From Thermophilibacter immobilis (GTDB lineage: Bacteria; Actinomycetota; Coriobacteriia; Coriobacteriales; Atopobiaceae): a stretch of 64,000 bases of DNA. The position numbers and the translations under genes are program-made. The notes under the pieces were generated by a model. That model was not told the DNA's origin, searched no databases, and worked only from the letters and a program-made list of their open reading frames with translations. Where the stretch lies: contig NZ_CP063767.1 in assembly GCF_015277515.1 (NCBI RefSeq), forward strand, positions 62,001 to 126,000, written 5' to 3'. This document shows positions 1 to 64,000 of this stretch, piece after piece. How positions within the stretch are numbered: position 1 is the first letter of the stretch; every line of letters begins with the position of its first letter.

Positions 1-409
1 GCAGGGTGCGCAGAATGCCGCGCATGCCTACCTCCGCACCAAGCAGGCGCAGCTGGGTCGAGCTGGTGTCGGAGAGCTTGAGGTCGTTCACGCGCACGAC
101 GCGCATGCCGTGGGTATCCACGATCTGCTTGTTCAAGATGTCGCGAGCGAGAAGAACCTCGTCAGGCTGCAGATAGGAGAAGCGCAGGTCGGTCGAAGTT
201 GCCTTGAGGCGCACTTCCTTCTCGTCATAGGTGTTCACATACTTGCGCCAGCTGATCATGAGAGGCGTACGGCCGGTGCCCGTAAAGGCCAGACTCGTCA
301 CACGGGGGAAGACCTCGCCGGTGGCGATTCCTAGGTCGGAAACGGTGCCAACCTTCTCACCATCGGAGTCAAGAACGGGATTTCCCAGAAGTTGGGAGAG
401 ATAGATCAT
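1..409 (-). CDS. PRC-barrel domain protein, N-terminal part of an MgtE-like magnesium transporter (partial)
   Basis: The gene enters from the left edge and only its first 136 codons are present. The start is the ATG at 407-409, preceded on the minus strand by AAGGAG five bases upstream. The visible protein begins MIYLSQLLGNPVLDSDGEK and continues with VGTVSDLGIATGEVFPRV, a PRC-barrel-like beta fold, then reaches a segment (ILNKQIVDTHGMRVVRVNDL) that also looks like a PRC repeat. In Coriobacteriia such domains commonly precede MgtE/CBS magnesium transporter domains. That identity is inferred from family knowledge because the transport domain lies outside the window. It could instead be a stand-alone PRC-barrel protein. 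Confidence 0.6.
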   Translation of the reverse strand, partial: MIYLSQLLGNPVLDSDGEKVGTVSDLGIATGEVFPRVTSLAFTGTGRTPLMISWRKYVNTYDEKEVRLKATSTDLRFSYLQPDEVLLARDILNKQIVDTHGMRVVRVNDLKLSDTSSTQLRLLGAEVGMRGILRTL

Positions 410-756
410 CAATGCTCCTTACGTTTGCGCTGCTCGCCTGCAAAGGCGGACGGCTGTCACACCCCGTGCGGCGTGGCCAGGTGGGAGCACACCGTTGGGG
501 CTATCGACTGTGAGGTCGAGGTTTCATACGGGCCCTTCTCTTCGGCGAATAGGCGGCCACACGCACGTGCTTGCGCAGCGCAACCGCATGTTATTGTACA
601 CGACGCTTACGGCTACCGGACGGCGCATACAGCTTCCCATACCTTGCCTATGCTGGCTCTTATTGCCCAGGAGGGACGATCTGACCCCTGGCGAACAGAT
701 ATCTGACGCGTTTGGCCGCTATCATGTAAGCGTTCGCAACGGGACCGGAGGAAGGC
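410..756. other. Divergent intergenic region between the PRC-barrel gene and the GH3 gene
   Basis: This stretch separates two divergent genes and should hold both promoters. No tRNA, riboswitch or long inverted repeat is recognisable. A strong ribosome binding site (GGAGGAAGG) lies at its right end just before the GTG start of the GH3 gene. Confidence 0.4.
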
Positions 757-3700
757 GTGACCAAGCGCGTTCGCAGTGAGAAGAGCCACGAGAAGCGCCG
801 GCGCGTCGTACGTGCGGCGGCGGGCGTGGCCTGCGTCACGGCACTCGTCGGACTCGTGGCAGCCAATGTGGCAACGGTGCTCCTGGGCGATACCGTCGAG
901 TCTTTTTTGAGCTCGGATGTCGTGGACGTTACCCCTGAGCAGAGCGCGGCCACCGCGCAGGCGGGCCGCGCGCTTGCTGAGCGCATCGAGGGCGAGGGGC
1001 TCGTTCTGGTGCGCAACGAGGACGCCACGCTCCCCCTGCCCGCAGACGTGAACCAGGTTAACGTCTTTGGCTGGGGCTCCACCCAGTGGGTGGCCTCGGG
1101 ATCGGGCTCCGGGCAGGTGGCCGGCGACACCGTGGGTCTTCTCGACGCCCTGAGCGAGCGGGGAATCTCATACAACACGCAGCTCACGGACATGTATCGT
1201 AGCTTCTGCGGAGCGCGTGCCTACCAGAGCGCGGGAGCCCTGAACAGCCGCGACTCCGAGTTCTGCCGCCTCTACGAGCCGAGCGTCTACGACAAGAGCT
1301 GCTACTCAGATGACCTTCTCTCACAGGTCCGACGCTACTCTGACACCGCGCTTGTCGTTATCTCTCGCGTCGCGGGCGAGTCGATTGACTGCCCCTCGGT
1401 CCAGTACAAGGTCAGCGCGCGCGACGGCTCAGTGGACACCGACGCCACCCGGGGCTACCTGGAGCTCTCGAGCGAGGAGGAGGCCCTGCTGCGCTACGTG
1501 GGGGCAAACTACGAGCACGTGGTGGTGCTTGTCAATTCGACGAACGTGATGGAGCTCGGTGAGCTGGAGACCATTCCCGGCATCGATGCGGCCCTTCTCG
1601 TGGGCACTACGGGAGAGGTGGGCGCTGCGGCTGTGGTCGGGGCCCTCTGGGGTGACGTTAACCCCTCCGGGCGCACGGCTGACACCTACGCCTACGACCT
1701 CTCCACGTCTGCGAGCTGGGCAAACGCAGGCACTGCGGGAGAGGGCCTCTACACCAACGCGGACGGCCTCTACCCGGCGGACGGCACGCTCAACGCGAAC
1801 GTCGGCGTGCCCGAGGCCTACGACGGCGTGCGCTTCGTGGACTACGTCGAGGGCATCTACGTGGGCTATCGCTGGTACGAGACGGCTGACGCGGAGGGCT
1901 TCTGGAACGACGTATCCAACGCGCATGGTGCGGGCTACGACGGCGTTGTCCAGTATCCGTTTGGCCATGGGCTTTCTTACACGAGTTTCTCGTGGAAGGT
2001 CACCGATCGCTCCGTGAGCCTGGGCATGGCCGTGGGGCGCACGTCGGACCTCTCCCTTACCGTGCGCGTGACCAATACCGGTCAGGTTGCGGGCAAAGAC
2101 GTGGTAGAGCTCTACTGCTCGCCCCCTTACGTTGACGGAGGAATCGAGAAGTCCTCTACCGTCCTTGTTGCCTACGAGAAGACCAAACTGCTCGCTCCGA
2201 GCGAGAGCCAGGACGTGACCCTCTCGTTCACCTTGGATGACGTGGCCTCCTACGACTGCTACGACGCCAACCAGGACGGCTTTACGGGTTACGAGCTCGA
2301 CGGCGGGAGCTACGTGGTGGAACTCAAGAAGGACGCGCACACCCTCGCGGACTGCGAGGGAGCGCAGACGACCGTCGTCTTGCCCCGGACTGTGCGTTGC
2401 GAGGACAGCCTTGCGACGGGCTCCACGGTGGGGAATCGCTTCACGGGGGGCGCCGCGGTCGACGGCGTGTCCGTTGACGGGTCCAACTCCGATGCGAACA
2501 TCACCTATCTCACGCGTGCGGACTTCTCGGCCACCTTTCCTCGCGCGAGCGACCCCGACCGAGAGATGACGGATAGCGTGGCGACCCTCAACCTCTACGG
2601 CGAGCAGCAGGTGGCGGCCGACGCCCTCGGTTACGTGGACGCGGCGGAAACGACGTCGCTCGAGCAGCCCGCGCGCACGGTCGCGGACCCCACCCTCGTC
2701 TTGTATCGCAACGGGAAGCTCACCTATCTGGGGAGGCTTCTGGGCCAGGACTACACGAACGCTACGTGGGATGACGTGCTTGACAACCTCTCGGTGAGCG
2801 ACATGAAGAGGCTTGTGCTCCACGGTTACCTTGCCACGGGGGCCCTTGACGAGCTTGGCAAGCCCCGCACCAAGGAGGTCGACGGTCCGGCACAGGTGGG
2901 GTCGTTCAACCAGCTCAGCTATGGCGTGGGATACCCTGCACCCTCGGTTCTGGCGCAGACGTGGAACGCCGATCTTGCACGCGCGTACGGGCAGCAGGTG
3001 GGTATGGAGTGCGCCGTCTTGGGCGTGGACGGCTGGTACGCACCCTGCGCCAACGTGCATCGCACGCCGCTGGGGGGCCGCAACTACGAGTACTTCTCCG
3101 AGGACCCCCTGGTTTGCGGGACGATGGCCTCCTCAGTCGTGGGTGGTTCGCTCGATGCGGGAACGTACTGCTATCTCAAGCACTTCGCTGTCAACAATCA
3201 GGACTCCTACCGAGACTCCCTGTACACCTGGCTTACCGAGCAGTCGCTGCGCGAGATCTACCTCACGCCGTTTCGCTTGGCGGTCAAGCAGGGGGCCACG
3301 GGACTGATGACCGCGTACAATCGTATCGGCGCCACGTGGGCAGGAGGCAACAAGGCTCTGCTCACTGACGTTCTTCGCGGCGAGTGGGGGTTCGACGGCA
3401 CCGTTATCACGGACTACTGCGACCACCAGCAGTACATGAACGCCGACCAGGCCCTGCGCGCCGGAGGCGACCTCTACATGGACGGTGTCTTTCGCAACGG
3501 CTCGTTTGCGTGTGGATACACCCAAGAGGAGCTCTCCGCTGCGGCGGGCACCCCTGACGCTCCGCGCGCCGCGAGCTACCTGACCAACCTGCGTCGAGCC
3601 ACGGAGGACGTGCTCTACACCTGGCTGAACGCCCGCGAGACCAACCTCTCCTACAACGAGGACGCGGGCGCCAACGGCGGCGTGCCACTTGAGCGGCCCG

Positions 3701-3813
3701 TCAAGGCTCCTGGCTTCGACTACATAGGCACCGCGCTCGCCGTGGCCGATGCCGTTGCGAGCCTGGCCGTGGTTGGTTGGGTGCATCGGCGTTTGGAGCG
3801 TCGTCGGTCATAG
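757..3813 (+). CDS. Membrane-anchored glycoside hydrolase family 3 protein with permuted domain order
   Basis: The 1,018-residue product is a GH3 enzyme (beta-glucosidase/beta-xylosidase class). The usual order is reversed: the alpha/beta sandwich (C-domain) comes first (about residues 65-330), then a fibronectin III-like domain (about 415-520), then the TIM barrel from about residue 680. The barrel carries LKHFAVNNQD and the likely nucleophile Asp in GFDGTVITDY (about residue 885). A hydrophobic segment at about 25-47 and a second at about 988-1008 suggest anchoring at both ends, with the catalytic part outside the cell. The GTG start is chosen because GGAGGAAGG lies immediately upstream. 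GH3 proteins with this reversed order are known in some rumen and gut bacteria. The substrate cannot be read from sequence. Confidence 0.88.
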   Translation: MTKRVRSEKSHEKRRRVVRAAAGVACVTALVGLVAANVATVLLGDTVESFLSSDVVDVTPEQSAATAQAGRALAERIEGEGLVLVRNEDATLPLPADVNQVNVFGWGSTQWVASGSGSGQVAGDTVGLLDALSERGISYNTQLTDMYRSFCGARAYQSAGALNSRDSEFCRLYEPSVYDKSCYSDDLLSQVRRYSDTALVVISRVAGESIDCPSVQYKVSARDGSVDTDATRGYLELSSEEEALLRYVGANYEHVVVLVNSTNVMELGELETIPGIDAALLVGTTGEVGAAAVVGALWGDVNPSGRTADTYAYDLSTSASWANAGTAGEGLYTNADGLYPADGTLNANVGVPEAYDGVRFVDYVEGIYVGYRWYETADAEGFWNDVSNAHGAGYDGVVQYPFGHGLSYTSFSWKVTDRSVSLGMAVGRTSDLSLTVRVTNTGQVAGKDVVELYCSPPYVDGGIEKSSTVLVAYEKTKLLAPSESQDVTLSFTLDDVASYDCYDANQDGFTGYELDGGSYVVELKKDAHTLADCEGAQTTVVLPRTVRCEDSLATGSTVGNRFTGGAAVDGVSVDGSNSDANITYLTRADFSATFPRASDPDREMTDSVATLNLYGEQQVAADALGYVDAAETTSLEQPARTVADPTLVLYRNGKLTYLGRLLGQDYTNATWDDVLDNLSVSDMKRLVLHGYLATGALDELGKPRTKEVDGPAQVGSFNQLSYGVGYPAPSVLAQTWNADLARAYGQQVGMECAVLGVDGWYAPCANVHRTPLGGRNYEYFSEDPLVCGTMASSVVGGSLDAGTYCYLKHFAVNNQDSYRDSLYTWLTEQSLREIYLTPFRLAVKQGATGLMTAYNRIGATWAGGNKALLTDVLRGEWGFDGTVITDYCDHQQYMNADQALRAGGDLYMDGVFRNGSFACGYTQEELSAAAGTPDAPRAASYLTNLRRATEDVLYTWLNARETNLSYNEDAGANGGVPLERPVKAPGFDYIGTALAVADAVASLAVVGWVHRRLERRRS

Positions 3814-3895
3814 GGCTCATGTGAGCGTATACCTGATTGTAAGTCGGGTCTCGTCCCGTTCAAAGAATAGCTCTCCATCCTCTTTCAATCGCTCC

Positions 3896-3931
3896 ACAAA
3901 AAGCCCCGCGCCACCAGGCTGGCGCGGGGCT
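3896..3931 (-). terminator. Rho-independent terminator of lemA
   Basis: A 12-bp perfect stem (AGCCCCGCGCCA paired with its complement, 6-base loop) spans 3902-3931. On the minus strand it is followed by a run of T (the A run at 3897-3902 on the plus strand), so it terminates the leftward lemA transcript. It has no T run in the plus direction. Confidence 0.8.
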
Positions 3932-3958
3932 GTGACTCAGTGCACTTATCAGCAGAGA

Positions 3959-4510
3959 CTAGAACTTGACCTGAGGTGCCTCGCGGGCGGACTCGTTTGC
4001 CACCTCGAAGCCGGGGCGCGGACGGAAGCTGGAGCCGGCGACCAGGCTGCCGGGGAAGGTCTCGATTGCGTTGTTGTAGTCCAGGACCACGTCGTTGTAG
4101 CTCATACGCGCGTAGCTGATGCGGTTCTCGGTGTCCGTAAGGTCGGACTGGAGCTGGGCGAAGTTGGCGTTCGCCTTGAGGTCGGGATAGGACTCGGCCA
4201 CGGCAAAGAGGCTCTTGAGGGTACCCGTGAGGACGTTGGATGCCTCCATCTTGGCCTCGGGCGTGGGGGCAGAAGCAACGGCGGCGCGCGCGGCGGTTAC
4301 GGCCTCGAGGGTGCTCGACTCATGCGTGGCATAGCCCTTGACGGTCTCCACGAGGTTGGGGATGAGGTCGTTTCTCCGCTGGAGCTGGGCGTCGATGGTC
4401 TGCCAGGCGGTGTCGCACTTGTTGTCCGCTCGGACAATGCCGTTGCGGATGCTGATGCCCCAGATGACGACAATGGCAACAATGACCAGGACGATGATGA
4501 CGGCAAGCAT
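3959..4510 (-). CDS. lemA: LemA family membrane protein
   Basis: The 183-residue protein starts with one transmembrane helix (residues 1-18, LAVIIVLVIVAIVVIWGI) and continues as the long helical LemA domain with RRNDLIPNLVETVKGYA and SYNDVVLDYNNAIETFPG, both hallmarks of the family. The N-terminus is expected outside with the helical bundle on one face of the membrane. The biochemical function of LemA is not established. It is transcribed alone, with a strong terminator behind it and tRNA-Ser upstream on the same strand. Confidence 0.92.
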   Translation of the reverse strand: MLAVIIVLVIVAIVVIWGISIRNGIVRADNKCDTAWQTIDAQLQRRNDLIPNLVETVKGYATHESSTLEAVTAARAAVASAPTPEAKMEASNVLTGTLKSLFAVAESYPDLKANANFAQLQSDLTDTENRISYARMSYNDVVLDYNNAIETFPGSLVAGSSFRPRPGFEVANESAREAPQVKF

Positions 4511-4554
4511 AGTTCCTCCTTAGGGCGGCGCGTGGGCGCGCGGGAACGTGCGGG

Positions 4555-4642
4555 CGGAGGAGGAGGGATTCGAACCCTCGGAACGGCATGACCGCTCGAC
4601 GGTTTTCAAGACCGCTGCATTCAACCACTCTGCCACTCCTCC
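4555..4642 (-). tRNA. tRNA-Ser (anticodon UGA)
   Basis: Read on the minus strand, the acceptor stem GGAGGAG pairs with CTCCTCC, the T arm is GAGGG-TTCGAAT-CCCTC, and the anticodon loop is CTTGAAA with anticodon TGA. The long variable arm (GAGCGG...CCGTTC region) is the class II type expected for serine. The 88-nt gene has no encoded CCA. It sits between lemA and tadA. Confidence 0.95.
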
Positions 4643-4701
4643 GAGTGCGCGAGCACTAGTATCCTACCCTATGTGAGAGACGCAGAGACGTTGGAGGCGC
4701 G

Positions 4702-5202
4702 ATGGACGCAGACGAGACGGGCCAGACCGCCGATGGGGACCAGGCGTCCGAGGACGAGCGCTACATGCGCCTTGCCCTTGCCGAGGCCTCGCGTGCCGCC
4801 GAGGAGGGCGAGGTTCCCATCGGCGCCTTGGTAGTCTGCGACGACGAGGTGGTGGCCAGCGCGCACAACCGTCGCGAGAACGATGCCGACCCGTCGGCTC
4901 ATGCGGAGCTCTCCGCGATTGTCGCTGCCTCTCAGGCGCTGGGGCGCTGGAGGCTCACGGGGTGTACGGTCTACGTGACCCTGGAGCCCTGTCTCATGTG
5001 CGCGGGACTCATGGTGAACGCTCGGATCGACCGCTGCGTGTACGGCGCACCCGATCCCAAGGGAGGAGCGCTAGGCACGCTCTTTGACGTGAGCCACGAC
5101 GAGCGTCTCAACCATGAGTTCGAGGTCACGCCCGGCGTCTTGGGAGACGAGGCCGCAGCTCAGCTGCGCGCCTTCTTCCGTGCCCGGCGGCGCGGGGTCT
5201 AG
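4702..5202 (+). CDS. tadA: tRNA-specific adenosine-34 deaminase TadA
   Basis: The 166-residue protein deaminates A34 to inosine in the tRNA-Arg(ACG) wobble position. The zinc-dependent deaminase signature is complete: HAE (SAHAELSA, where Glu is the proton shuttle) followed by PCLMC (EPCLMCAGLMVNAR), and YGAPDPKGGALGT downstream. A charged extension of about 20 residues precedes the usual start of the fold at YMRLALAEA. The ATG follows GGAGGCGCG. It faces away from tRNA-Ser and is followed convergently by the RlmI-like gene. Confidence 0.95.
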   Translation: MDADETGQTADGDQASEDERYMRLALAEASRAAEEGEVPIGALVVCDDEVVASAHNRRENDADPSAHAELSAIVAASQALGRWRLTGCTVYVTLEPCLMCAGLMVNARIDRCVYGAPDPKGGALGTLFDVSHDERLNHEFEVTPGVLGDEAAAQLRAFFRARRRGV

Positions 5203-5257
5203 TGCAGATGAATGCCGCTAAGTGCACTTACATGTTCTTAGATGATCCCGTCTGCCC

Positions 5258-6541
5258 CTACACCACCTGAAATACGAAGAAGTCAAGATAGTGAGTCTCC
5301 GGCACGCCCCATAAGATGGGGTGATCGGGGGCCTGCTGCCGCTCTTCGACCTGCTTGAGCTGTACGTTGGCATCGTGCGCGGCCTGAGAGATTGCCTTGG
5401 CCAGAAGGTCTCGCGTCATGAAGTGCGAGCAGCTGCAGGTGGCAAGGTAGCCGCCGCGCGGCAGAAGGCGCAGGGCGTCGTAGTTTATCTGGCGATACCC
5501 CCGCGCGGCGTGCTCGACGGTGCCGCGACTCTTGGTGAACGCCGGCGGGTCGAGCACGATGAGGTCAAAGGGGCCGCCCTCCGCGCGCAGACGCCTCCGG
5601 TCCCCAACGAGCTCGGGAAGGTACTCGAGGACGTCGGCGCAGGTGAAGTCCATGCGCGCGTCAAGGCCGTCCAGTCGGGCGTTCTCGCGCGCAAGGTCGA
5701 GGGCCGTGGCGCTCACGTCCACGCCGCGCACGAAGTCGGCGCCGCCGGCCGCGGCATTGAGCCCGAACGGACCCACGTGGCAGAAGCAGTCGAGCACGCG
5801 ACGCCCCCGCGCAATCTGACGCACGGCACGGCGGTTGTACTTCTGGTCGAGGAAGAAGCCTGTCTTCTGGCTGTTCTCCAGGTCGAGGTCAAAGGAGAGG
5901 CCGTTCTCCCTCACCACGAGGCGCGCTGAGTCGGGGGCGCCCGCAGCGTCCCACCAGCCCTTCTCGAGAGGCAGGCCCTCCTTGGCGCGGGAGGGGGAGT
6001 CGTTGCGCTCGTAGACGGCTCGCACGTCCTGGCCGTCGGCGCGCAGAGTCTGGAGCAGCAGCGGGTAGATGAGGGGGCGCAGACGGCCCATTCCCACCGT
6101 GCCCACTTGGGCAACAAGGACCTGCTCGTAGCGGTCTACGACGAGCCCGGGAAAGCCGTCCGCCTCCGAGAAGATCACGCGGCAGCAGGTGGTGTCGGGC
6201 TCGCACCCAGGAAGCGCGAGCGTGCCCATGGTCGTGACGCGATGCTGCCAGGCCCACTCCACGCGCCGAGCCCAGAATGCCTTATCAAGGCGGTCGTTCG
6301 CGTTGCGGCTCACCACGCGAACGCGAATCTTCGAGCGCTCGGAGAGCAGGCCGGCCCCCTGCCAGGTGCCGTTCTCCTCGAAGACGTCCACCAGGTCGCC
6401 GTTTGCGGCCGCGCGTCCGTCCGTGGGTGCGGGTTCCGTGCGCATGACCTCGCCCTCAAAGACCCAGGGGTGTCCCGCTTTGAGCGAGCACGCCGCCTTG
6501 TGCGTGACGATGACCTGCGGATAGGGTCGAACCTGCTTCAT
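5258..6541 (-). CDS. rlmI: Class I SAM-dependent rRNA methyltransferase, RlmI-like (23S rRNA m5C)
   Basis: The 427-residue protein has an N-terminal PUA domain (KAGHPWVFEGEV, about residues 20-95), a linker, and a Rossmann methyltransferase domain from about residue 230 with motif I at RVLDCFCHVGPFGLNAA. It then has DPPAFTKS, and a Cys-containing CSCSHFM motif of the kind used as nucleophile or resolving Cys in m5C enzymes. This matches RlmI (C1962 of 23S rRNA). The symbol is given by family resemblance and the exact target base is not proven. It has its own promoter region, divergent from the ABC importer operon. Confidence 0.85.
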   Translation of the reverse strand: MKQVRPYPQVIVTHKAACSLKAGHPWVFEGEVMRTEPAPTDGRAAANGDLVDVFEENGTWQGAGLLSERSKIRVRVVSRNANDRLDKAFWARRVEWAWQHRVTTMGTLALPGCEPDTTCCRVIFSEADGFPGLVVDRYEQVLVAQVGTVGMGRLRPLIYPLLLQTLRADGQDVRAVYERNDSPSRAKEGLPLEKGWWDAAGAPDSARLVVRENGLSFDLDLENSQKTGFFLDQKYNRRAVRQIARGRRVLDCFCHVGPFGLNAAAGGADFVRGVDVSATALDLARENARLDGLDARMDFTCADVLEYLPELVGDRRRLRAEGGPFDLIVLDPPAFTKSRGTVEHAARGYRQINYDALRLLPRGGYLATCSCSHFMTRDLLAKAISQAAHDANVQLKQVEERQQAPDHPILWGVPETHYLDFFVFQVV

Positions 6542-6763
6542 AGGGGCTCCTCAAAGAGCGAACGTGGCCGTGCGTCTCATTATGGCGTAGCCACGCACGT
6601 CGCGTTGACGTCTAACGCGGGGCTCTACCCGCGCACTTACCGTCTCATTATCGAACTCTGGCAGACTTGGGGGGAGGCCCTTTACGCCGTCCTGACGCGT
6701 CTGCTCGACACTTCTGTCTCAGCGCGGAATTCGCGAACGGCAGGACAGGGGAGGGCGGAATAG

Positions 6764-7843
6764 GTGTCGAGTATTGAGCTTCGCCACATTCAAAAAACCT
6801 ACGACGGCAAGCGGCCCGTCATCAACGACATGAGTCTGACCATACCCGATGGGAGCTTTACGGTACTCGTGGGACCCTCGGGCTGCGGCAAGACCACCAC
6901 GCTGCGCATGATCGCCGGCCTTGAGGAGATTAGCTCCGGAGACCTTTTCATCGATGGGGTGCGCATGAACGACGTGGACCCGGGCGAGCGCAACATCGCC
7001 ATGGTCTTTCAGAACTACGCCCTCTACCCCACGATGAGCGTGCGGGGAAACATCGAGTTCGGTCTCATCAACGCAAAGGTCCCCAAAGACGAGCGCGATA
7101 GACGCATCGAGGATTTCTCTCACATCGTGGGGCTCGCGGACTACCTCGACCGCAAGCCGACGCAGCTTTCTGGTGGGCAGCGCCAGCGCGTCGCCCTGGC
7201 CCGCGCCATGGTGAAGCACCCCAAGGTCTTCCTCATGGACGAGCCCCTCTCCAACCTCGATGCCAAGCTGCGTGCCCAGATGCGCACCGAGCTCATTGCG
7301 CTTCACCAACGCCTGAGTACCACCTTCGTCTACGTCACGCACGACCAGACCGAGGCCATGAGCATGGCGTCCAAGATCGTGCTCATGAGCGACGGCGAGA
7401 TTCAGCAGGACGACGAGCCGCTCAAGATCTACGGGGACCCCCGGAACAAATTCGTCGCGCAGTTCATTGGTGTGCCCGCGATGAACGTGTTCCCTCGCAG
7501 GAGCCTTCCTGATCTGGGGCTTCCCGCCGACGTGTCCTGGGTGGGGTTTCGCCCCTCGCGCGTCCTCTTTGCAGAGGAGGCGCAGGGCTACCTCGCCGAC
7601 GGCACGCCCGCGCGTACCGAGCGCCGCGTGCCCGAGCAGGGGGACTGCGTCTTCGACGGCGTCGTCACGATACGCGAAATCATGGGGAGCGAGATTATCT
7701 ATCAGGTCAAGGTCGGCTTTGGCACGGTCTCGTTCAAGACGTTCAATCAGCCCCAGGTTCAGGTGGGGACTCACATTGACCTTGTCGTCGACCGCGCGTC
7801 GCTCTACCTGTTCGACGAGGACGAGAAGAGGGTGAGACTCTGA
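6764..7843 (+). CDS. ABC importer ATP-binding protein, UgpC/MsmK-like
   Basis: The 359-residue ATPase has Walker A GPSGCGKTT, Q-loop FQNYALYP, signature LSGGQRQRVALARA, Walker B VFLMDEPLSNLDA and switch His in THDQTEAMS. It then has the C-terminal TOBE/OB region typical of carbohydrate importers (CUT1 family). Translation begins at GTG 6764 (MSSIELRHIQKTY). It is first in a tight operon: its stop codon shares a base with the next start. The C-terminal region is shorter and more divergent than in MsmK. The neighbouring binding protein suggests a glycerophosphate-type substrate. Confidence 0.88.
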   Translation: MSSIELRHIQKTYDGKRPVINDMSLTIPDGSFTVLVGPSGCGKTTTLRMIAGLEEISSGDLFIDGVRMNDVDPGERNIAMVFQNYALYPTMSVRGNIEFGLINAKVPKDERDRRIEDFSHIVGLADYLDRKPTQLSGGQRQRVALARAMVKHPKVFLMDEPLSNLDAKLRAQMRTELIALHQRLSTTFVYVTHDQTEAMSMASKIVLMSDGEIQQDDEPLKIYGDPRNKFVAQFIGVPAMNVFPRRSLPDLGLPADVSWVGFRPSRVLFAEEAQGYLADGTPARTERRVPEQGDCVFDGVVTIREIMGSEIIYQVKVGFGTVSFKTFNQPQVQVGTHIDLVVDRASLYLFDEDEKRVRL

Positions 7844-8817
7844 TGCCCCTTGCGAACAAAGCCGCGCGCGGCGGCGATGGGATCGGGGAAGCCTCCCTTG
7901 CCACAAAGCCCACCCTTGTCGTCTCGGCCGGTCGTCGCCGTGCGGCCTCTTTCCTTGCGCTGATCAAGCCCTACGTGGTCATTGCTCCCGCCCTTATCGT
8001 CCTGGTGGTTTTCTGGATCTACCCGATCTTTGACATGGCGTATCTCTCGCTGTTCAAGTGGGACCTAATCTCCCCGGAGATGGTCTGGGTAGGCCTTGAG
8101 AACTTCCAGAACCTCTTCGCAGACGCGCAATTCTGGCAGACCCTTGCCAACACGCTTGCCTACACCTTCTTCGTGGTTCTCATCGGTGTGGGAATGGGCC
8201 TAGTCACGGCCATCTACCTGCGCAAGAACACCAAGACCAACGGTTTTCTTCAGGCTGTGGTGTTCTCGCCCTACGTGGTGAGCCTGGCGTCCGTGTCCCT
8301 GCTCTGGATGTGGATCATGAACAAGGACTACGGCCCGCTCAACAGCATCCTTGCCGCCTTTGGCATCTCGGGGGTTGACTGGCTCGGGGACCCGAACGTC
8401 GCGCTCCCCGCGCTGATAGCGATCTCGGTCTGGAAGACCGTGGGCTACGACTCCCTCATCCTTGTCTCCGCCCTGCGGGGAATCCCCCACCATCTCTACG
8501 AAGCGGCGCGCCTGGATCACGCGGACGGGTGGACGACCTTTCGCAAGATTACGCTTCCCCTGATCTCTCCGACCCTCTTCTTTCTTGTGGTCGTGGACGT
8601 CATCGCCTCGCTCAAGGTGTTCGAGACCATCCAGATCATGACGCTGGGCGGTCCGCAAAACGCCACCAACACCCTGGTGTTCTCTCTGTATCAGTACGGC
8701 TTTCAGTTCAACAAGGTTGGATATGCGGCCGCCATCGGGATGGTGCTTCTGGTTCTGATCGGAATCTTCGCGGTCGCGTACTTCAAGCTGCTCGCCAACA
8801 GAGTTCACTATCGCTAG
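7843..8817 (+). CDS. ABC importer permease, UgpA/MsmF-like
   Basis: The 324-residue membrane protein has six predicted helices beginning with the segment at about 42-64 (VVIAPALIVLVVFWIYPIF). The EAA loop EAARLDHADGWTTFRKITLP, which contacts the ATPase, lies at about residues 225-245. A cytosolic N-terminal extension of about 35 residues precedes helix 1. Its ATG overlaps the TGA of the ATPase gene by one base, indicating translational coupling. Confidence 0.88.
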   Translation: MPLANKAARGGDGIGEASLATKPTLVVSAGRRRAASFLALIKPYVVIAPALIVLVVFWIYPIFDMAYLSLFKWDLISPEMVWVGLENFQNLFADAQFWQTLANTLAYTFFVVLIGVGMGLVTAIYLRKNTKTNGFLQAVVFSPYVVSLASVSLLWMWIMNKDYGPLNSILAAFGISGVDWLGDPNVALPALIAISVWKTVGYDSLILVSALRGIPHHLYEAARLDHADGWTTFRKITLPLISPTLFFLVVVDVIASLKVFETIQIMTLGGPQNATNTLVFSLYQYGFQFNKVGYAAAIGMVLLVLIGIFAVAYFKLLANRVHYR

Positions 8818-8830
8818 GGAGAAGGAGATC

Positions 8831-9709
8831 ATGAACCAGGCTTCGAATGAGGGGACGGGGACCGCGCGCGGGGTCCAGAGGCGCGCGGTGATTAGAGGGG
8901 CACGATGCGTGGGTCGCTGGGTCATAAACGTGCTTCTCGTGCTCCTGTTTTTCTTCCCGTTCTTCTGGATGCTCTCCAGCTCGCTCAAGACGCTGGGTGA
9001 GACGATGCAGTTCCCGCCCAGCTTGCTGCCAGCTGATCCACAGTGGCAGAACTTCGCCGACGCGTGGACGTCGATCCCCTTTGCGCACTACCTCATGAAC
9101 TCCGTCATCGTGACCCTCGCCGTTTTGGGGCTCCAGCTGCTGACGGTGGTCCCGGCGGCCTATGCCTTCTCGCAGTACAGGTTCGCCGGTCAAGGGGTCC
9201 TCTTTGGCATCACCCTTGTGACCATGATGGTGCCGGCTCAGCTCGTGTTCCTGCCCCTGTTCGCGCTGTTCGCCAAGTGGGGAATCATAAACTCCTACTG
9301 GTCGCTCATCCTACCGTTCGCCACGAGTGCCTTCAACATCTTCCTGCTGCGTCAGACGTTCAACCAGATGCCCCGGGAGCTCGTGGAGGCCGCCCGCCTG
9401 GACGGGGCGAGCGAGCTCAAGATCATCGTGCGACTGTTTCTTCCCATGGCCAAGGCGACGCTGGCGACCTGTGCCCTGCTCACGCTCATAGCCACGTGGA
9501 ACGACTACTTCTGGCCCCTCGTGCTCACCACTAACGACGCTGTACGAACCCTTCCGGTCGGCGTCGCCAGCATGCGTGCTAGCGAGTCGGGCGTCAACTA
9601 TCACATTCTCATGGCCGCAAACGTGCTGCTCACAGTCCCCATCGCCATCATCTACTCCTTTGCGAGCAAGCACATCATCAAGGCCTTTGCCTACGTGGGA
9701 GACAAGTAG
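8831..9709 (+). CDS. ABC importer permease, UgpE/MsmG-like
   Basis: The 292-residue protein is the second CUT1-type permease, with helices starting at about residue 36 (VINVLLVLLFFFPFFWML) and an EAA motif EAARLDGASELKIIVRLFLP. The C-terminus ends in KHIIKAFAYVGDK, close to the usual carbohydrate permease ending (GLTAGAVKG type). The gap to the preceding permease is 13 bases and holds GGGAGAAGGAG as ribosome binding site. Confidence 0.88.
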   Translation: MNQASNEGTGTARGVQRRAVIRGARCVGRWVINVLLVLLFFFPFFWMLSSSLKTLGETMQFPPSLLPADPQWQNFADAWTSIPFAHYLMNSVIVTLAVLGLQLLTVVPAAYAFSQYRFAGQGVLFGITLVTMMVPAQLVFLPLFALFAKWGIINSYWSLILPFATSAFNIFLLRQTFNQMPRELVEAARLDGASELKIIVRLFLPMAKATLATCALLTLIATWNDYFWPLVLTTNDAVRTLPVGVASMRASESGVNYHILMAANVLLTVPIAIIYSFASKHIIKAFAYVGDK

Positions 9710-9783
9710 CGCTCACGTAGTTCGGGGGAGATTCCTCTCGTTCGTTTTGAAAAGACAAGAAGCACGAAGAAAGGATCCACGCT

Positions 9784-11127
9784 ATGATGAAATCCCCTGT
9801 CCCCCTGTCGCGCCGCTCGTTCCTAGGTGCCGCGGCGCTGGGTGTCGGCTCCCTCGCGGTGTCTGCGGGCCTCTCCGGCTGCGGCCAGAGCGAGTCCGGA
9901 TCTAGCTCCAGCTCCGCTGCCGCGACAAGTGACAACGGAACCATCGAGCTCACGTATTGGTACAGCTGGACCGATAAGATCAAGGAGAACAACGAGGAAC
10001 GCGTCGCCGAGTTCAACGAGGGTATCGGTGCCGACAAGGGCATCCACGTCACCGCCGAGTACCAGGGCTCTTACGATGATCTCAACACCAAGCTCAAGAC
10101 GGCCTACTCGGCCAGCGAGGAGCCCGACGTCTGCGTCATGGTCATCAACGGCACCCAGGCCTTCGCCGACGGCGGTATGATTCAGCCCATCGACGACCTT
10201 GTCGCCGATGAGGACCTGAAGGACTTCTGGCCGGGCCTCATGGAGAACTGCTACGCCGGCGAGGACCTCTACGGCGTGCCCTACCTGCGCTCCACGCCCG
10301 TCCTCTACTACAACAAGACCCTCTTCGAGAATGCCGGCCTCTCCGCCGACGCCGCCCCCGCCACCTGGGACGAGATGGTGGCCGCCTCCGACGCCCTCAA
10401 GGGCCAGGGCGTGGGCGGCTACGGCTTCTTCGCCTATATTTGGGCGTTTACCGCCTTTGCGTACTGCAACAGCGGGACTCTGTTCGGTGATGGCCTCTCG
10501 GCCCAGGCGGCCACGTTCAACGAGAAGCCTGCGGTCGACATGGTGAAGTGGTTCAAGGACGGCGTCGACAACCATAACTTCTCGTTCTCTGGCGGGTCCA
10601 ACGGCTCCGACACGCTCAAGACCAACGCCGCCAACCAGAAGGTGGGCATGTGGATGAGCTCCACCGCCGACCTCACCAATCACATGGATCTTGCCAGTCA
10701 GGGAGGCTATGAGATCGGTGTGGGCTTCATCCCCAAGAACACGCAGAACAAGGTGCCCACGGGCGGCTGCAACCTCGTCATGACCTCGCGTGTCGCAGAC
10801 GCGCGCCGCACCGCTGCGGGCGAGTTCATCAACTTCATGACGTCCAGGGACGCCGCGGTGAAGAACCACCTCAAGACTGGCTACCTGCTCACGCGTCAGT
10901 CCGACGCCGAGGACCAGCGCATCATTGAGGCCTATGCCAAAACTCCCGAGTACCAGGTGGCCTTTGACCAGCTGCAGTACGCCATTGGTGACTACATGAA
11001 CGCCGGCTACGTCGAGGCATCCAAGGTTTACACCGACGCCATCGAGAAGATTATGGCCGGCTCGGGCGACGTCCAGGATGTTCTCGACACCGCCAAGGAA
11101 CAGGCTGATCCCATCCTGCGGAGCTAG
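9784..11127 (+). CDS. Extracellular solute-binding lipoprotein, UgpB-like
   Basis: The 447-residue protein carries a twin-arginine signal (SRRSFLGAAALGV) followed by a lipobox LSGC at about residues 30-33, so it is a Tat-exported lipoprotein. The mature part is a family 1 binding protein. The segment LRSTPVLYYNKTLFENAGL is very like the STPVLYYNK motif of UgpB proteins, which bind sn-glycerol-3-phosphate or glycerophosphodiesters. A Ser-rich linker follows the Cys. The two phosphoesterases downstream fit a phosphorylated glycerol compound as ligand, but this is inference. Confidence 0.85.
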   Translation: MMKSPVPLSRRSFLGAAALGVGSLAVSAGLSGCGQSESGSSSSSAAATSDNGTIELTYWYSWTDKIKENNEERVAEFNEGIGADKGIHVTAEYQGSYDDLNTKLKTAYSASEEPDVCVMVINGTQAFADGGMIQPIDDLVADEDLKDFWPGLMENCYAGEDLYGVPYLRSTPVLYYNKTLFENAGLSADAAPATWDEMVAASDALKGQGVGGYGFFAYIWAFTAFAYCNSGTLFGDGLSAQAATFNEKPAVDMVKWFKDGVDNHNFSFSGGSNGSDTLKTNAANQKVGMWMSSTADLTNHMDLASQGGYEIGVGFIPKNTQNKVPTGGCNLVMTSRVADARRTAAGEFINFMTSRDAAVKNHLKTGYLLTRQSDAEDQRIIEAYAKTPEYQVAFDQLQYAIGDYMNAGYVEASKVYTDAIEKIMAGSGDVQDVLDTAKEQADPILRS

Positions 11128-11171
11128 CAGGTCTGATCGGCTGCACACAAGATGTACTCAGAGGAGAAGTG

Positions 11172-11989
11172 ATGATTGCACGTTTTTTGCGGACCTTCAC
11201 TACACGGAAGAGATTCGCGACCTGTCGCTCGATAACGAGCGCGCGGCGTTCTATCAGAAGGCCTTCGATGCCTTCACGGCTCCGGGAGCGGACCTTCTCG
11301 TCTCGCTGGGCGACGTCTCCACGACGAGCAGCGCCGAGGGTATGCGCCACGTGCGCAACCATCTCGCCCAGGCCGCGTTTCCCGTGCACTACGTCTACGG
11401 AAACCACGACACCATGTTCGTGAACGAGGCGCACATGGACCAGATCTTTGGGCGCACTGCCACCTATGCCTTCGATCAGGGGGGAGTCCACTTCGTGGTG
11501 ATTGACACCACGAATCCGTTTGACATGGAGCACTGGGGAGGACACCTCGATGAGGAGCAGCTCGCGTGGCTCTCCTCTGAAGTCGAGGCTGCCCAGGGAC
11601 GACCGCTGGTGGTGATGGGCCATCATGCCCTCTTTGACACGACGGTGCCCTACAGCAACTCGGAGAATCACTTCGTGGACAATACGGAGCAGGTGTTCGA
11701 AGTACTCGAGCGCCATGAGGGCGCACCGGGCATCTACCTCTGCGGACACACCCACCGAAACGGCTGCGCTCGGCGGGGGACCTGGCACTTCCTCATGCTT
11801 GCGGACGTCCCTGACGTCTCGTCCTACCTTGAGCTGGACTTTCATGCTGACGAGGTGGGCGTGAGCTATCGTCGCTTCGATGACGAGGACAGCCATCCGT
11901 TCGCGTCCGGAATTCCCATCTACACACATCAGGGACGTGGCCCCGCCGAGAACGGATGCACCTTTGCGGGGATCTCCATCCCCCGGTAA
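11172..11989 (+). CDS. Calcineurin-like metallophosphoesterase with an apparent 5' frameshift
   Basis: The fold is clear: FFADLHYTEE (first metal ligands), SLGDVS, YGNHD, then MGHHALFDTTVPY and GHTHRNGC, the five metallophosphoesterase motifs. The problem is the start. The good ribosome binding site (AGAGGAGAAG) leads to ATG 11172 in another frame, reading MIARFLRT. Adding one T to the T6 run at 11183-11188 would give MIARFFADLHY and join the whole domain in one frame. No start codon exists in the domain's own frame between the upstream gene and residue FFADL. Either the sequence lacks one T, the gene is mutated, or slippage is used. There is no signal peptide, so it acts in the cytosol. Likely substrate: a phosphodiester imported by the upstream ABC system. 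Confidence 0.75.
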
Positions 11990-12039
11990 GGGAGGCTCGA
12001 AGAGCGAGGCCCAGAGTAGAGAAGTGCGAGGAGAAGCAC

Positions 12040-13365
12040 ATGCACAACCTGTTCGTCATGAGCGTTGACGCCCTCTTCACGGACAACCTGGCAGACGTGC
12101 GCCATCTGCCAGGATTTGCTGAGATCTTGGGTCGCGCGGCCATCTACGAGGACGTCTACTGTGTGTATCCTACGCTCACCTACGTGTGCCACGCGAGCAT
12201 CATGAGCGGGTTCTGGCCCGAGAGACACGGCGTTCCCCACAATCAGATTCTTGACCCCGCCACTCAGGACCGCGCCTGGTACTGGGACTATACGAGCCTG
12301 CATGTGCCTACGGTGTTCGACTGGGCGCACCTTGCGAAGCTCACCACCGCCTCGGTGGGCTGGCCTGTCACGGCGGGCGCCGGCTCCATCGATCATAACG
12401 TTCCCGAGGTGTGGGTGGCTGACCCTGCGCTCTTTGCCTCTCCCGCGTCTTTGGGGCCGGCGCTTGACGAGGTGTATCGCCATGGCTGCTCTCCGAGCGG
12501 CTGGGAGCTTTACGAAGCGCACAGAGGGCTTCTTGACAACAATCGCACGCCCGCTCTCGACGAGTTCGACACCGCTTGCAACGTGGACCTTATAGAGCGC
12601 TATCGGCCCAACGTTCTATTCACGCACCAGGCCACGCTCGACCATGCTCGCCATGCGCACGGGGTGCTTGCCCCCGAGGTACAGGAGGCCCTGCGCCTGC
12701 ATGACGGCTGGCTCCAGCAATGCATCGCCGCCCTGAAGCGCGCCGGCACCTATGACGACACCGTATTCGTGATTCCGGGCGACCACGGCCACGTGAGAGT
12801 CGACTACAAGCTCAGCCCCAACGTTCTTCTTGCCCGGGCGGGCTTGATCGACGTGGCCGAGGACGGCTCCGTGCTCGGCTGGCGGGCCTACCTGCAGAGC
12901 TCGGGCGTGAGCGGGCAGCTCTACGCACGCGACGAGAAGGACTGCCCTGCGGCGCGAGACGCTCTCCAGCCTCTGATAGACCAGGGGCTCATCTCGGACG
13001 TCCTCACGTATGAGGACGTCCGAGAGCAGTTCCATGGGACAGGTACGTTTGCGTTCATGGTCGAGGCGGCACCCAACTATGGGATTGGGAGTGACTGCGC
13101 GGGTGAACTCGTTACCCCTGCCGGTAGCGATGACTATCGCTATGCCGTCTCGACCCATGGACATCTTCCCTTTCGCGGGGACAAGCCGCCGTTCATCGTG
13201 GCCGGACCCGGCGTGGTCCCGGGTCGCTACGCGGGCGCGCGCCTGATAGACGAGGCTCCCACCATGATGTCCCTCGCGGGCATTCCGTTCAACGCCGCGC
13301 TCCTCGATGGGGAGGATCTTGCCGCCGCCGGCTCTCGTGCCGTGAGTCTTCCCAACGATTGGTAG
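12040..13365 (+). CDS. Alkaline phosphatase-superfamily phosphodiesterase (NPP-like)
   Basis: The 441-residue product resembles type I phosphodiesterase/nucleotide pyrophosphatases. It has a metal-binding SVDALF near the start, the nucleophile region VYPTLTYVCHASIMSGFWPERHG (Thr after Tyr-Pro in the family), TLDHARHAHG, IPGDHGH and THGHLPFRGDKPPF. The ATG at 12040 is preceded by GCGAGGAGAAGC; an upstream in-frame start exists but would overlap the preceding gene. With no signal peptide it should work in the cytosol. As last gene of the importer operon it probably cleaves the imported phosphodiester. Substrate unproven. Confidence 0.8.
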   Translation: MHNLFVMSVDALFTDNLADVRHLPGFAEILGRAAIYEDVYCVYPTLTYVCHASIMSGFWPERHGVPHNQILDPATQDRAWYWDYTSLHVPTVFDWAHLAKLTTASVGWPVTAGAGSIDHNVPEVWVADPALFASPASLGPALDEVYRHGCSPSGWELYEAHRGLLDNNRTPALDEFDTACNVDLIERYRPNVLFTHQATLDHARHAHGVLAPEVQEALRLHDGWLQQCIAALKRAGTYDDTVFVIPGDHGHVRVDYKLSPNVLLARAGLIDVAEDGSVLGWRAYLQSSGVSGQLYARDEKDCPAARDALQPLIDQGLISDVLTYEDVREQFHGTGTFAFMVEAAPNYGIGSDCAGELVTPAGSDDYRYAVSTHGHLPFRGDKPPFIVAGPGVVPGRYAGARLIDEAPTMMSLAGIPFNAALLDGEDLAAAGSRAVSLPNDW

Positions 13366-13490
13366 GCCCTTTGGTCATGCGGCCCGCCTCTAAGGAGAAT
13401 CATTGGTAGCTGTTTAAGAAGGGGCCTGCTAGCGAACTGGGAATAGGGCGCGGCAAGGCCTCCAAGATTCGTGCGTGCCCCCGAATCGCT

Positions 13491-14753
13491 CTAGTAATGG
13501 CGTCCGTAGCGGCCGGCATTGAAGCCGCGTCCGCGGCTGCGCGAGCCCGAGAACATCGTGCGCGTGGGCTTGCTCGTGGAGCGGTCCTCCGGGGGTACGA
13601 TGCGCCCCTCATCATAGGAAAAGCCCGGCAGGTCCCACACGGGGACGCGCTTCTTGGTGAAGTACTCGATCTCGCGCAGGGGGCTGATCTCGTCGGGGGC
13701 AACGAAGGTGTAGGCATGACCAGTGGCTCCGGCGCGGCCCGTGCGGCCAATGCGATGCACGTAGTCCTCGGGGTCCATGGGCACGTCGAAGTTGACCACC
13801 GCGTCGATGCCGGAGACGTCGATGCCGCGGCTCATGACGTCGGTCGCCACGAGCACCTGCACCTTGCCAGCGCGGAAGCGCTCGAGCGCGCGGGCGCGCG
13901 CGGGCTGCGGGCGGTCGGCGTGCATGACGTCGACCGCCACGCCGGCGCTCTCGAGCGTCTTGGACACGTCGTCCACGCGATGCTTGGTTCGACAGAACAC
14001 CAGGACGCGCTCGGGCTTCTGGCCGGATGCGCCGCCGGTCTCGAGCAGCGTGCGCAGGAGCTCTGTCTTCTGACCCTGGGTGATGGGGCAGAGGTGCTCG
14101 TCGACGGTGTCGGCCGTCTCGCCCACATGGGAGATCTCCACGACGGCGGGATCGGTGAGCATGGCGTCGATCGTGGACTTGATCGAAGGCGGAATCGTCG
14201 CCGAGAAGAGCAGCGTCTGGCGCTTCTTGGGCAGCTCCTGCATGATGCGGCGCACGGACGGCCAAAATCCCATGTCGAGCATGCGGTCAGCCTCGTCGAG
14301 CACGAGCACCTTGACCTGCGAAAGGCTTACGTGATTGTGCTCCATGAGGTCAATGAGGCGCCCTGGCGTGGCCACCAACAGATCGCAGCCGCGCTCGAGC
14401 GCGTTGATCTGCGTGTCAAACTTGGCGCCGCCCATGACGATGACCGCGCGCTGGCCGGTCTCCTCGCAGACGACCTTGACGACGTCCTCGATCTGCACGG
14501 CGAGCTCGCGCGTGGGCGTGACCACGAGGGCGTGCGGCCCTTTGCCCTTGGCACCCGCTACGAGCTGCAAAGCGGGCAGGGCGAAGGCCGCCGTCTTGCC
14601 CGTGCCTGTTTGCGCCGAGGCCACGATGTCGCGCCCCTCAAGAACGAGGGGGATGGAGTCCGCTTGGACGGGAGTTGGCGTGGTGAAGCCGAGGGCATCT
14701 ACCCCGGCAAGAATCTGCTCGTTTAGCCCGAGCTCGGCAAATGAAGTAATCAT
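13491..14753 (-). CDS. DEAD-box ATP-dependent RNA helicase
   Basis: The protein has all core helicase motifs: Q motif (FAELGLNEQILAGVDALGF), motif I AQTGTGKT, PTRELAVQ, DEADRMLDMGF, SATIP, FCRTKHRVDD, and HRIGRTGRAG. It ends in a short Arg/Gly-rich tail (SGSRSRGRGFNAGRYGRHY) suited to RNA binding, like RhlE-type helicases. The start at 14753 (MITSFAEL) is chosen by family length. A GTG twelve codons upstream would place the start inside a long hairpin. No convincing ribosome binding site is visible. Confidence 0.9.
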   Translation of the reverse strand: MITSFAELGLNEQILAGVDALGFTTPTPVQADSIPLVLEGRDIVASAQTGTGKTAAFALPALQLVAGAKGKGPHALVVTPTRELAVQIEDVVKVVCEETGQRAVIVMGGAKFDTQINALERGCDLLVATPGRLIDLMEHNHVSLSQVKVLVLDEADRMLDMGFWPSVRRIMQELPKKRQTLLFSATIPPSIKSTIDAMLTDPAVVEISHVGETADTVDEHLCPITQGQKTELLRTLLETGGASGQKPERVLVFCRTKHRVDDVSKTLESAGVAVDVMHADRPQPARARALERFRAGKVQVLVATDVMSRGIDVSGIDAVVNFDVPMDPEDYVHRIGRTGRAGATGHAYTFVAPDEISPLREIEYFTKKRVPVWDLPGFSYDEGRIVPPEDRSTSKPTRTMFSGSRSRGRGFNAGRYGRHY

Positions 14754-14768
14754 AGCTGCAAGTATGCC

Positions 14769-14809
14769 GCAAGTCCGCAGGTTCTGCACGGGAGAACCCG
14801 CGGACTTGC
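14769..14809. promoter_or_regulatory. Long hairpin between metQ and the helicase gene
   Basis: Arms of 17 bases (14769-14785 and 14793-14809) pair with a single mismatch around a 7-base loop. No T run follows in either direction. It lies just upstream of the helicase start and downstream of metQ on the same strand, so it may end or process the met transcript, or act as an RNA structure in the helicase leader. Confidence 0.6.
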
Positions 14810-14843
14810 ATGAGAAGACGATGTGATGAGCCTGCGATAAACG

Positions 14844-15698
14844 CTAGAACACGGGGGCGACGTAGCCCTGGTAATTCTCGTTGATATAGTCGCGAATCTG
14901 ATCGGACGTAAGCACCTCGATAAGCGCACGGGTCTTCTCGGAGTCTGCGTCATCGGAGCGCACGGCCACAACGTTGGCGTAGGTCTGAGCGGCCACCGAG
15001 TCGGAGGCCTCGCTTGCCAGAAGGGTCGAGGGGTCAAGGCCTGCGGAGAGGGCATAGTTGCCGTTCGCGACGCCAAAGTCCGCGTCCGACAGGGTGCGGG
15101 GCACGCTTGCGGCCTCGACCTCGACGATTTCAACGTTATGGGGGTTTTCGACGATGTCATTCTTGGTCGCCGCGAGGCCCGCCTCGTCGCTCAGCTTAAT
15201 GATGCCCTGGTCCTGGAGGAGCAGAAGGGCGCGCGCCTCGTTGGTGGCATCCGAGGGAACGGCAATCTTGGCCCCGTCAGGGATAGCGCTCAGGCTGGAG
15301 CTCTTTCCTGCATAGAGCCCCATCGGCTCAAAGTGAATGGCACCTGCGCTTACGAGGTCGGTGCCATTCTGGGCATTGTAGTCGTCAAGGTAGGGCTTGT
15401 GCTGGAAGAAGTTGGCATCGAGATCACCCTCGGAAAGAGCCACGTTGGGCTGGACGTAGTCATCGTACTCGACAACGTCGAGCGTATAGCCCTTCTCGGC
15501 GAGTAGGGGCTTGGCCTGGGCGAGGATTTCGGCATGTGGGGAGGGGGAGGCACCAACCGTGATGGTCTTGTCGGCGGCGGCATCGGCGGTGTCGGTAGAG
15601 CCAGAGCCAGCGCTGCCACCGCAGGCGACGAGCGCGCCTACCAGAGCAAGGGACGCGAGGCCTCCCAGGATGGTCTTCAAACGGCTTCCAAGGGACAT
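14844..15698 (-). CDS. metQ: Methionine-binding lipoprotein MetQ (NlpA family)
   Basis: The 284-residue lipoprotein has a signal peptide ending in the lipobox LVAC (about residue 26), then a Gly/Ser/Asp linker and the NlpA fold. ITVGASPSPHAEILAQAKP, DVVEYDDYVQPN, LDANFFQHKPYLDDYN and FGVANGNYALSAGL are the conserved ligand-site blocks. It delivers methionine or its derivatives to MetNI. Order metN-metI-metQ on the minus strand is the standard operon. Confidence 0.93.
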   Translation of the reverse strand: MSLGSRLKTILGGLASLALVGALVACGGSAGSGSTDTADAAADKTITVGASPSPHAEILAQAKPLLAEKGYTLDVVEYDDYVQPNVALSEGDLDANFFQHKPYLDDYNAQNGTDLVSAGAIHFEPMGLYAGKSSSLSAIPDGAKIAVPSDATNEARALLLLQDQGIIKLSDEAGLAATKNDIVENPHNVEIVEVEAASVPRTLSDADFGVANGNYALSAGLDPSTLLASEASDSVAAQTYANVVAVRSDDADSEKTRALIEVLTSDQIRDYINENYQGYVAPVF

Positions 15699-15770
15699 AG
15701 TAATTTCCTCTCTGATATAATATAATACGAAATGATCATGCGGTGTGGGTGGAGATGAAGTCTGCGCTCG

Positions 15771-16448
15771 CTAGGAGCGCATTCGCCTGTCAAAGATGCG
15801 GACAAGCAGGTTACCTATGGTCTGGATGAGCTGGACCAGCACCACGAGGATAAGAATCGTGGCAACCATGACGTCGTTTTGATAGCGCTGATACCCGTAG
15901 CGGATGGCGATGTCGCCCAGCCCGCCGGCCCCGGTGACGCCGGCCATCGCGGAATAGCCCAAGATGGTGATCGTTACGATGGGAAGGCCGCGCAAAAGGC
16001 TCGGAAGACCCTCGCGCAGGTAGACCTTGACGATAATCTCCCATGTGGACGCGCCCATCGAGGCCGCGGCCTCCACAAGGCGAGAATCCACCTCGGCGAG
16101 CGACTGCTCGACCATGCGCGCCACAAAGGGTCCCGCGCTCACGACAAGCGGGACGATGGCCGCCCTGACGCCGAGCGATGTGCCCACGACGGCGCGTGTG
16201 AAGGGACTGATAAACACCATCAAAATGATGAAGGGCAGCGAGCGAAGCATGTTGATGGCCCAGCCCAGAACGGCATAGGCCCGGCGGTGCGGATGAAGCC
16301 CCCTGGGCGCCAGCACGACGAGCAGAACGCCCAGCGCAATGCCCACGAGATGTGCCCAGGCGGTGGAGCCAATGACCATGACAAGGGTGTCGAGGGTTCC
16401 CTGGCCAAGAAGGCCTGCGTACTGGACGAGAAACGCGGAGAGGTCCAT
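15771..16448 (-). CDS. metI: Methionine ABC importer permease MetI
   Basis: The 225-residue permease has five predicted helices and the EAA-type loop LVEAAASMGASTWEIIVKVYL that docks on MetN. Its length is normal for MetI. It begins one base after the metN stop codon, so the two are translationally coupled. The conserved ETIGNLLVRIFDRR-like C-terminus (here IQTIGNLLVRIFDRRMRS) supports the assignment. Confidence 0.93.
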   Translation of the reverse strand: MDLSAFLVQYAGLLGQGTLDTLVMVIGSTAWAHLVGIALGVLLVVLAPRGLHPHRRAYAVLGWAINMLRSLPFIILMVFISPFTRAVVGTSLGVRAAIVPLVVSAGPFVARMVEQSLAEVDSRLVEAAASMGASTWEIIVKVYLREGLPSLLRGLPIVTITILGYSAMAGVTGAGGLGDIAIRYGYQRYQNDVMVATILILVVLVQLIQTIGNLLVRIFDRRMRS

Positions 16449-17279
16449 CTAGGCCACCTCCTCGGGCCCAATGGGCGCAGCAGTCCCCGCAACTGCAGCA
16501 GGTGCCCCTGCGGTCGCCGGCGTGCCCGCACCCTCGAATTGAAGCAGCGCGCGCGTGACGGCGGCCTGCGGATTGCCCAGGACCTCTGCGGCAGTGCCCT
16601 CCTCCACGACGCGCCCGCTCTCCATGACGGCGATGTGGCCGCAGATGCGTCGGGCCACGGCGAGCGAGTGCGTGATGAGCACGATGGTAACGCCCAGCTC
16701 GCGGTTGATCTGAGCGAGGAGGTCGAGCACGGAGCTCGTGGTAAGGGTGTCCAGGGCGCTTGTGGCCTCGTCGCACAACAAGGTGTTGGGGCGCGTCATA
16801 AGGGCGCGCGCGATGGCCACGCGCTGCTGCTGGCCACCCGAGAGCTGGCCGGGATACGCCTGCTCACGACCCTCGAGCCCCACGATGCTCAGCAGCTCGT
16901 ACGCGCGATTCTCGACCGAGTCCTCCGCGCTCAGGCGCCCATGCGCGGCAGAGAGAGTCGCGGGAAAGATCACGTTGTCCCAGACGGTGCGCTGCTGGAA
17001 CAGCGAGAAGTTCTGAAAGATCATGCCAATGTTGGAGCGCAGCTCGCGCAGCTCGCTGCCCGTGAGGCTCGTGACGTCGCGGCCGTCAAAGACCACGCTG
17101 CCCGAGGTGGGGCGCTCCAGCAGGTTGATGCAGCGCACGAGCGTGGACTTGCCTGCACCGGACTCGCCGATGATGCCAAAGACCTCCCCGGTGGGAATGG
17201 TCAGACTCACGCCGGACAGAGCGTGCACGGGACCCGCCGGCGTCGCAAACGACTTGGTTATGTCTCTGAGTTCAATCAT
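16449..17279 (-). CDS. metN: Methionine ABC importer ATPase MetN, lacking the usual C-terminal regulatory domain
   Basis: Walker [10 protein letters not shown], signature [15 protein letters not shown], Walker [12 protein letters not shown] and the H-loop ITHSLAVAR are intact. The protein is 276 residues, whereas E. coli MetN has about 343 because of a NIL (ACT-like) domain that binds methionine and inhibits transport. Here that domain is missing and replaced by an Ala/Pro-rich tail ([17 protein letters not shown]). Loss of direct transport inhibition by methionine is inferred. A perfect palindrome lies just upstream. Confidence 0.9.
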
Positions 17280-17317
17280 GGGGTTGAGTATAGAGCGCTT
17301 TCAGCTCCACTCGTATA

Positions 17318-17351
17318 AGCAATAACCTATGACGAGTCATAGGTTATTGCT
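17318..17351. promoter_or_regulatory. Perfect 34-bp palindrome upstream of metN
   Basis: Two perfect 16-base arms (AGCAATAACCTATGAC and its complement) are separated by only two bases. It lies between the end of the aldo-keto reductase gene and the start of metN, both on the minus strand. The tiny spacer and the lack of a T run favour a protein-binding operator over a terminator. Control of metNIQ is the likely role. Confidence 0.6.
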
Positions 17352-17386
17352 ATATCAGCTTATGTGGTTACCTGTGCCTGCAGGCC

Positions 17387-18325
17387 TTAGGGCAGATCGT
17401 TGCCTGCGGAGAAGTACAGGTCGTACCACTCCTGCGCGTCGAGCTCCACATCGGCACTGGCCATCATCTGGGTGAGGCGGCTGGGCGTCATCGAGCCAAG
17501 AAGCACCTGCATCCGTGCCGGGTGGCGCAAGATCCACGCAACCGCGACGGCGCTCTTGTTGGTGGCGTGCGCGTCAGCCACGCGCTGTAGCTCCGCGTTG
17601 AGCTCGGGGAACTTTGGGCTGTCGACGATGGGGCCCTCGAACATGCCATGCTGGAACGGGCTCCATGCCTGGATGGTCATGTGACGCAGGCGCGAGTAGC
17701 TGATAAGGCCACCGTCGTGGTCGACGCTCGCGGGGTCCTCCATGTTGACGTGCAGCTCCTGCTTCACCATGCCGGTATGGCCCAGGCCGAACTGCAGCTG
17801 ATTCACCTCGAGCTTCTGGTCGAGCGCGCTCTGTAGAAGCTCCACCTGCATCGGGTTCATGTTGCTCACGCCAAAGTGGCGCACCTTGCCCGAGCCCCCC
17901 AGCTCATTGAACGCGTCGGCGAGCTGGTCGAGTTCCACGAGGGTGTCCGGTCGATGGAGCAGGGCGAAGTCCACGTAGTCGGTCTGAAGGTTCTTGAGCT
18001 CGTCGTCGAGGGCTTCCAACAGGTGGGCCTTGGAAAAGTCGTAGCGCTGGATGCTCTTGTCGTTCGGGTCCTTGAAGATGCCGAACTTGGTCTGCAGGTA
18101 GATGGAACTGCGATCAATCTTGAGGTCACGTAGCGCCTGGCCCAGACGACGGCTGCTCTCGCCGTGCGTGTAGATGTCGGCCGTGTCAAAAAAGTTGATA
18201 CCACCGTCCAGTGCCGTCCTCACGATCTCGCAGGCCTGAGTGGTGCTCTTCGACTGTAGCCTCATGACGCCGAGCGCTACGCGCGATGCCTCAATGCCGG
18301 TGCTTCCGAGCTCGCCGTACTTCAT
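17387..18325 (-). CDS. Aldo/keto reductase
   Basis: The 312-residue protein has the AKR catalytic tetrad: Asp and Tyr in FFDTADIYTHGES, Lys in QTKFG and His in FALLHRPD. The NADP-binding end includes LLGSMTPSRLTQM. It resembles YdhF/oxidoreductases of the Tas group. It has its own leader with GGAGGAAC before the ATG and shares an intergenic region with metA. The substrate is unknown, and a link to methionine metabolism is only positional. Confidence 0.9.
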   Translation of the reverse strand: MKYGELGSTGIEASRVALGVMRLQSKSTTQACEIVRTALDGGINFFDTADIYTHGESSRRLGQALRDLKIDRSSIYLQTKFGIFKDPNDKSIQRYDFSKAHLLEALDDELKNLQTDYVDFALLHRPDTLVELDQLADAFNELGGSGKVRHFGVSNMNPMQVELLQSALDQKLEVNQLQFGLGHTGMVKQELHVNMEDPASVDHDGGLISYSRLRHMTIQAWSPFQHGMFEGPIVDSPKFPELNAELQRVADAHATNKSAVAVAWILRHPARMQVLLGSMTPSRLTQMMASADVELDAQEWYDLYFSAGNDLP

Positions 18326-18437
18326 GGTTCCTCCTTCGGGTAGGCGGTCTCTTGTCTAGACTCTCATTGTAGGAGCCTGAGTCTCGGATGGTCGCTCGGT
18401 ATGTCTGAACGGGCCCCAGAGCTCGGTGGCCTGCCGC

Positions 18438-18457
18438 TTCAGTGCGTCTATACTGAA
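18438..18457 (+). promoter_or_regulatory. metA promoter -10 within an inverted repeat
   Basis: TTCAGT and ACTGAA form a 6-base dyad with an 8-base spacer, and the spacer and right arm contain TATACT (18449-18454), a good -10 box 32 bases before metA. A repressor bound here would block RNA polymerase. Regulator unknown. Confidence 0.4.
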
Positions 18458-18485
18458 TGGTCTCACCCGCACGAACGGAGACCGC

Positions 18486-19451
18486 ATGCCCATTAACGTC
18501 CCAGACGGACTGCCTGCCAAGGCCATCCTCCAGCAGGAGCGCATCTTCGCGCTCGAGGAGGAGGTCGCTCAGCACCAGGAGATTCGCCCGCTCAAGGTCG
18601 TTATCCTGAACCTCATGCCCACCAAGGTAGAGACCGAGACCCAGATTCTGCGCCTCATCTCCAAGTCACCCCTGCAGGTGAGCTGCGACTTCATGCGCGT
18701 CTCAACGCACGAGGCCACGCACGTCTCTCACGACCATCTGGTCAAGTTCTACGACACCTTCGACGCCTTTCGCGACAAGAACTACGACGGCCTCATCATC
18801 ACCGGCGCGCCAGTCGAGCAGCTCGCCTACGAGGACGTGGATTACTGGGACGAGTTCTGCGAGATCGTGGACTGGAGCCAGGAGCACGTCTTCTCGACGT
18901 TGTTTCTGTGCTGGGGCGCTCTCGGCGCGCTCTGGCACCTCTATGAGATCCCCAAGCGCATGCTGGGCTCCAAGCTCTTTGGCGTCTTCAAGCAGCGCCT
19001 CTGCGACGAGTACAGCTTCCTCACCAACGGCTTCGACGAGGTGCACTACATGCCGCACTCGCGCCACGCCGCCATCGACACGGGTGCCTTGGCCGCCCAT
19101 CCCGAGCTCTGCGTCTTGTCCGAGGGCTTCACGAGCGGACCGGCGCTTCTTGCCACGCGCGACTTCCATGAGATTTACGTGACCGGCCACTTCGAGTACG
19201 GCCGCGACACCCTAGCCGACGAGTTCTGGCGCGACTTCCACCGGGGCCTGCCCATTCGCGTCCCCGAGAACTACTTCCCGGACGACGATCCCGAGCAGCA
19301 GCCGCTCTTTACCTGGCGTGCCCACGCCAACCTGTTGTATCGCAACTGGCTCAACTGGGTCTACCAGATGACGCCCTACGACATGGACCAGATTCCCGCC
19401 GCCATCCACGAGCTGCGCGTCCGTTCTCACGGCCATGTGGACAAGTTCTAG
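18486..19451 (+). CDS. metAA: Homoserine O-acetyltransferase (MetA family)
   Basis: The 321-residue protein activates homoserine for methionine synthesis. It has the catalytic Cys in TLFLCWGALGAL, His in GHFEYGRDTL and the conserved N-terminus MPINVPDGLPA. The acyl-CoA pocket reads GAPVEQLAYEDVDYW. A Glu at this place, instead of Gly in E. coli, marks enzymes that use acetyl-CoA rather than succinyl-CoA, so O-acetylhomoserine is predicted. The ATG at 18486 is chosen for the conserved start and the upstream GGAG. Confidence 0.92.
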   Translation: MPINVPDGLPAKAILQQERIFALEEEVAQHQEIRPLKVVILNLMPTKVETETQILRLISKSPLQVSCDFMRVSTHEATHVSHDHLVKFYDTFDAFRDKNYDGLIITGAPVEQLAYEDVDYWDEFCEIVDWSQEHVFSTLFLCWGALGALWHLYEIPKRMLGSKLFGVFKQRLCDEYSFLTNGFDEVHYMPHSRHAAIDTGALAAHPELCVLSEGFTSGPALLATRDFHEIYVTGHFEYGRDTLADEFWRDFHRGLPIRVPENYFPDDDPEQQPLFTWRAHANLLYRNWLNWVYQMTPYDMDQIPAAIHELRVRSHGHVDKF

Positions 19452-19616
19452 GGCGTGTGGCTACCACGAGGCATTTCTGACTCTTCTTATTTGTCGATAA
19501 TTTCGGCTATGTCCAGCCCGTGGGAGTCATTATGGGGAGAAGTTTACCGATGAAGAGGCGGAATACGCGGTATCTAACCTTTCGTAAGACAAAGATCCGA
19601 AAATTGAAGCATATGT

Positions 19617-19653
19617 GCCCGACCACTTGCATGACTGGTCGGGTACTTTTTTT
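19617..19653 (+). terminator. Rho-independent terminator downstream of metA
   Basis: GCCCGACCA pairs with TGGTCGGGT around a short loop and is followed by seven T residues. It is about 165 bases after the metA stop. Confidence 0.85.
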
Positions 19654-19675
19654 AGCGAGATCTTCTCGGGCTGGC

Positions 19676-19681
19676 TACAAT
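19676..19681 (+). promoter_or_regulatory. Candidate -10 box of yfcE
   Basis: TACAAT lies 34 bases before the yfcE start, after the metA terminator. The same hexamer precedes the aminotransferase and folP genes. No convincing -35 is seen. Confidence 0.35.
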
Positions 19682-19715
19682 CAGCACCAGACATCCAACG
19701 AAGGGAGCGCTCCCT

Positions 19716-20273
19716 ATGAAGCTCATTATTGCCTCAGACATCCATGGTGCCGCCTCGTGGTGCGAGAAGCTCATGGCCGCGATTGATGCCGAGGCCCCCG
19801 ACCGCGTGGTTCTTCTCGGCGACCTGCTCTATCACGGCCCCAGAAACGAGCTGCCTGTCGACTATGCGCCCAAGCGCGTCATCGAGATGCTGAACCCCCT
19901 CGCCGAGCGTGTGATTGCCGTGCGCGGCAACTGCGAGGCCGAGGTGGACCAGATGGTCCTCGACTTCCCCTGCATGGCCGACCACAACATCCTCTTCGAT
20001 TCTGCCGCGCGCGACGGCGTCGGCTACACGCTCTTTCTCACCCACGGTCACGTCTTCGGGCCCGGCTATCACAACAGCGTGGACTTCTGGCCCGTGCTCG
20101 CCGAGGGCTCCGCGATGGTCTACGGGCATACGCACAAGAAGGTCAACGAGGCCAGCGCGACGCACCCCGGCGTCTGGGTCTTCAACCCCGGCTCCGTGGG
20201 GCTTCCCAAGGACGGCACGCACAGCTATGGCGTCTACGAGGACGGACACTTTGAGTTCCGTATTTTAGAGTAG
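19716..20273 (+). CDS. yfcE: YfcE-like phosphodiesterase (calcineurin-like)
   Basis: The 185-residue protein is close in length to E. coli YfcE (184). Metal-binding motifs are SDIHGA, LLGDLLYHGPRN, VRGNCEAEVD, THGHVFGP and YGHTHKK, and the protein ends with FNPGSVGLPKDGTHSYGVYE as in YfcE. It hydrolyses simple phosphodiesters in vitro, while the physiological substrate is unknown. The ATG follows GAAGGGAGC. Confidence 0.92.
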   Translation: MKLIIASDIHGAASWCEKLMAAIDAEAPDRVVLLGDLLYHGPRNELPVDYAPKRVIEMLNPLAERVIAVRGNCEAEVDQMVLDFPCMADHNILFDSAARDGVGYTLFLTHGHVFGPGYHNSVDFWPVLAEGSAMVYGHTHKKVNEASATHPGVWVFNPGSVGLPKDGTHSYGVYEDGHFEFRILE

Positions 20274-20304
20274 GCGTCGGGCTGCGTAGTCGCCCCGGCA
20301 GGCA

Positions 20305-20431
20305 TTCAGCGTCGAGCGCGCGAAAGTCCACGCGTAGCACGCGTCGGAGTTGGAGACCAACTGGGAAAACTCCGTCCCAAAGATGTTTTTATCCGCCAAA
20401 GGGACCTGACTTTCGCGCACTCGACGCTGAA
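20305..20431. repeat. Inverted repeat between yfcE and dnaK
   Basis: Arms of 24 bases (20305-20328 and 20408-20431; starting TTCAGCGTCGAG) pair with one mismatch across about 79 bases. The inner part has further short pairing, so the transcript could fold into a compact structure. No open reading frame is credible here. It may be a miniature repeat element or a structured RNA. Confidence 0.6.
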
Positions 20432-20646
20432 AGCCCACAATCCGCCATTGATCGTGGCTGCGCTCACAAATCAGGGGCTGTGACACGCACGAGGATGGTT
20501 TGCTTACGAATCTGTCACCGTGGCAGGAGAGAAGGCCCCGCCATGTGCCGCGCCCCGGATCCCTAAGTGCACTCCGCGGCTGCCGTCGTAACGCCCACAG
20601 CCTGCCATCCCGCCCCGCTCAACCCCTAAAATCTGCGCTTCAACAA

Positions 20647-20669
20647 ATCTATTGTGAATAGACTTAGAT
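20647..20669 (+). promoter_or_regulatory. Candidate HspR operator of the dnaK operon
   Basis: ATCTATT-N9-CTTAGAT, the same arrangement and spacing seen before clpB and hsp20. It overlaps a plausible promoter: TTGTGA (20653-20658 region) spaced 16 bases from TATAGA. It lies 108 bases before dnaK. Confidence 0.6.
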
Positions 20670-20777
20670 TATGTATAGAATCTGGGCGCAGAGGGGATAA
20701 ACTCAATCGTGTAAAAGGGAACTAAGCGCAACGGGGAGACATCACCTCTCTAACGCACAGGAGAAGGAGAGAACATC

Positions 20778-22688
<1,911 letters not shown>

Positions 22689-22777
22689 GTCGCGGTTTCC
22701 AAAACCCAACCTAGCCTACTGACTAAGACGGGGAGGCGGCCTCGCGCCGTCTCCTCGAGCGATGTGAGGAGGGTGAC

Positions 22778-23575
22778 GTGAAGGTGCCTATCGAGGCAGA
22801 TGATAAGGAAAGCGCAGGTATCGAGCCCGACGAAGTTTTTGAGTCCGATTCCGCGTCTGTCGCCGACCAAGACGTTCTCGACCCCGAGGTCGAGGAGCGC
22901 GCTCATATAGAGGCCGCTATCCGCGCGGGCGAGGAGACTGCCGAGAAGGAGCTCGCCTCGAACGTGGGAAAGATTCGCTCCGAGCGCGACGAGCTCCAGA
23001 AGAAGCTCTCGTCCGTCTCGGATGAGATCGGCGCCGCCAAGAAGGAGGCTGCTGACGCGACGGATCGTCTCGTGCGTCTGCAGGCCGACTGGGATAACTA
23101 TCGTCGGCGCACGGCCGCGGAGCGTCTTGCCGAGAAGGAGCGTGCCGCCGAGAAGCTCGTCTGCAACCTGCTTCCCGTCCTCGACGACCTCGAGCGCGCC
23201 ATCGAGCACGCGGGCTCTGCCGAGGGGGACACCCAGATGCAGCAGTTCGTCGAGGGGGTCTCGGCCGTACACACCAAGATGCTCTCCGTGCTCGACAAGG
23301 AGGGCGTCGAGCCCATCGATCCGGTGGGCGAGCCGTTCGAGCCGCTCGCGCACCAGGCCGTGGGCCGCGTCGAGGACAAGGACGTCTTCGACGAGACCGT
23401 GGCCCAGGTGTATCAGAAGGGCTATCGCATGGGGGAGAAGGTCATCCGTGCTGCCATGGTGACCGTGGCCTACGGGGGGCCTAAGCGTCCCGCACCGCAA
23501 AACGAGGGCTCTGGCGCGGCAGGTGCCGACCAGGTCGCGCAGGACGTCTCCGACGATTCGGCGGAGAAGAAGTAG
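22778..23575 (+). CDS. grpE: Nucleotide exchange factor GrpE
   Basis: The 265-residue protein starts at GTG 22778 (after GAGGAGGGTGAC). An acidic tail precedes a long coiled coil (about residues 60-130). The GrpE core follows with LQADWDNYRRRTAAE, LLPVLDDLERAI and a beta domain ending in YQKGYRMGEKVIRAAMVTVA. It is longer than E. coli GrpE (197) because of N- and C-terminal low-complexity extensions. It sits 89 bases after dnaK. Confidence 0.96.
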   Translation: MKVPIEADDKESAGIEPDEVFESDSASVADQDVLDPEVEERAHIEAAIRAGEETAEKELASNVGKIRSERDELQKKLSSVSDEIGAAKKEAADATDRLVRLQADWDNYRRRTAAERLAEKERAAEKLVCNLLPVLDDLERAIEHAGSAEGDTQMQQFVEGVSAVHTKMLSVLDKEGVEPIDPVGEPFEPLAHQAVGRVEDKDVFDETVAQVYQKGYRMGEKVIRAAMVTVAYGGPKRPAPQNEGSGAAGADQVAQDVSDDSAEKK

Positions 23576-23582
23576 ACAAACG

Positions 23583-23608
23583 GCGCCCGGACCTCATGGT
23601 TCGGGCGC
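23583..23608 (+). promoter_or_regulatory. Intercistronic hairpin between grpE and dnaJ
   Basis: An 11-bp stem (GCGCCCGGACC with GGTTCGGGCGC, one G-U pair) closes a TCAT loop. There is no T run, so it is more likely an mRNA stability or processing element setting grpE versus dnaJ levels than a terminator. Confidence 0.55.
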
Positions 23609-23639
23609 GATGGTATGAGAGGGGGCTCGTGCAGAGGCC

Positions 23640-24614
23640 ATGGCAGACAAGAAGAGCTATTACGATGTTCTGGGCGTGAAGCGCGATGCCACCGATGACG
23701 AGATCAAGAAGGCCTTCCGCAAGCTGGCTGCCAAGTATCACCCCGATCGGGGCGGAGACGAGCAGAAGTTCAAGGAAGTCAGCGAGGCGTACACAACGCT
23801 CTCTGATGAGAAGAAGCGCCGCGAGTACGATCAGATGCTCATGTTCGGGGGCATTCCCGGTGCCGACTTTGGCGGCTCGGGAGGCCGGGGCAACGGCTAC
23901 ACCTACACTACCAACGTGGGCGGTGACTGGTCCGACATCTTTGACAACATGCGCAGTGGAGACGGCGCGTTTGGCGGCTTTGACTTCTCGTCGATCTTTG
24001 GCGGGGCGGGCGGGGCACGCGCCGCGCAGAATCGCCCGACCAAGGGCGGTGACCTTACCATGTCCATCGACGTCACCGCCGACGAGGCGTTCAGGGGGGC
24101 TACGCGCAAGGCAAGCTATCGGGTCCCTTCCACGGGTGAAGAGCAGTCTCTCACCATCAAGATCCCCGCTGGCGCGGTGGATGGCGGCAAGCTTCGCTAT
24201 CGCGGCCGCGGCGAGTACGGCACCCAGGGCGGCGAGCGCGGTGACCTCGTGATTACCACGCACGTAGCGGAACATCCGCTGTTCAAGCGCGATGGGGCCG
24301 ACGTGCGCATGGACCTTCCCATCAGTATTTACGAGGCAGCGCTCGGGGCGACGGTGGACGTTCCCACGCCCGACGGAACCGAGGTGCGCCTCAAGGTTCC
24401 CGCCGGTACGCAGGATGGGAAGACCTTCCGCTTCCGCGACCTGGGCGCTCCCAACGTCAAACGCAAGGGCTCGCGCGGCGCGCTCTACGTGACGGTGCGC
24501 GCGAAGGTTCCCACGCTGCTCACCAAGAAGGAGCGCGATGCGCTGGCCTCCTTGCGCGACGCAGACACGCGCGACTATCGCGAGGAGGTCAACCGCTATG
24601 GGACGCAGCGATAG
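23640..24614 (+). CDS. dnaJ: DnaJ/CbpA-type co-chaperone without zinc finger
   Basis: The 324-residue protein has a J domain ([20 protein letters not shown] and the HPD of [10 protein letters not shown]), a Gly/Phe-rich segment (about 75-130), then the two DnaJ C-terminal beta domains. The Cys-rich zinc-binding module of type I DnaJ is absent and the protein contains no CxxC pair, making it a type II (CbpA-like) DnaJ. A type I copy may exist elsewhere. It overlaps hspR by 17 bases. Confidence 0.93.
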
Positions 24615-25059
24615 CGAGGGCAGGGACAAGCCCCTGTACATGATCAGCGTGGCCGCCGAGCTCACGGGCATGCACCCACAGACTCTGCGCGTCTATGAAC
24701 AGAAGGGCCTTGTGACACCCGGGCGCTCGCGCGGCAATACGCGCCTGTACTCCCAGTCCGACATCGAGCGGCTCAACCTCATCTCCAAGCTCACGGACGA
24801 GGGCATCAACCTTGCGGGCGTCGTGCGCATCATCGACATGCGGGAGCGCATGCGCAGGCGCGACGACGAGCTCGAGGAGCTGCGCCGTCGCGTGCGCGAG
24901 CTCGAGGACGAGGTTCACGAGTTTCGCATGCAGGAGAAGATCACGGAGCTCGCCCGCTATGACGGCAGCCCCGAGCAGATCATGCATCGTCTGCTGCTGG
25001 GAGGCTCTCCTGACGAGGCGGATAACACAGAGGACGACGCTGCACCCGAGCCCGAGTAG
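24598..25059 (+). CDS. hspR: MerR-family heat-shock repressor HspR
   Basis: The 153-residue protein starts inside the end of dnaJ. A MerR helix-turn-helix ([46 protein letters not shown]) is followed by a coiled coil (about 80-120, [21 protein letters not shown]) and an acidic tail. In actinobacteria HspR uses DnaK as co-repressor and represses the dnaK operon, clpB and often hsp20. All three sets of genes in this window share one operator motif, which fits this protein as their regulator. Confidence 0.92.
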
Positions 25060-25094
25060 CGCGTTCTTATCTCGATCAATTGAACGTACTTAAC

Positions 25095-25126
25095 CCCCTC
25101 GTCTCGATAGATGCGAGGGGTTTTCT
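25095..25126 (+). terminator. Rho-independent terminator of the dnaK operon
   Basis: CCCCTCG pairs with CGAGGGG around a 12-base loop and is followed by TTTTCTCTT. It lies 35 bases after hspR. Confidence 0.85.
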
Positions 25127-25310
25127 CTTGAGCACCTGGGGGATAGGACGGCATGTTTTATTCTTCTGTTAGGCTGAGCGGCACTGAGCAGGCGGTCAGT
25201 GGCAGGGTTTGACCTGCGATGCGTCAAGAGATGGCACAAAGTTTCTTATTTTGCTCACCCTGCTGACATGAGTGTTTCTTTGTCCTTTAATGGGCCAAGG
25301 GGTGAGTCGC

Positions 25311-26186
25311 ATGAATGGCCGTGGATTGATCTATCTGCTCAAGGAGCACAAGCAGTTCGCGAGTCCTGCTGAGCGCAACGTCATCGACTACGTTCAGAGC
25401 AATCCGCGCGAGGCGTCCATGCAGAGCATCCAGTCCCTTGCCGAGGCAACGTACACCTCGCCCTCCACAGTGGTCCGCCTCTGCCGCAAGCTCGGATGCG
25501 ACGGCTACAAGGAGTTCAGGAGAGAGCTCATCTACGAGCTTGCCCTGGCCCCTGAGGGGCAAGACGTCTCTCTCGAGGGGATTGTCGAGGGAGATGGTCC
25601 CGAGCAAATCGTAAGAAAAGTGGCGGGCAGCTGTAAGAAGTCAATCGAGCTCACTGTGCGTCTGGTCTCAAACGAGACGCTCACTACCTGCGTAGAGTCC
25701 ATACTGTCCGCGCGTGTGGTCGACTTCTTTGGCATCGGATCGTCCCTCCTCGTGGCGCATGACTTCGAGATGAAGCTCATGCGCATTAACAAGGAGTGTC
25801 ACGTGTACGATGACTGGCATAGCCAGCTGCTCTGCGCCAAGAACACAGGTGAGGGAGCCCTCGGGGTCGCGATCAGCTACTCGGGCCTCACCAGTGAGAC
25901 GATCGAATGCGCGCGCGTTGCGCACGAGCGGGGCGCGGAGGTCATTGCGATCACGCGCTTCTGCGCAGATTCACCGCTGGTCAAATACGCGGATGCCGTC
26001 GTCTATACGGCTGCGAACGAGCCCCTTGTTCGCAGCGGGGCCATGGCGTCAAGGATGTCGCAGCTCATGGTCGTGGACATGCTCTACGCCATGTGCGTCA
26101 TGAGGAATCGAGAGCATAACGTATCCCTCCTGCGCCAGAACTACATAGAGAAACGTCCGCCAAAGGGGCGGGCCGGAGAAGAGTAA
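25311..26186 (+). CDS. murR: RpiR-family transcriptional regulator, MurR-like
   Basis: The protein has an N-terminal RpiR helix-turn-helix (MQSIQSLAEATYTSPSTVVRLCRKLG) and a C-terminal SIS sugar-phosphate-binding domain (about 125-260; GVAISYSGLTSETIECA). It is the first gene before murQ, only 10 bases away, so it probably senses MurNAc-6-phosphate and controls the operon. The start at 25311 (MNGRGLIYLL) follows AAGGGG. An in-frame GTG nine bases upstream is possible. Confidence 0.85.
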   Translation: MNGRGLIYLLKEHKQFASPAERNVIDYVQSNPREASMQSIQSLAEATYTSPSTVVRLCRKLGCDGYKEFRRELIYELALAPEGQDVSLEGIVEGDGPEQIVRKVAGSCKKSIELTVRLVSNETLTTCVESILSARVVDFFGIGSSLLVAHDFEMKLMRINKECHVYDDWHSQLLCAKNTGEGALGVAISYSGLTSETIECARVAHERGAEVIAITRFCADSPLVKYADAVVYTAANEPLVRSGAMASRMSQLMVVDMLYAMCVMRNREHNVSLLRQNYIEKRPPKGRAGEE

Positions 26187-26196
26187 GGAGGGAATC

Positions 26197-27090
26197 GTGC
26201 TAGACCTCACCAAGCTATCCACCGAAGCCCGTAATCCGGCGACCATGGATCTCGATCAGATGACGCCTCTTGAGATTGCCCGCGTGATGAACGCGGAGGA
26301 TGCCAAGGCCGTCGACTCCATCACGGGGGTGTTGCCCCAGGTGGCCACCGCGATTGAGTGGGCCACCAAGGCGCTCTGCGCAGGGGGGCGGATCATCTAC
26401 ATGGGAGCGGGGACAAGCGGAAGACTCGGCGTGCTCGACGCAGCCGAGTGTCCGCCCACCTTTGGGGTCTCCCCGGACCTTGTCGTCGGCCTTATTGCCG
26501 GAGGACCCAAGGCCCTCGTGACGGCGGTGGAGGGGGCAGAGGATGACGCCCCGATGGGGGCGCGTGACCTCGGGGGCCTAGACCTTGCTGAGAAGGATGT
26601 CGTGATTGGCCTTGCCGCGAGCGGAAGGACGCCCTATGTGGTGGGCGGCTTGCGCCTGGCGCGCCAGATGGGTTGCAAGACCGTCGCCATTGCCTGCAGC
26701 AGCGACTCCACCATTGGCAAGGAGGCGGAGCTCGCCATTGAGGTGGCCCCGGGGCCCGAGGTTCTCACGGGCTCAACGCGGCTCAAGGCAGGAACGGTGC
26801 AGAAGCTCATCCTCAATATGATTTCGACGGGCAGCATGGTCCGTGCGGGCAAGGCCTATCAGAACCTGATGGTGGACGTGCAGGCCACCAACCAGAAGCT
26901 GGTCACGCGTGCCCAGAATATTGTGATGCAGGCGTGTGACTGTACGCGCGAGAGGGCAATCGAGGCGCTCGAGCAGGCGGATGGCCAGGTGAAGACAGCC
27001 ATCGTCTCCGTGCTGCTGGGTTGCAGCTCCGCCCGGGCCCGAGCACGCCTGGACGATGCCCACGGTCACGTGCGGGCAGCCATTGGGTAA
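26197..27090 (+). CDS. murQ: N-acetylmuramic acid 6-phosphate etherase MurQ
   Basis: The 297-residue protein begins LTKLSTEARNPATMDLD and contains the SIS active-site sequence YMGAGTSGRLGVLDAAECPPTFG and IGLAASGRTPYVVGGL. It also has the C-terminal Glu-rich motif (CTRERAIEAL). It cleaves the lactyl ether of MurNAc-6-P, giving GlcNAc-6-P and D-lactate. Length equals the family norm (about 298). It starts at GTG 26197 after AAGGAGGG. Confidence 0.97.
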   Translation: MLDLTKLSTEARNPATMDLDQMTPLEIARVMNAEDAKAVDSITGVLPQVATAIEWATKALCAGGRIIYMGAGTSGRLGVLDAAECPPTFGVSPDLVVGLIAGGPKALVTAVEGAEDDAPMGARDLGGLDLAEKDVVIGLAASGRTPYVVGGLRLARQMGCKTVAIACSSDSTIGKEAELAIEVAPGPEVLTGSTRLKAGTVQKLILNMISTGSMVRAGKAYQNLMVDVQATNQKLVTRAQNIVMQACDCTRERAIEALEQADGQVKTAIVSVLLGCSSARARARLDDAHGHVRAAIG

Positions 27091-27151
27091 GGGGCGGGCC
27101 TATGCGGGGGCCTTGGCGTTCAATGGGGAAGCGTATTCAAAGGAGGAAGTA

Positions 27152-28582
27152 ATGACCGACAAGGAACTCAGCGAGCAACTTCTTGTGCTGCTCGGGGGGA
27201 GGGAAAACATCACGGCCAACGCGGCATGCATGACTCGTCTTCGCGTGGGCGTGGTGGACATGAGCAGGGTAAACGTCGACGCGATAAAGGAGCTCGACGG
27301 CGTCATGGGAGTCGTCATCGACGAGACGATGCAGATCGTGCTCGGTCCTGGCAAGGTGAACAAGGTGCTCGAGGAGTTCTCCCAGCTCACCGGCATTCCC
27401 AAGGGTATGTCTGACGAGGACGCCTCCTCTGCGGCCGCCGAGAATAAGGCCGCGCAGAAGGCGAAGTACAGCCAGAAGCCCGTGCAGGCCTTCCTCAAGA
27501 AGATCGCCAACATCTTTGTGGCGCTTCTCCCCGGCATTATCGCAGCCGGCCTCATCAATGGCATCTGCAATGTTATCAACGTCACCTCGGGTAATGCGTT
27601 TGCTGGCGTGTGGTGGTACCAGGGAATTCGCTCCATGGGCTGGGCGCTGTTTGCCTATCTTCCCATTCTGGTTGGCTACAATGCCGCCCGTGAGTTCGGA
27701 GGGTCCGCGTCGCTCGGCGGCATTGCTGGCATGATGTGCATCGCAAACGCGGCCATGCCCCTTCTGGCCGCCGGCGCGGCAGACCCCGAGAAGGCCATCC
27801 TCCTGCCGCTTACCAACGCGGTGTACAACCCCGCGGCAGGCGGCATGATTGCTGCCCTCATCGCTGGCGCGTTCTTTGCGTTTATCGAGAAGAAGATTCG
27901 TAAGGTGATGCCCAATATTCTCGACACCTTTATTACCCCTCTGCTCGTACTTATCGTTGGCTCCTTTGCGATGATTCTTGTCATCCAGCCCGTGGGTGCC
28001 TGGCTTACCCAGGGCATCTTCTTCGTGCTCCAGTTCGTGTATGACAAGATGGGTGTGATTGGCGGCTACATCTTGTCCGCAGGCTTCCTGCCGCTGGTCT
28101 CGGTGGGTCTGCACCAGGCGCTCACGCCCATTCATGCCCTCCTGAATGATCCTACCGGCCCTACGCAAGGCGTTAACTACCTCCTGCCCATCCTCATGAT
28201 GGCGGGCGGCGGACAGGTGGGCGCTGGCTTCGCGCTCTACTCCAAGTCGAAGAACAAGAAGCTCAAGAAGTTCGTGGCGGAGTCCATCCCCGTTGGCATC
28301 CTGGGCGTGGGCGAGCCCATGATGTATGCGGTGACGCTACCGCTCGTTCGTCCCTTCGTGACCGCGTGTCTCGGCGCGGGATTCGGCGGCATCCTCGCGT
28401 CCCTGTTCCATATCGGAACCGTGTCCCAGGGCGTCTCAGGTCTCTTTGGCCTTCTCATTGTGGTGCCCGGTCAGCAGCTGACATATGTCATTGCCATGCT
28501 TGTGGCCTACCTGGGCGGCTTTGTCCTCACCTGGTTCTTTGGCGTGGATGAGAAGCGTATCAACGAGTTCTATGGTGAGTAG
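27152..28582 (+). CDS. murP: PTS N-acetylmuramic acid transporter, EIIBC (MurP)
   Basis: The 476-residue protein has an EIIB domain with the phosphorylated Cys26 (ANAACMTRLRVGV) and a linker rich in Ala/Lys. An EIIC domain of about ten helices follows (ALLPGIIAAGLINGICNVIN, GLHQALTPIHALL, ILGVGEPMMYAVTLP). No EIIA domain is fused, so a separate glucose-type EIIA must serve it. The ATG at 27152 is chosen because of AAAGGAGGAAGT just upstream. Position behind murQ supports MurNAc as substrate. Confidence 0.92.
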   Translation: MTDKELSEQLLVLLGGRENITANAACMTRLRVGVVDMSRVNVDAIKELDGVMGVVIDETMQIVLGPGKVNKVLEEFSQLTGIPKGMSDEDASSAAAENKAAQKAKYSQKPVQAFLKKIANIFVALLPGIIAAGLINGICNVINVTSGNAFAGVWWYQGIRSMGWALFAYLPILVGYNAAREFGGSASLGGIAGMMCIANAAMPLLAAGAADPEKAILLPLTNAVYNPAAGGMIAALIAGAFFAFIEKKIRKVMPNILDTFITPLLVLIVGSFAMILVIQPVGAWLTQGIFFVLQFVYDKMGVIGGYILSAGFLPLVSVGLHQALTPIHALLNDPTGPTQGVNYLLPILMMAGGGQVGAGFALYSKSKNKKLKKFVAESIPVGILGVGEPMMYAVTLPLVRPFVTACLGAGFGGILASLFHIGTVSQGVSGLFGLLIVVPGQQLTYVIAMLVAYLGGFVLTWFFGVDEKRINEFYGE

Positions 28583-28613
28583 CGTGATTTTGCGCTAACG
28601 CGTGCGGTGGCCC

Positions 28614-28641
28614 GGGCGGCCCCTTGTAAGAGGGGTCGCCC
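28614..28641 (+). promoter_or_regulatory. Hairpin between murP and mupG
   Basis: GGGCGGCCCCTT pairs with AGGGGTCGCCC around a small loop. No T run follows, so this is a candidate attenuator or processing site that would lower mupG relative to murP. Confidence 0.5.
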
Positions 28642-28660
28642 CGTTCATAGGGAGACAGAC

Positions 28661-29716
28661 ATGCAGACGGGTATCTCGCTTTATCTGGGGAGTGACCTTG
28701 AGGTAAACGAGCGAGTTATCGCGTGCGCGCGCAGGGCGCACGTGAGCTATGCGTTCACTTCGCTGCATATTCCCGAGGAGTCTGGCGTCGACTACGGACG
28801 TGGCGTCCGCCATCTGCTGGGACTACTTGATGCAGCAGATATCTCGCTGATTGCAGACGTTGGTCCGGATACCTGCGAGAAGCTTGGCTGTTCGCGCATC
28901 GAGGATCTGGCTGAGATGGGTGTCACGCATGTGCGTCTTGACTACGGCTTTGACCCGCAACAGACAGCCCAGCTCTCAAGAACCTTCCATATTGTATGTA
29001 ATGCGTCGACTGTGTCCGCACAGGAAGTCTCTGTTTGGCGCGAGTCAGGCGCTGATCTCACCCGCTTTGCCGCTTGTCACAACTACTATCCCAAGCGCTG
29101 GACGGGACTTGATTTGGCAGACGTGCGACGCATGAATCGACGCCTTGCGGCCTATGGGTTTGAGACCATTGGCTTCGTACCGGGAAACAAGACGATGCGC
29201 GGGCCGCTCTTCGAGGGGCTTCCTACGGTTGAGGGACAGCGCAACCAGAGGGACAGGATTGCCGTCAATGCCCTTGAGCTTGCGCTCGACGGTGGGTGTG
29301 ACATCGTAATCGTGGGGGACGTAGACCTGACCGACTCCGGCTGGGACCAGCTGGGACAGCTTTCCAGGGGCTTCGTGGATGTGGGGTGTACGCTGGAATC
29401 CGGTTACGAATACCTTCGCGGCCAGGTGCATCACGACCGAGTTGACTCGAGCCCCTGGGTGTTTCGCTCTCCTGAGTCAAGGACGACCCTTCGCCCCGAG
29501 AGGGCTCTTGCGCCTGACGCAACAGCCGGTGCCCCACGATCCGTGGGGAGCATTGCGGTGTCGAACAGTGCGTATCTGCGCTATGAAGGCGAGCTCGAAA
29601 TTGCGCGCCGAGATCTGCTGGGAGATGTGCGCACGAACGTGGTGGGGCAGGTTGACGCAGAGGACTTGGACTTGCTTTCGTATGTACGCGAGGGGTTTGG
29701 GCTTCGGCTCATATGA
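28661..29716 (+). CDS. mupG: 6-phospho-N-acetylmuramidase MupG (DUF871)
   Basis: The 351-residue protein is a DUF871 family TIM barrel followed by a small beta domain. Conserved blocks are GISLYLGSD at the start, FTSLHIPEE, MGVTHVRLDYGF, CHNYYPKRWTGLD, GFVPGNKTMRGPLFEGLPT and the C-terminal GSIAVSNSAYLRYEGELEIA. In Firmicutes this enzyme cleaves MurNAc-6-P-GlcNAc imported by the PTS. With murR-murQ-murP it completes a cell-wall muropeptide sugar salvage operon. Confidence 0.92.
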   Translation: MQTGISLYLGSDLEVNERVIACARRAHVSYAFTSLHIPEESGVDYGRGVRHLLGLLDAADISLIADVGPDTCEKLGCSRIEDLAEMGVTHVRLDYGFDPQQTAQLSRTFHIVCNASTVSAQEVSVWRESGADLTRFAACHNYYPKRWTGLDLADVRRMNRRLAAYGFETIGFVPGNKTMRGPLFEGLPTVEGQRNQRDRIAVNALELALDGGCDIVIVGDVDLTDSGWDQLGQLSRGFVDVGCTLESGYEYLRGQVHHDRVDSSPWVFRSPESRTTLRPERALAPDATAGAPRSVGSIAVSNSAYLRYEGELEIARRDLLGDVRTNVVGQVDAEDLDLLSYVREGFGLRLI

Positions 29717-29727
29717 TCTTGCCCCCA

Positions 29728-29801
29728 GAACTCCCCGTCTGGTTTAGTCACTTTGAGGCGCTCTTCTCGTCTCTGTTTTGACTAAACCAGACGGGGAGTT
29801 C
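29728..29801. repeat. Perfect 23-bp inverted repeat between mupG and clpB
   Basis: Arms at 29728-29750 and 29779-29801 (beginning GAACTCCCCGTCTGG) are identical in inverted orientation around a 28-base loop. No T run follows on either strand. It lies 11 bases after the mupG stop and may be a factor-independent hairpin terminator or a small mobile-element remnant. Confidence 0.7.
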
Positions 29802-29863
29802 GTTGTGCATGTGACAAGGAGATACCAAGCTTGATTTTTTCCCCACGTCTCGCAAACCACATA

Positions 29864-29886
29864 ATCTAATATAAAGGCACTTAGAT
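29864..29886 (+). promoter_or_regulatory. Candidate HspR operator of clpB
   Basis: ATCTAAT-N9-CTTAGAT, 70 bases before clpB. The right arm is followed by TTTTCGTATAAAC, offering a -10 (TATAAA) at the same relative position as in the dnaK promoter. Confidence 0.6.
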
Positions 29887-29956
29887 TTTCGTATAAACCT
29901 ACGCTTAAGGGGGAACACTAAGTATCGATTAACTATGTCCCGGAAGGGAGAGCACT

Positions 29957-32626
29957 ATGAGGATAGACAAGTGGGCCGTCACGGCTCAGGAGGCGCTGCA
30001 GTCGGCGCTCGGCGTTGCCGCCGACGCTGAGGCGGGTCAGCTGCGGCCCATTCACCTGCTCAAGGCCCTGCTCAGCTCCGGCGAGCACAATCTGTCCGCC
30101 ATCATTGAGCGCGTTGGGGCGGATCCCGCGGCTATCGAGCAGCAGGTCGATCAGGCTATGGCTAACCAGCCCAAGGTCAGTGGCGGCAACGAGCAGATGG
30201 GCGTGAGCAATGAGCTTGTGCGCGTGGGCAACGCGGCCGAGAAGCTCGCCACCAAGATGGGCGACTCCTACGTCACCTCCGAGCACCTGCTCTGCGCGCT
30301 CGCAGACGACAAGTCCGATGCCGGCAGCATTCTCAAGTCCGCTGGCGTCACGGGCAAGCGCGTCGAGAGCGCTTACGACGACCTGCGCGGAGACGAGCAC
30401 GTGACCAGCCAGGACTCCAAGCCCGAGTTCGAGGCCCTCGAGAAGTACGGTCGCAACGTGACCGACCTTGCGCGCCAGAACAAGCTCGACCCGGTTATCG
30501 GCCGCGTCGAGGAGATTCGCCGTACCATCCAGGTGCTCTCGCGTCGCACCAAGAACAACCCCGTTCTTATCGGCGAGCCGGGCGTGGGCAAGACAGCCAT
30601 CGTTGAGGGCCTGGCCCAGCGCATCGTCTCCGGCGACGTGCCCACCACCCTGCGCGACAAGGACCTCGTTGAGCTGGATATGTCCGCGCTCGTGGCCGGT
30701 GCCAAGTACCGCGGCGAGTTCGAGGACCGACTCAAGTCCGTGCTCAAGGAGATTGAGAAGGCCAACGGCCAGATCATCCTCTTCATCGACGAGCTCCACA
30801 CCATCGTAGGTGCGGGCGCGACCGAGGGCTCCATGGACGCGGGCAACATTTTGAAGCCCGCCCTGGCCCGCGGCACGCTGCACGCCATCGGTGCCACCAC
30901 GCTTGATGAATATCGCAAGTACATAGAGAAGGACGCCGCGCTGGCCCGCCGCTTCCAGACGGTTCTGGTCTCGGAGCCCACGGTTGAGGACACCGTCTCC
31001 ATCCTGCGTGGCCTCAAGGAGCGCTACGAGCAGCACCACCGCGTGCGCATCATGGACTCCGCGCTCGTCTCGGCGGCCGACCTCTCCAACCGCTACATAT
31101 CCGACCGCTTCCTGCCCGACAAGGCCATCGACCTCGTGGACGAGGCCGCGAGCCGCCTGCGCATGGAGCTCGACTCCATGCCTGCGGACATTGACGCTGT
31201 CGACCGCCAGCTCACCCAGATGCAGATTGAGGAGCAGGCCCTCATGAAGGAGGAGGACACGGCTTCCAAGGAGCGCCTCGCGACCCTGCGCGGCGAGATT
31301 GCCACCACGCGCGAGAAGCTCGACAGCATGAAGGCCAACTGGCAAAACGAGAAGAGCGCGATCGATCGCGTGCAGGACCTCAAGTCCAAGATTGAGGACG
31401 CCAAGGCCGAGATGGAGCGGGTGACGCGCTCGGGTGACCTCGCGCGCGCCTCCGAGCTGCGCTATTCCACGATTCCCGGTCTTCAGCGCGACTACGACGA
31501 GGCGGAGAAGGCGCTCAGCGCCAAGCAGGAGGCGGGCGGGCTTCTCAAGGAGGAGGTAACCTCCGAGGAGATTGCCGAGGTCGTCTCCGCGTGGACGGGC
31601 GTGCCCGTTTCCAAGATGATGCAGGGCGAGATGGACAAGCTCAAGAACCTGGAGGATGAGCTGCACCATCGCGTGGTGGGCCAGGACGAGGCCGTCTCGG
31701 CCGTTGCCGCCGCCGTGCGCCGCAGCCGCGCGGGGCTCTCTGACCCCGATCGACCCATCGGCAGCTTCTTCTTCCTGGGCCCCACCGGCGTGGGCAAGAC
31801 CGAGCTCGCCAAGGCGCTCGCTGAGTGCCTGTTCGATGACGAGCGCTCGCTCGTGCGCATCGACATGTCCGAGTACATGGAGAAGTTCAGCGTCCAGCGC
31901 CTCATCGGCGCGCCTCCCGGATACGTGGGCTACGACGAGGGGGGCCAGCTCACCGAGGCCGTGCGACGCCATCCTTACTCCGTCATCCTGCTCGACGAGA
32001 TGGAGAAGGCCCATCCCGATGTCTTTAACATCCTTCTTCAGGTGCTCGACGACGGGCGTCTTACAGATGGCCAGGGTCGCGTCGTGAGCTTCAAGAACAC
32101 GATCATCATCATGACGTCCAACGTGGGCAGCCAGTTCATCGCTGCCGCCAATGCGACGAGCGACCCCGAGGAGGTCCAGCGCCAGGTCAACGAGGCGCTG
32201 CGTCAGACCTTCAAGCCGGAGTTCCTCAACCGCATCGATGACGTCGTGGTCTTCCATCCGCTTGGCCTGTCCGACATCGAGCAGATCGTGGACATCCAGC
32301 TACGCGACGTGCGCGAGCGTCTTGCGCGTGACCGCATTCAGCTCGAGCTCACGCCTTCTGCAGTGCAGTCTTTGGCACTCGACGGTCTTGATCCGGTCTA
32401 CGGTGCTCGCCCGCTCAAGCGCCTCATTCAGCGCCAGGTGGTGGACAACGTGGCTAACCTTATCATCGACGGCAAGCTTGCCGAGGGTGATGTGGTCCGC
32501 GTGGACGTGGGGGACGACGACCGTCTGTTTGCCGCGCGCGACGATGCGGCCTCCGAGAAGAGGCGCTTCAAGGAGGATCCTGCCGCGTCCGAGGACGTTC
32601 CGCTTGAGCCGGACGCGCTGGAGTAA
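29957..32626 (+). CDS. clpB: Disaggregase ClpB (Hsp100)
   Basis: The 889-residue AAA+ protein has the ClpB N-domain (about 1-145), NBD1 with Walker A GEPGVGKT and arginine finger region, and the long coiled-coil middle domain (about 400-520, [18 protein letters not shown]). NBD2 follows with Walker [16 protein letters not shown] and Walker [13 protein letters not shown]. It solubilises aggregated proteins with DnaK. It is a single-gene unit with its own heat-shock operator and a strong terminator. Confidence 0.98.
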
Positions 32627-32650
32627 TAGTTTGCGATTTGGCCCTTTTGC

Positions 32651-32690
32651 GGCGCCCGGCAGGTATGTGTCGGGCGCCGTCTTCTTGTTC
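32651..32690 (+). terminator. Rho-independent terminator of clpB
   Basis: GGCGCCCG pairs with CGGGCGCC around a 12-base loop, followed by GTCTTCTTGTTCT. It lies 25 bases after the stop codon. Confidence 0.8.
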
Positions 32691-32739
32691 TCTAAATCTA
32701 AGAGCCCTGCCTGATATTCAGCGCTTACCCTCCCAGCTT

Positions 32740-32971
32740 GGGCCTTCAATACACATTTTCCTCGGCCCGAATGCAGTTTGGCCCTTCGACGCGCACTCCC
32801 TTGGGGTCCACCTCCGACCAGCCAGGAAAGTATGCAATACCCACAGTTGACAACAGCTGTTTTACAGAAAAATATATCATTCGATATATGATTAATTCCC
32901 GATAGGTCAAAAAGGTGCGCGTCGAAGGGCAAAACTACATTCGACTTTGGGATTTTGTGTATTGAAGGCCC
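32740..32971. repeat. Large palindromic repeat element, copy 1
   Basis: Outer arms 32740-32796 and 32915-32971 are imperfect inverted repeats (each contains CCTTCGACGCGCAC or its complement). The inner part has an AT-rich segment with AATTAATCATATATCGAATG on the minus strand. A homologous copy in the opposite orientation is at 46687-46917. It encodes nothing credible. Confidence 0.75.
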
Positions 32972-33406
32972 AAACTGCAAGAGTAGACGCTTGCGTATGG
33001 CATTGCCGCCTACTAGAAGCGCTCCGGCGGGAGAAGTGGGGCAACCCCGTCTGGGGGCGCTCCGCTTGAGTCTGGCATACGGAAGCGTGCGTCCTTCAAT
33101 TGGTAGCCCTAGAGTCTTGGGAGCCGAGCACAACTCAAGTCAATTCTTGGTGTTTAAATAAAAAATACATCTAGAAACTGGTATTATAAATTAGAGATAT
33201 GCGGTACCTATAATTAGATACCACGTCATTTATTGATAAATAAATTCATTTAATGATGTAACGTTCACACTATAAAGTGCTACCGTTCGCCGTTTGTCGA
33301 GGAAGGTTTACAGCTCTCATAACACAGACTGAAAAGGTCTGTTCACGAGCCTTTTCTCGTTTGACCACTCGAAGAGCGCCCCAAAAGAACAAGGAGGGAC
33401 GGTAGC
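32972..33406 (+). promoter_or_regulatory. AT-rich leader and promoter region of the GH31 gene
   Basis: The left part is unremarkable. From 33170 to 33290 the DNA becomes strongly AT-rich and contains short dyads (GGTACC...GATACC near 33203-33222) and a -10 candidate TATAAA at 33271-33276. A good ribosome binding site (AAGGAGGGACGG) precedes the ATG at 33407. The gene therefore still has an intact expression signal although its product is truncated. Confidence 0.5.
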
Positions 33407-35222
33407 ATGAAAAGAAAGCATGTACAGAAAGTCGCGCGAGGAGGGGTTGGTCTCAGCCTGGCCCTCTCACTCGTCGCTAATGTAGTACTGCCCACAGCGG
33501 CGCTCGCGGCCAAGTCCCCAGGCATCGCAGATGTTGGTACGCAGAGCGTCGGAGGATCACTGACCTCGGTGGAGGGCGTCACTCAAGACGACACCGACGC
33601 CAACGTTGTCTACGTCACCTTCAATGACGGCATTATGGGGAAGATCACCTTTCTCGAGGACGGCATCTTCCGCTACAACGTGGATCCCTCGGGCGCGTTC
33701 TCCGAGTACGCCACGCCGCGTCAGGCGAGCCAGACCGCCAGGATTCAGCAGTACCCGGACAAGTCGGACGAGTACAGCCATCCCGCGACCAGCATCGCGA
33801 ACGCGGGCGACGCGTTCACGGTCTCCGCGGGCGACACCACGATCTCCTTCGACAAGGACACGGCGCTCATGAGCGTTTCGGTGGGCGACAAGACCGTCAT
33901 GAGCGAGTCCGCGCCCCTCTCGCTCAGCGCGGGCTCCACGGTGCAGACCCTCACGGAGAACAACGGCGAGAACTTCTTTGGCGGCGGAACCCAGAACGGT
34001 CGCTTCGTCCACACGGGCAATAGCATTAACATCGCGAACGAGGCCAGCTGGGTCGACGAGGGCGTCTCCAGCCCCAACCCGTTCTACTGGACGTCCAACG
34101 GCTACGGCGTTTTGCGCAACACGTTCCAAGACGGAACGTACGACTTCGGCAAGACCTCCTCGGGCGCCGTCACCACGACGCACAAGGAGAACGAGCTCGA
34201 CGCCTACTACTTCGTGACAAGCGATACGGGCAGCTCTGCCGTGACTCAGGACATGCTCCAGGATTTCTACAAGGTCACCGGCAACCCGGTCCTGCTCCCG
34301 GAGTACGCCTTCTACCTCGGTCACCTCAACGCCTACAACCGCGACTCCTGGAGCACCGACAACTCCTCCGGAGGCAAGGCGTGGACCATCAAGGAGGGGG
34401 AGCCCTCCACGAGCGCGGGCACCACTACCTACGAGAAGAACATGCAGGGCGACGCGCCCGTCGCCTCAGGCCTGAGCATTGAGACGCTTAACGGCCACGG
34501 CCCCACCGTCTCCGGGGACAAGCTCGAAGGCGTCAACTTCAGTCGTGAGTTCTCCGCGCAGGCGGTCATCGACCGCTATGCGGACAACGACATGCCGCTC
34601 GGGTGGTTCCTTCCAAACGACGGTTACGGTGCCGGTTATGGCCAGAACGGCTACTTCATGACCGGCGGTGTGAACGCGGACGGCACGAGCTCCTCTGAGC
34701 GTCTCGCCGCCGTGGCCGCCAACGTGGACAACCTCGCGGAGTTCACGGACTACGCTAACAAGCACGGCGTGAGCACGGGCCTCTGGACCCAGTCCTACCT
34801 CGTGCCCGACTCCAACTCCGGCACCATGTGGCAGCGCCTGCGCGACTTCGACGCCGAGGTCAAGGTCGGCGGCGTTACCACGCTCAAGACCGACGTGGCC
34901 TGGGTCGGCGCCGGCTACTCCATGGAGCTCAGCGGCGTCAAGCAGGCCTATGACATCGTGACCACGGGCGTGAACGCGCGACCGAACATCATCACCCTGT
35001 GCGGCTGGGCCGGCACGCAGCGCTTCGGCGCCATCTGGACTGGTGACCAGACGGGCGGCAACTGGGAGTACATCCGCTTCCACATCCCGACCTACATTGG
35101 CCAGAGCCTGGCGGGTAACCCCAACATCGGCTCGGACATGGACGGCATCTTTGGCGGCTCAGCCCTTATCGCCACGCGCGACCAGGAGTGGAAGACGTTC
35201 ACTCCGCTCATGCTCGACATGG
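33407..35222 (+). pseudogene. GH31 glycosidase, 5' fragment (signal peptide and catalytic domain)
   Basis: The first 605 codons encode a signal peptide (hydrophobic 13-32, cleavage after ALA), a galactose-mutarotase-like N-domain and most of the GH31 barrel. The likely nucleophile Asp is in TTLKTDVAWVG and the acid/base Asp in AIWTGDQTG, 51 residues apart. That spacing and the attached modules recall GH31 alpha-N-acetylgalactosaminidases of gut bacteria that act on mucin-type glycans, but the substrate is inference. The frame is broken after LMLDM by a 6.4-kb insertion. Translation then adds one codon and stops at TGA 35225-35227. The catalytic Asp pair is retained, but the barrel end is lost, so activity is unlikely. 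Confidence 0.88.
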
Positions 35223-35439
35223 CTTGAAACAAGCACCTGAATGTCTACATTTTCCGTCCGTACGCGGGAACTGCTCAAAGCCGAAAATCGGCGTTTTTAC
35301 AGGTGCTCTCCGTTTGCGGAAACTTGTCCATGCGCTTTCTCTACCATATATATACGGCAGGCAGGAGGGAGGCCATCGTCTCGACCTGCTCCATTGCAGC
35401 TTGCTACTTCATTATTACGGTCTCAACCCTGTCTGCCGC

Positions 35440-35492
35440 TAACTTGGTCGGTATCTTGGTCGCTTATCTTGGTCGGTCACCGATCAAGTCGT
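35440..35492 (+). repeat. Direct repeat near the left end of the insertion
   Basis: About 53 bases rich in the unit TTGGTCGGT, ending in a dyad CTTGGTCGGT-C-ACCGATCAAG. It matches 41580-41632 with a few changes in the same orientation. It is probably a transposase-binding end sequence. Confidence 0.65.
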
Positions 35493-35522
35493 TTCTTCTT
35501 GAACCGGTTCCGTCATGACTCC

Positions 35523-35574
35523 AATGTCCGGTTTTCTATTTGAATGTCCGGTTTTGCTTTTCAATGTCCGGTTT
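35523..35574 (+). repeat. Three tandem repeats with 20-bp period
   Basis: AATGTCCGGTTT occurs at 35523, 35543 and 35563, exactly 20 bases apart, with variable 8-base spacers. Multiple end repeats of this kind are typical of IS21-type insertion sequences, so this may be the stump of such an element. No transposase remains beside it. Confidence 0.65.
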
Positions 35575-35667
35575 CTACCGTCGCAGATTCTCGACTGGCA
35601 TTCTGCTACTGGCTCCGCGACACCTCCAATCTGCAATCGTTAAAAAGTATGGCCACCGATGAAAGAT

Positions 35668-36213
35668 TTAATCGGCGCTGTCGGTGTATCCGAAATGGTC
35701 TCTGACCTTCTGATGCGTCGTCTTATCATTAAGCATGTAGGCTACAAGCGGGACTGTCGTCATTCCTTTCTCCCAGTAGCCGTCGTTAATATCCGTCACA
35801 TATTTCTTCCATGCAACTCCGATAAATACTTCCTTGTTGGGATCAAGTTTCTCCTTGGATTCCTCGGATTTCCACGGCGCGTCTGCTACAGGAGTTGAAG
35901 CGCCGTCGACCATCACTTTGAAGTTCTTCATCGGCACAGCGGTTGATGTGCATTCGCCAATACCTACAAAGCCATATCCAGCGATATGGCAATAAACCGT
36001 ATCTCCGACCTGAACGTTATAAATAGATTTCCCGCTGCCGCCAAGGTTCGCAGACAGGAATCCGTATTCCAGAGCGTCTGGCCAGCTTCTTTCTGCATAG
36101 CCGACTGTAAATTCACGGCCCTTCTCGTTCTTGAAGAAGTCCTTCTCATCGTCATCGGCCCATCCACCAACGATTTCCTTAATGGCGTCTGGATTCCAGA
36201 TGTCACTTGCCAT
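35668..36213 (-). CDS. PUA-like domain protein, probable C-terminal remnant of a NucS-like (DUF91) protein
   Basis: The 181-residue product contains WPDALEYGFLSANLGGSGKS, VQVGDTVYCHIAGYGFVGIGE, FIGVAWKKYV and TTHQKVRDHFGY. This pattern resembles the second half of endonuclease-like proteins with an N-terminal DUF91 nuclease domain. No nuclease motif is present upstream; the sequence beyond its 5' end switches to the SemiSWEET gene. It is probably a truncated gene, although an ATG is available. No ribosome binding site is obvious. Confidence 0.5.
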   Translation of the reverse strand: MASDIWNPDAIKEIVGGWADDDEKDFFKNEKGREFTVGYAERSWPDALEYGFLSANLGGSGKSIYNVQVGDTVYCHIAGYGFVGIGECTSTAVPMKNFKVMVDGASTPVADAPWKSEESKEKLDPNKEVFIGVAWKKYVTDINDGYWEKGMTTVPLVAYMLNDKTTHQKVRDHFGYTDSAD

Positions 36214-36270
36214 TCTCAGATAGATCTCAGCCCGGTCTGCGATGCTTTGCTTACTGAAGTCAGGAATCGC

Positions 36271-36522
36271 ATGAAAGCCATGCTTGTCGGCCGGATTGCC
36301 AGCATCATGTCAATTCTGATGTACGTCTCATATATTCCGCAGATCATCAACAACTTGCACGGCCAATATGGCAATCCCATGCAGCCGCTGGTTGCCTCCA
36401 TCAACAGCTCCTTTTGGTGCAGCTACGCCCTTTTGCAGAAGTACAAGGACTGGCCGGTCTTTATTGCCAATGTCCCTGGCATTATCTTCGGCCTGATCAC
36501 TTTTGTAACTGCCTTGCACTAA
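36271..36522 (+). CDS. SemiSWEET-type PQ-loop sugar transporter
   Basis: The 83-residue protein has three transmembrane helices with the PQ-loop signature MYVSYIPQIINNLHG in the first and IANVPGIIFGLITFVTAL in the third, the usual size and motif of bacterial SemiSWEETs, which dimerise to move sugars. The ATG at 36271 has a weak ribosome binding site and upstream codons in the same frame (TEVRNR) are open. The true N-terminus may therefore have been trimmed at the recombination joint near 36215-36270. Confidence 0.8.
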   Translation: MKAMLVGRIASIMSILMYVSYIPQIINNLHGQYGNPMQPLVASINSSFWCSYALLQKYKDWPVFIANVPGIIFGLITFVTALH

Positions 36523-36550
36523 GCCGTCTTCATCTTTCTTTTTCGATAGT

Positions 36551-36589
36551 AAAAAATCTCCTCCTAGTAATCTAGAGGGAGATTTTTCT
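36551..36589. terminator. Bidirectional terminator between SemiSWEET and the Crp/Fnr gene
   Basis: AAAAATCTCCTC and GAGGGAGATTTTT form a stem with A run on one side and T run on the other, so it can end both convergent transcripts. Confidence 0.85.
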
Positions 36590-36595
36590 TGTCTA

Positions 36596-37246
36596 TTACA
36601 AGTCCAGCAGGCCATCTTCATCAAGGATTTTCACCTGCTTGCCTGTCCTTTTCAGATAGCCCATTTTTTCGAGGAGTTTGAATTTGCGGGAGAGGGTTTC
36701 GGGAGTAGTTCCCAAGTAGAGGGCGATATCTTTCATCTTCATGGACAGCTGGACCTGGTCGCTTCCAGCCACTTTAGCCAAGTCGAGCAGGTAGCTGGCC
36801 AGCCTTTCTTCGACCCGCTTCATGGCCAGGAACTGGGTCTGTCTTTCCGTGGCCAGCAGCTTCTGGGTGCTGAGTTCCAGCAGTTTGAGGGAGAGCTGGG
36901 GATTTTCTAGGAGGACCCGGTTGAAGTCGGCCTTGCTCAAGCTGCAGATTTCCGTATTCTCCATGGCCTGGCCGAAGAAGCTGTCGTTTTCCAGGCCAAA
37001 AAGCTGCTTTTCCCCTTCATAGTCACCCGGCTGGGCAACCCGGAGCAGCTGCTCGCGGCCGCTGGCGGACAGCTGGTAAACCTTCATGTTTCCCCGGGCC
37101 ACGATCTGCAGCTTTTCATCCCCTGGCTGAAAAATCGTCTCACCTTTTTGATAGCGCCGGTGGCTGGCCAGGGAATTGATCTTAAGCTGGTCTTTTTCTG
37201 GCAGGTCCACGAATAAGGGAACCAGGCTGACACATATATGCTGCAT
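36596..37246 (-). CDS. Crp/Fnr-family transcriptional regulator (FLP-like)
   Basis: The 216-residue protein has a cyclic-nucleotide-type effector domain (about 15-125; KGETIFQPGDEKLQIVARGNMKVYQ), a dimerisation helix, and a C-terminal winged helix with the recognition region MKDIALYLGTTPETLSRKFKLLEKMGYL. One Cys lies near the start (QHICVSLVPLF), as in lactococcal FLP proteins that may respond to redox or metal. It is the last gene of a four-gene leftward unit with the P-type ATPase. An exact FNR-type box lies before that ATPase, which makes this protein the likely activator. Confidence 0.85.
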   Translation of the reverse strand: MQHICVSLVPLFVDLPEKDQLKINSLASHRRYQKGETIFQPGDEKLQIVARGNMKVYQLSASGREQLLRVAQPGDYEGEKQLFGLENDSFFGQAMENTEICSLSKADFNRVLLENPQLSLKLLELSTQKLLATERQTQFLAMKRVEERLASYLLDLAKVAGSDQVQLSMKMKDIALYLGTTPETLSRKFKLLEKMGYLKRTGKQVKILDEDGLLDL

Positions 37247-37270
37247 TTTGCTCTTCTCTGCTGGTAAAAA

Positions 37271-37552
37271 TTAGCCCTGGACCAAGTGGTCGAATTCTTC
37301 CAGGGTCTGATAGGTCTTAGTCATCGCCCCGCAGGCGTCGGCCGGAATGGCGTAATCCGCGGTCAAGGACCGCAGCTTGCTGAAGTCGGCAGTCAAGTCT
37401 TCCTGGCCGGCTTTCACCTTCTTTTGGATGTCTTCATAAACCTTGCGGACTTCAAAGACTTCCGGGTGGTGGGCGCCGTGGGCCTTGGTAATTGCCTGCG
37501 TATATAAGTCTAACATTTCATCGTTCTTGGTAAAAAATTCCTTGATCATCAT
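37271..37552 (-). CDS. Small helical protein of the metal cassette, function unknown
   Basis: The 93-residue protein is predicted all-helical, with His residues in KAHGAHHPEVFEVRKVYEDI and one Cys (PADACGAMTKTY). I recall similar small proteins beside metal ATPases and Fnr-like regulators in lactobacilli, but know no function. The His cluster would allow metal binding. It lies 24 bases before the Crp/Fnr gene and follows AAGGAG. Confidence 0.7.
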   Translation of the reverse strand: MMIKEFFTKNDEMLDLYTQAITKAHGAHHPEVFEVRKVYEDIQKKVKAGQEDLTADFSKLRSLTADYAIPADACGAMTKTYQTLEEFDHLVQG

Positions 37553-37603
37553 TTTTCTCCTTTTTTCTTGATTAGTCGTTTTTCTTGTTTTTGCTTTTTT
37601 CTC

Positions 37604-37831
37604 TTATTTAGCGCTGGCCTTCAAGACGTCATAGCCGATATTCTTCACGGCTTGAGTGATCGTGTCCAAATTGGTTTTTTCCGGGTCGAAGTTGGCCTTG
37701 GCCTTGCTTGCGTTGAAGAGGACCTTGACGCTGGTCTTTTCAACCCCGTCGACATTGGCGATGGCCCCCGCGATCTTCTGCATGCAGGTCGGGCAGGCTA
37801 ATGTTTCAAGTTGTAAAATTGCTTTTTGCAT
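37604..37831 (-). CDS. Free-standing heavy-metal-associated (HMA/CopZ-like) domain protein
   Basis: The 75-residue protein is a single HMA domain with a CPTCMQKI metal-binding loop (CxxC), the ferredoxin-like beta-alpha-beta pattern and the GVEKTSVKV strand. It would bind a soft metal ion and deliver it to the ATPase encoded 22 bases upstream, which itself has no HMA domain. In most related systems the loop starts MxCxxC; here the residue before the first Cys is Ala. Confidence 0.88.
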   Translation of the reverse strand: MQKAILQLETLACPTCMQKIAGAIANVDGVEKTSVKVLFNASKAKANFDPEKTNLDTITQAVKNIGYDVLKASAK

Positions 37832-37853
37832 GATTTCTTGTCCTTTCTTTTTT

Positions 37854-39782
37854 CTATTGGATACTTTCGATGCCCTTAGTATACGGGCCTGCTGCTTGCG
37901 AAAAATTGTTTTCTATCAACTTTCGCGATTTTTGTAATTTTGACCGGTAGGCCAGAAGGCGCATGGCGTTTAAGATTACAACCAGGATACTGCCTTCGTG
38001 GACAAACATCCCGATGGCCATGTTCATCCATGAGCTGGCTAACACGCTGACCAGCAGGACGGCTACGACAGCCAGGGCGATGGTGATGTTCTCAATCATG
38101 TTCCGCCGGGTGGCCTTAGCCAGGGCCAGGGCCCGCGGAATCCGGTCAAAGCTGCCGTTCATGAGGACCACGTTTGAAGTCTCAATTGCCACGTCAGTCC
38201 CGCTGCCCATGGCAATCCCGATGTCTGCCCGGGCCAGTGACGGACTGTCGTTGATCCCGTCGCCGACAAAGGCCACGATTTCACCGGCTGCCTGCCGCTT
38301 TTTGACAAATTCGGCCTTGTCTTCTGGCAAAAGCTGGCCATATGCCTCAGTGAGGCCCAGTTCTTCCGCTACCAGGTCAACCGTCTTCTGGTTGTCACCG
38401 GACAAGAGGAGCAGGTTCTTGACGCCCAGCTTCTTTAAAGCAGCCAGGTCTTCCTTGACCCCGGCCCGGATCTCATCCTTTAAGCCTAAAGCAAGTTCCA
38501 GCTGCCCGTTAACAGCCACCAGAACCAGGGAATTACCAGCACTTGCCAGCTCTTCCATGTCCCTTTCCATTTCTTTTGTGACTGGGACATGGTACTGGTC
38601 AAGCAGGTAGCGGTTGCCGACCAGGACCTGCTGGCCAGCTACTTGAGCAACGATCCCGCCGCCCTGGAGGACCTGGGAAGCTTCAACTTCTTTAGCTTCC
38701 AGGTCTTCATAGTAGCCAGTGATGGCTTTCGCCAAAGGGTGGGCAGATTCTTTTTCCACGCTGACCAAAAGCTGTTCAGCCAGCTGGCCCTGGCCGTACT
38801 TTTTCACCTGGCTGACCCGGGGGTCGCCGTAAGTCAAGGTCCCGGTCTTGTCGAACATGATCGTGTCGACCTTGCTGAACTTGGTGATGACTTCACTGCC
38901 TTTAAAAAGGATCCCCTGCTTGGCCCCATTGCCGATTCCGGCCACGTTGGAGACCGGAACCCCGATAACCAAGGCACCCGGGCAGCCGAGAACCAGGATG
39001 GTTACAGCCAGTTCCAGGTCTTGGCTGATGAGGCCAACAATAATGGCCAGGAGCAGGACGACTGGGGTGTAGTACTTGGAGAAGCGGTCAATTAGACGCT
39101 CAGCCTGGGACTTGGAGTCCTGGGCTTCTTCGACCAGTTCGATGATCTTGCCAAAAGTCGTCTCATCCCCGACTTTTTCCGCCTTGATCCGGATGGTCCC
39201 GTTTTCCAAAATAGTACCGGCATAGACCGGGTCGCCGGGCTTTTTGCCTAAAGGCATGGATTCACCGGTAATGCTGGCTTCGTTGGCCGTCCCGGAACCG
39301 GAGACGACTTCCCCGTCAACCGGGATCTTGCCGCCGGTCTTGACCAAAAGGATGTCCCCTTCGTCCAGGTCGTCTAAGTCAACTTCTTCAAAGTCGCCGT
39401 CTGCCGTCTGCCGGAGGGCGGTTTCTGGCACCATCTCCACCAGTTCCTTGATGGCTGACCGGGTCTTGGCCAGGGTCTTTTGTTCAAGGTAAGCCCCAAA
39501 CAAGAAGAGGAAGGCCACGATGGCGGATTCTTCGAATTCCTGGATGACGAAGGCACCTAAGATGGCCAGGGTCACCAGCAAGTCGATACTGATGACTTTG
39601 ACTTTCAGGGCCTGCCAAGCGGATGCGGCGATCGGGAAGCCGCCGATGAGGGAGGCGGCCAGGAGCAGGCCGGACTCTGCTGTTTCACTTTTAAATAACC
39701 ATTTTGCGGCAAAGGCCAGGACGATTAAGATGCCCGTAGCGGCCGTCAGCCGGTTGCGATTTTTCATTAACCATTTTTGCAT
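37854..39782 (-). CDS. P1B-type metal-transporting ATPase with CPG motif
   Basis: The 642-residue pump has the P-type hallmarks TGESMP, DKTGTL (phosphorylated Asp), GDN-QKTV, and VGDGINDSPSLA, plus the P1B-specific SAHPLA. It begins directly with transmembrane helices, without an HMA domain. The membrane ion site reads LGCPGALVIGVPVSN, i.e. CPG instead of CPC, CPH or SPC. The transported metal therefore cannot be assigned. It is first of the operon ATPase-HMA-helical protein-Crp/Fnr. The start has AAGGAGG upstream and an FNR-like box at about -41.5. Confidence 0.9.
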   Translation of the reverse strand: MQKWLMKNRNRLTAATGILIVLAFAAKWLFKSETAESGLLLAASLIGGFPIAASAWQALKVKVISIDLLVTLAILGAFVIQEFEESAIVAFLFLFGAYLEQKTLAKTRSAIKELVEMVPETALRQTADGDFEEVDLDDLDEGDILLVKTGGKIPVDGEVVSGSGTANEASITGESMPLGKKPGDPVYAGTILENGTIRIKAEKVGDETTFGKIIELVEEAQDSKSQAERLIDRFSKYYTPVVLLLAIIVGLISQDLELAVTILVLGCPGALVIGVPVSNVAGIGNGAKQGILFKGSEVITKFSKVDTIMFDKTGTLTYGDPRVSQVKKYGQGQLAEQLLVSVEKESAHPLAKAITGYYEDLEAKEVEASQVLQGGGIVAQVAGQQVLVGNRYLLDQYHVPVTKEMERDMEELASAGNSLVLVAVNGQLELALGLKDEIRAGVKEDLAALKKLGVKNLLLLSGDNQKTVDLVAEELGLTEAYGQLLPEDKAEFVKKRQAAGEIVAFVGDGINDSPSLARADIGIAMGSGTDVAIETSNVVLMNGSFDRIPRALALAKATRRNMIENITIALAVVAVLLVSVLASSWMNMAIGMFVHEGSILVVILNAMRLLAYRSKLQKSRKLIENNFSQAAGPYTKGIESIQ

Positions 39783-39814
39783 TGATCTTTTGACCTCCTT
39801 GCTTTGATGCTTTT

Positions 39815-39856
39815 AATATACCGGGAAAGCAGGATTCCCCAATTGATTTCTATCAA
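39815..39856 (-). promoter_or_regulatory. FNR-type box and promoter of the metal ATPase operon
   Basis: TTGAT-TTCT-ATCAA at 39843-39856 is an exact match to the FNR/FLP consensus TTGAT-N4-ATCAA. On the minus strand a TATATT -10 box occupies 39820-39815. With a start seven bases further, the box centre falls at about -41.5, the class II position where Crp/Fnr proteins activate. Confidence 0.7.
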
Positions 39857-39969
39857 GGTCTGGCCACTTCCTTGTCCAAGGGACAGTAGTTCTGGAAATA
39901 ATAATCGTCTACATCACTGGCCTTTGCCAGGCGGATTGTAAAGCCATCTTTTTGCCAAGTTGTCTTCAT
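39853..39969 (-). pseudogene. GNAT acetyltransferase, 38-codon N-terminal fragment
   Basis: After a good ribosome binding site (AAAGGAGC) the frame reads MKTTWQKDGFTIRLAKASD and continues VDDYYFQNYCPLDKEVARP before a stop. This matches the first beta-alpha part of GNAT acetyltransferases (FTIRxAxxxD), but the rest of the gene is missing. The stop codon lies inside the FNR-type box, so the fragment was joined to the ATPase promoter region by a deletion or rearrangement. Confidence 0.55.
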
Positions 39970-39997
39970 GTGACTGTTGCTCCTTTCGTCCAGCCAG

Positions 39998-41526
39998 CTC
40001 TTTTTTCGTCCAATTTTGCCCGATCGGGACCCCGGACGTTCCTCTGGACCACCGCTACGCCGCGTAGCCCAGCGCCGCGCGGTGCTCCCTCAGCGTCCTC
40101 CATCCTAGCGCCTTCTTCGGCTTGCCGCCCCCGTGCCACTCGACGTGGGCGCCCAGCCTCTCGCGGAACTCCGCGAACGTCACGCCCCTCCAGTCGGTCC
40201 CGTGGAAGAAGTCGCTCTTGAGGGTGCCGAAGAACCCCTCGCACCTCGCGTTGTCCGGGCTCCTGGCCTTGCGCGACATCGAGCGCGCCGCGTGGCCGGC
40301 GGCGCACGCCGCCGCCCACTCGTCGGTCATGTACACCGCGCCCCCGTCGCTGTGCAGGACCAGCGGCCTCCCCTCCGTCGGGCGCACGGCGGCGACCAGG
40401 TCCCCGAGCGTGCCGAGCGCCGGCCCCGCGTCGGGGTGCGGGGACACCCTCCAGCACACCGGCCAGCCGTCGAAGCAGTCGACGGCCGCGCTGAGGTAGG
40501 CCTTGAAGCCGCCCAGCCGGAACTCGGTGACGTCGGTGACGCAGAGCAGGCCGGGCTCGGCGGCGTGGAAGTCGTGCGCCCCGTCCTCGCGGAGGGGCAG
40601 GTTGGCCGGCCTCTCGCCGCGCTCCCCGGCGTAGCTGCTGCACCTCGCCCTCCGTCGCACCTGGGCCGCCTTGCGGGGCACGAGGCCCTCCTCGCGCATC
40701 ACCCGGCGCACCACCTTCTCGGAGACGACGACCGGCGTGGCCATGTCGCCCTCCGCGAGGCCGCGCCAGGAGACCGGCTCGCCCTCCCCGCGCCTGAGGT
40801 CGGCCCACACGCTCTCGGAGCCGAAGGCGCCGCCGGACGCCTCGAAGGAGGCGCGGACGCGCGCCCTGAGGGCCGCCTCGGGGTCGGGCCGCGACAGCCT
40901 CGCCCGCTGCGAGAGGTAGGTGCTCTTGGGTATGGAGGGCGTCTCGCAGACGTCAGCGAGCCTCACCGCCGGGCTCGCCTCCCTGGCCGCCTGGCCCGCG
41001 AGGTACCTCTCCTCGCTGGTCAAAGAGCCAGGGCCGGGTGCTTTTAGGACGTCCAACACCGCCAGGGCCTCGGCGAGCCTGGCCTCGGCCACCCTCGCCC
41101 GCTCGGCCGGGTCCTCCGGCAGGTCGGCGCCCCAGTCGCGCCAGTCGGTCTGCCCCTCGCGCCCCTCGGTGCCGGCCAAGTCGGGCCCCCTTCCCTCCGT
41201 GCGCGCGCGTGCCGCGGGCCCGGGGCGGGGGCGCGCCCTCCGGTACGCGGGGCTGCCCTCGCCGTGGGCGCAGTGCATGCGGGAGGCCCGTTCGGGCATC
41301 TCGCGGGCGGCGAGCTCCCCCGCCTCCTCCATGCGCAGCCACCGTCTCAGGTTCCACTCGTTGGGGAACAGCGGGAGCCTGCGGCAGGCCTCCGCCACGC
41401 TCATCCCGCTACGGTGGAACTCCCAGAGTGTCCCCTCGCGCTCCCCTTTGGTATACATCCCGGGCTCCCTCCCGGACCAAGAAGGTCCGATCGTTCGTCC
41501 GGGGTCCCATTTTGAACGAAAGAGCA
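39998..41526 (-). mobile_element. IS3-family insertion sequence
   Basis: A transposase gene lies between imperfect inverted ends: both ends contain GCTCTTT outermost and GGGACCCCGGACG (40026-40038; complement at 41496-41508) further in. The GC content is high, unlike the Lactobacillus-like DNA on its left, so it probably comes from the actinobacterial host or a relative. No clear 3-4 bp target duplication is visible. Confidence 0.7.
40055..41458 (-). CDS. IS3-family transposase (IS150-like, single frame)
   Basis: The N-terminus is a helix-turn-helix (GTLWEFHRSGMSVAEACRRL, OrfA-like). The rve/DDE integrase core has Asp in CVTDVTEFRLGGF, Asp in VLHSDGGAVYMTDEW and Glu in NARCEGFFGTLKSDFF, then HVEWHGGGKPKKALGWRT, the standard C-terminal block. 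All three catalytic residues are present. OrfA and OrfB are in one frame, so no programmed frameshift is needed. The start at 41458 (MYTKGEREG) is preferred; an ATG 35 codons upstream would begin inside a terminator-like hairpin. Confidence 0.85.
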   Translation of the reverse strand: MYTKGEREGTLWEFHRSGMSVAEACRRLPLFPNEWNLRRWLRMEEAGELAAREMPERASRMHCAHGEGSPAYRRARPRPGPAARARTEGRGPDLAGTEGREGQTDWRDWGADLPEDPAERARVAEARLAEALAVLDVLKAPGPGSLTSEERYLAGQAAREASPAVRLADVCETPSIPKSTYLSQRARLSRPDPEAALRARVRASFEASGGAFGSESVWADLRRGEGEPVSWRGLAEGDMATPVVVSEKVVRRVMREEGLVPRKAAQVRRRARCSSYAGERGERPANLPLREDGAHDFHAAEPGLLCVTDVTEFRLGGFKAYLSAAVDCFDGWPVCWRVSPHPDAGPALGTLGDLVAAVRPTEGRPLVLHSDGGAVYMTDEWAAACAAGHAARSMSRKARSPDNARCEGFFGTLKSDFFHGTDWRGVTFAEFRERLGAHVEWHGGGKPKKALGWRTLREHRAALGYAA

Positions 41527-41542
41527 AATAATTGGACAAAAA

Positions 41543-41580
41543 AGTCCCTTCACGCTTAAACATGAAGGGACTCTTCTTTA
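41543..41580 (+). terminator. Hairpin at the right edge of the IS
   Basis: AGTCCCTTCA pairs with TGAAGGGACT around ten bases, followed by CTTCTTTA. It may shield the transposase from outside transcription. Confidence 0.6.
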
Positions 41581-41632
41581 TCTTAGTCGGTAACTTAGTC
41601 GCTTATCTTGGTCGGTTGACCGACTAAGTTAT
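41580..41632 (+). repeat. Direct repeat near the right end of the insertion
   Basis: Counterpart of 35440-35492 in the same orientation. It shares the uninterrupted stretch CGCTTATCTTGGTCGGT and ends in a dyad (CTTGGTCGG...CCGACTAAG). It ends 27 bases before the right junction. Confidence 0.65.
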
Positions 41633-41659
41633 TCTTTCGTCAGCACGGTCACGCATTCC

Positions 41660-44208
41660 ACATGGACGGCTGGGGCAACCTGGTCAAGAGCCCGTACACG
41701 AGCGGCGACCCCTACACGGGCATCTCGCGTATGTACCTCAAGTTCAAAAGCCAGCTCATGCCCTACATCTACACGAGCGCCGCGAGCGCGTCCAACATCG
41801 ACACGGGCAACGGCGACGAGGGCCTGCCCATGATCCGCGCCATGTTCCTCTACGACGACTCCGACTACGCGGCGAGCACCGCCACGCAGTATCAGTACCT
41901 GTTCGGTGACAGCTTCCTCGTGGCCCTGGTGTACCAGGACACTGCCGCTGACGATGCCGGCAACGACATCCGCAACAACATCTACCTGCCCGGTGACGCG
42001 GACCAGGTCTGGATCGACTACTTCACCGGCGAGCAGTACAGCGGTGGCCAGGTGCTCAATAACTTTGACGCCCCGCTGTGGAAGCTCCCGCTGTTCGTCA
42101 AGGGCAACGCGATCATCCCCATGTACGAGCCGAACAACAACCCCGTGGTCCCCTCGGACACCAACCCCGAGGGCCTGGACAAGACGCGGCGCACCACGGA
42201 GTTCTTTGCCATCGCGGGCGACGGGTCCTACACCTCCTACGAGGACGATGGCGCATCCATCAAAAACGACACGGACGAGTCCGACGGGGCCTACGGCACG
42301 ATCGACAACATCTCCTACGGCGACCACGTGAGCACGAGCTACAGCTCTCACGTGGGCGAGGATGGTACCGCGACCTTCACCATCGATGCCTCCACGGGCG
42401 GCTACGACGGGTATGACTCCAACCGCGCGAGTACCTTCGTGGTCAACGTGTCCCAGGAGCCCGATACGATCGTTGCCAGAAACGGCGATGCCGAGCTTAC
42501 GCAGATCGCGGTTTCCTCCAAGGACGAGTTCGACGCTGTCGAGCCGGCTGCGAGCGAGGCCGTCGTCTTCTATGACGAGGCCCCCAACCTCAATGCCACG
42601 CCCTCCGACGAGGACTTCTCCAACACCGAGATTACGACCACGCCCAAGCTCTACGTCAAGTTCGCCATGACCGACGTCCAGCAGAACGCCCAGATCCTGA
42701 CGCTCACGGGCTTCGTCAATGACGGCGAGATTTCTGCGGACACCTTGAACGAGCACCTGGACGCGCCGGAGAATCTCACGGATACCTCCAGCACTCCCAC
42801 GAGCATTTCGCTTGCTTGGGACGAAGTAAGGGCAGGGGAGAGCGACGAGAATTCTGAGAGTGCTACAAGTTATGAGCTCTTGATTGATGGCCAGATCTTC
42901 AACGTGGGAAGTGCGACTGATTTTGTCCACGAAGATCTCGCCTATAACAGCACGCATACGTATCAAGTTCGTGCGCGCAATGCCAACGGCTACTCCGTGT
43001 GGAGCCCGGAGCAGAGCTTTGCCTCCAAACCCGATCCTTGGCGTAACGCCCCGGTTCCCGTTGCAGCAGACTGGGATGGAGGCTATTACAGCAACAGCGT
43101 CGAGAGCCGCGCGTTTGACCACTCGGTCGATGACAATCTCTTCCATACCGATTCGAATGCCATTGATCATGCCCTGACACTTGATTACGGTAGCGCGTAT
43201 GAGTTCAATACGTTCGAGTATTATCCGCGTGCCAATGCAGGAAATGGCACCGTTACCAAGATGAAGATAGAGACGAGCCTTGACGGCAACCATTGGGCCG
43301 AGCAGACGGTCGAATGGGAGAAGAGCAGCGATGTCAAGACCGTTGACCTGGGGACTCACTTCTCGTCGCGATATGTCAAACTGACTCCACTCGCAAGTGT
43401 GGGCGGTTACTTCTCAGCCTCTGAACTGGCCTTTTATAAGAAAGACGGAACAAGTGGGTATGAGGTGGGGTCCCTTGACCATCATGAGAGCGTAACCGAC
43501 ACCGATTATGGAAATCTGAGCCAGGTTATTGGCAAGGAGAATCGGGATCCGCATGCGGATGATTTCAAGACAAATGTCTCGAATCGTTCCGTCGATTTCA
43601 ACGGCAACGGAGTCTATGACGTTTATGATCTCTCGTTTACGATGACCAAGCTTGACGGTGGTACCCAGAAGAAGGGCGAAATCGGCGGGGAGCTCGCCGT
43701 CATCCCCAGCTCCACCGCAGTCAAGGTGGGAGACGTCATTACGGTCGACCTCTATGCCGATGGTGTTCAAAACGCCAACGCGCTCGGAGCCCTCGTGAAC
43801 TTCAACAGCTCCCAGTTTGAATTCGTGGCCGGAAGCGTCGCTCAGAGTCCCCACATCTCTGGTATGGAGAACCGTTCCATTGCTGTCACGGACTTCACAG
43901 ACGGAATGCAGACGGTGAACCTTGCCTTTGCCAACAGGGGCGATAAGGCTCTGTACAATGGCTCGGGCATGGTCGCGAGCTTCCAACTCCGCGCAAAGGC
44001 CGACGGTGACGTTGCCCTGCCTTCGACCACCTATCTTGTCGGCCCCGGCTTCGACTACGTGGAGGATTCAAGCGACGGCAGCGTCGAGTTCCCCGACGTC
44101 CCCGAGCCCACGGCAGCCGAGTATGCCCAGGATGCCTTTGACATCACAATGACCAACGACGAGCGCACGACCGATGACGGCACCAACGTCACCAAGCTCA
44201 TCCAGTAG
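41660..44208 (+). pseudogene. GH31 glycosidase, middle fragment
   Basis: The frame resumes with MDGWGNLVKSPYTSGDPYTG, the continuation of the GH31 barrel and its C-terminal beta domains (to about residue 340 of this fragment). Further modules follow: fibronectin III (about 368-455), an F5/8-type carbohydrate-binding domain (about 460-590), an EF-hand/dockerin-like loop NGNGVYDVYDLS (about 645) and a cohesin-like domain (about 676-809). It ends at an in-frame TAG (44206-44208), after which the same frame stays open. It has no start signal of its own, since the insertion cut it from its promoter. Confidence 0.85.
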
Positions 44209-46557
44209 AAGTCCTACGCCGGCCTGTTCGACGGCGGCGAGACGACTAACGACTTCGAATTCCTCTGGGACACCGATGTCAACCGCATTGACGGTGAGCT
44301 CCCCAGCTACGTGACGCTGCCCACCACGCTGCGCTTCTCCTTCAAGGAGCCCTCTAAGCTCGACAACGTCCAGATCGTCAACCGGCCAAGCGGAAATGGT
44401 TCCGTAGCTACCATGAAGGCGACCATCACCTTCGAGGATGGCACCACACAGGAGTTCGCAGGCGGGGACTTCGATACGAGACAGAGCGTGTACACGCTCC
44501 CCGTGGACGAGTCCAACAAGGACAAGCTGGTCACCAACGTCAACATCACACCGCTTGCGGCAGCGGGAACGGCTGCTGGCGACAACCCCTCAAACCGCAT
44601 GCTCACGCTGCGCGAGATCAACTTCAACTACATCACAGGAGTCGACGAGGTCACGGGCGTTCGGCTGGGTGATAACGCCACGAGCATCTACGTGGGCGAC
44701 CTCGCTCCGGTCACCGCAACGGTCCTGCCCGACACGATCGACTTCCCGTACTTCACGGTCACCAGCTCCGACGATTCCATCGCGAGCGTCACGCAGGCAC
44801 AGTCCGGCGACGACGTGCTTAACTTCGTGCGCGGCAACGCCCCTGGCATCGTGACCATCACGGTCGCCTCCGTGCTCGACTCCACCAAGAGCGCCTCCTA
44901 TGAGCTCATGGTCAACGAAGGCGTGGACGTCTCCGCGCTCCAGGCGGCCCTCCATGATGCGGCCGTCTACTCTCGCTATACCTATACCGAGGAGAGCTAC
45001 GCGGCGCTCGCCGATGCCGTTCAGGTCGGAACCGAACTGCTCGCCTCAGACGAGTACACGGCTACCGACATCGCGGCCGCTACGGGGGACATCCGCAATG
45101 CCATCGACGCCTTGGTGGTCAAACCCCTGAACGAGGCTAACCTGATCAACACGAGCGCCGATACGGACGTCACGGTCATTGACGCCACGAGTGAGGCTGG
45201 CTTTGAGGGCAACGCCAAGGAGAACGTGCTTGACTACGACAACGGGACCCTTTGGCACAGTGACTACCTCCACAGTGCGGGCCTTCCACAGAGCCTGACC
45301 TTCGACCTCGGTGACACGTACGACCTCACTGATGTCACGTTCCTCCCACGCCAGTCCAACGGTAAGACCGACGTCCTCGAGGTCAACGCATACGTGGCCA
45401 CGAACGGCGACTCCGAGGGCCTGACCCGCTCCAAAGCCCAGGACGATGACGGATACACCCTCTTGGGAACTTATACCTTCGAGGGCGGTGATGGTGTGAG
45501 CCGTGCCATCTTCCGTCGTGCGAGCTTTGCCCCCACGGCCGCACGCTACGTGAGGTTTGAGGTCACCAAGGATGTGAACCCTACGGCCGCCAGCCTGTCC
45601 GAGATTCGCTTCTACGGTACCAAGCACGAGGAGCCTGCCTCGGTGGTCAAGGATGACCTCCAGGTCCTCGTCGACAAGATCACCGACGAGAACCTCGTCG
45701 AGTCCGACTACACGGCCGACAGCTGGACCCCGTTCGAGAACGCCCTGGCCGACGCCCAGCGCCTGCTTGACACCGATGACGCCACGCAGGCCGAGGTGGA
45801 CGCCGCGACAACGGCGCTCCAGGCCGCTCGCGACGAGCTGATCGAGGACGTTGCCCCGCCCGTGGAGAATCCGGACAAGTCCGCCCTCCAGGGCCTGATC
45901 AGCAAGGTCTCCAACCTCTCGGCTGCGGGCAAGCCCGACGATGTGGTCACGGAGTACCGTGCGGCGCTCACCAACGCGCTGGCCGTTCTGGCAAACGGCG
46001 ACGCCACGCAGGTCCAGATTAATGATGCCCACACGCGTCTGAGCACCGCCGCGAGCAACCTCGTGGCAGCGCCTGTCGAGGTGGACAAGAGCGACCTCCA
46101 GCCGCTCATTGACGTGGCTTCGAACATGAGCACCGAGGGTATGCCGGCGGATCTGGTTACCGAGTTCCAGGATGCGCTCGAGAACGCCAAGGCCGCCCTG
46201 GCCGATGACGACGCCACGGAGGATGAGGTCAACGCTGCCTTCGTGCGTCTCCAGAAGGTCATGAACGAAATCCTTCTGGCCGGTGGCGGCACCGACAATG
46301 GTGATGGCACCAATGGCGGAAACGGCGACAACGGCGGATACGACAACGGTGGCGGCTCCCATGGTGGTGCCGGCAACAAGGGCGATACCAACAACGGCGG
46401 GAAGAAGCCGGGCGTTCCCAACACGGGTGATGCCACCAGCCTGCCCCTCATCATCGGCATCGTGGTTGTGGGTATTGCAGCCGTAGGCGCGGGCATCGGT
46501 CTTCGTCTCAGGAATAGCCGAACGCCTGGTAAGGATTCTCGTCATCTCAAGAGCTAA
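44209..46557 (+). pseudogene. GH31 glycosidase, 3' fragment with cell-wall anchor
   Basis: Same frame as the middle fragment, separated only by an amber codon. It begins KSYAGLFDGGETTNDFEF and contains an Ig-like Big_2 domain (from about 44650), a FIVAR repeat (44930-45120), a second F5/8-type domain (45140-45625) and three more FIVAR repeats (45650-46275). A Gly/Asn-rich spacer follows, then a sortase signal VPNTG (46414-46428) with hydrophobic helix and basic tail. It shows that the intact protein was a sortase-anchored multimodular surface enzyme of about 2,235 residues. An ATG at 44311 could in theory restart translation, but without a signal peptide the product would not be exported. Confidence 0.85.
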
Positions 46558-46596
46558 AGAAAGGTTTTAGAAGGAAGGATCTGTTGATCTTCAGGG

Positions 46597-46625
46597 GCCC
46601 CGGGCAATAGCTCGGGGCTCTTCTG
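46597..46625 (+). terminator. Terminator of the GH31 gene
   Basis: GCCCCGGGC and GCTCGGGGC form a stem with a small loop, followed by TCTTCT. It is 40 bases after the stop codon. Confidence 0.7.
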
Positions 46626-46686
46626 CTGCCCAGCATATTCAAACATGCATATTTATTGGGCACGCAGCGCTTATCCCTGCAGTCTA

Positions 46687-46917
46687 AGCCTTCGATGCGC
46701 GTTTTCCCCGGCTCGGATGTAGAGTGGCCCTTCGACGCGCATCTTTTCTGATCCAATCGAAATTAATCATATGTCGAATGAACATTTTCCGCAAAACAGC
46801 CGTTGCCAGCCATGTCCATTGCATATTTTCCTGATGGGTCAGTGGCGAACCCTAGGAGAGTGCGCGTTGAAGGGCAAAACTACATTCGCTTTTGAGATTT
46901 CATGCATCGAAGGGCAA
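46687..46917. repeat. Large palindromic repeat element, copy 2 (inverted relative to copy 1)
   Basis: Arms 46687-46742 and 46860-46917 again contain CCTTCGACGCGCA and its complement. The inner block reads AATTAATCATATGTCGAATG on the plus strand, which matches the minus strand of copy 1, so the two copies are inverted. They bracket the GH31 locus at a distance of about 14 kb. The remaining intergenic DNA from 46918 to 47041 shows nothing else. Confidence 0.75.
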
Positions 46918-47041
46918 AACTGCACCCATCAGACGCGGGGCCACGCGAGCAAGCGAAGCGTACGAGGGGAACTGATACGATGGAACCGTGGTTTCGCGGC
47001 GGCGGCCTTTTGCGTGCCGCTTTTGATGGCGCTGGAAGAGC

Positions 47042-47052
47042 GGGGGGGGGGG
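47042..47052 (+). repeat. Homopolymer of 11 G just before the PASTA gene start
   Basis: A run of eleven G ends four bases before ATG 47057 and occupies the place of the ribosome binding site. Length changes would alter the initiation region, so it is a candidate variable tract. A run this long occurs nowhere else in the window. Confidence 0.7.
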
Positions 47053-47056
47053 CGTC

Positions 47057-48706
47057 ATGGACAAGAAGGACGACAAGACGGTGGCCATGGGCTCCTCCCC
47101 TGACGCAGCGTCGCGTCCCAGCGAGGACCCCGACGCGACGCAGCTGTACGCGAATGAACCCAAACCCGCAGAGCTCTCGACCGAGGACGCCCAGCGCGTC
47201 GACCCCAATGCCGCGCAGGTGGCTGACGCGGCCCCCACGCGCATAGCAGTCCCCTCTGACGATCTCCCCACGGTTGTGGGACCCCTGCAAGGGGACGTGG
47301 CCCCTGCCGAAGCTCCCGACGGCCTTGATGCGCTCGACGATCCGTATTACTCGCCGGTCGTTCCCGAGGATCTCACGGCGCCCCATAGCCCCGTGTCCAT
47401 TCCGTCGCCAGTTCAGAGCCTGCCCGAGCGCAAGCACCGTTTGCCCCGCTGGGCCGTGGCGCTCATAATCGTGGCGCTGCTCGCGGCGGCGGGAGGAGTG
47501 GCATACTATGCCTATGACCAGGAGATTTGGGGCGGTCGGACCATCCCCTCCGTCATAGGTATGAGCGAGGACAAGGCGACCCAGGCTCTTGAGGCGCGTG
47601 GCTTCTCGGTGAGCGTTGAGTATCAGGCCGCCGACGATGGCTTTGACGTCGTGCTGTCATGCTCTCCTGATTCGGGCACGCGTGTGGATCCCTCCGCAGG
47701 CGTCACAATCGTCGTCTCCGCGCAGCGCACGATCCCCTCGGTTGTGGGCATGGACGTGTCCGCCGCTCGCCAGGCGTTGCTCGATGCTGGCGTCGGGACC
47801 ATTCATCTTACATATCACAACTCCGACCAGGCTGAGGGGACGGTGCTCTCCGTTGACCCCGACGAGGGGGCGGCCTTCACCTCCTCCGACACGGTGACGC
47901 TCACGGTGGCGCGCGCCTACACGGTCCCCGACCTTGGGGGGATGTCGCTGGCGGACGCGCAGGCCGCCCTCGAGGACGAGGGTCTCACCGCAAGCGTGAC
48001 CTACGTCGACTCGACGGCGGAGAAGAACACCGTCGTGGGGACAAGTCCCGCAGCCGGCGAGCGGTTGTCATCCGGTGCCACGGTGGAGCTCAAGGTCTCG
48101 AGCCCCTACCCGTCGCAGCCGTGGGGCCTCTTGGAATACTTTGAGGCGACGCCGCAGGAGCTCTCGTCCTACCTCTCTGATCAGAAGTTCTCCCTGCTCT
48201 ATGGGGAGCTCTACGCCGCAGGCGGCAATGCGCACGCGGCCTATCAGAACGCCGCGGGCGACGTGCTCCAGATTTCCGACGACCCCGAGTCGGGAAGCTA
48301 TGCGGGCGGCTCTCAGGCAGACATTCTCGCGAAGGGCGCGCCCCTCGGGGGAGTGCGCTACGCCTTCTCCACCGACTCGCTTCCCGAGGGGGCCGCGAGC
48401 GAGAGCGCGGAAGGCGTGCGCACGGTCATGTCTGCCTGCGGCCTTAGTAACCTTGTGGACACCTGTACGCAAGATGACGTAGCGCTTCCCGAAGGCGTCG
48501 AGAGGGACAGTGGGCACGTGCACTTCATCTGCGGCCACGGGCAGCAGGATGGCTACACGTGGGCCGTAGCCATAGGAGGCCGCGACGAGGCGACCAAGGT
48601 CGTGGCGCTGGTCGTGCCCACCGAGCACTTCTCGGGCCTTGACCTCTCCGCCTATGGGCAGAGCGTCTGCGACTACGTTGCCTACGTCAATCTGTACGAG
48701 GAGTAA
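47057..48706 (+). CDS. PASTA-domain membrane protein without kinase domain
   Basis: The 549-residue protein has a Pro/Asp-rich cytosolic region (1-130) and one transmembrane helix (about 135-155, AVALIIVALLAAAGGVAYYAY). Three PASTA repeats follow (TIPSVIGM, TIPSVVGM, TVPDLGGM; about 160-355), then a 190-residue extracellular C-terminal domain I do not recognise. PASTA domains bind muropeptides or lipid II and are normally fused to Ser/Thr kinases or PBPs. Here the cytosolic part has no kinase motifs but is rich in Thr (VAMGSS, DATQLYANE), which could make it a kinase substrate. It precedes a small acidic protein by five bases. Confidence 0.85.
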   Translation: MDKKDDKTVAMGSSPDAASRPSEDPDATQLYANEPKPAELSTEDAQRVDPNAAQVADAAPTRIAVPSDDLPTVVGPLQGDVAPAEAPDGLDALDDPYYSPVVPEDLTAPHSPVSIPSPVQSLPERKHRLPRWAVALIIVALLAAAGGVAYYAYDQEIWGGRTIPSVIGMSEDKATQALEARGFSVSVEYQAADDGFDVVLSCSPDSGTRVDPSAGVTIVVSAQRTIPSVVGMDVSAARQALLDAGVGTIHLTYHNSDQAEGTVLSVDPDEGAAFTSSDTVTLTVARAYTVPDLGGMSLADAQAALEDEGLTASVTYVDSTAEKNTVVGTSPAAGERLSSGATVELKVSSPYPSQPWGLLEYFEATPQELSSYLSDQKFSLLYGELYAAGGNAHAAYQNAAGDVLQISDDPESGSYAGGSQADILAKGAPLGGVRYAFSTDSLPEGAASESAEGVRTVMSACGLSNLVDTCTQDDVALPEGVERDSGHVHFICGHGQQDGYTWAVAIGGRDEATKVVALVVPTEHFSGLDLSAYGQSVCDYVAYVNLYEE

Positions 48707-48711
48707 CGGGA

Positions 48712-48903
48712 ATGGACGAAGAGACCGCAAAGGGACAGGACCCACAGGGCGAGCGCCAGAAGAGCCCTACCGAGAAGGCCACGGGCGAGCAGGTAAGCCC
48801 CGAGTTCGCACGCGCCGAGAACGAGGACGACGACGGCTACGATCCCTACTCCGATCGTCGCCCCCGAACCGAGCCACTCTTCGAGCGCGACCCCTGGACG
48901 TAG
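48712..48903 (+). CDS. Small acidic hypothetical protein
   Basis: A 63-residue, highly charged protein (MDEETAKGQDPQGERQKSP) with a C-terminal YDPYSDRRPRTEPLFERDPW block. It has no predicted membrane segment and looks disordered. The ATG follows GAGGAGTAACGGGA, and the gene is five bases behind the PASTA gene, so it is probably co-translated with it. I do not recognise the family. Confidence 0.6.
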   Translation: MDEETAKGQDPQGERQKSPTEKATGEQVSPEFARAENEDDDGYDPYSDRRPRTEPLFERDPWT

Positions 48904-48949
48904 GATGTAGAGGCCGCGAGACTCGATCGCGCCGGCTGATCGCCTCGCC

Positions 48950-49399
48950 CTAGCTGACGGCGCCCCAGTTCATCTGCATGTACTCCCACACGAAGAAGAT
49001 CACCACGGCCAGCACCGCTATGACGGCCACGAGCGCCACGATCGTCTTGGCACGGGTCTTGTGCTCGCGGGACGCGAAAATGTCGCGACGGCCCTTGGGG
49101 ATCTCGAGGTACTGGCCATAGTGCAGATCGCGCCGGAGCTGTTGGCCCTCGGCACGCGAGCGGCGATACGCTCGGCCTGACAGGGCGCCGCCTCCCGTGG
49201 TGAAGCCGGAGTCGTGAGCCACCTGCTCGTGGTCCTCGTCCTCCTGGGAAAGGCCGTCGATGGGAGCAACGCTTCGGTGCGCGGGCCGCTCCCGCACGTA
49301 CGGGACGGACGGCGCGGGGGCCTTGGCGGCGTCTTTGGGAGAGGAGGGCTCCTCGGGGTCGGCTGCCGCGATTTTGTGAAGGTCCTTCTCGTCAGTCAT
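48950..49399 (-). CDS. Hypothetical protein with C-terminal transmembrane helix
   Basis: The 149-residue protein starts at ATG 49399 after GGAGGCACGAAG. The first two thirds are hydrophilic and acidic then basic (RRDLHYGQYLEIPKGRRDIF). A single helix near the C-terminus (IVALVAVIAVLAVVIFFVWEYM) makes it a tail-anchored protein facing the cytosol. No catalytic motif is seen. Its promoter region is shared with hsp20. Confidence 0.7.
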   Translation of the reverse strand: MTDEKDLHKIAAADPEEPSSPKDAAKAPAPSVPYVRERPAHRSVAPIDGLSQEDEDHEQVAHDSGFTTGGGALSGRAYRRSRAEGQQLRRDLHYGQYLEIPKGRRDIFASREHKTRAKTIVALVAVIAVLAVVIFFVWEYMQMNWGAVS

Positions 49400-49520
49400 C
49401 TTCGTGCCTCCGATAGCGATTGTGCACGGCAATAGGGTCATGATAAAGCAGGTCGGGTCCTGAGTGAAATTCATCGAGAAGACTGTACAAAGCATAAGGT
49501 TTTCTCACGGCACAGGTCAT

Positions 49521-49543
49521 ATCTAAGTTATATACGCTTAGAT
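49521..49543 (+). promoter_or_regulatory. Candidate HspR operator of hsp20
   Basis: ATCTAAG-N9-CTTAGAT is a perfect dyad (arms extend to eight bases, 49520-49544). It is the best of the three matching sites in the window, 125 bases before the hsp20 start. Confidence 0.65.
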
Positions 49544-49625
49544 AGTATGAGTAAATACGACTAAGAAAATTTGAGGAGCGCGTATAGAACTCGTCGAGGC
49601 GGGAACAACTATCTATGTACAAAGA

Positions 49626-49644
49626 GAGCGTCTCTGAGACGCTC
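49626..49644 (+). promoter_or_regulatory. Inverted repeat in the hsp20 leader
   Basis: GAGCGTCTC-T-GAGACGCTC, nine-base arms around one base, ends 11 bases before the ribosome binding site GAAGGAG. It could be an operator or an RNA hairpin that tunes translation with temperature. Confidence 0.5.
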
Positions 49645-49668
49645 ACACGTTGTGAAGGAGTGATCGTT

Positions 49669-50100
49669 ATGGCAAGCATGGTTCCTTACGATCGTTACGC
49701 GCGAGCGCTGCGCACCTGGCCGTTCGGAGGCTTGGGTGACTTCTTTGAGGCACCCATCGAGTCCCTGTCGGCCCCCGGCTCGACGTTCAAGATGAACGTC
49801 GAGGACGCGGACGACAAGTACGTGGTCACCGCCGAGCTTCCGGGCGTCAAGCGCGACGAGATTGACGTTGAGCTTAACGAGGGCCGTCTCTCCATCGGCG
49901 TCCAGAAGAAGGAGAGCGACGAGGACAAGGGCAAGAATTACCTCTACAAGGAGAGCAGCGAGTGGAGCGCCACGCGTGGCGTCTACCTTAAGGATGCGGC
50001 CGTCGCGGGGCTGACGGCAAAGCTCGAGGGCGGCGTTCTTACGGTGAACGTTCCCAAGCAGGCCGAGCAGGCCAACGTCACCAAGGTCTCCATCGACTAG
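49669..50100 (+). CDS. hsp20: Small heat shock protein, Hsp20/alpha-crystallin family
   Basis: The 143-residue protein has the alpha-crystallin domain at about 38-130, with EDADDKYVVTAELPGVKRDEIDVEL, YLYKESSEWSATRGVYL (in place of the usual ERxxGxFxRxxxLP) and the C-terminal GVLTVNVPK. It holds unfolding proteins for DnaK/ClpB. The ATG at 49669 (MASMVPYDRY) has GAAGGAG upstream. A longer in-frame start at 49615 would read through the inverted repeat and is less likely. Confidence 0.93.
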   Translation: MASMVPYDRYARALRTWPFGGLGDFFEAPIESLSAPGSTFKMNVEDADDKYVVTAELPGVKRDEIDVELNEGRLSIGVQKKESDEDKGKNYLYKESSEWSATRGVYLKDAAVAGLTAKLEGGVLTVNVPKQAEQANVTKVSID

Positions 50101-50124
50101 CTCGGAATTGCGCTATGAGGTTCT

Positions 50125-50161
50125 AGCGGGCCGGTGCCTTCGGGTACCGGCCCGCTCTTTG
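50125..50161 (+). terminator. Terminator of hsp20
   Basis: An 11-bp perfect stem AGCGGGCCGGT/ACCGGCCCGCT with a 10-base loop, followed by CTTTG. It also lies at the 3' end of the convergent MBL gene. Confidence 0.75.
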
Positions 50162-50170
50162 CGCGTGCGG

Positions 50171-50977
50171 CTACCAGATAGAAAGAGGGCGGTCCTGCGC
50201 GGCGGCGCAGATGCTCAGATGCCCATCGGGGGTGCGCGCCTGGGTGGCCACGTCGTTTATGGGCTCGGCCCCTGTTGCCTCGGCGAGCGCGCGCACGCAG
50301 ACGCTCGGGCGGTTGTTCTTTTGCGAGAGGTGCATGGCCACCACGGTCTCGGTGTCCTTGCCCACGAGCTGGCCGAGCGCCTCTGCGGCCTGGTCGTTGG
50401 AGAGGTGTCCCCGCGTTCCGCCCACGCGCTGCTTGAGGTAGCCCGGATAGGGACCCGCGGCCAACATGCGCTCGTCGTGGTTGGACTCGAGCGCAAGGAT
50501 GCGCACGTTGGAGAGGGACTCGAGGGCCTCGTCGCCCAGCACGCCCGTGTCCGTGCAAAATCCGAGCGCGTCGTCGGACGTCGAGAAGCGAAATCCCATG
50601 GGGTCGGCCACGTCGTGCGAGGTGGGGAACGTCCGTATCTGCATGCCGGCGAGTTCCAGGGTGTCCGAGTGCCCCACGAGCGTGAAGGGGAGCTTGGAGA
50701 GGAAGGGGCGCGCAGCCACGGTGCCGGCAGTGGCGACGAGCGCGCCGTCAAAGTGGTTGCAGAAGACCGTGAGGCCGCCCACGTGATCGGTGTGCTCGTG
50801 CGTGAGCAGCACGGCCTCTATGCGGCTCATGTCAAGTCCCAGCTCGTCGGCGCGCGCGAACAGCGCGCGGCGTGAGATGCCGCAGTCCACGAGCACGGAG
50901 CCTTGGGGTCCCTCGACCACCGCCGCGTTGCCCTTTGATCCGCTGACAAGGACGTGCAGGTGAATCTGGGGGGTCAT
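50171..50977 (-). CDS. MBL-fold metallo-hydrolase (YycJ/WalJ-like)
   Basis: The protein has the metallo-beta-lactamase zinc motif THEHTDHVGG, then PTSHDVADPMGF, TDTGVLGDEAL, LESNHDERML, GHLSNDQAAEAL and a final HLSQKNNRP. This matches the YycJ/WalJ exonuclease-like family rather than beta-lactamases. The start at 50977 overlaps the stop of the broken restriction locus by four bases (ATGA). A start 12 codons further upstream is possible but lies in that remnant. It is followed convergently by hsp20. Confidence 0.88.
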   Translation of the reverse strand: MTPQIHLHVLVSGSKGNAAVVEGPQGSVLVDCGISRRALFARADELGLDMSRIEAVLLTHEHTDHVGGLTVFCNHFDGALVATAGTVAARPFLSKLPFTLVGHSDTLELAGMQIRTFPTSHDVADPMGFRFSTSDDALGFCTDTGVLGDEALESLSNVRILALESNHDERMLAAGPYPGYLKQRVGGTRGHLSNDQAAEALGQLVGKDTETVVAMHLSQKNNRPSVCVRALAEATGAEPINDVATQARTPDGHLSICAAAQDRPLSIW

Positions 50978-52572
50978 GTGGTTTGATAACCCTTCAAAAG
51001 AGAAGTCATCCATTTTGGTTCCTCTATACGAAGAGACTGATCGGATTCGATTTCTTGAATACGATCATTGTATTGCCGTATCAGTATAGAGACGCCAGTC
51101 CCAATGCCAGCGGAACTGTATAGAGCAAGCTCCTCGATGTTGGTCCCCACGTAAGTTTCGATACCTTGGACTTGGACGCGAGCGCTCATCCCCTCCGATT
51201 CAAAGAGGACACGTGCAAAGATGACCTTTTCGTCAGGGACAAGGACAACAGGCCTGAATTCATTTACAAGGTTCTCTTGACAGCGCTGAGCAAGCTTTGT
51301 CATAGGAGAAATGGTTACATGAAATGCGGTATCTCCAATTTAAAAGTCTCCTTCGCGATTAGTTTGTTCGTCAGCAGCGGTCGCGTTGTCGCGCCCAATC
51401 TCTGCTTCGGGGAAGCGAAGCTCAAGCTTTGCTCCAACAAGATGCTGGGCAACCAGTCCAGTGGGCTTATCGTTGCGCGCGTCAGCAACATCAAGAATAT
51501 CACGAATAATTGATAATACAGGCTTTGAGGAATCAAAATCAACTTTTAATCGCTGTTTAGAAAAGAGGTTAAACCAGATGGCACCTTGGAGCTGAGCGTA
51601 TTCCGCCCCGGTCATCCAACGGATTTTGAGGTTCCCCCGGCCCGCCATTACGACAGCCTGTCTAGAGGATCCTCCGCGCGCGGTTCTTAAGCATCCCGCA
51701 ATGTCATCCCCTCGAATTTCCCAGTGAGATACTCCCGAGCGGGTGCGTCGATAGGCGGTTCGAAAAATGAATGCGTCGCCCCCCCACAAGCCCACGCAAC
51801 CGGTCTGCCTGTACGTGAGAGAGTGAATCAATGAAACGCACTTTTCTCTCGGTGGACCACCAAGCGTCGGTTGTCTTTGGCGCTTCCAGCGCAATGGCCG
51901 AAAAGCCACTTGAGAGCAGGGGAGGATACTCAGGCAAGGATGTGACATGTGTACGAAGAGAAGGGTCTGAATGTATCCAGGCGACTCGATCGGGCCGAAG
52001 AGATGAGCTGAGTAAATCAGGAGAATCTACGGGGAACCGCAGGCCGATGATAAACAGCCTTGGACGAGACTGAGGAACCCACCTTCGCGCATCGATTTCT
52101 AGTGCGTCGACAGAATATCCCAGTTCATTAAATATGCTAACTATAGTGCGAAAATCATTGCCATCATGAGACGAGGCAAGACCAGTAACATTTTCAAGCA
52201 CCAATGCGCTGGGGCGTTTGTCTTTAGGCATCATCTCAATGATATGGGTGAATCCAGAGAACGCGCCTGACTCCCTCCCGTCAGCAAGGCCTTCGCGCCT
52301 TCCTGCAAGAGAGAGATCAGTACAGAGGCTCGACGCCCAAGCGATGTCAGCCTGGGGGACACTCAGGGGATCAACTTGATGGACGTTCTCATGATGGAGC
52401 TCGGAACCCCCCATTGCTGCTGATACATTGCACACTTGGTGGAGTCAAAGTCGTTTGTCCAGATGGTGTTTACCCCAGCCTGCTCCAGCCCTGTTCGAGC
52501 GAGCCCGATGCCCGAGAAGAATTCTAGTGCGGTGAGTTTATTTCCGAATGAAATGACTTTGCCCAAAGACAT
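50974..52572 (-). pseudogene. Decayed C5-cytosine methyltransferase fused to a DUF4928-type restriction partner
   Basis: Four open segments on the minus strand together cover one ancestral locus. Segment 1 (52572-about 52410) has motif I LEFFSGIGLARTGLEQAG. Segment 2 (to about 51780) has motif IV SSLCTDLSLAG with the catalytic Cys, LVLENVTGL and QSRPRLFIIG. Segment 3 has motifs IX-X (GCLRTARGGSSRQAVVMAG, MTGAEYAQLQGA), then jumps straight into GLVAQHLVGAKLELRFPEAE, a DUF4928 signature. Segment 4 completes DUF4928 (VQGIETYVGTNIEEL). The breaks are a G6 run (52407-52412, one G short), a G7 run (51779-51785, one G too many), a deletion fusing the two genes near 51585, and an in-frame TAA at 51340-51342. 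The GC content is lower than that of the neighbours, suggesting acquisition. Non-functional as it stands. Confidence 0.85.
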
Positions 52573-52683
52573 ATACAACCCTCCGCGTATCCTATGCCAT
52601 AGTATGGTGCATCTCTAGGACAATAATAGTGGGCTCGAGTTGATACACTGAGACGCGCAGAGATGATGCTGGAGGTGACACCT

Positions 52684-54186
52684 ATGCCGAGTGTTTCTCG
52701 CCGCTACGCAACGGGCCAGAACCGCTTTGAGCGCCCGAGCGGGCGCGCCAATAACGAGCTTGCCGCTCCCGTGGTCCTCATGGTCTCGGGTGGGGCAGAC
52801 TCCACGGCCCTTCTGGTCCTGGCGGTGACCTCCACGCTTGACATCGACGACGGGCGCGGGCGCTCACGCATCGCCCGCGAGCGGCTCCACGTGTTGCACG
52901 TGAATCATGAGCTGCGCGGCATTGACGCCGAGGAGGACGAGGAGTTCGTCAGCGATCTGGCCCGACGCTATGGCATCCCCTGCACGATCCGTCGCGTCGA
53001 CATAGCCGCGCGCGCCGCGTCGACCGACGGCAACGTGGAGAATGCGGGACGCATCGTGCGCTACGCGGAGGCGGCGCGCCTTGCCAACGAGCTGTCTGCG
53101 TCGTTTGGCACGCCGCGCTCGGCGGCGCGCATCCTCACGGCCCACACGGCCGACGACCGCGCCGAGACCTTCTTCATGAATGCGATTCGGGGGACGGGCG
53201 CCGCGGGCCTCTCATCGATCCCCCGTCGCCGCAACCGCATCGTGCGGCCGCTTTTGGACTGCGCGCACAACGAGCTCTGCGACCTCTTGCGCATGCGCGG
53301 AATCGTCTGGCGTGAGGACGAGGGCAACGCAAATACGCGCTATCTGCGTGCCTTCGTGCGCCACGAGGTCATGCCCGTCGTGGAGCATCGTAACCCGCAC
53401 GTCGTGGCGAGCCTGGCCAATACCTGCGACATTCTCTCCGACGAGGACGCCTACCTCACGTCCGTGGCCGCGCGGACCCTGCGCAAGCTCGTGCGCAGGG
53501 AGGGCCTTGGTCTCGTGGTCATTGACGCGGCCCGCCTTGCGGCGACGGAGGTCGCCCTCGCGCGCCGCATGGTGCGCCAGGCGCTGCTTGGCGTCTGCTC
53601 CGAACTGCGTCTCGAGGCGCGGCACGTGGCCCGTGTGCTCGAGCTGGTCGCGGCGGGTGAGGGGGCGACCACGGTCCCTTTGGGCGTCGAGGCGCGCGTG
53701 GAGCACGGGCTTCTGGTCATACGGTCCAGGCAGGCGCTTCCTGCGGCTGTGGCCGCGTGGCTGGAGGTGCCCGGACGTCTTCCCCTGTCCGACGGCCGCG
53801 TGCTCGCGGCACGCCTGCATCTGGTGCCGCCGGGCGACGTCTGCGCCTATGCGCGCTCCCATGCCCTCGAGTGGGTCGGCCAGTCCGTCCTGCTTGACGC
53901 CGCGGCCGTCGGCATCGACCCCGTCCAGGGGGGCAGGCTCTGGGTCGACGTTGCCCATGCGGGCGACGTCTTGTGCCCCCTGGGGATGCACGGCCAGTCC
54001 AAGAAGCTCTCGGACCTGCTCGGCGAGGCCCACGTGCCCGTTGAGGAGCGCCCCCTGGTCCCCATCGTGCGTACGTCGCCCACCGGCGCGGTCGTGTGGG
54101 TGGCGGGGATTCGCGCGGACGAGCGCGCAAAGTGCGTCCCCGCTACGTCTCAGCTGCTAGAATTGAGCCTTCTACCAGCACCGTAG
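52684..54186 (+). CDS. tilS: tRNA(Ile)-lysidine synthase TilS
   Basis: The 500-residue enzyme converts the wobble C of tRNA-Ile(CAU) to lysidine. It has the PP-loop VMVSGGADSTALLVLAV (about 32-48), LHVLHVNHELRG, LTAHTADDRAETFFMN and GAAGLSSIPRRR, followed by TilS substrate-binding and C-terminal domains. The Ser-Gly-Gly-Ala-Asp-Ser loop differs slightly from the usual SGGxDS but is acceptable. The start at 52684 follows GGAGGTGA. It heads the tilS-hpt-ftsH cluster conserved in many Gram-positives. Confidence 0.93.
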   Translation: MPSVSRRYATGQNRFERPSGRANNELAAPVVLMVSGGADSTALLVLAVTSTLDIDDGRGRSRIARERLHVLHVNHELRGIDAEEDEEFVSDLARRYGIPCTIRRVDIAARAASTDGNVENAGRIVRYAEAARLANELSASFGTPRSAARILTAHTADDRAETFFMNAIRGTGAAGLSSIPRRRNRIVRPLLDCAHNELCDLLRMRGIVWREDEGNANTRYLRAFVRHEVMPVVEHRNPHVVASLANTCDILSDEDAYLTSVAARTLRKLVRREGLGLVVIDAARLAATEVALARRMVRQALLGVCSELRLEARHVARVLELVAAGEGATTVPLGVEARVEHGLLVIRSRQALPAAVAAWLEVPGRLPLSDGRVLAARLHLVPPGDVCAYARSHALEWVGQSVLLDAAAVGIDPVQGGRLWVDVAHAGDVLCPLGMHGQSKKLSDLLGEAHVPVEERPLVPIVRTSPTGAVVWVAGIRADERAKCVPATSQLLELSLLPAP

Positions 54187-54260
54187 CGAGCATGCGCTAT
54201 GCTGGGAAAGTCAAAAAAAGGGCCTGCCGCGCGCCGCGTGGCACGTCAGAGGGGAGCACC

Positions 54261-54812
54261 ATGGAGTCACTGCACCCGGATGTCAAGAAGATTCTGCTCA
54301 GCAAGGATGACATCCACGACATCGTCGCCCGCATGGGAGCCCAGATTACGGCTGACTATGCCGACAAGAACCCGCTCATCGTGGCCGTGCTGCGCGGGGC
54401 CGTGGTCTTCACCGCAGACCTCATGCGCGAGATAGACTGTCCCCTGGCCATCGACTTCATGGCCGTGTCAAGCTACGGAGAGGGCTTCAAGAGCTCCGGT
54501 GTCGTGCGCATCGTCAAGGACCTGGACACCAAGATTGAGGGTCGCAACGTCCTTATCGTCGAGGATATCCTGGACTCGGGCCTCACCCTCTCCTACCTCA
54601 TGCGCATGCTCGAGAACCGCAACCCGGCCTCCGTGGAGGTTGCGGCGTTTCTCGTCAAGGACGTCGAGGGCAACACGCCGGCCGTCACCCCGCGCTACGT
54701 GGGTGCCCACGTGCCTGACGAGTTCATCGTGGGCTACGGGCTCGACTTCTCGGAGCGCTATCGCAACCTTCCCTACATTGGCATCCTCAAGCCCGAGGCC
54801 TATAAGAAGTAA
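54261..54812 (+). CDS. hpt: Hypoxanthine phosphoribosyltransferase
   Basis: The 183-residue protein has the PRPP-binding motif VLIVEDILDSGLTLSYL, an N-terminal IVAVLRGAVVFTADLMREI and YVGAHVPDEFIVGYGLDFSERYRNLPYIG, the type I PRTase hood typical of HPRT. It salvages hypoxanthine and guanine. The ATG at 54261 follows GAGGGGAGCACC. It lies 75 bases after tilS and 48 before ftsH. Confidence 0.96.
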   Translation: MESLHPDVKKILLSKDDIHDIVARMGAQITADYADKNPLIVAVLRGAVVFTADLMREIDCPLAIDFMAVSSYGEGFKSSGVVRIVKDLDTKIEGRNVLIVEDILDSGLTLSYLMRMLENRNPASVEVAAFLVKDVEGNTPAVTPRYVGAHVPDEFIVGYGLDFSERYRNLPYIGILKPEAYKK

Positions 54813-54859
54813 AGCGGCCCTTCACAAGGGTTGTCTCACACGGGATGCGAGGAGCTAGC

Positions 54860-56788
54860 GTGCCAGACAAGAACACTTCCGACCACACCCCCCTTCCCGG
54901 GGGAAAGGGCAGCCCCGACCAGCAGCAGCGCTCCGCCGTGCTCTCGCTGCTCGTCGTTGCCGCGATCGTCGTCTACCTGCTCTTTACGATGGGGGGAAAC
55001 CTCTTCCCCAGTGCGTCTCCCCCTGACGTGCTGGCCACCAACGAGTTCGTGAGCGCCGTCGAGGCGGGGCGGGTCACGAGCGTCACGTACAAGACCGACG
55101 ACGGCAGCGTCTCGGGCACCTACGAGGTCGACGATGACGCCCACGACTATAAGAGCGTCTACGTGGGCTCCGACTCGCTGGCCGCCCTCATGGCCTCGCA
55201 CCCCAACGTCACCTATCGCATCGACACGAGCTCGTCGGCGATGCTCGAGACCATCCTGCTCTCCGTGGTGCCCACGGTCCTGCTCGTGGGGGTCTTCATC
55301 TTCTACATGCGGCGCATGTCCAGCCAGAACGACAAGACGATGTCGTTCGCCAAGACCAAGGCCCTCACCACCGAGAGAGAGCGGCCCAAGGTCAAGTTCT
55401 CCGACGTTGCGGGCATCGACGAGGCCGTCGAGGAGCTCCAGGAGGTGCGCGACTTCCTCTCCGATCCCGAGCGCTATCACAAGATGGGCGCGCGCATCCC
55501 TCACGGCGTGCTGCTCGTGGGACCCCCAGGCACGGGCAAGACGCTTCTGGCCAAAGCCGTGGCCGGCGAGGCGGGCGTGCCGTTCTACTCCATCTCCGGC
55601 TCCGACTTCGTGGAGATGTTCGTGGGCGTGGGCGCGAGTCGCGTGCGCGACCTCTTCAAGCAGGCCAAGGAGTCCGCCCCCTGCATCGTCTTCATCGACG
55701 AGATCGACGCCGTGGGCCGCCAGCGCGGTGCCGGCCTGGGCGGCGGCCACGACGAGCGCGAGCAGACCCTGAACCAGCTGCTGGTCGAGATGGACGGCTT
55801 CGAGGACAACTCATCCGTCATCCTCATTGCCGCTACGAACCGCCCCGACGTCCTTGACCCTGCCCTTCTGAGGCCGGGCCGCTTCGACCGTCGGGTGACG
55901 GTGGACCGTCCCGACGTGCGCGGTCGCGAGCAGATCCTGCAGGTCCACGCGGCGGGCAAGCCCTTTGCCGACGACGTTGACTTCGAGCGGCTCTCCAAGG
56001 TCACGGCGGGCTTCACGGGTGCCGACCTTGCCAACCTCATCAACGAGGCGGCCCTGCTCTCTGCGCGTCAGCGCAAGGAGAAGATCGACCAGAGCGAGGT
56101 CGAGGAGGCCATGGAGCGCGTCATGGCCGGCCCCGAGCGCAAGAGCCGCCTGATCACCCAGAAGGAGCGTCGCATCATCGCTTATCACGAGAGCGGCCAC
56201 GCCCTCGTGGGCCACGTGCTCGAGAACTCCGATCCCATTCACAAGATCTCGATCATCAGCCGTGGTCAGGCGCTCGGCTACACCATGCAGGTGCCCGAGG
56301 AGGACCACTTCCTGGAGACGCGTAGCGGCATGCTCGACCAAATCGCGGTGCTCTTGGGCGGCCGCACCTCCGAGGAGCTCTTCTGCGACGACGTCACCAC
56401 AGGTGCCTCCAACGACCTCGAGCGCGCTACCAAGCTCGCACGCACCATGGTCATGCGTCATGGCATGAGCGAGCAGCTGGGCACGCAGGTCTTTGGCGAG
56501 GCGCAGCACGAGGTGTTTCTCGGCAGGGACTACGCTGAGCGTCAGGACTACTCCGCCGAGACGGCTAAGCGCATCGACGACGAGGTCGAGCGCATCATGC
56601 GGGGGGCCCACGAGCGAGCGCGCACGGTGCTGGAGGCGCGGCGTGCGCAGATGGACACGATGGCCCGGGTGCTGCTCGAGCGCGAAACCGTCGAGGGCGA
56701 GGCCGTCGCAGCCCTGCTGGACGGAACGTGGGACGAATACCTTGCGGCACATCACGGGGAGCATGATTCTACGAGAAGCGCTGAGTAG
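54860..56788 (+). CDS. ftsH: ATP-dependent zinc metalloprotease FtsH
   Basis: The 642-residue membrane protease has two helices (about 27-46 and 127-150) bracketing an extracytoplasmic domain. The AAA module follows with Walker A GPPGTGKT (about 222), pore loop [17 protein letters not shown] and [19 protein letters not shown], and SRH with RPGRFDRR. The protease domain has HESGH (about 442). It degrades membrane and regulatory proteins. GTG 54860 is taken as start because of AGGAG five bases upstream; ATG 54845 is in frame but lacks one. Confidence 0.97.
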
Positions 56789-56813
56789 CTCGTCAAGAGA
56801 ATGGCAGAATCCG

Positions 56814-56840
56814 AAGGGCCCGCATATACGGGCCCTTTTT
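56814..56840 (+). terminator. Terminator of the tilS-hpt-ftsH cluster
   Basis: GGGCCCG-CATATA-CGGGCCC followed by TTTTT, 28 bases after ftsH. Confidence 0.9.
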
Positions 56841-57121
56841 ATGACTAGGGGGTAGATTTCTGCCCTTATTTTTCTCCTAGAAGAGGGAATTTCTTATCTG
56901 TGAGTAAAAAGTGACTATACCCCTCATCATAAATGTATAACTTGCACGATAAAATGCATTAAAATAACGGCGATTTTCTCGGATTGAATGACCCACTAGT
57001 TAAAATATATGCAGGTAGAATACTATAAATAAACTTGTTAGTAGATTAACGTTAATGCTAGTGTCTGTATATATCAGGGGGTATGTTACTACGCATGCCC
57101 TTCGATTTCTTTTTGTAGGGG
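56841..57121 (+). other. AT-rich intergenic region upstream of the wHTH gene
   Basis: This stretch is far richer in A and T than its surroundings. It contains several -10-like hexamers (for example TATAAA near 57025) and the 12-base palindrome ATTAACGTTAAT near 57046. No gene is credible. It is probably a promoter/operator region of the small DNA-binding protein downstream. Confidence 0.45.
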
Positions 57122-57135
57122 AGGTGCCGGCACCT
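57122..57135. promoter_or_regulatory. Palindrome overlapping the ribosome binding site of the wHTH gene
   Basis: AGGTGCCGGCACCT is a perfect 14-base palindrome ending immediately before ATG 57136, and its left end is part of the Shine-Dalgarno GGGGAGGT. It may sequester the site as an RNA hairpin or bind the gene's own product. Confidence 0.55.
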
Positions 57136-57489
57136 ATGGCGCGCAAGGTCAAGTTTCATGTCTCGCTCGATATCTTCATCAACGAGAGCGACCTCGCCCT
57201 GCTTCACCTCCTGGGAAGGCTCTCGCCGGTCGCCACGGGCCCCGTCTCGCTCACGGCGCGCGCCCTCTCCAACGAGCTGCAGCTCAGCCTTGCTACGGTT
57301 CGTCGCTCTTGTCGGGTCCTTGTGGACAGGGGCCTCATCATCGTGCGCGGCGTGCGCCGGCGCGACGGTGGACGTGACGCCAACACCTATGAGATCACGG
57401 TCCTGGGTCGCGAGGTCCTCTCCCTTCAGGGCTCCATGCGCCCCCAGCGCCTACCCTTGCACGACCCCTCCTCCTCGCATCGCGACTGA
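57136..57489 (+). CDS. Small winged helix-turn-helix protein, function unknown
   Basis: The 117-residue protein has a central winged helix (SLTARALSNELQLSLATVRRSCRVLVDRGLIIVRG) followed by a wing (RRRDGGRDANTYEITVLGREVL). It begins MARKVKFHVSLDIFINESD. It resembles replication-initiator-like or MarR-like DNA-binding domains but belongs to no family I can name. It is preceded by an unusually AT-rich region and a palindrome over its ribosome binding site, suggesting autoregulation. Confidence 0.75.
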   Translation: MARKVKFHVSLDIFINESDLALLHLLGRLSPVATGPVSLTARALSNELQLSLATVRRSCRVLVDRGLIIVRGVRRRDGGRDANTYEITVLGREVLSLQGSMRPQRLPLHDPSSSHRD

Positions 57490-57510
57490 GCTGCTCGTCT
57501 GTCACGCGAG

Positions 57511-57516
57511 TACAAT
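57511..57516 (+). promoter_or_regulatory. Candidate -10 box of the aminotransferase gene
   Basis: TACAAT, 49 bases before the GTG start. No clear -35 is seen. Confidence 0.35.
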
Positions 57517-57564
57517 GGGGCGCAGCAGCGTGCGTGCGGCCCGGCCGCAGAAGGGGAGAAGCCC

Positions 57565-58749
57565 GTGCCGATCAACCAACAGAGCTACGCCTATGGGACG
57601 CAGAAGTCCTCCATCCGAGAGATTGCGGCCTACGCCGGTGAGCGCAAGGCGCAGATCGGCGCGGAGAACGTCTTTGATTTCTCGCTCGGCAACCCCTCGG
57701 TTCCCGCCCCGGATGCCGTGCGCGCATCCATCGAGAAGAGCCTTGCCCTGCCGCCCACCCAGCTTCACGGCTACACGCCTGCTTCGGGCCTGCCCGTTGC
57801 GCGCGCGGCCGTGGCGGCGAGCCTGCGCCGCCGCTTTGGCGAGGACGCTGCGCGCGCGGAGGACGTCTACCTGACCTGTGGGGCCGCGGCCTCGCTCTCC
57901 ATTAGCTTTCACGCGCTGCTCAGGGCCGGTGACGAGGTCATCGTAATCGCCCCGTACTTCCCCGAGTACCGCGTCTGGATAGAGGCGGCGGGTGTCACCT
58001 GCGTTGAGGTCCTGGCCGACCAGAAGACCTTCCAGATCGACGTGGCGGCCGTCGAGCGCGCCCTGACGCCGCGCACCCGCGCGATTATCGTGAACTCACC
58101 CAACAACCCCGTGGGATCGGTCTATGCGTCCGCAAACCTCACGGCGCTTGCGGACGTTTTGCGTGCTGCCGAGAAGCGCCTGGGAATCGAGGTCACGCTC
58201 GTCTCCGACGAGCCCTACCGCGAGATCACCTACGGCGTCGAGGTTCCCTGGGTGCCGGCTCTCTACGGGCGCACGGTCGTGTGCTACTCGTACTCCAAGG
58301 CGCTCTCCTTGCCGGGCGAGCGCATCGGGTGGGTCCTCGTGCCGCCCACGAGCCCCGAGCACGACGAGCTCGTGGGTGCCGTGGCGGGGGCCGGCCGCAA
58401 GCTGGGCTTCGTCTGCGCGCCGGCGCTCTTCCAGCGCGTGCTCGTGGACTGCGTGGACGTGCCCTCGGACGTCGAGGCTTACGCCCAGAATCGTCGCGCG
58501 CTCACGGAGGGCCTCACGCGCCTGGGCTACGAGTTCGTGGAGCCTGACGGTGCGTTCTACCTGTGGGTCAAAGCTCTGGAGCCCAATGCGCAGGCCTTCT
58601 TTGAACGGGCTCGAGCCCTTGAGCTGCTTCCGGTTCCGTCCGACTCCTTTGGTTGCCCCGGCTGGGTGCGCGTGGGCTACTGCGTCTCGCGCGAGATCAT
58701 CGTGAACTCGCTGCCGGCGTGGGAGAAGCTGGCGCAGAGCTACCGGTAG
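57565..58749 (+). CDS. PLP-dependent class I/II aminotransferase
   Basis: The 394-residue fold type I enzyme has HGYTPASGLPVAR, the substrate-side NSPNNPVG, VSDEPYREI, and the PLP-lysine sequence CYSYSKALSLPGERIGWV. It is close to AspC/PatA-like aspartate or broad-specificity aminotransferases. The GTG start follows GAAGGGGAGAAG. It is followed after 11 bases by the PHP gene, probably in one transcript. Substrate not assignable. Confidence 0.9.
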   Translation: MPINQQSYAYGTQKSSIREIAAYAGERKAQIGAENVFDFSLGNPSVPAPDAVRASIEKSLALPPTQLHGYTPASGLPVARAAVAASLRRRFGEDAARAEDVYLTCGAAASLSISFHALLRAGDEVIVIAPYFPEYRVWIEAAGVTCVEVLADQKTFQIDVAAVERALTPRTRAIIVNSPNNPVGSVYASANLTALADVLRAAEKRLGIEVTLVSDEPYREITYGVEVPWVPALYGRTVVCYSYSKALSLPGERIGWVLVPPTSPEHDELVGAVAGAGRKLGFVCAPALFQRVLVDCVDVPSDVEAYAQNRRALTEGLTRLGYEFVEPDGAFYLWVKALEPNAQAFFERARALELLPVPSDSFGCPGWVRVGYCVSREIIVNSLPAWEKLAQSYR

Positions 58750-58760
58750 GAAGGACGAGC

Positions 58761-59564
58761 ATGATTCGCATTTCCTGTGACATCCACACGCACACGCTCT
58801 TCTCGCGTCATGCCTACTCCACCGTCGAGGAGGACGTGTGGGCCGCGGCCGACCAGGACTTCGAGCTCTTGGGCGTCACCGACCACTTCTCGGACATGCT
58901 GTTCGAGGAGCAGACGCTCAAAAACTTCCAGTTCTTCACCAACCTGGACGTCTGGCCGCGCTCGTGGCATGGCGTGAGACTGCTGCGCGGCTGCGAGGTC
59001 GACATCGTCGACGGGCAGGGGAACCTCTTTGGGCATGACGTCAGGGTCGATCGGCAGATCTCCGACACGCCGATGCGCGAGCGCAGCCTCAAGGAGCTTG
59101 TCTTCGACCACTGCGACTACGCGATCGCGAGCGTGCACAACCGCACGTTCACGCGTGATGCCTCTCCCGCCCAAAACGCCCAGATGTACATCCACGCGCT
59201 CGAGGACCCCAAGGTGCTCGTCTTGGGTCACGTGGGGCGCTCGCACGTGGACTTCGAGCTCGACCCCGTGCTCGAGGCCGCGCGCGACATGGGCAAGCTG
59301 ATCGAGATCAACGAGTCGAGCCTTGCGGGGCACAACCGCGAGCGCTCGCTCGAGCCCTGCACGCACGTGGCCGAGCGCTGTGCCGAGCTGGGCTGCAAGG
59401 TCTCGTTTGGCAGCGACGCCCACATCTGCACGGACGTGGGACGCTATCTCAAGGTGAAGCGCCTGCTGGAGAGCATCGACTTCCCCCAGGCGCTCGTGGC
59501 GTGCAGCGACGCCGAGGCGCTTCTCGGCGCGATGGGCCGCGCGGGATTTGACGCTTCCGCGTAA
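58761..59564 (+). CDS. PHP-domain phosphatase (YcdX-like)
   Basis: The 267-residue protein begins MIRISCDIHTHTLFSRHAYS, with the first PHP metal motif HTHT. It continues with GVTDHFSD, LRGCEVDIVDGQGN, IASVHNRTF, LGHVGRSHVDFEL, EINESS and FGSDAHICTDVG, all typical of the YcdX/histidinol-phosphatase-like group with a trinuclear metal centre. The start at 58761 follows GGAAGGACGAGC. Its natural substrate is unknown. Confidence 0.9.
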   Translation: MIRISCDIHTHTLFSRHAYSTVEEDVWAAADQDFELLGVTDHFSDMLFEEQTLKNFQFFTNLDVWPRSWHGVRLLRGCEVDIVDGQGNLFGHDVRVDRQISDTPMRERSLKELVFDHCDYAIASVHNRTFTRDASPAQNAQMYIHALEDPKVLVLGHVGRSHVDFELDPVLEAARDMGKLIEINESSLAGHNRERSLEPCTHVAERCAELGCKVSFGSDAHICTDVGRYLKVKRLLESIDFPQALVACSDAEALLGAMGRAGFDASA

Positions 59565-59633
59565 GGCCCGCCGGTTGCCGCCCAGCTCCTCGCCGCCCGG
59601 CCTTCCGGCCATCCGGTTTCTCGCCAGTCGCTC

Positions 59634-59676
59634 AGCGCCCGGCCCCTGGACACCTTCTGGATCGGGGCGCTATTTT
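59634..59676 (+). terminator. Probable terminator of the aminotransferase-PHP transcript
   Basis: AGCGCCC pairs with GGGCGCT across a 24-base loop and is followed by ATTTTT. The DNA from here to 59845 has no other feature apart from a short GGGGCTTCGCCCC-type hairpin just after the end of exoA. Confidence 0.55.
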
Positions 59677-59845
59677 TATGCACCTGCGAGAAGGTGGCGT
59701 CAAAGCGCTTTCTCGCTCTGACGTTTTCCCTGTTGACGCTCCTGAGAGTGCCGAGAAGAACGCGCCCACATCAAAAGAGCGCCCGATCCTTGGCGGGGCT
59801 GTCGGCGGAGGGAGCGAGGTCACTTCCAGGGGGGCGAAGCCCCTC

Positions 59846-60628
59846 CTACAGCGTGATGGCGAGCTCGACGGGGCAGTGGTCGCTCCCGTAGACCTCGTTC
59901 AGGATCGAGGCGCTCGTCACGCGGCTCGCGATGTCGTTGGAGACCAGGAAGTAGTCGATGCGCCAGCCCGCGTTGTTCTTGCGCGCGTTGAAGCGGTAGC
60001 TCCACCAGCTGTAGGCGCCCGTCAGGCCGGGGTGGCGCGCGCGGAAGGTATCGGTGAAGCCCGCGTCAAGAAGGCGCGTGAAGCTCTCGCGCTCCTCGTC
60101 CGAGAACCCCGCGTTTCCGCGGTTGGGACCGGGGTTCTTGAGGTCGATCTCCTGGTGGGCCACGTTGAAGTCGCCGCAGGTCACCACGGGCTTGTCGGCA
60201 GCAAGCTCCGTGAGGAAGGCGCGATAGGTCGCGTCCCAGGCAAGGCGCGTGTCTAGGCGCGCGAGCTCGCCCTGGGAGTTGGGCGTGTAGACGTCCACGA
60301 ACCAATAGGTATCGAACTCCAGCGCGCAGACGCGTCCCTCGTCGTCTGCGGCCGGTGCGCCTATCTGCCTGATGACACGCAGGGGCTCCTCGCGCGAGAA
60401 GACCGCGGTGCCCGAGTAGCCCCTGCGCTCCGCGTAGTTCCACGTCTGATAGTAGCCGGGGAGTACGAGGTCAATCTGTCCCTCCTGGAGCTTGGTCTCC
60501 TGGATGGCGAAGACGTCCGCGTTTGCGGTCTCGACCACCTCCACGAAGCTCGGGTCCTTCTTTGCGACGGCGCGCAGGCCGTTGACGTTCCAGGAAACGA
60601 GCCTCAGCTCGCGAGTGTCTGTGGGCAC
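59846..60628 (-). CDS. exoA: Exodeoxyribonuclease III
   Basis: The product is an EEP-superfamily AP endonuclease. It has LRLVSWNVNGLRAV, FAIQETKLQ (catalytic Glu), YSGTAVFSR, VYTPNSQGEL, CGDFNVAH and NAGWRIDYFLVS, ending in GSDHCPVEL with the catalytic Asp-His. It repairs abasic sites. The GTG at 60628 is chosen because GGAGAG lies just before it; an ATG eight codons upstream is the alternative. Confidence 0.94.
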   Translation of the reverse strand: MPTDTRELRLVSWNVNGLRAVAKKDPSFVEVVETANADVFAIQETKLQEGQIDLVLPGYYQTWNYAERRGYSGTAVFSREEPLRVIRQIGAPAADDEGRVCALEFDTYWFVDVYTPNSQGELARLDTRLAWDATYRAFLTELAADKPVVTCGDFNVAHQEIDLKNPGPNRGNAGFSDEERESFTRLLDAGFTDTFRARHPGLTGAYSWWSYRFNARKNNAGWRIDYFLVSNDIASRVTSASILNEVYGSDHCPVELAITL

Positions 60629-60718
60629 GATACTCTCCGTTCGACAGTTCATTAACGCGCACCAGTGTACCTTGCCGCGCGGGCGCCCCCTTCGGTTTTG
60701 GGTTTCGCAGGGTGAGAC

Positions 60719-61678
60719 CTACTCGATTGTGACGTAGCCGTCGGGCTCGGCGGGCGTCTCGGGGCCCGCAGGGGGTCCTGCGTCGGGAGCGCCAAAGAGG
60801 AACTCGCGCCAGCGGCCGATCTCCTTGACCCCCTGCGCGTGCCCCGCCTCGTAGGCGGCCGCGAGCTTCTTGGGACTGGTCGTGGTGCTGGAGACGGGCA
60901 TCTCGTCAGGGTAGACGATGAGGGCGCGCCCCTCTTCGGCCAGCTCCTCGACGTGCTCGAGCGCAGCGTTGTAGCGTTCCCATCGGGTGAGCAGCGCGTT
61001 TCTTAGGTAGGGATGGTCCTTGGCGACGCGCGCGTACATGCGTCGCTCGCCGTTTGTGGGGGCCTCCTTGCGGTAGCCACACGGCCGGGAGGCTACGAAG
61101 AAGAAGCGCTTGAAGCCGTCGTCTTCGGCCATGCAGATGGGAATGCCGGCCCCCGTCCCCATGCCGCCGTCGTAGAGCACCCGGCCGTCTATGGGCAAAG
61201 GCGTCATGGCCCCCGGCAGGGTCGAGCTGGCGCGTACGAGGTTGATTGTCCTGACGAGGTCGCTCATATCCTTGCGACAAAAGCATACCGTGCGACCGGT
61301 GTCGCGCTCGAAGGCCTGGATGCGCGCCCGTGCCGGGTTGGCGGAGAACGCCTCCCAGTCAAAGGGCAGAGCGTCGTCTGCGAGCGCTCCGGCATAGAGG
61401 GCGTCCGCGTCGAAGTAGCCCTTGCCGTGCAGAAGCGAGCGAATGCCCACGGCGTTGCGCGTGCGCTGGTCCACCATGAACGAGTCTCTCACGCGCCGAC
61501 GGTCGCGTGAGAGATAGTTGATCGTGTTGCTCGCACCCGCCGAGAGGCCGCAGGCGTAGTCGAAGTAGATTCCCTGCTCCAGAAGGACGTTCGCAATGCC
61601 CGAGGTATAGCTCGCGCGATAGCCTCCCCCTTCGAACACGAGGGCGCAGTCGAATACGTTGTTGACGAGGGCTTCCAT
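60719..61678 (-). CDS. Patatin-like phospholipase
   Basis: The 319-residue protein has the patatin glycine loop FEGGGYRASYTSGI, nucleophile motif GLSAGAS (Ser-Asp dyad serine) and the second dyad motif YDGGMGTG. It resembles bacterial YjjU-type patatins. No signal peptide is present. The ATG follows GAGGAGGTCCC. Function is presumably hydrolysis of acyl lipids at the inner membrane face; substrate unknown. Confidence 0.9.
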   Translation of the reverse strand: MEALVNNVFDCALVFEGGGYRASYTSGIANVLLEQGIYFDYACGLSAGASNTINYLSRDRRRVRDSFMVDQRTRNAVGIRSLLHGKGYFDADALYAGALADDALPFDWEAFSANPARARIQAFERDTGRTVCFCRKDMSDLVRTINLVRASSTLPGAMTPLPIDGRVLYDGGMGTGAGIPICMAEDDGFKRFFFVASRPCGYRKEAPTNGERRMYARVAKDHPYLRNALLTRWERYNAALEHVEELAEEGRALIVYPDEMPVSSTTTSPKKLAAAYEAGHAQGVKEIGRWREFLFGAPDAGPPAGPETPAEPDGYVTIE

Positions 61679-61823
61679 GGGACCTCCTCGGTACCTTGCC
61701 GTGCAGAATCATAGAAAATTTTACCTAGTATCCCACTTTGAACGCAGGTCAAAAATCACGCGGGAGAAAAACCACGCGCGGCGCATGGACTACCATGGCA
61801 TACAACCCAGAAAAGGAGCAGCT

Positions 61824-62561
61824 ATGGCACGCACGATTACCGATCCCGCAGAGGCCGCCTCGGAGCTCTCGAGGCGCTTCCCGCACGCTCATCGCGCGGT
61901 TTTCTTTGGCGGGGCGGGCGTCTCCACGGCAAGCGGCATTCCGGACTTTCGCAGCGCAGACGGCCTCTATCACCAGCACTTCTCCCACGAGCCCGAGGAG
62001 ATGCTCGGGCATGACTTCTTCATGACGCACACCGCCGAGTTCTACGACTTCTATCGAGAGCGGATGATCGCGCCCGACGCGCGGCCCAATCGCGCGCATG
62101 AGAAGCTCGCCGAGCTCGAGGCCCAGGGGCACCTGGCGGCTGTGGTCACGCAGAACATCGACGGCCTGCACCAGATGGCGGGCTCGAAGCACGTCCTGGA
62201 GCTGCACGGCTCCGTTCATCGCAACATCTGCCAGGAGTGCGGCGCCACCTACTCGGCCGCGTGGGTCCTCGCGCACGAGGGCGTCCCCCACTGCGACGCC
62301 TGTGGCGGCCTCGTCAAGCCCGACGTGGTGCTCTATGGGGAGCAGCTCGACGAGCAGGTGCTTCTCGCCAGCGTTCGGGCCATCTCGGAGGCGGACCTCA
62401 TGGTCATCGGAGGCACGTCGCTCGTGGTGTACCCCGCAGCAGGCCTTCTGGGCTACTTTGGCGGCTCCGAGCTCGTGGTGGTCAACCGCGACCCCACACC
62501 GGCCGACGGCAGGGCGGACCTCGTGTGCGCCTGCGACATAGCGCAGGCCTTCGACTTCTAG
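61824..62561 (+). CDS. Sir2-family NAD-dependent protein deacylase
   Basis: The 245-residue sirtuin has the NAD-binding FFGGAGVSTASGIPDFRSADG, TQNIDGLHQMAG, catalytic His in LELHGSVHRN, and four Cys for zinc (CQEC and CDAC). The NAD pocket follows with IGGTSLVVYPAAGL and VVVNRDPTP. The gene has AAAGGAGCAGCT before the ATG. The last codons and stop are tandemly duplicated (CGACTTCTAG twice). Substrates not predictable. Confidence 0.95.
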   Translation: MARTITDPAEAASELSRRFPHAHRAVFFGGAGVSTASGIPDFRSADGLYHQHFSHEPEEMLGHDFFMTHTAEFYDFYRERMIAPDARPNRAHEKLAELEAQGHLAAVVTQNIDGLHQMAGSKHVLELHGSVHRNICQECGATYSAAWVLAHEGVPHCDACGGLVKPDVVLYGEQLDEQVLLASVRAISEADLMVIGGTSLVVYPAAGLLGYFGGSELVVVNRDPTPADGRADLVCACDIAQAFDF

Positions 62562-62611
62562 CTCGACTTCTAGAGCTGTTGAGAAGGACGCCCGCGTCCT
62601 CGCGCGGCGGG

Positions 62612-62617
62612 TACAAT
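62612..62617 (+). promoter_or_regulatory. Candidate -10 box of folP-folK
   Basis: TACAAT, 37 bases before the ATG. No clear -35 is seen. Confidence 0.35.
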
Positions 62618-62653
62618 GAGACGCATGTGAAGAGGCTTGGAGAAGGGAAGGCC

Positions 62654-64000
62654 ATGCTGAGAGAGAGCTACACCACCTGGAGATGCGGTGCGCACGAGAT
62701 CTCGCTCTCCCGCCCGCGGATTATGGGCATCCTCAACGTGACGCCCGACTCCTTCTCTGACGGCGGGCAGAACCTCAACGCCAAGGCGGCCGTCGCGCGG
62801 GGCCTGGCCATGCTCGACGAGGGTGCCGACATCATCGACGTGGGCGGCGAGTCCACCCGTCCCGGTCATGTTGCCGTTTCCCCTCAGGAGGAAGCCGAGC
62901 GCATTGTGCCCGTGGTGCGCGCGCTCGTGGAGGAGGGTGCCATCGTCTCGGTGGACACGCGCCACGCGGACGTGGCCCGGATGTGCATGCGCCTGGGAGC
63001 CTCAATCGTGAATGACGTCACGGGCTTCACGGATTCCGATATGGTCAAGGTTGCCGCGGATACCTCCTGTGGTTGTGTGATTATGCATTGGGACCAGGAC
63101 GAGGGGGGGCTGGGCACGCACGTTGCGCGCCGCCAGGTCCTTCTCGACGACAGCCGTCCCAACGGGTCCGCCGTGCCCCACCCCGTGACCTCGCAGCGGC
63201 GCTTCACCCTTCCCGAGGAGGCCCCCATCATGCGCCAGGTCATGGGCTTTTTGGGGGACCAGGCTCGCATTCTCCTGCGTGCCGGCGTCGCCCGAGAGCG
63301 CATCTGCCTGGATCCGGGCCCGGGCTTCAACAAGTATGCCGACGAGGATGTGGTCATCCAGCGCGCCACGCACTCCATGGTCTCGATGGGCTATCCGCTC
63401 CTGTGTGCCGTCTCACGCAAGCGCTTCGTGGGGGCCGTCTCGGGCGCGACTGACGTCACGTCGCGCGACGCGGCCACGGCTGGCATCTGTATCTCCGCCA
63501 TCGACCAGGGCGCGCGCATCGTGCGCGTCCACAACGTGGCCGGCGTCTCGCAGGCCATAAACGCCTACTGGGCCGTCTCGCACAAGGACTCGCGTCAGGG
63601 GTTCGTCTCGCTTGGCTCGAACGTGGGCAACCGCGTCGCCAACCTTGCGCGCGCGGTGCAGCTCATCGACGAGATTCCGCTGACCTGCGTGGTCAACGCG
63701 AGCCATGCCTACGAGACCGAGCCTGCCTACGGCATCGCTACCCCGGTGGCCAACGCCGTGGCCGAGATTCGCACCGAGCTCCACCCCCTCGTGCTCATGG
63801 ACAAGCTGCTCGAGGTCGAAGACTCCCTCGGACGCATCCGCGATGATGACCGGGACCCCAAGGAGGCCGGGAGCGGTCCGCGCACGATCGACTGCGACCT
63901 GGTCTGGATTGAGGGCGAGAGTCACGTGGGTGCCAAGCTCACGTTGCCGCATCCCCGCCTGGGGGAGCGCGACTACGTGATCGTGCCCATGGAGGACCTC
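62654..64000 (+). CDS. folP: Dihydropteroate synthase / HPPK fusion (FolP-FolK), runs off the right end
   Basis: The reading frame is open from ATG 62654 (after GGAGAAGGGAAGGCC) to the window end, 449 codons. Residues about 18-300 are dihydropteroate synthase, with IMGILNVTPDSFSDGG, DIIDVGGESTRPGH, NDVTGF, LDPGPGFNK and SRKRFVGAVSG. From about residue 315 it becomes 6-hydroxymethyl-dihydropterin pyrophosphokinase (FVSLGSNVGNRVANLARAV, SHAYETEPAYG, RTIDCDLVWIEG, LPHPRLGERDYVIVP). It catalyses two successive steps of folate synthesis in one chain. The C-terminus is missing. Confidence 0.95.
   Translation, partial: MLRESYTTWRCGAHEISLSRPRIMGILNVTPDSFSDGGQNLNAKAAVARGLAMLDEGADIIDVGGESTRPGHVAVSPQEEAERIVPVVRALVEEGAIVSVDTRHADVARMCMRLGASIVNDVTGFTDSDMVKVAADTSCGCVIMHWDQDEGGLGTHVARRQVLLDDSRPNGSAVPHPVTSQRRFTLPEEAPIMRQVMGFLGDQARILLRAGVARERICLDPGPGFNKYADEDVVIQRATHSMVSMGYPLLCAVSRKRFVGAVSGATDVTSRDAATAGICISAIDQGARIVRVHNVAGVSQAINAYWAVSHKDSRQGFVSLGSNVGNRVANLARAVQLIDEIPLTCVVNASHAYETEPAYGIATPVANAVAEIRTELHPLVLMDKLLEVEDSLGRIRDDDRDPKEAGSGPRTIDCDLVWIEGESHVGAKLTLPHPRLGERDYVIVPMEDL

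Follow-up and report, generated by a model that had tools for sequence, protein, structure and literature searches.

The run of 11 guanines (G11) at positions 47042–47052 of the window, the whole 64,000-nucleotide stretch of Thermophilibacter immobilis DNA analysed here, stands on the forward strand in the Shine–Dalgarno (SD) position of a gene for a PASTA-domain protein. We lean towards the explanation that it is the SD sequence of this gene, grown by slippage, and that single-base changes in its length would act gradually through a hairpin in the leader and not through spacing or reading frame. The placing of the tract and the comparison with relatives point to an overgrown ribosome site rather than to a proven on/off switch. 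The first-pass annotation had read the tract as a slippery SD element giving graded or on/off expression of a surface protein. The observation itself is confirmed and its interpretation is partly supported.

The G11 tract and the gene behind it

The tract is followed by the 4 nt spacer CGTC (47053–47056, + strand) and directly by an ATG at 47057–47059, so that both the coordinates first given and the distance of four bases to the start codon are exact. No other G-run of at least 8 is found on either strand of the 64 kb window. G-runs of 4, 5, 6 and 7 number 179, 58, 15 and 1, respectively, none has a length of 8–10, and there is the single run of 11. A G11 is expected at a mean of 0.09 per window, and six of 100 dinucleotide shuffles hold at least one. 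As a simple repeat the tract is long enough to slip in the manner of a contingency locus. It is also complementary to the 3′ end of the 16S rRNA at a suitable spacing, as judged by the 4 nt spacer and the pairing energy. The sequence GGATCACCTCCTTTCT, which we take to be this 3′ end, is present at two places in the T. immobilis genome.

The ATG at 47057 is the first ATG, GTG or TTG of its open frame, and the gene (47057–48706, + strand) encodes a protein of 549 amino acids with a Thr-rich N-terminus, one hydrophobic stretch, three PASTA domains and a conserved C-terminal region. The three PASTA stretches match PF03793 (7e-41), and no further Pfam family is matched at E 0.001. The single hydrophobic stretch (about residues 128–150) is N-terminal to the PASTA stretches, placing these outside a membrane anchor that was judged by eye. 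It is on this arrangement that the earlier description as a surface PASTA protein rests, and we retain it. Threonine motifs of the DATxL, PTR and TVAM-like kinds abound in the N-termini of the protein (47057–47300) and its orthologues. They could be targets of a kinase or an FHA domain.

The intergenic stretch 5′ of the tract (46558–47041, + strand) contains no sigma-70-like promoter by consensus scan and no terminator-like site, and Rfam gives no match near the leader. An open reading frame of 110 amino acids (46771–47103) spans the tract. It is no more than a mechanical listing, and the idea that the tract has a coding role in this frame was rejected.

The same site in relatives

A match at E 1e-10 is present in 124 of the 140 family genomes. 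A query built from an alignment retrieved 35 loci, whereas a scan with the single sequence retrieved no relative. The records that supplied the orthologues bear the names Thermophilibacter, Olsenella, Tractidigestivibacter and other Atopobiaceae. Start regions were inspected at 30 loci, consisting of that of the window, those of 27 of the 30 other genomes of the genus and two from another genus; the other three genomes of the genus gave no match (G085 and G113) or a weak match (G093). The orthologues share a comparably short start region that carries DEK and TV.M-like motifs. Met1 is invariant in their alignment, partly by construction, as the starts were chosen by a script.

All 29 other loci have an SD region at the homologous place, with GGAGG, GGGGG or a similar sequence and in many cases a 4 nt spacer (often cgac, cgag or cagc). 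This conserved position bears out the earlier statement that the tract stands where the SD sequence should be. Within 20 nt of the start, G-runs reach a maximum of 2–5 in the 29 loci (G5 in eight), so that the G-rich SD sequences of Thermophilibacter and Olsenella share the site of G11 but none exceeds G5. The starts used for this comparison and for that of unpaired probabilities were chosen by pairing energy, which took an internal ATG in loci L024, L027 and L032; their first ATG is preceded by gaggaggcgag and the limit thus still holds.

Since the 29 other loci have an SD sequence at the same place with a G-run of 2–5, G11 is an expansion, private to this locus among those seen, of a G-rich SD sequence. 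A uniform length in relatives had been named as grounds for abandoning the first interpretation. The length is not uniform (G2–G5 versus G11), which speaks for an expansion and not for switching. Replication slippage would have expanded a G4–G5 or GGAGG-type SD sequence, as the relatives keep, to G11.

Slippage and mismatch repair

A model search for MutS1 gave no match in the genome, compared with matches in 11 of 14 control genomes, and MutL gave two partial matches only (37.8 and 22.7 bits versus a cut-off of 180). Because there is neither a MutS1 match nor a MutL match over the cut-off, and because other G-tracts lie at frame breaks, slippage in G-tracts is credible in T. immobilis. The claim that such tracts slip thus holds for the kind of tract, on the grounds of its length, the two repair searches and the other G10 tracts at frame breaks. 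We infer that slippage of G11 in vivo is probably frequent.

Effect of tract length on initiation

Changes in length were at first supposed to alter the spacing and the pairing of the initiation region. After slippage the 3′ edge of the homopolymer is still 4 nt from the ATG, at any length; spacing is therefore unchanged, and a change in spacing was rejected as a mechanism. The pairing of a generic poly-G run with the 16S 3′ end is predicted at −8.4 kcal/mol for 5 G, −14.1 kcal/mol for 10 G and −14.9 kcal/mol from 12 G, and contrary to the original proposal it changes little above about 10 G. By its position G11 could in principle still serve as an SD sequence, with several Gs pairing with the CCUCC of the 16S rRNA in any register.

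The tract, the spacer and the start codon have a predicted partner within the coding region, a stretch in codons 10–15 (47085–47100, + strand) that holds ctcctcccc. In predictions on assumed leader ends, as are all pairings and energies given here, the leader 47010–47110 folds with −43.8 kcal/mol (z = −2.24; three of 200 shuffles are as good), positions 47044–47053 pair with 47091–47100 and the AUG pairs within codons 10–11. The SD sequence has a predicted unpaired probability of 0.05 compared with 0.18–0.58 in the 29 others, or 0.18–0.55 when the values for the internal starts of L024, L027 and L032 (0.52, 0.58 and 0.49) are set aside. The AUG is also closed in the predicted fold, and an unpaired probability of the start of at most 0.06 is likewise obtained in L018, L021, L036 and L045.

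The modelled net initiation energy is 0.7 kcal/mol at 5 G, 7.7 at 9 G, 8.7 at 10 G, 8.5 at 11 G and 6.1 at 12 G. Steps within 9–12 G are thus at most 2.6 kcal/mol, while going from 5 G to 11 G costs about 8 kcal/mol. Given this large modelled step from a short SD sequence, the start behind 11 G is predicted to be poorly used rather than efficient, and the PASTA gene may be poorly translated. That G11 still works as an SD sequence is not supported by the energy model (8.5 versus 0.7 kcal/mol). Of the graded or on/off expression suggested originally, the on/off part is not predicted by the model within 9–12 G and graded effects are likelier. Single-base changes near 11 G would change translation gradually through the hairpin between the tract and codons 10–15. 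If the tract varies in populations, the docking site of the ribosome would itself be a slippery repeat, and such variation would offer a direct test of whether poly-G SD sequences buffer or tune translation.

Alternative explanations

The alternative that survives best, although we hold it to be rather unlikely, is a true contingency locus, the length of which would be selected to vary and would switch or grade PASTA output between cells, most likely through leader structure. A long tract that is private to this locus and placed at a site of regulation is in line with this, as are the repair searches and the presence in the same genome of a G14 tract (in frame) and a G10 tract (out of frame) in LPXTG-type adhesin genes. 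The 7G tract in the 5′ UTR of espR, where one insertion changes the protein level (PMC11898584, as excerpted), is a further point in its favour, and in the model initiation is far poorer at 11 G than at 5 G. Against this, spacing is unchanged, the modelled effect of 9–12 G is small and many non-surface genes have long SD G-runs. Moreover, retention of the tract in related lineages, which is common for contingency loci although not required, is seen in none of the 29 other loci, all of which have at most G5.

The spread of long SD G-runs was assessed over 31 genomes with the pattern G8-N0–8-ATG, which gave 95 matches versus 19 for the reversed pattern. This is a rough sign of enrichment, as long tracts are counted repeatedly and the window holds 1.8 times as many ATG as GTA triplets. 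Thirty loci were read (29 distinct sites in 28 genomes). An ATG-led frame of at least 55 codons follows the tract in 20, including that of the window, and is absent in ten. The other 19 were scanned against Pfam together with the plsY locus of T. immobilis (L081), where G8-AGCG-ATG precedes the gene. Twelve of these 20 have a domain over the cut-off, one has a match below it and seven have none. The domains are a transposase, an epimerase, tRNA editing (in two species, behind G10 and G8), a phosphoribosyltransferase, an NTPase, an ADP-ribosylglycohydrolase, a sugar transferase (behind G11), a helicase, HNH/NUMOD4, GH43 and PlsY. Inspection by eye suggests that three of the eight proteins without a full domain (L049, L053 and L055) are exported or sit in the membrane.

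Judged by domain names, most of these genes do not encode surface proteins, which on balance favours a tolerated variant of the SD sequence. A role of the tract that is specific to surface proteins is not supported, given the long SD G-runs in the genus before two tRNA-editing proteins, a helicase, an epimerase and plsY, among others. We infer an absence of selection for switching at the PASTA gene. A G10-AAC-ATG before another protein with an N-terminal hydrophobic stretch (see below) still permits selection for variation in exported proteins.

A further reading, which we regard as distinctly unlikely, is that the SD sequence itself is a mutable element in the genus and that poly-G SD sequences grown by slippage form a class that acts like a rheostat, with frame and spacing constant. 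Output would then be set by the competition of anti-SD pairing with a hairpin to early codons and, from 11 G, with a quadruplex. If the tract varies in populations, the docking site of the ribosome would itself be a slippery repeat, and such variation would offer a direct test of whether poly-G SD sequences buffer or tune translation.

A sequencing or assembly artefact, with a shorter SD sequence as the true tract, is improbable. The frame breaks at two other G10 tracts of the assembly would also arise from miscounted homopolymers, but if the count were off by one or two bases the tract would still be far longer than the G2–G5 of the relatives, and the G14 tract is in frame.

Least probable is a two-tetrad RNA G-quadruplex, possible from 11 G in an uninterrupted run, that would sequester the SD sequence and set a length threshold: in a neutral context none is predicted at 3–10 G and one from 11 G, it gains 1.8 kcal/mol at 11 G in the leader of the initiation model and it wins in two of four folds of the real leader (47010–47116, −48.6 versus −44.6; 47036–47076, a fold without codons 10–15, −21.1 versus −3.1), but an ordinary hairpin wins in 47010–47110 and 47030–47110 and the energies of single-run quadruplexes are rough.

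Comparison with known systems

The nearest comparator that we found for tract-controlled translation is the 7G tract in the 5′ UTR of Mycobacterium tuberculosis espR, for which the excerpted report describes a one-base insertion that raises protein abundance post-transcriptionally through UTR structure (PMC11898584). Both G-tracts lie upstream of a start codon. That of espR, which overlaps the transcription start, begins 144 bp upstream, whereas that of the PASTA gene is at the SD sequence itself, 4 nt from the ATG. Length variation of the espR tract is reported among isolates (PMC11898584), while the PASTA tract is known from one genome. The sortase-dependent pilus of Bifidobacterium breve UCC2003 is described, in the part of the source available, as having a G-tract switch that acts by replication slippage and an intragenic change of frame (PMC9187656). 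Like the PASTA locus it is an actinobacterial surface-protein G-tract, but the PASTA tract is not part of a coding frame.

The literature search returned no paper that visibly treats a homopolymer in the SD sequence as a switch, as judged mostly from listings. It returned nothing on homopolymer phase variation in Thermophilibacter and, by titles, none for Olsenella.

Other G-tracts in the genome

The 2,163,714 bases of the genome form a single contig with ten tracts of at least 9 G, one of which (G14) exceeds 11. The first 0.63 Mb hold seven of them, all on the + strand, and the other three are − strand tracts further along, which may reflect a leading-strand bias.

A second expanded SD sequence, the G10-AAC-ATG mentioned above (C1:1191985–1192000, − strand; L014:3486–3501), precedes the gene of a DUF6273 protein that has a hydrophobic stretch at its N-terminus. 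In 28 other loci of this gene the G-runs before the listed starts are at most 6 in 27, and one gave no start. The modelled net energies are 3.9, 5.9, 2.5 and 2.6 kcal/mol at 8, 9, 10 and 11 G, respectively, with a step of 3.4 kcal/mol from 9 to 10 G.

The coding G-tracts of the genome resemble contingency loci. The longest, G14 (C1:552421–552434; L011:3422–3435), follows directly on the signal-peptide-like beginning of an LPXTG-type gene with a Cna_B domain and is in frame (849 codons, 828 amino acids from its ATG). In the adjacent LPXTG-type gene, which encodes a collagen-binding/SpaA adhesin (C1:555026–560007; L165:527–5508), a G10 tract lies at the start, at 555055. Here, an ATG with the SD-like sequence GAGGAGGG upstream reads just 49 codons, with G10 after the ATG, while another frame holds a signal-peptide-like stretch and a body of 1637 amino acids with SpaA and collagen-binding domains and an LPGTG motif at its end. 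Start and body thus lie in different frames across the tract, as in the B. breve pilus, the nearest comparator that we found for this tract (PMC9187656, as excerpted). By analogy the layout would correspond either to that pilus switch in the OFF state or to a sequencing error. The pair of adhesin tracts at 552–556 kb is a stronger lead to phase variation in this genome than the PASTA tract. A further G10 (C1:200305–200314; L010:9806–9815) lies at the apparent frame break of a methyltransferase-like gene, the first half of which weakly matches methyltransferase models while the second half, assigned by eye, has no match. In another species of the genus, a large protein has an in-frame G9 tract (L097:1538–1546) within its signal-peptide-like start.
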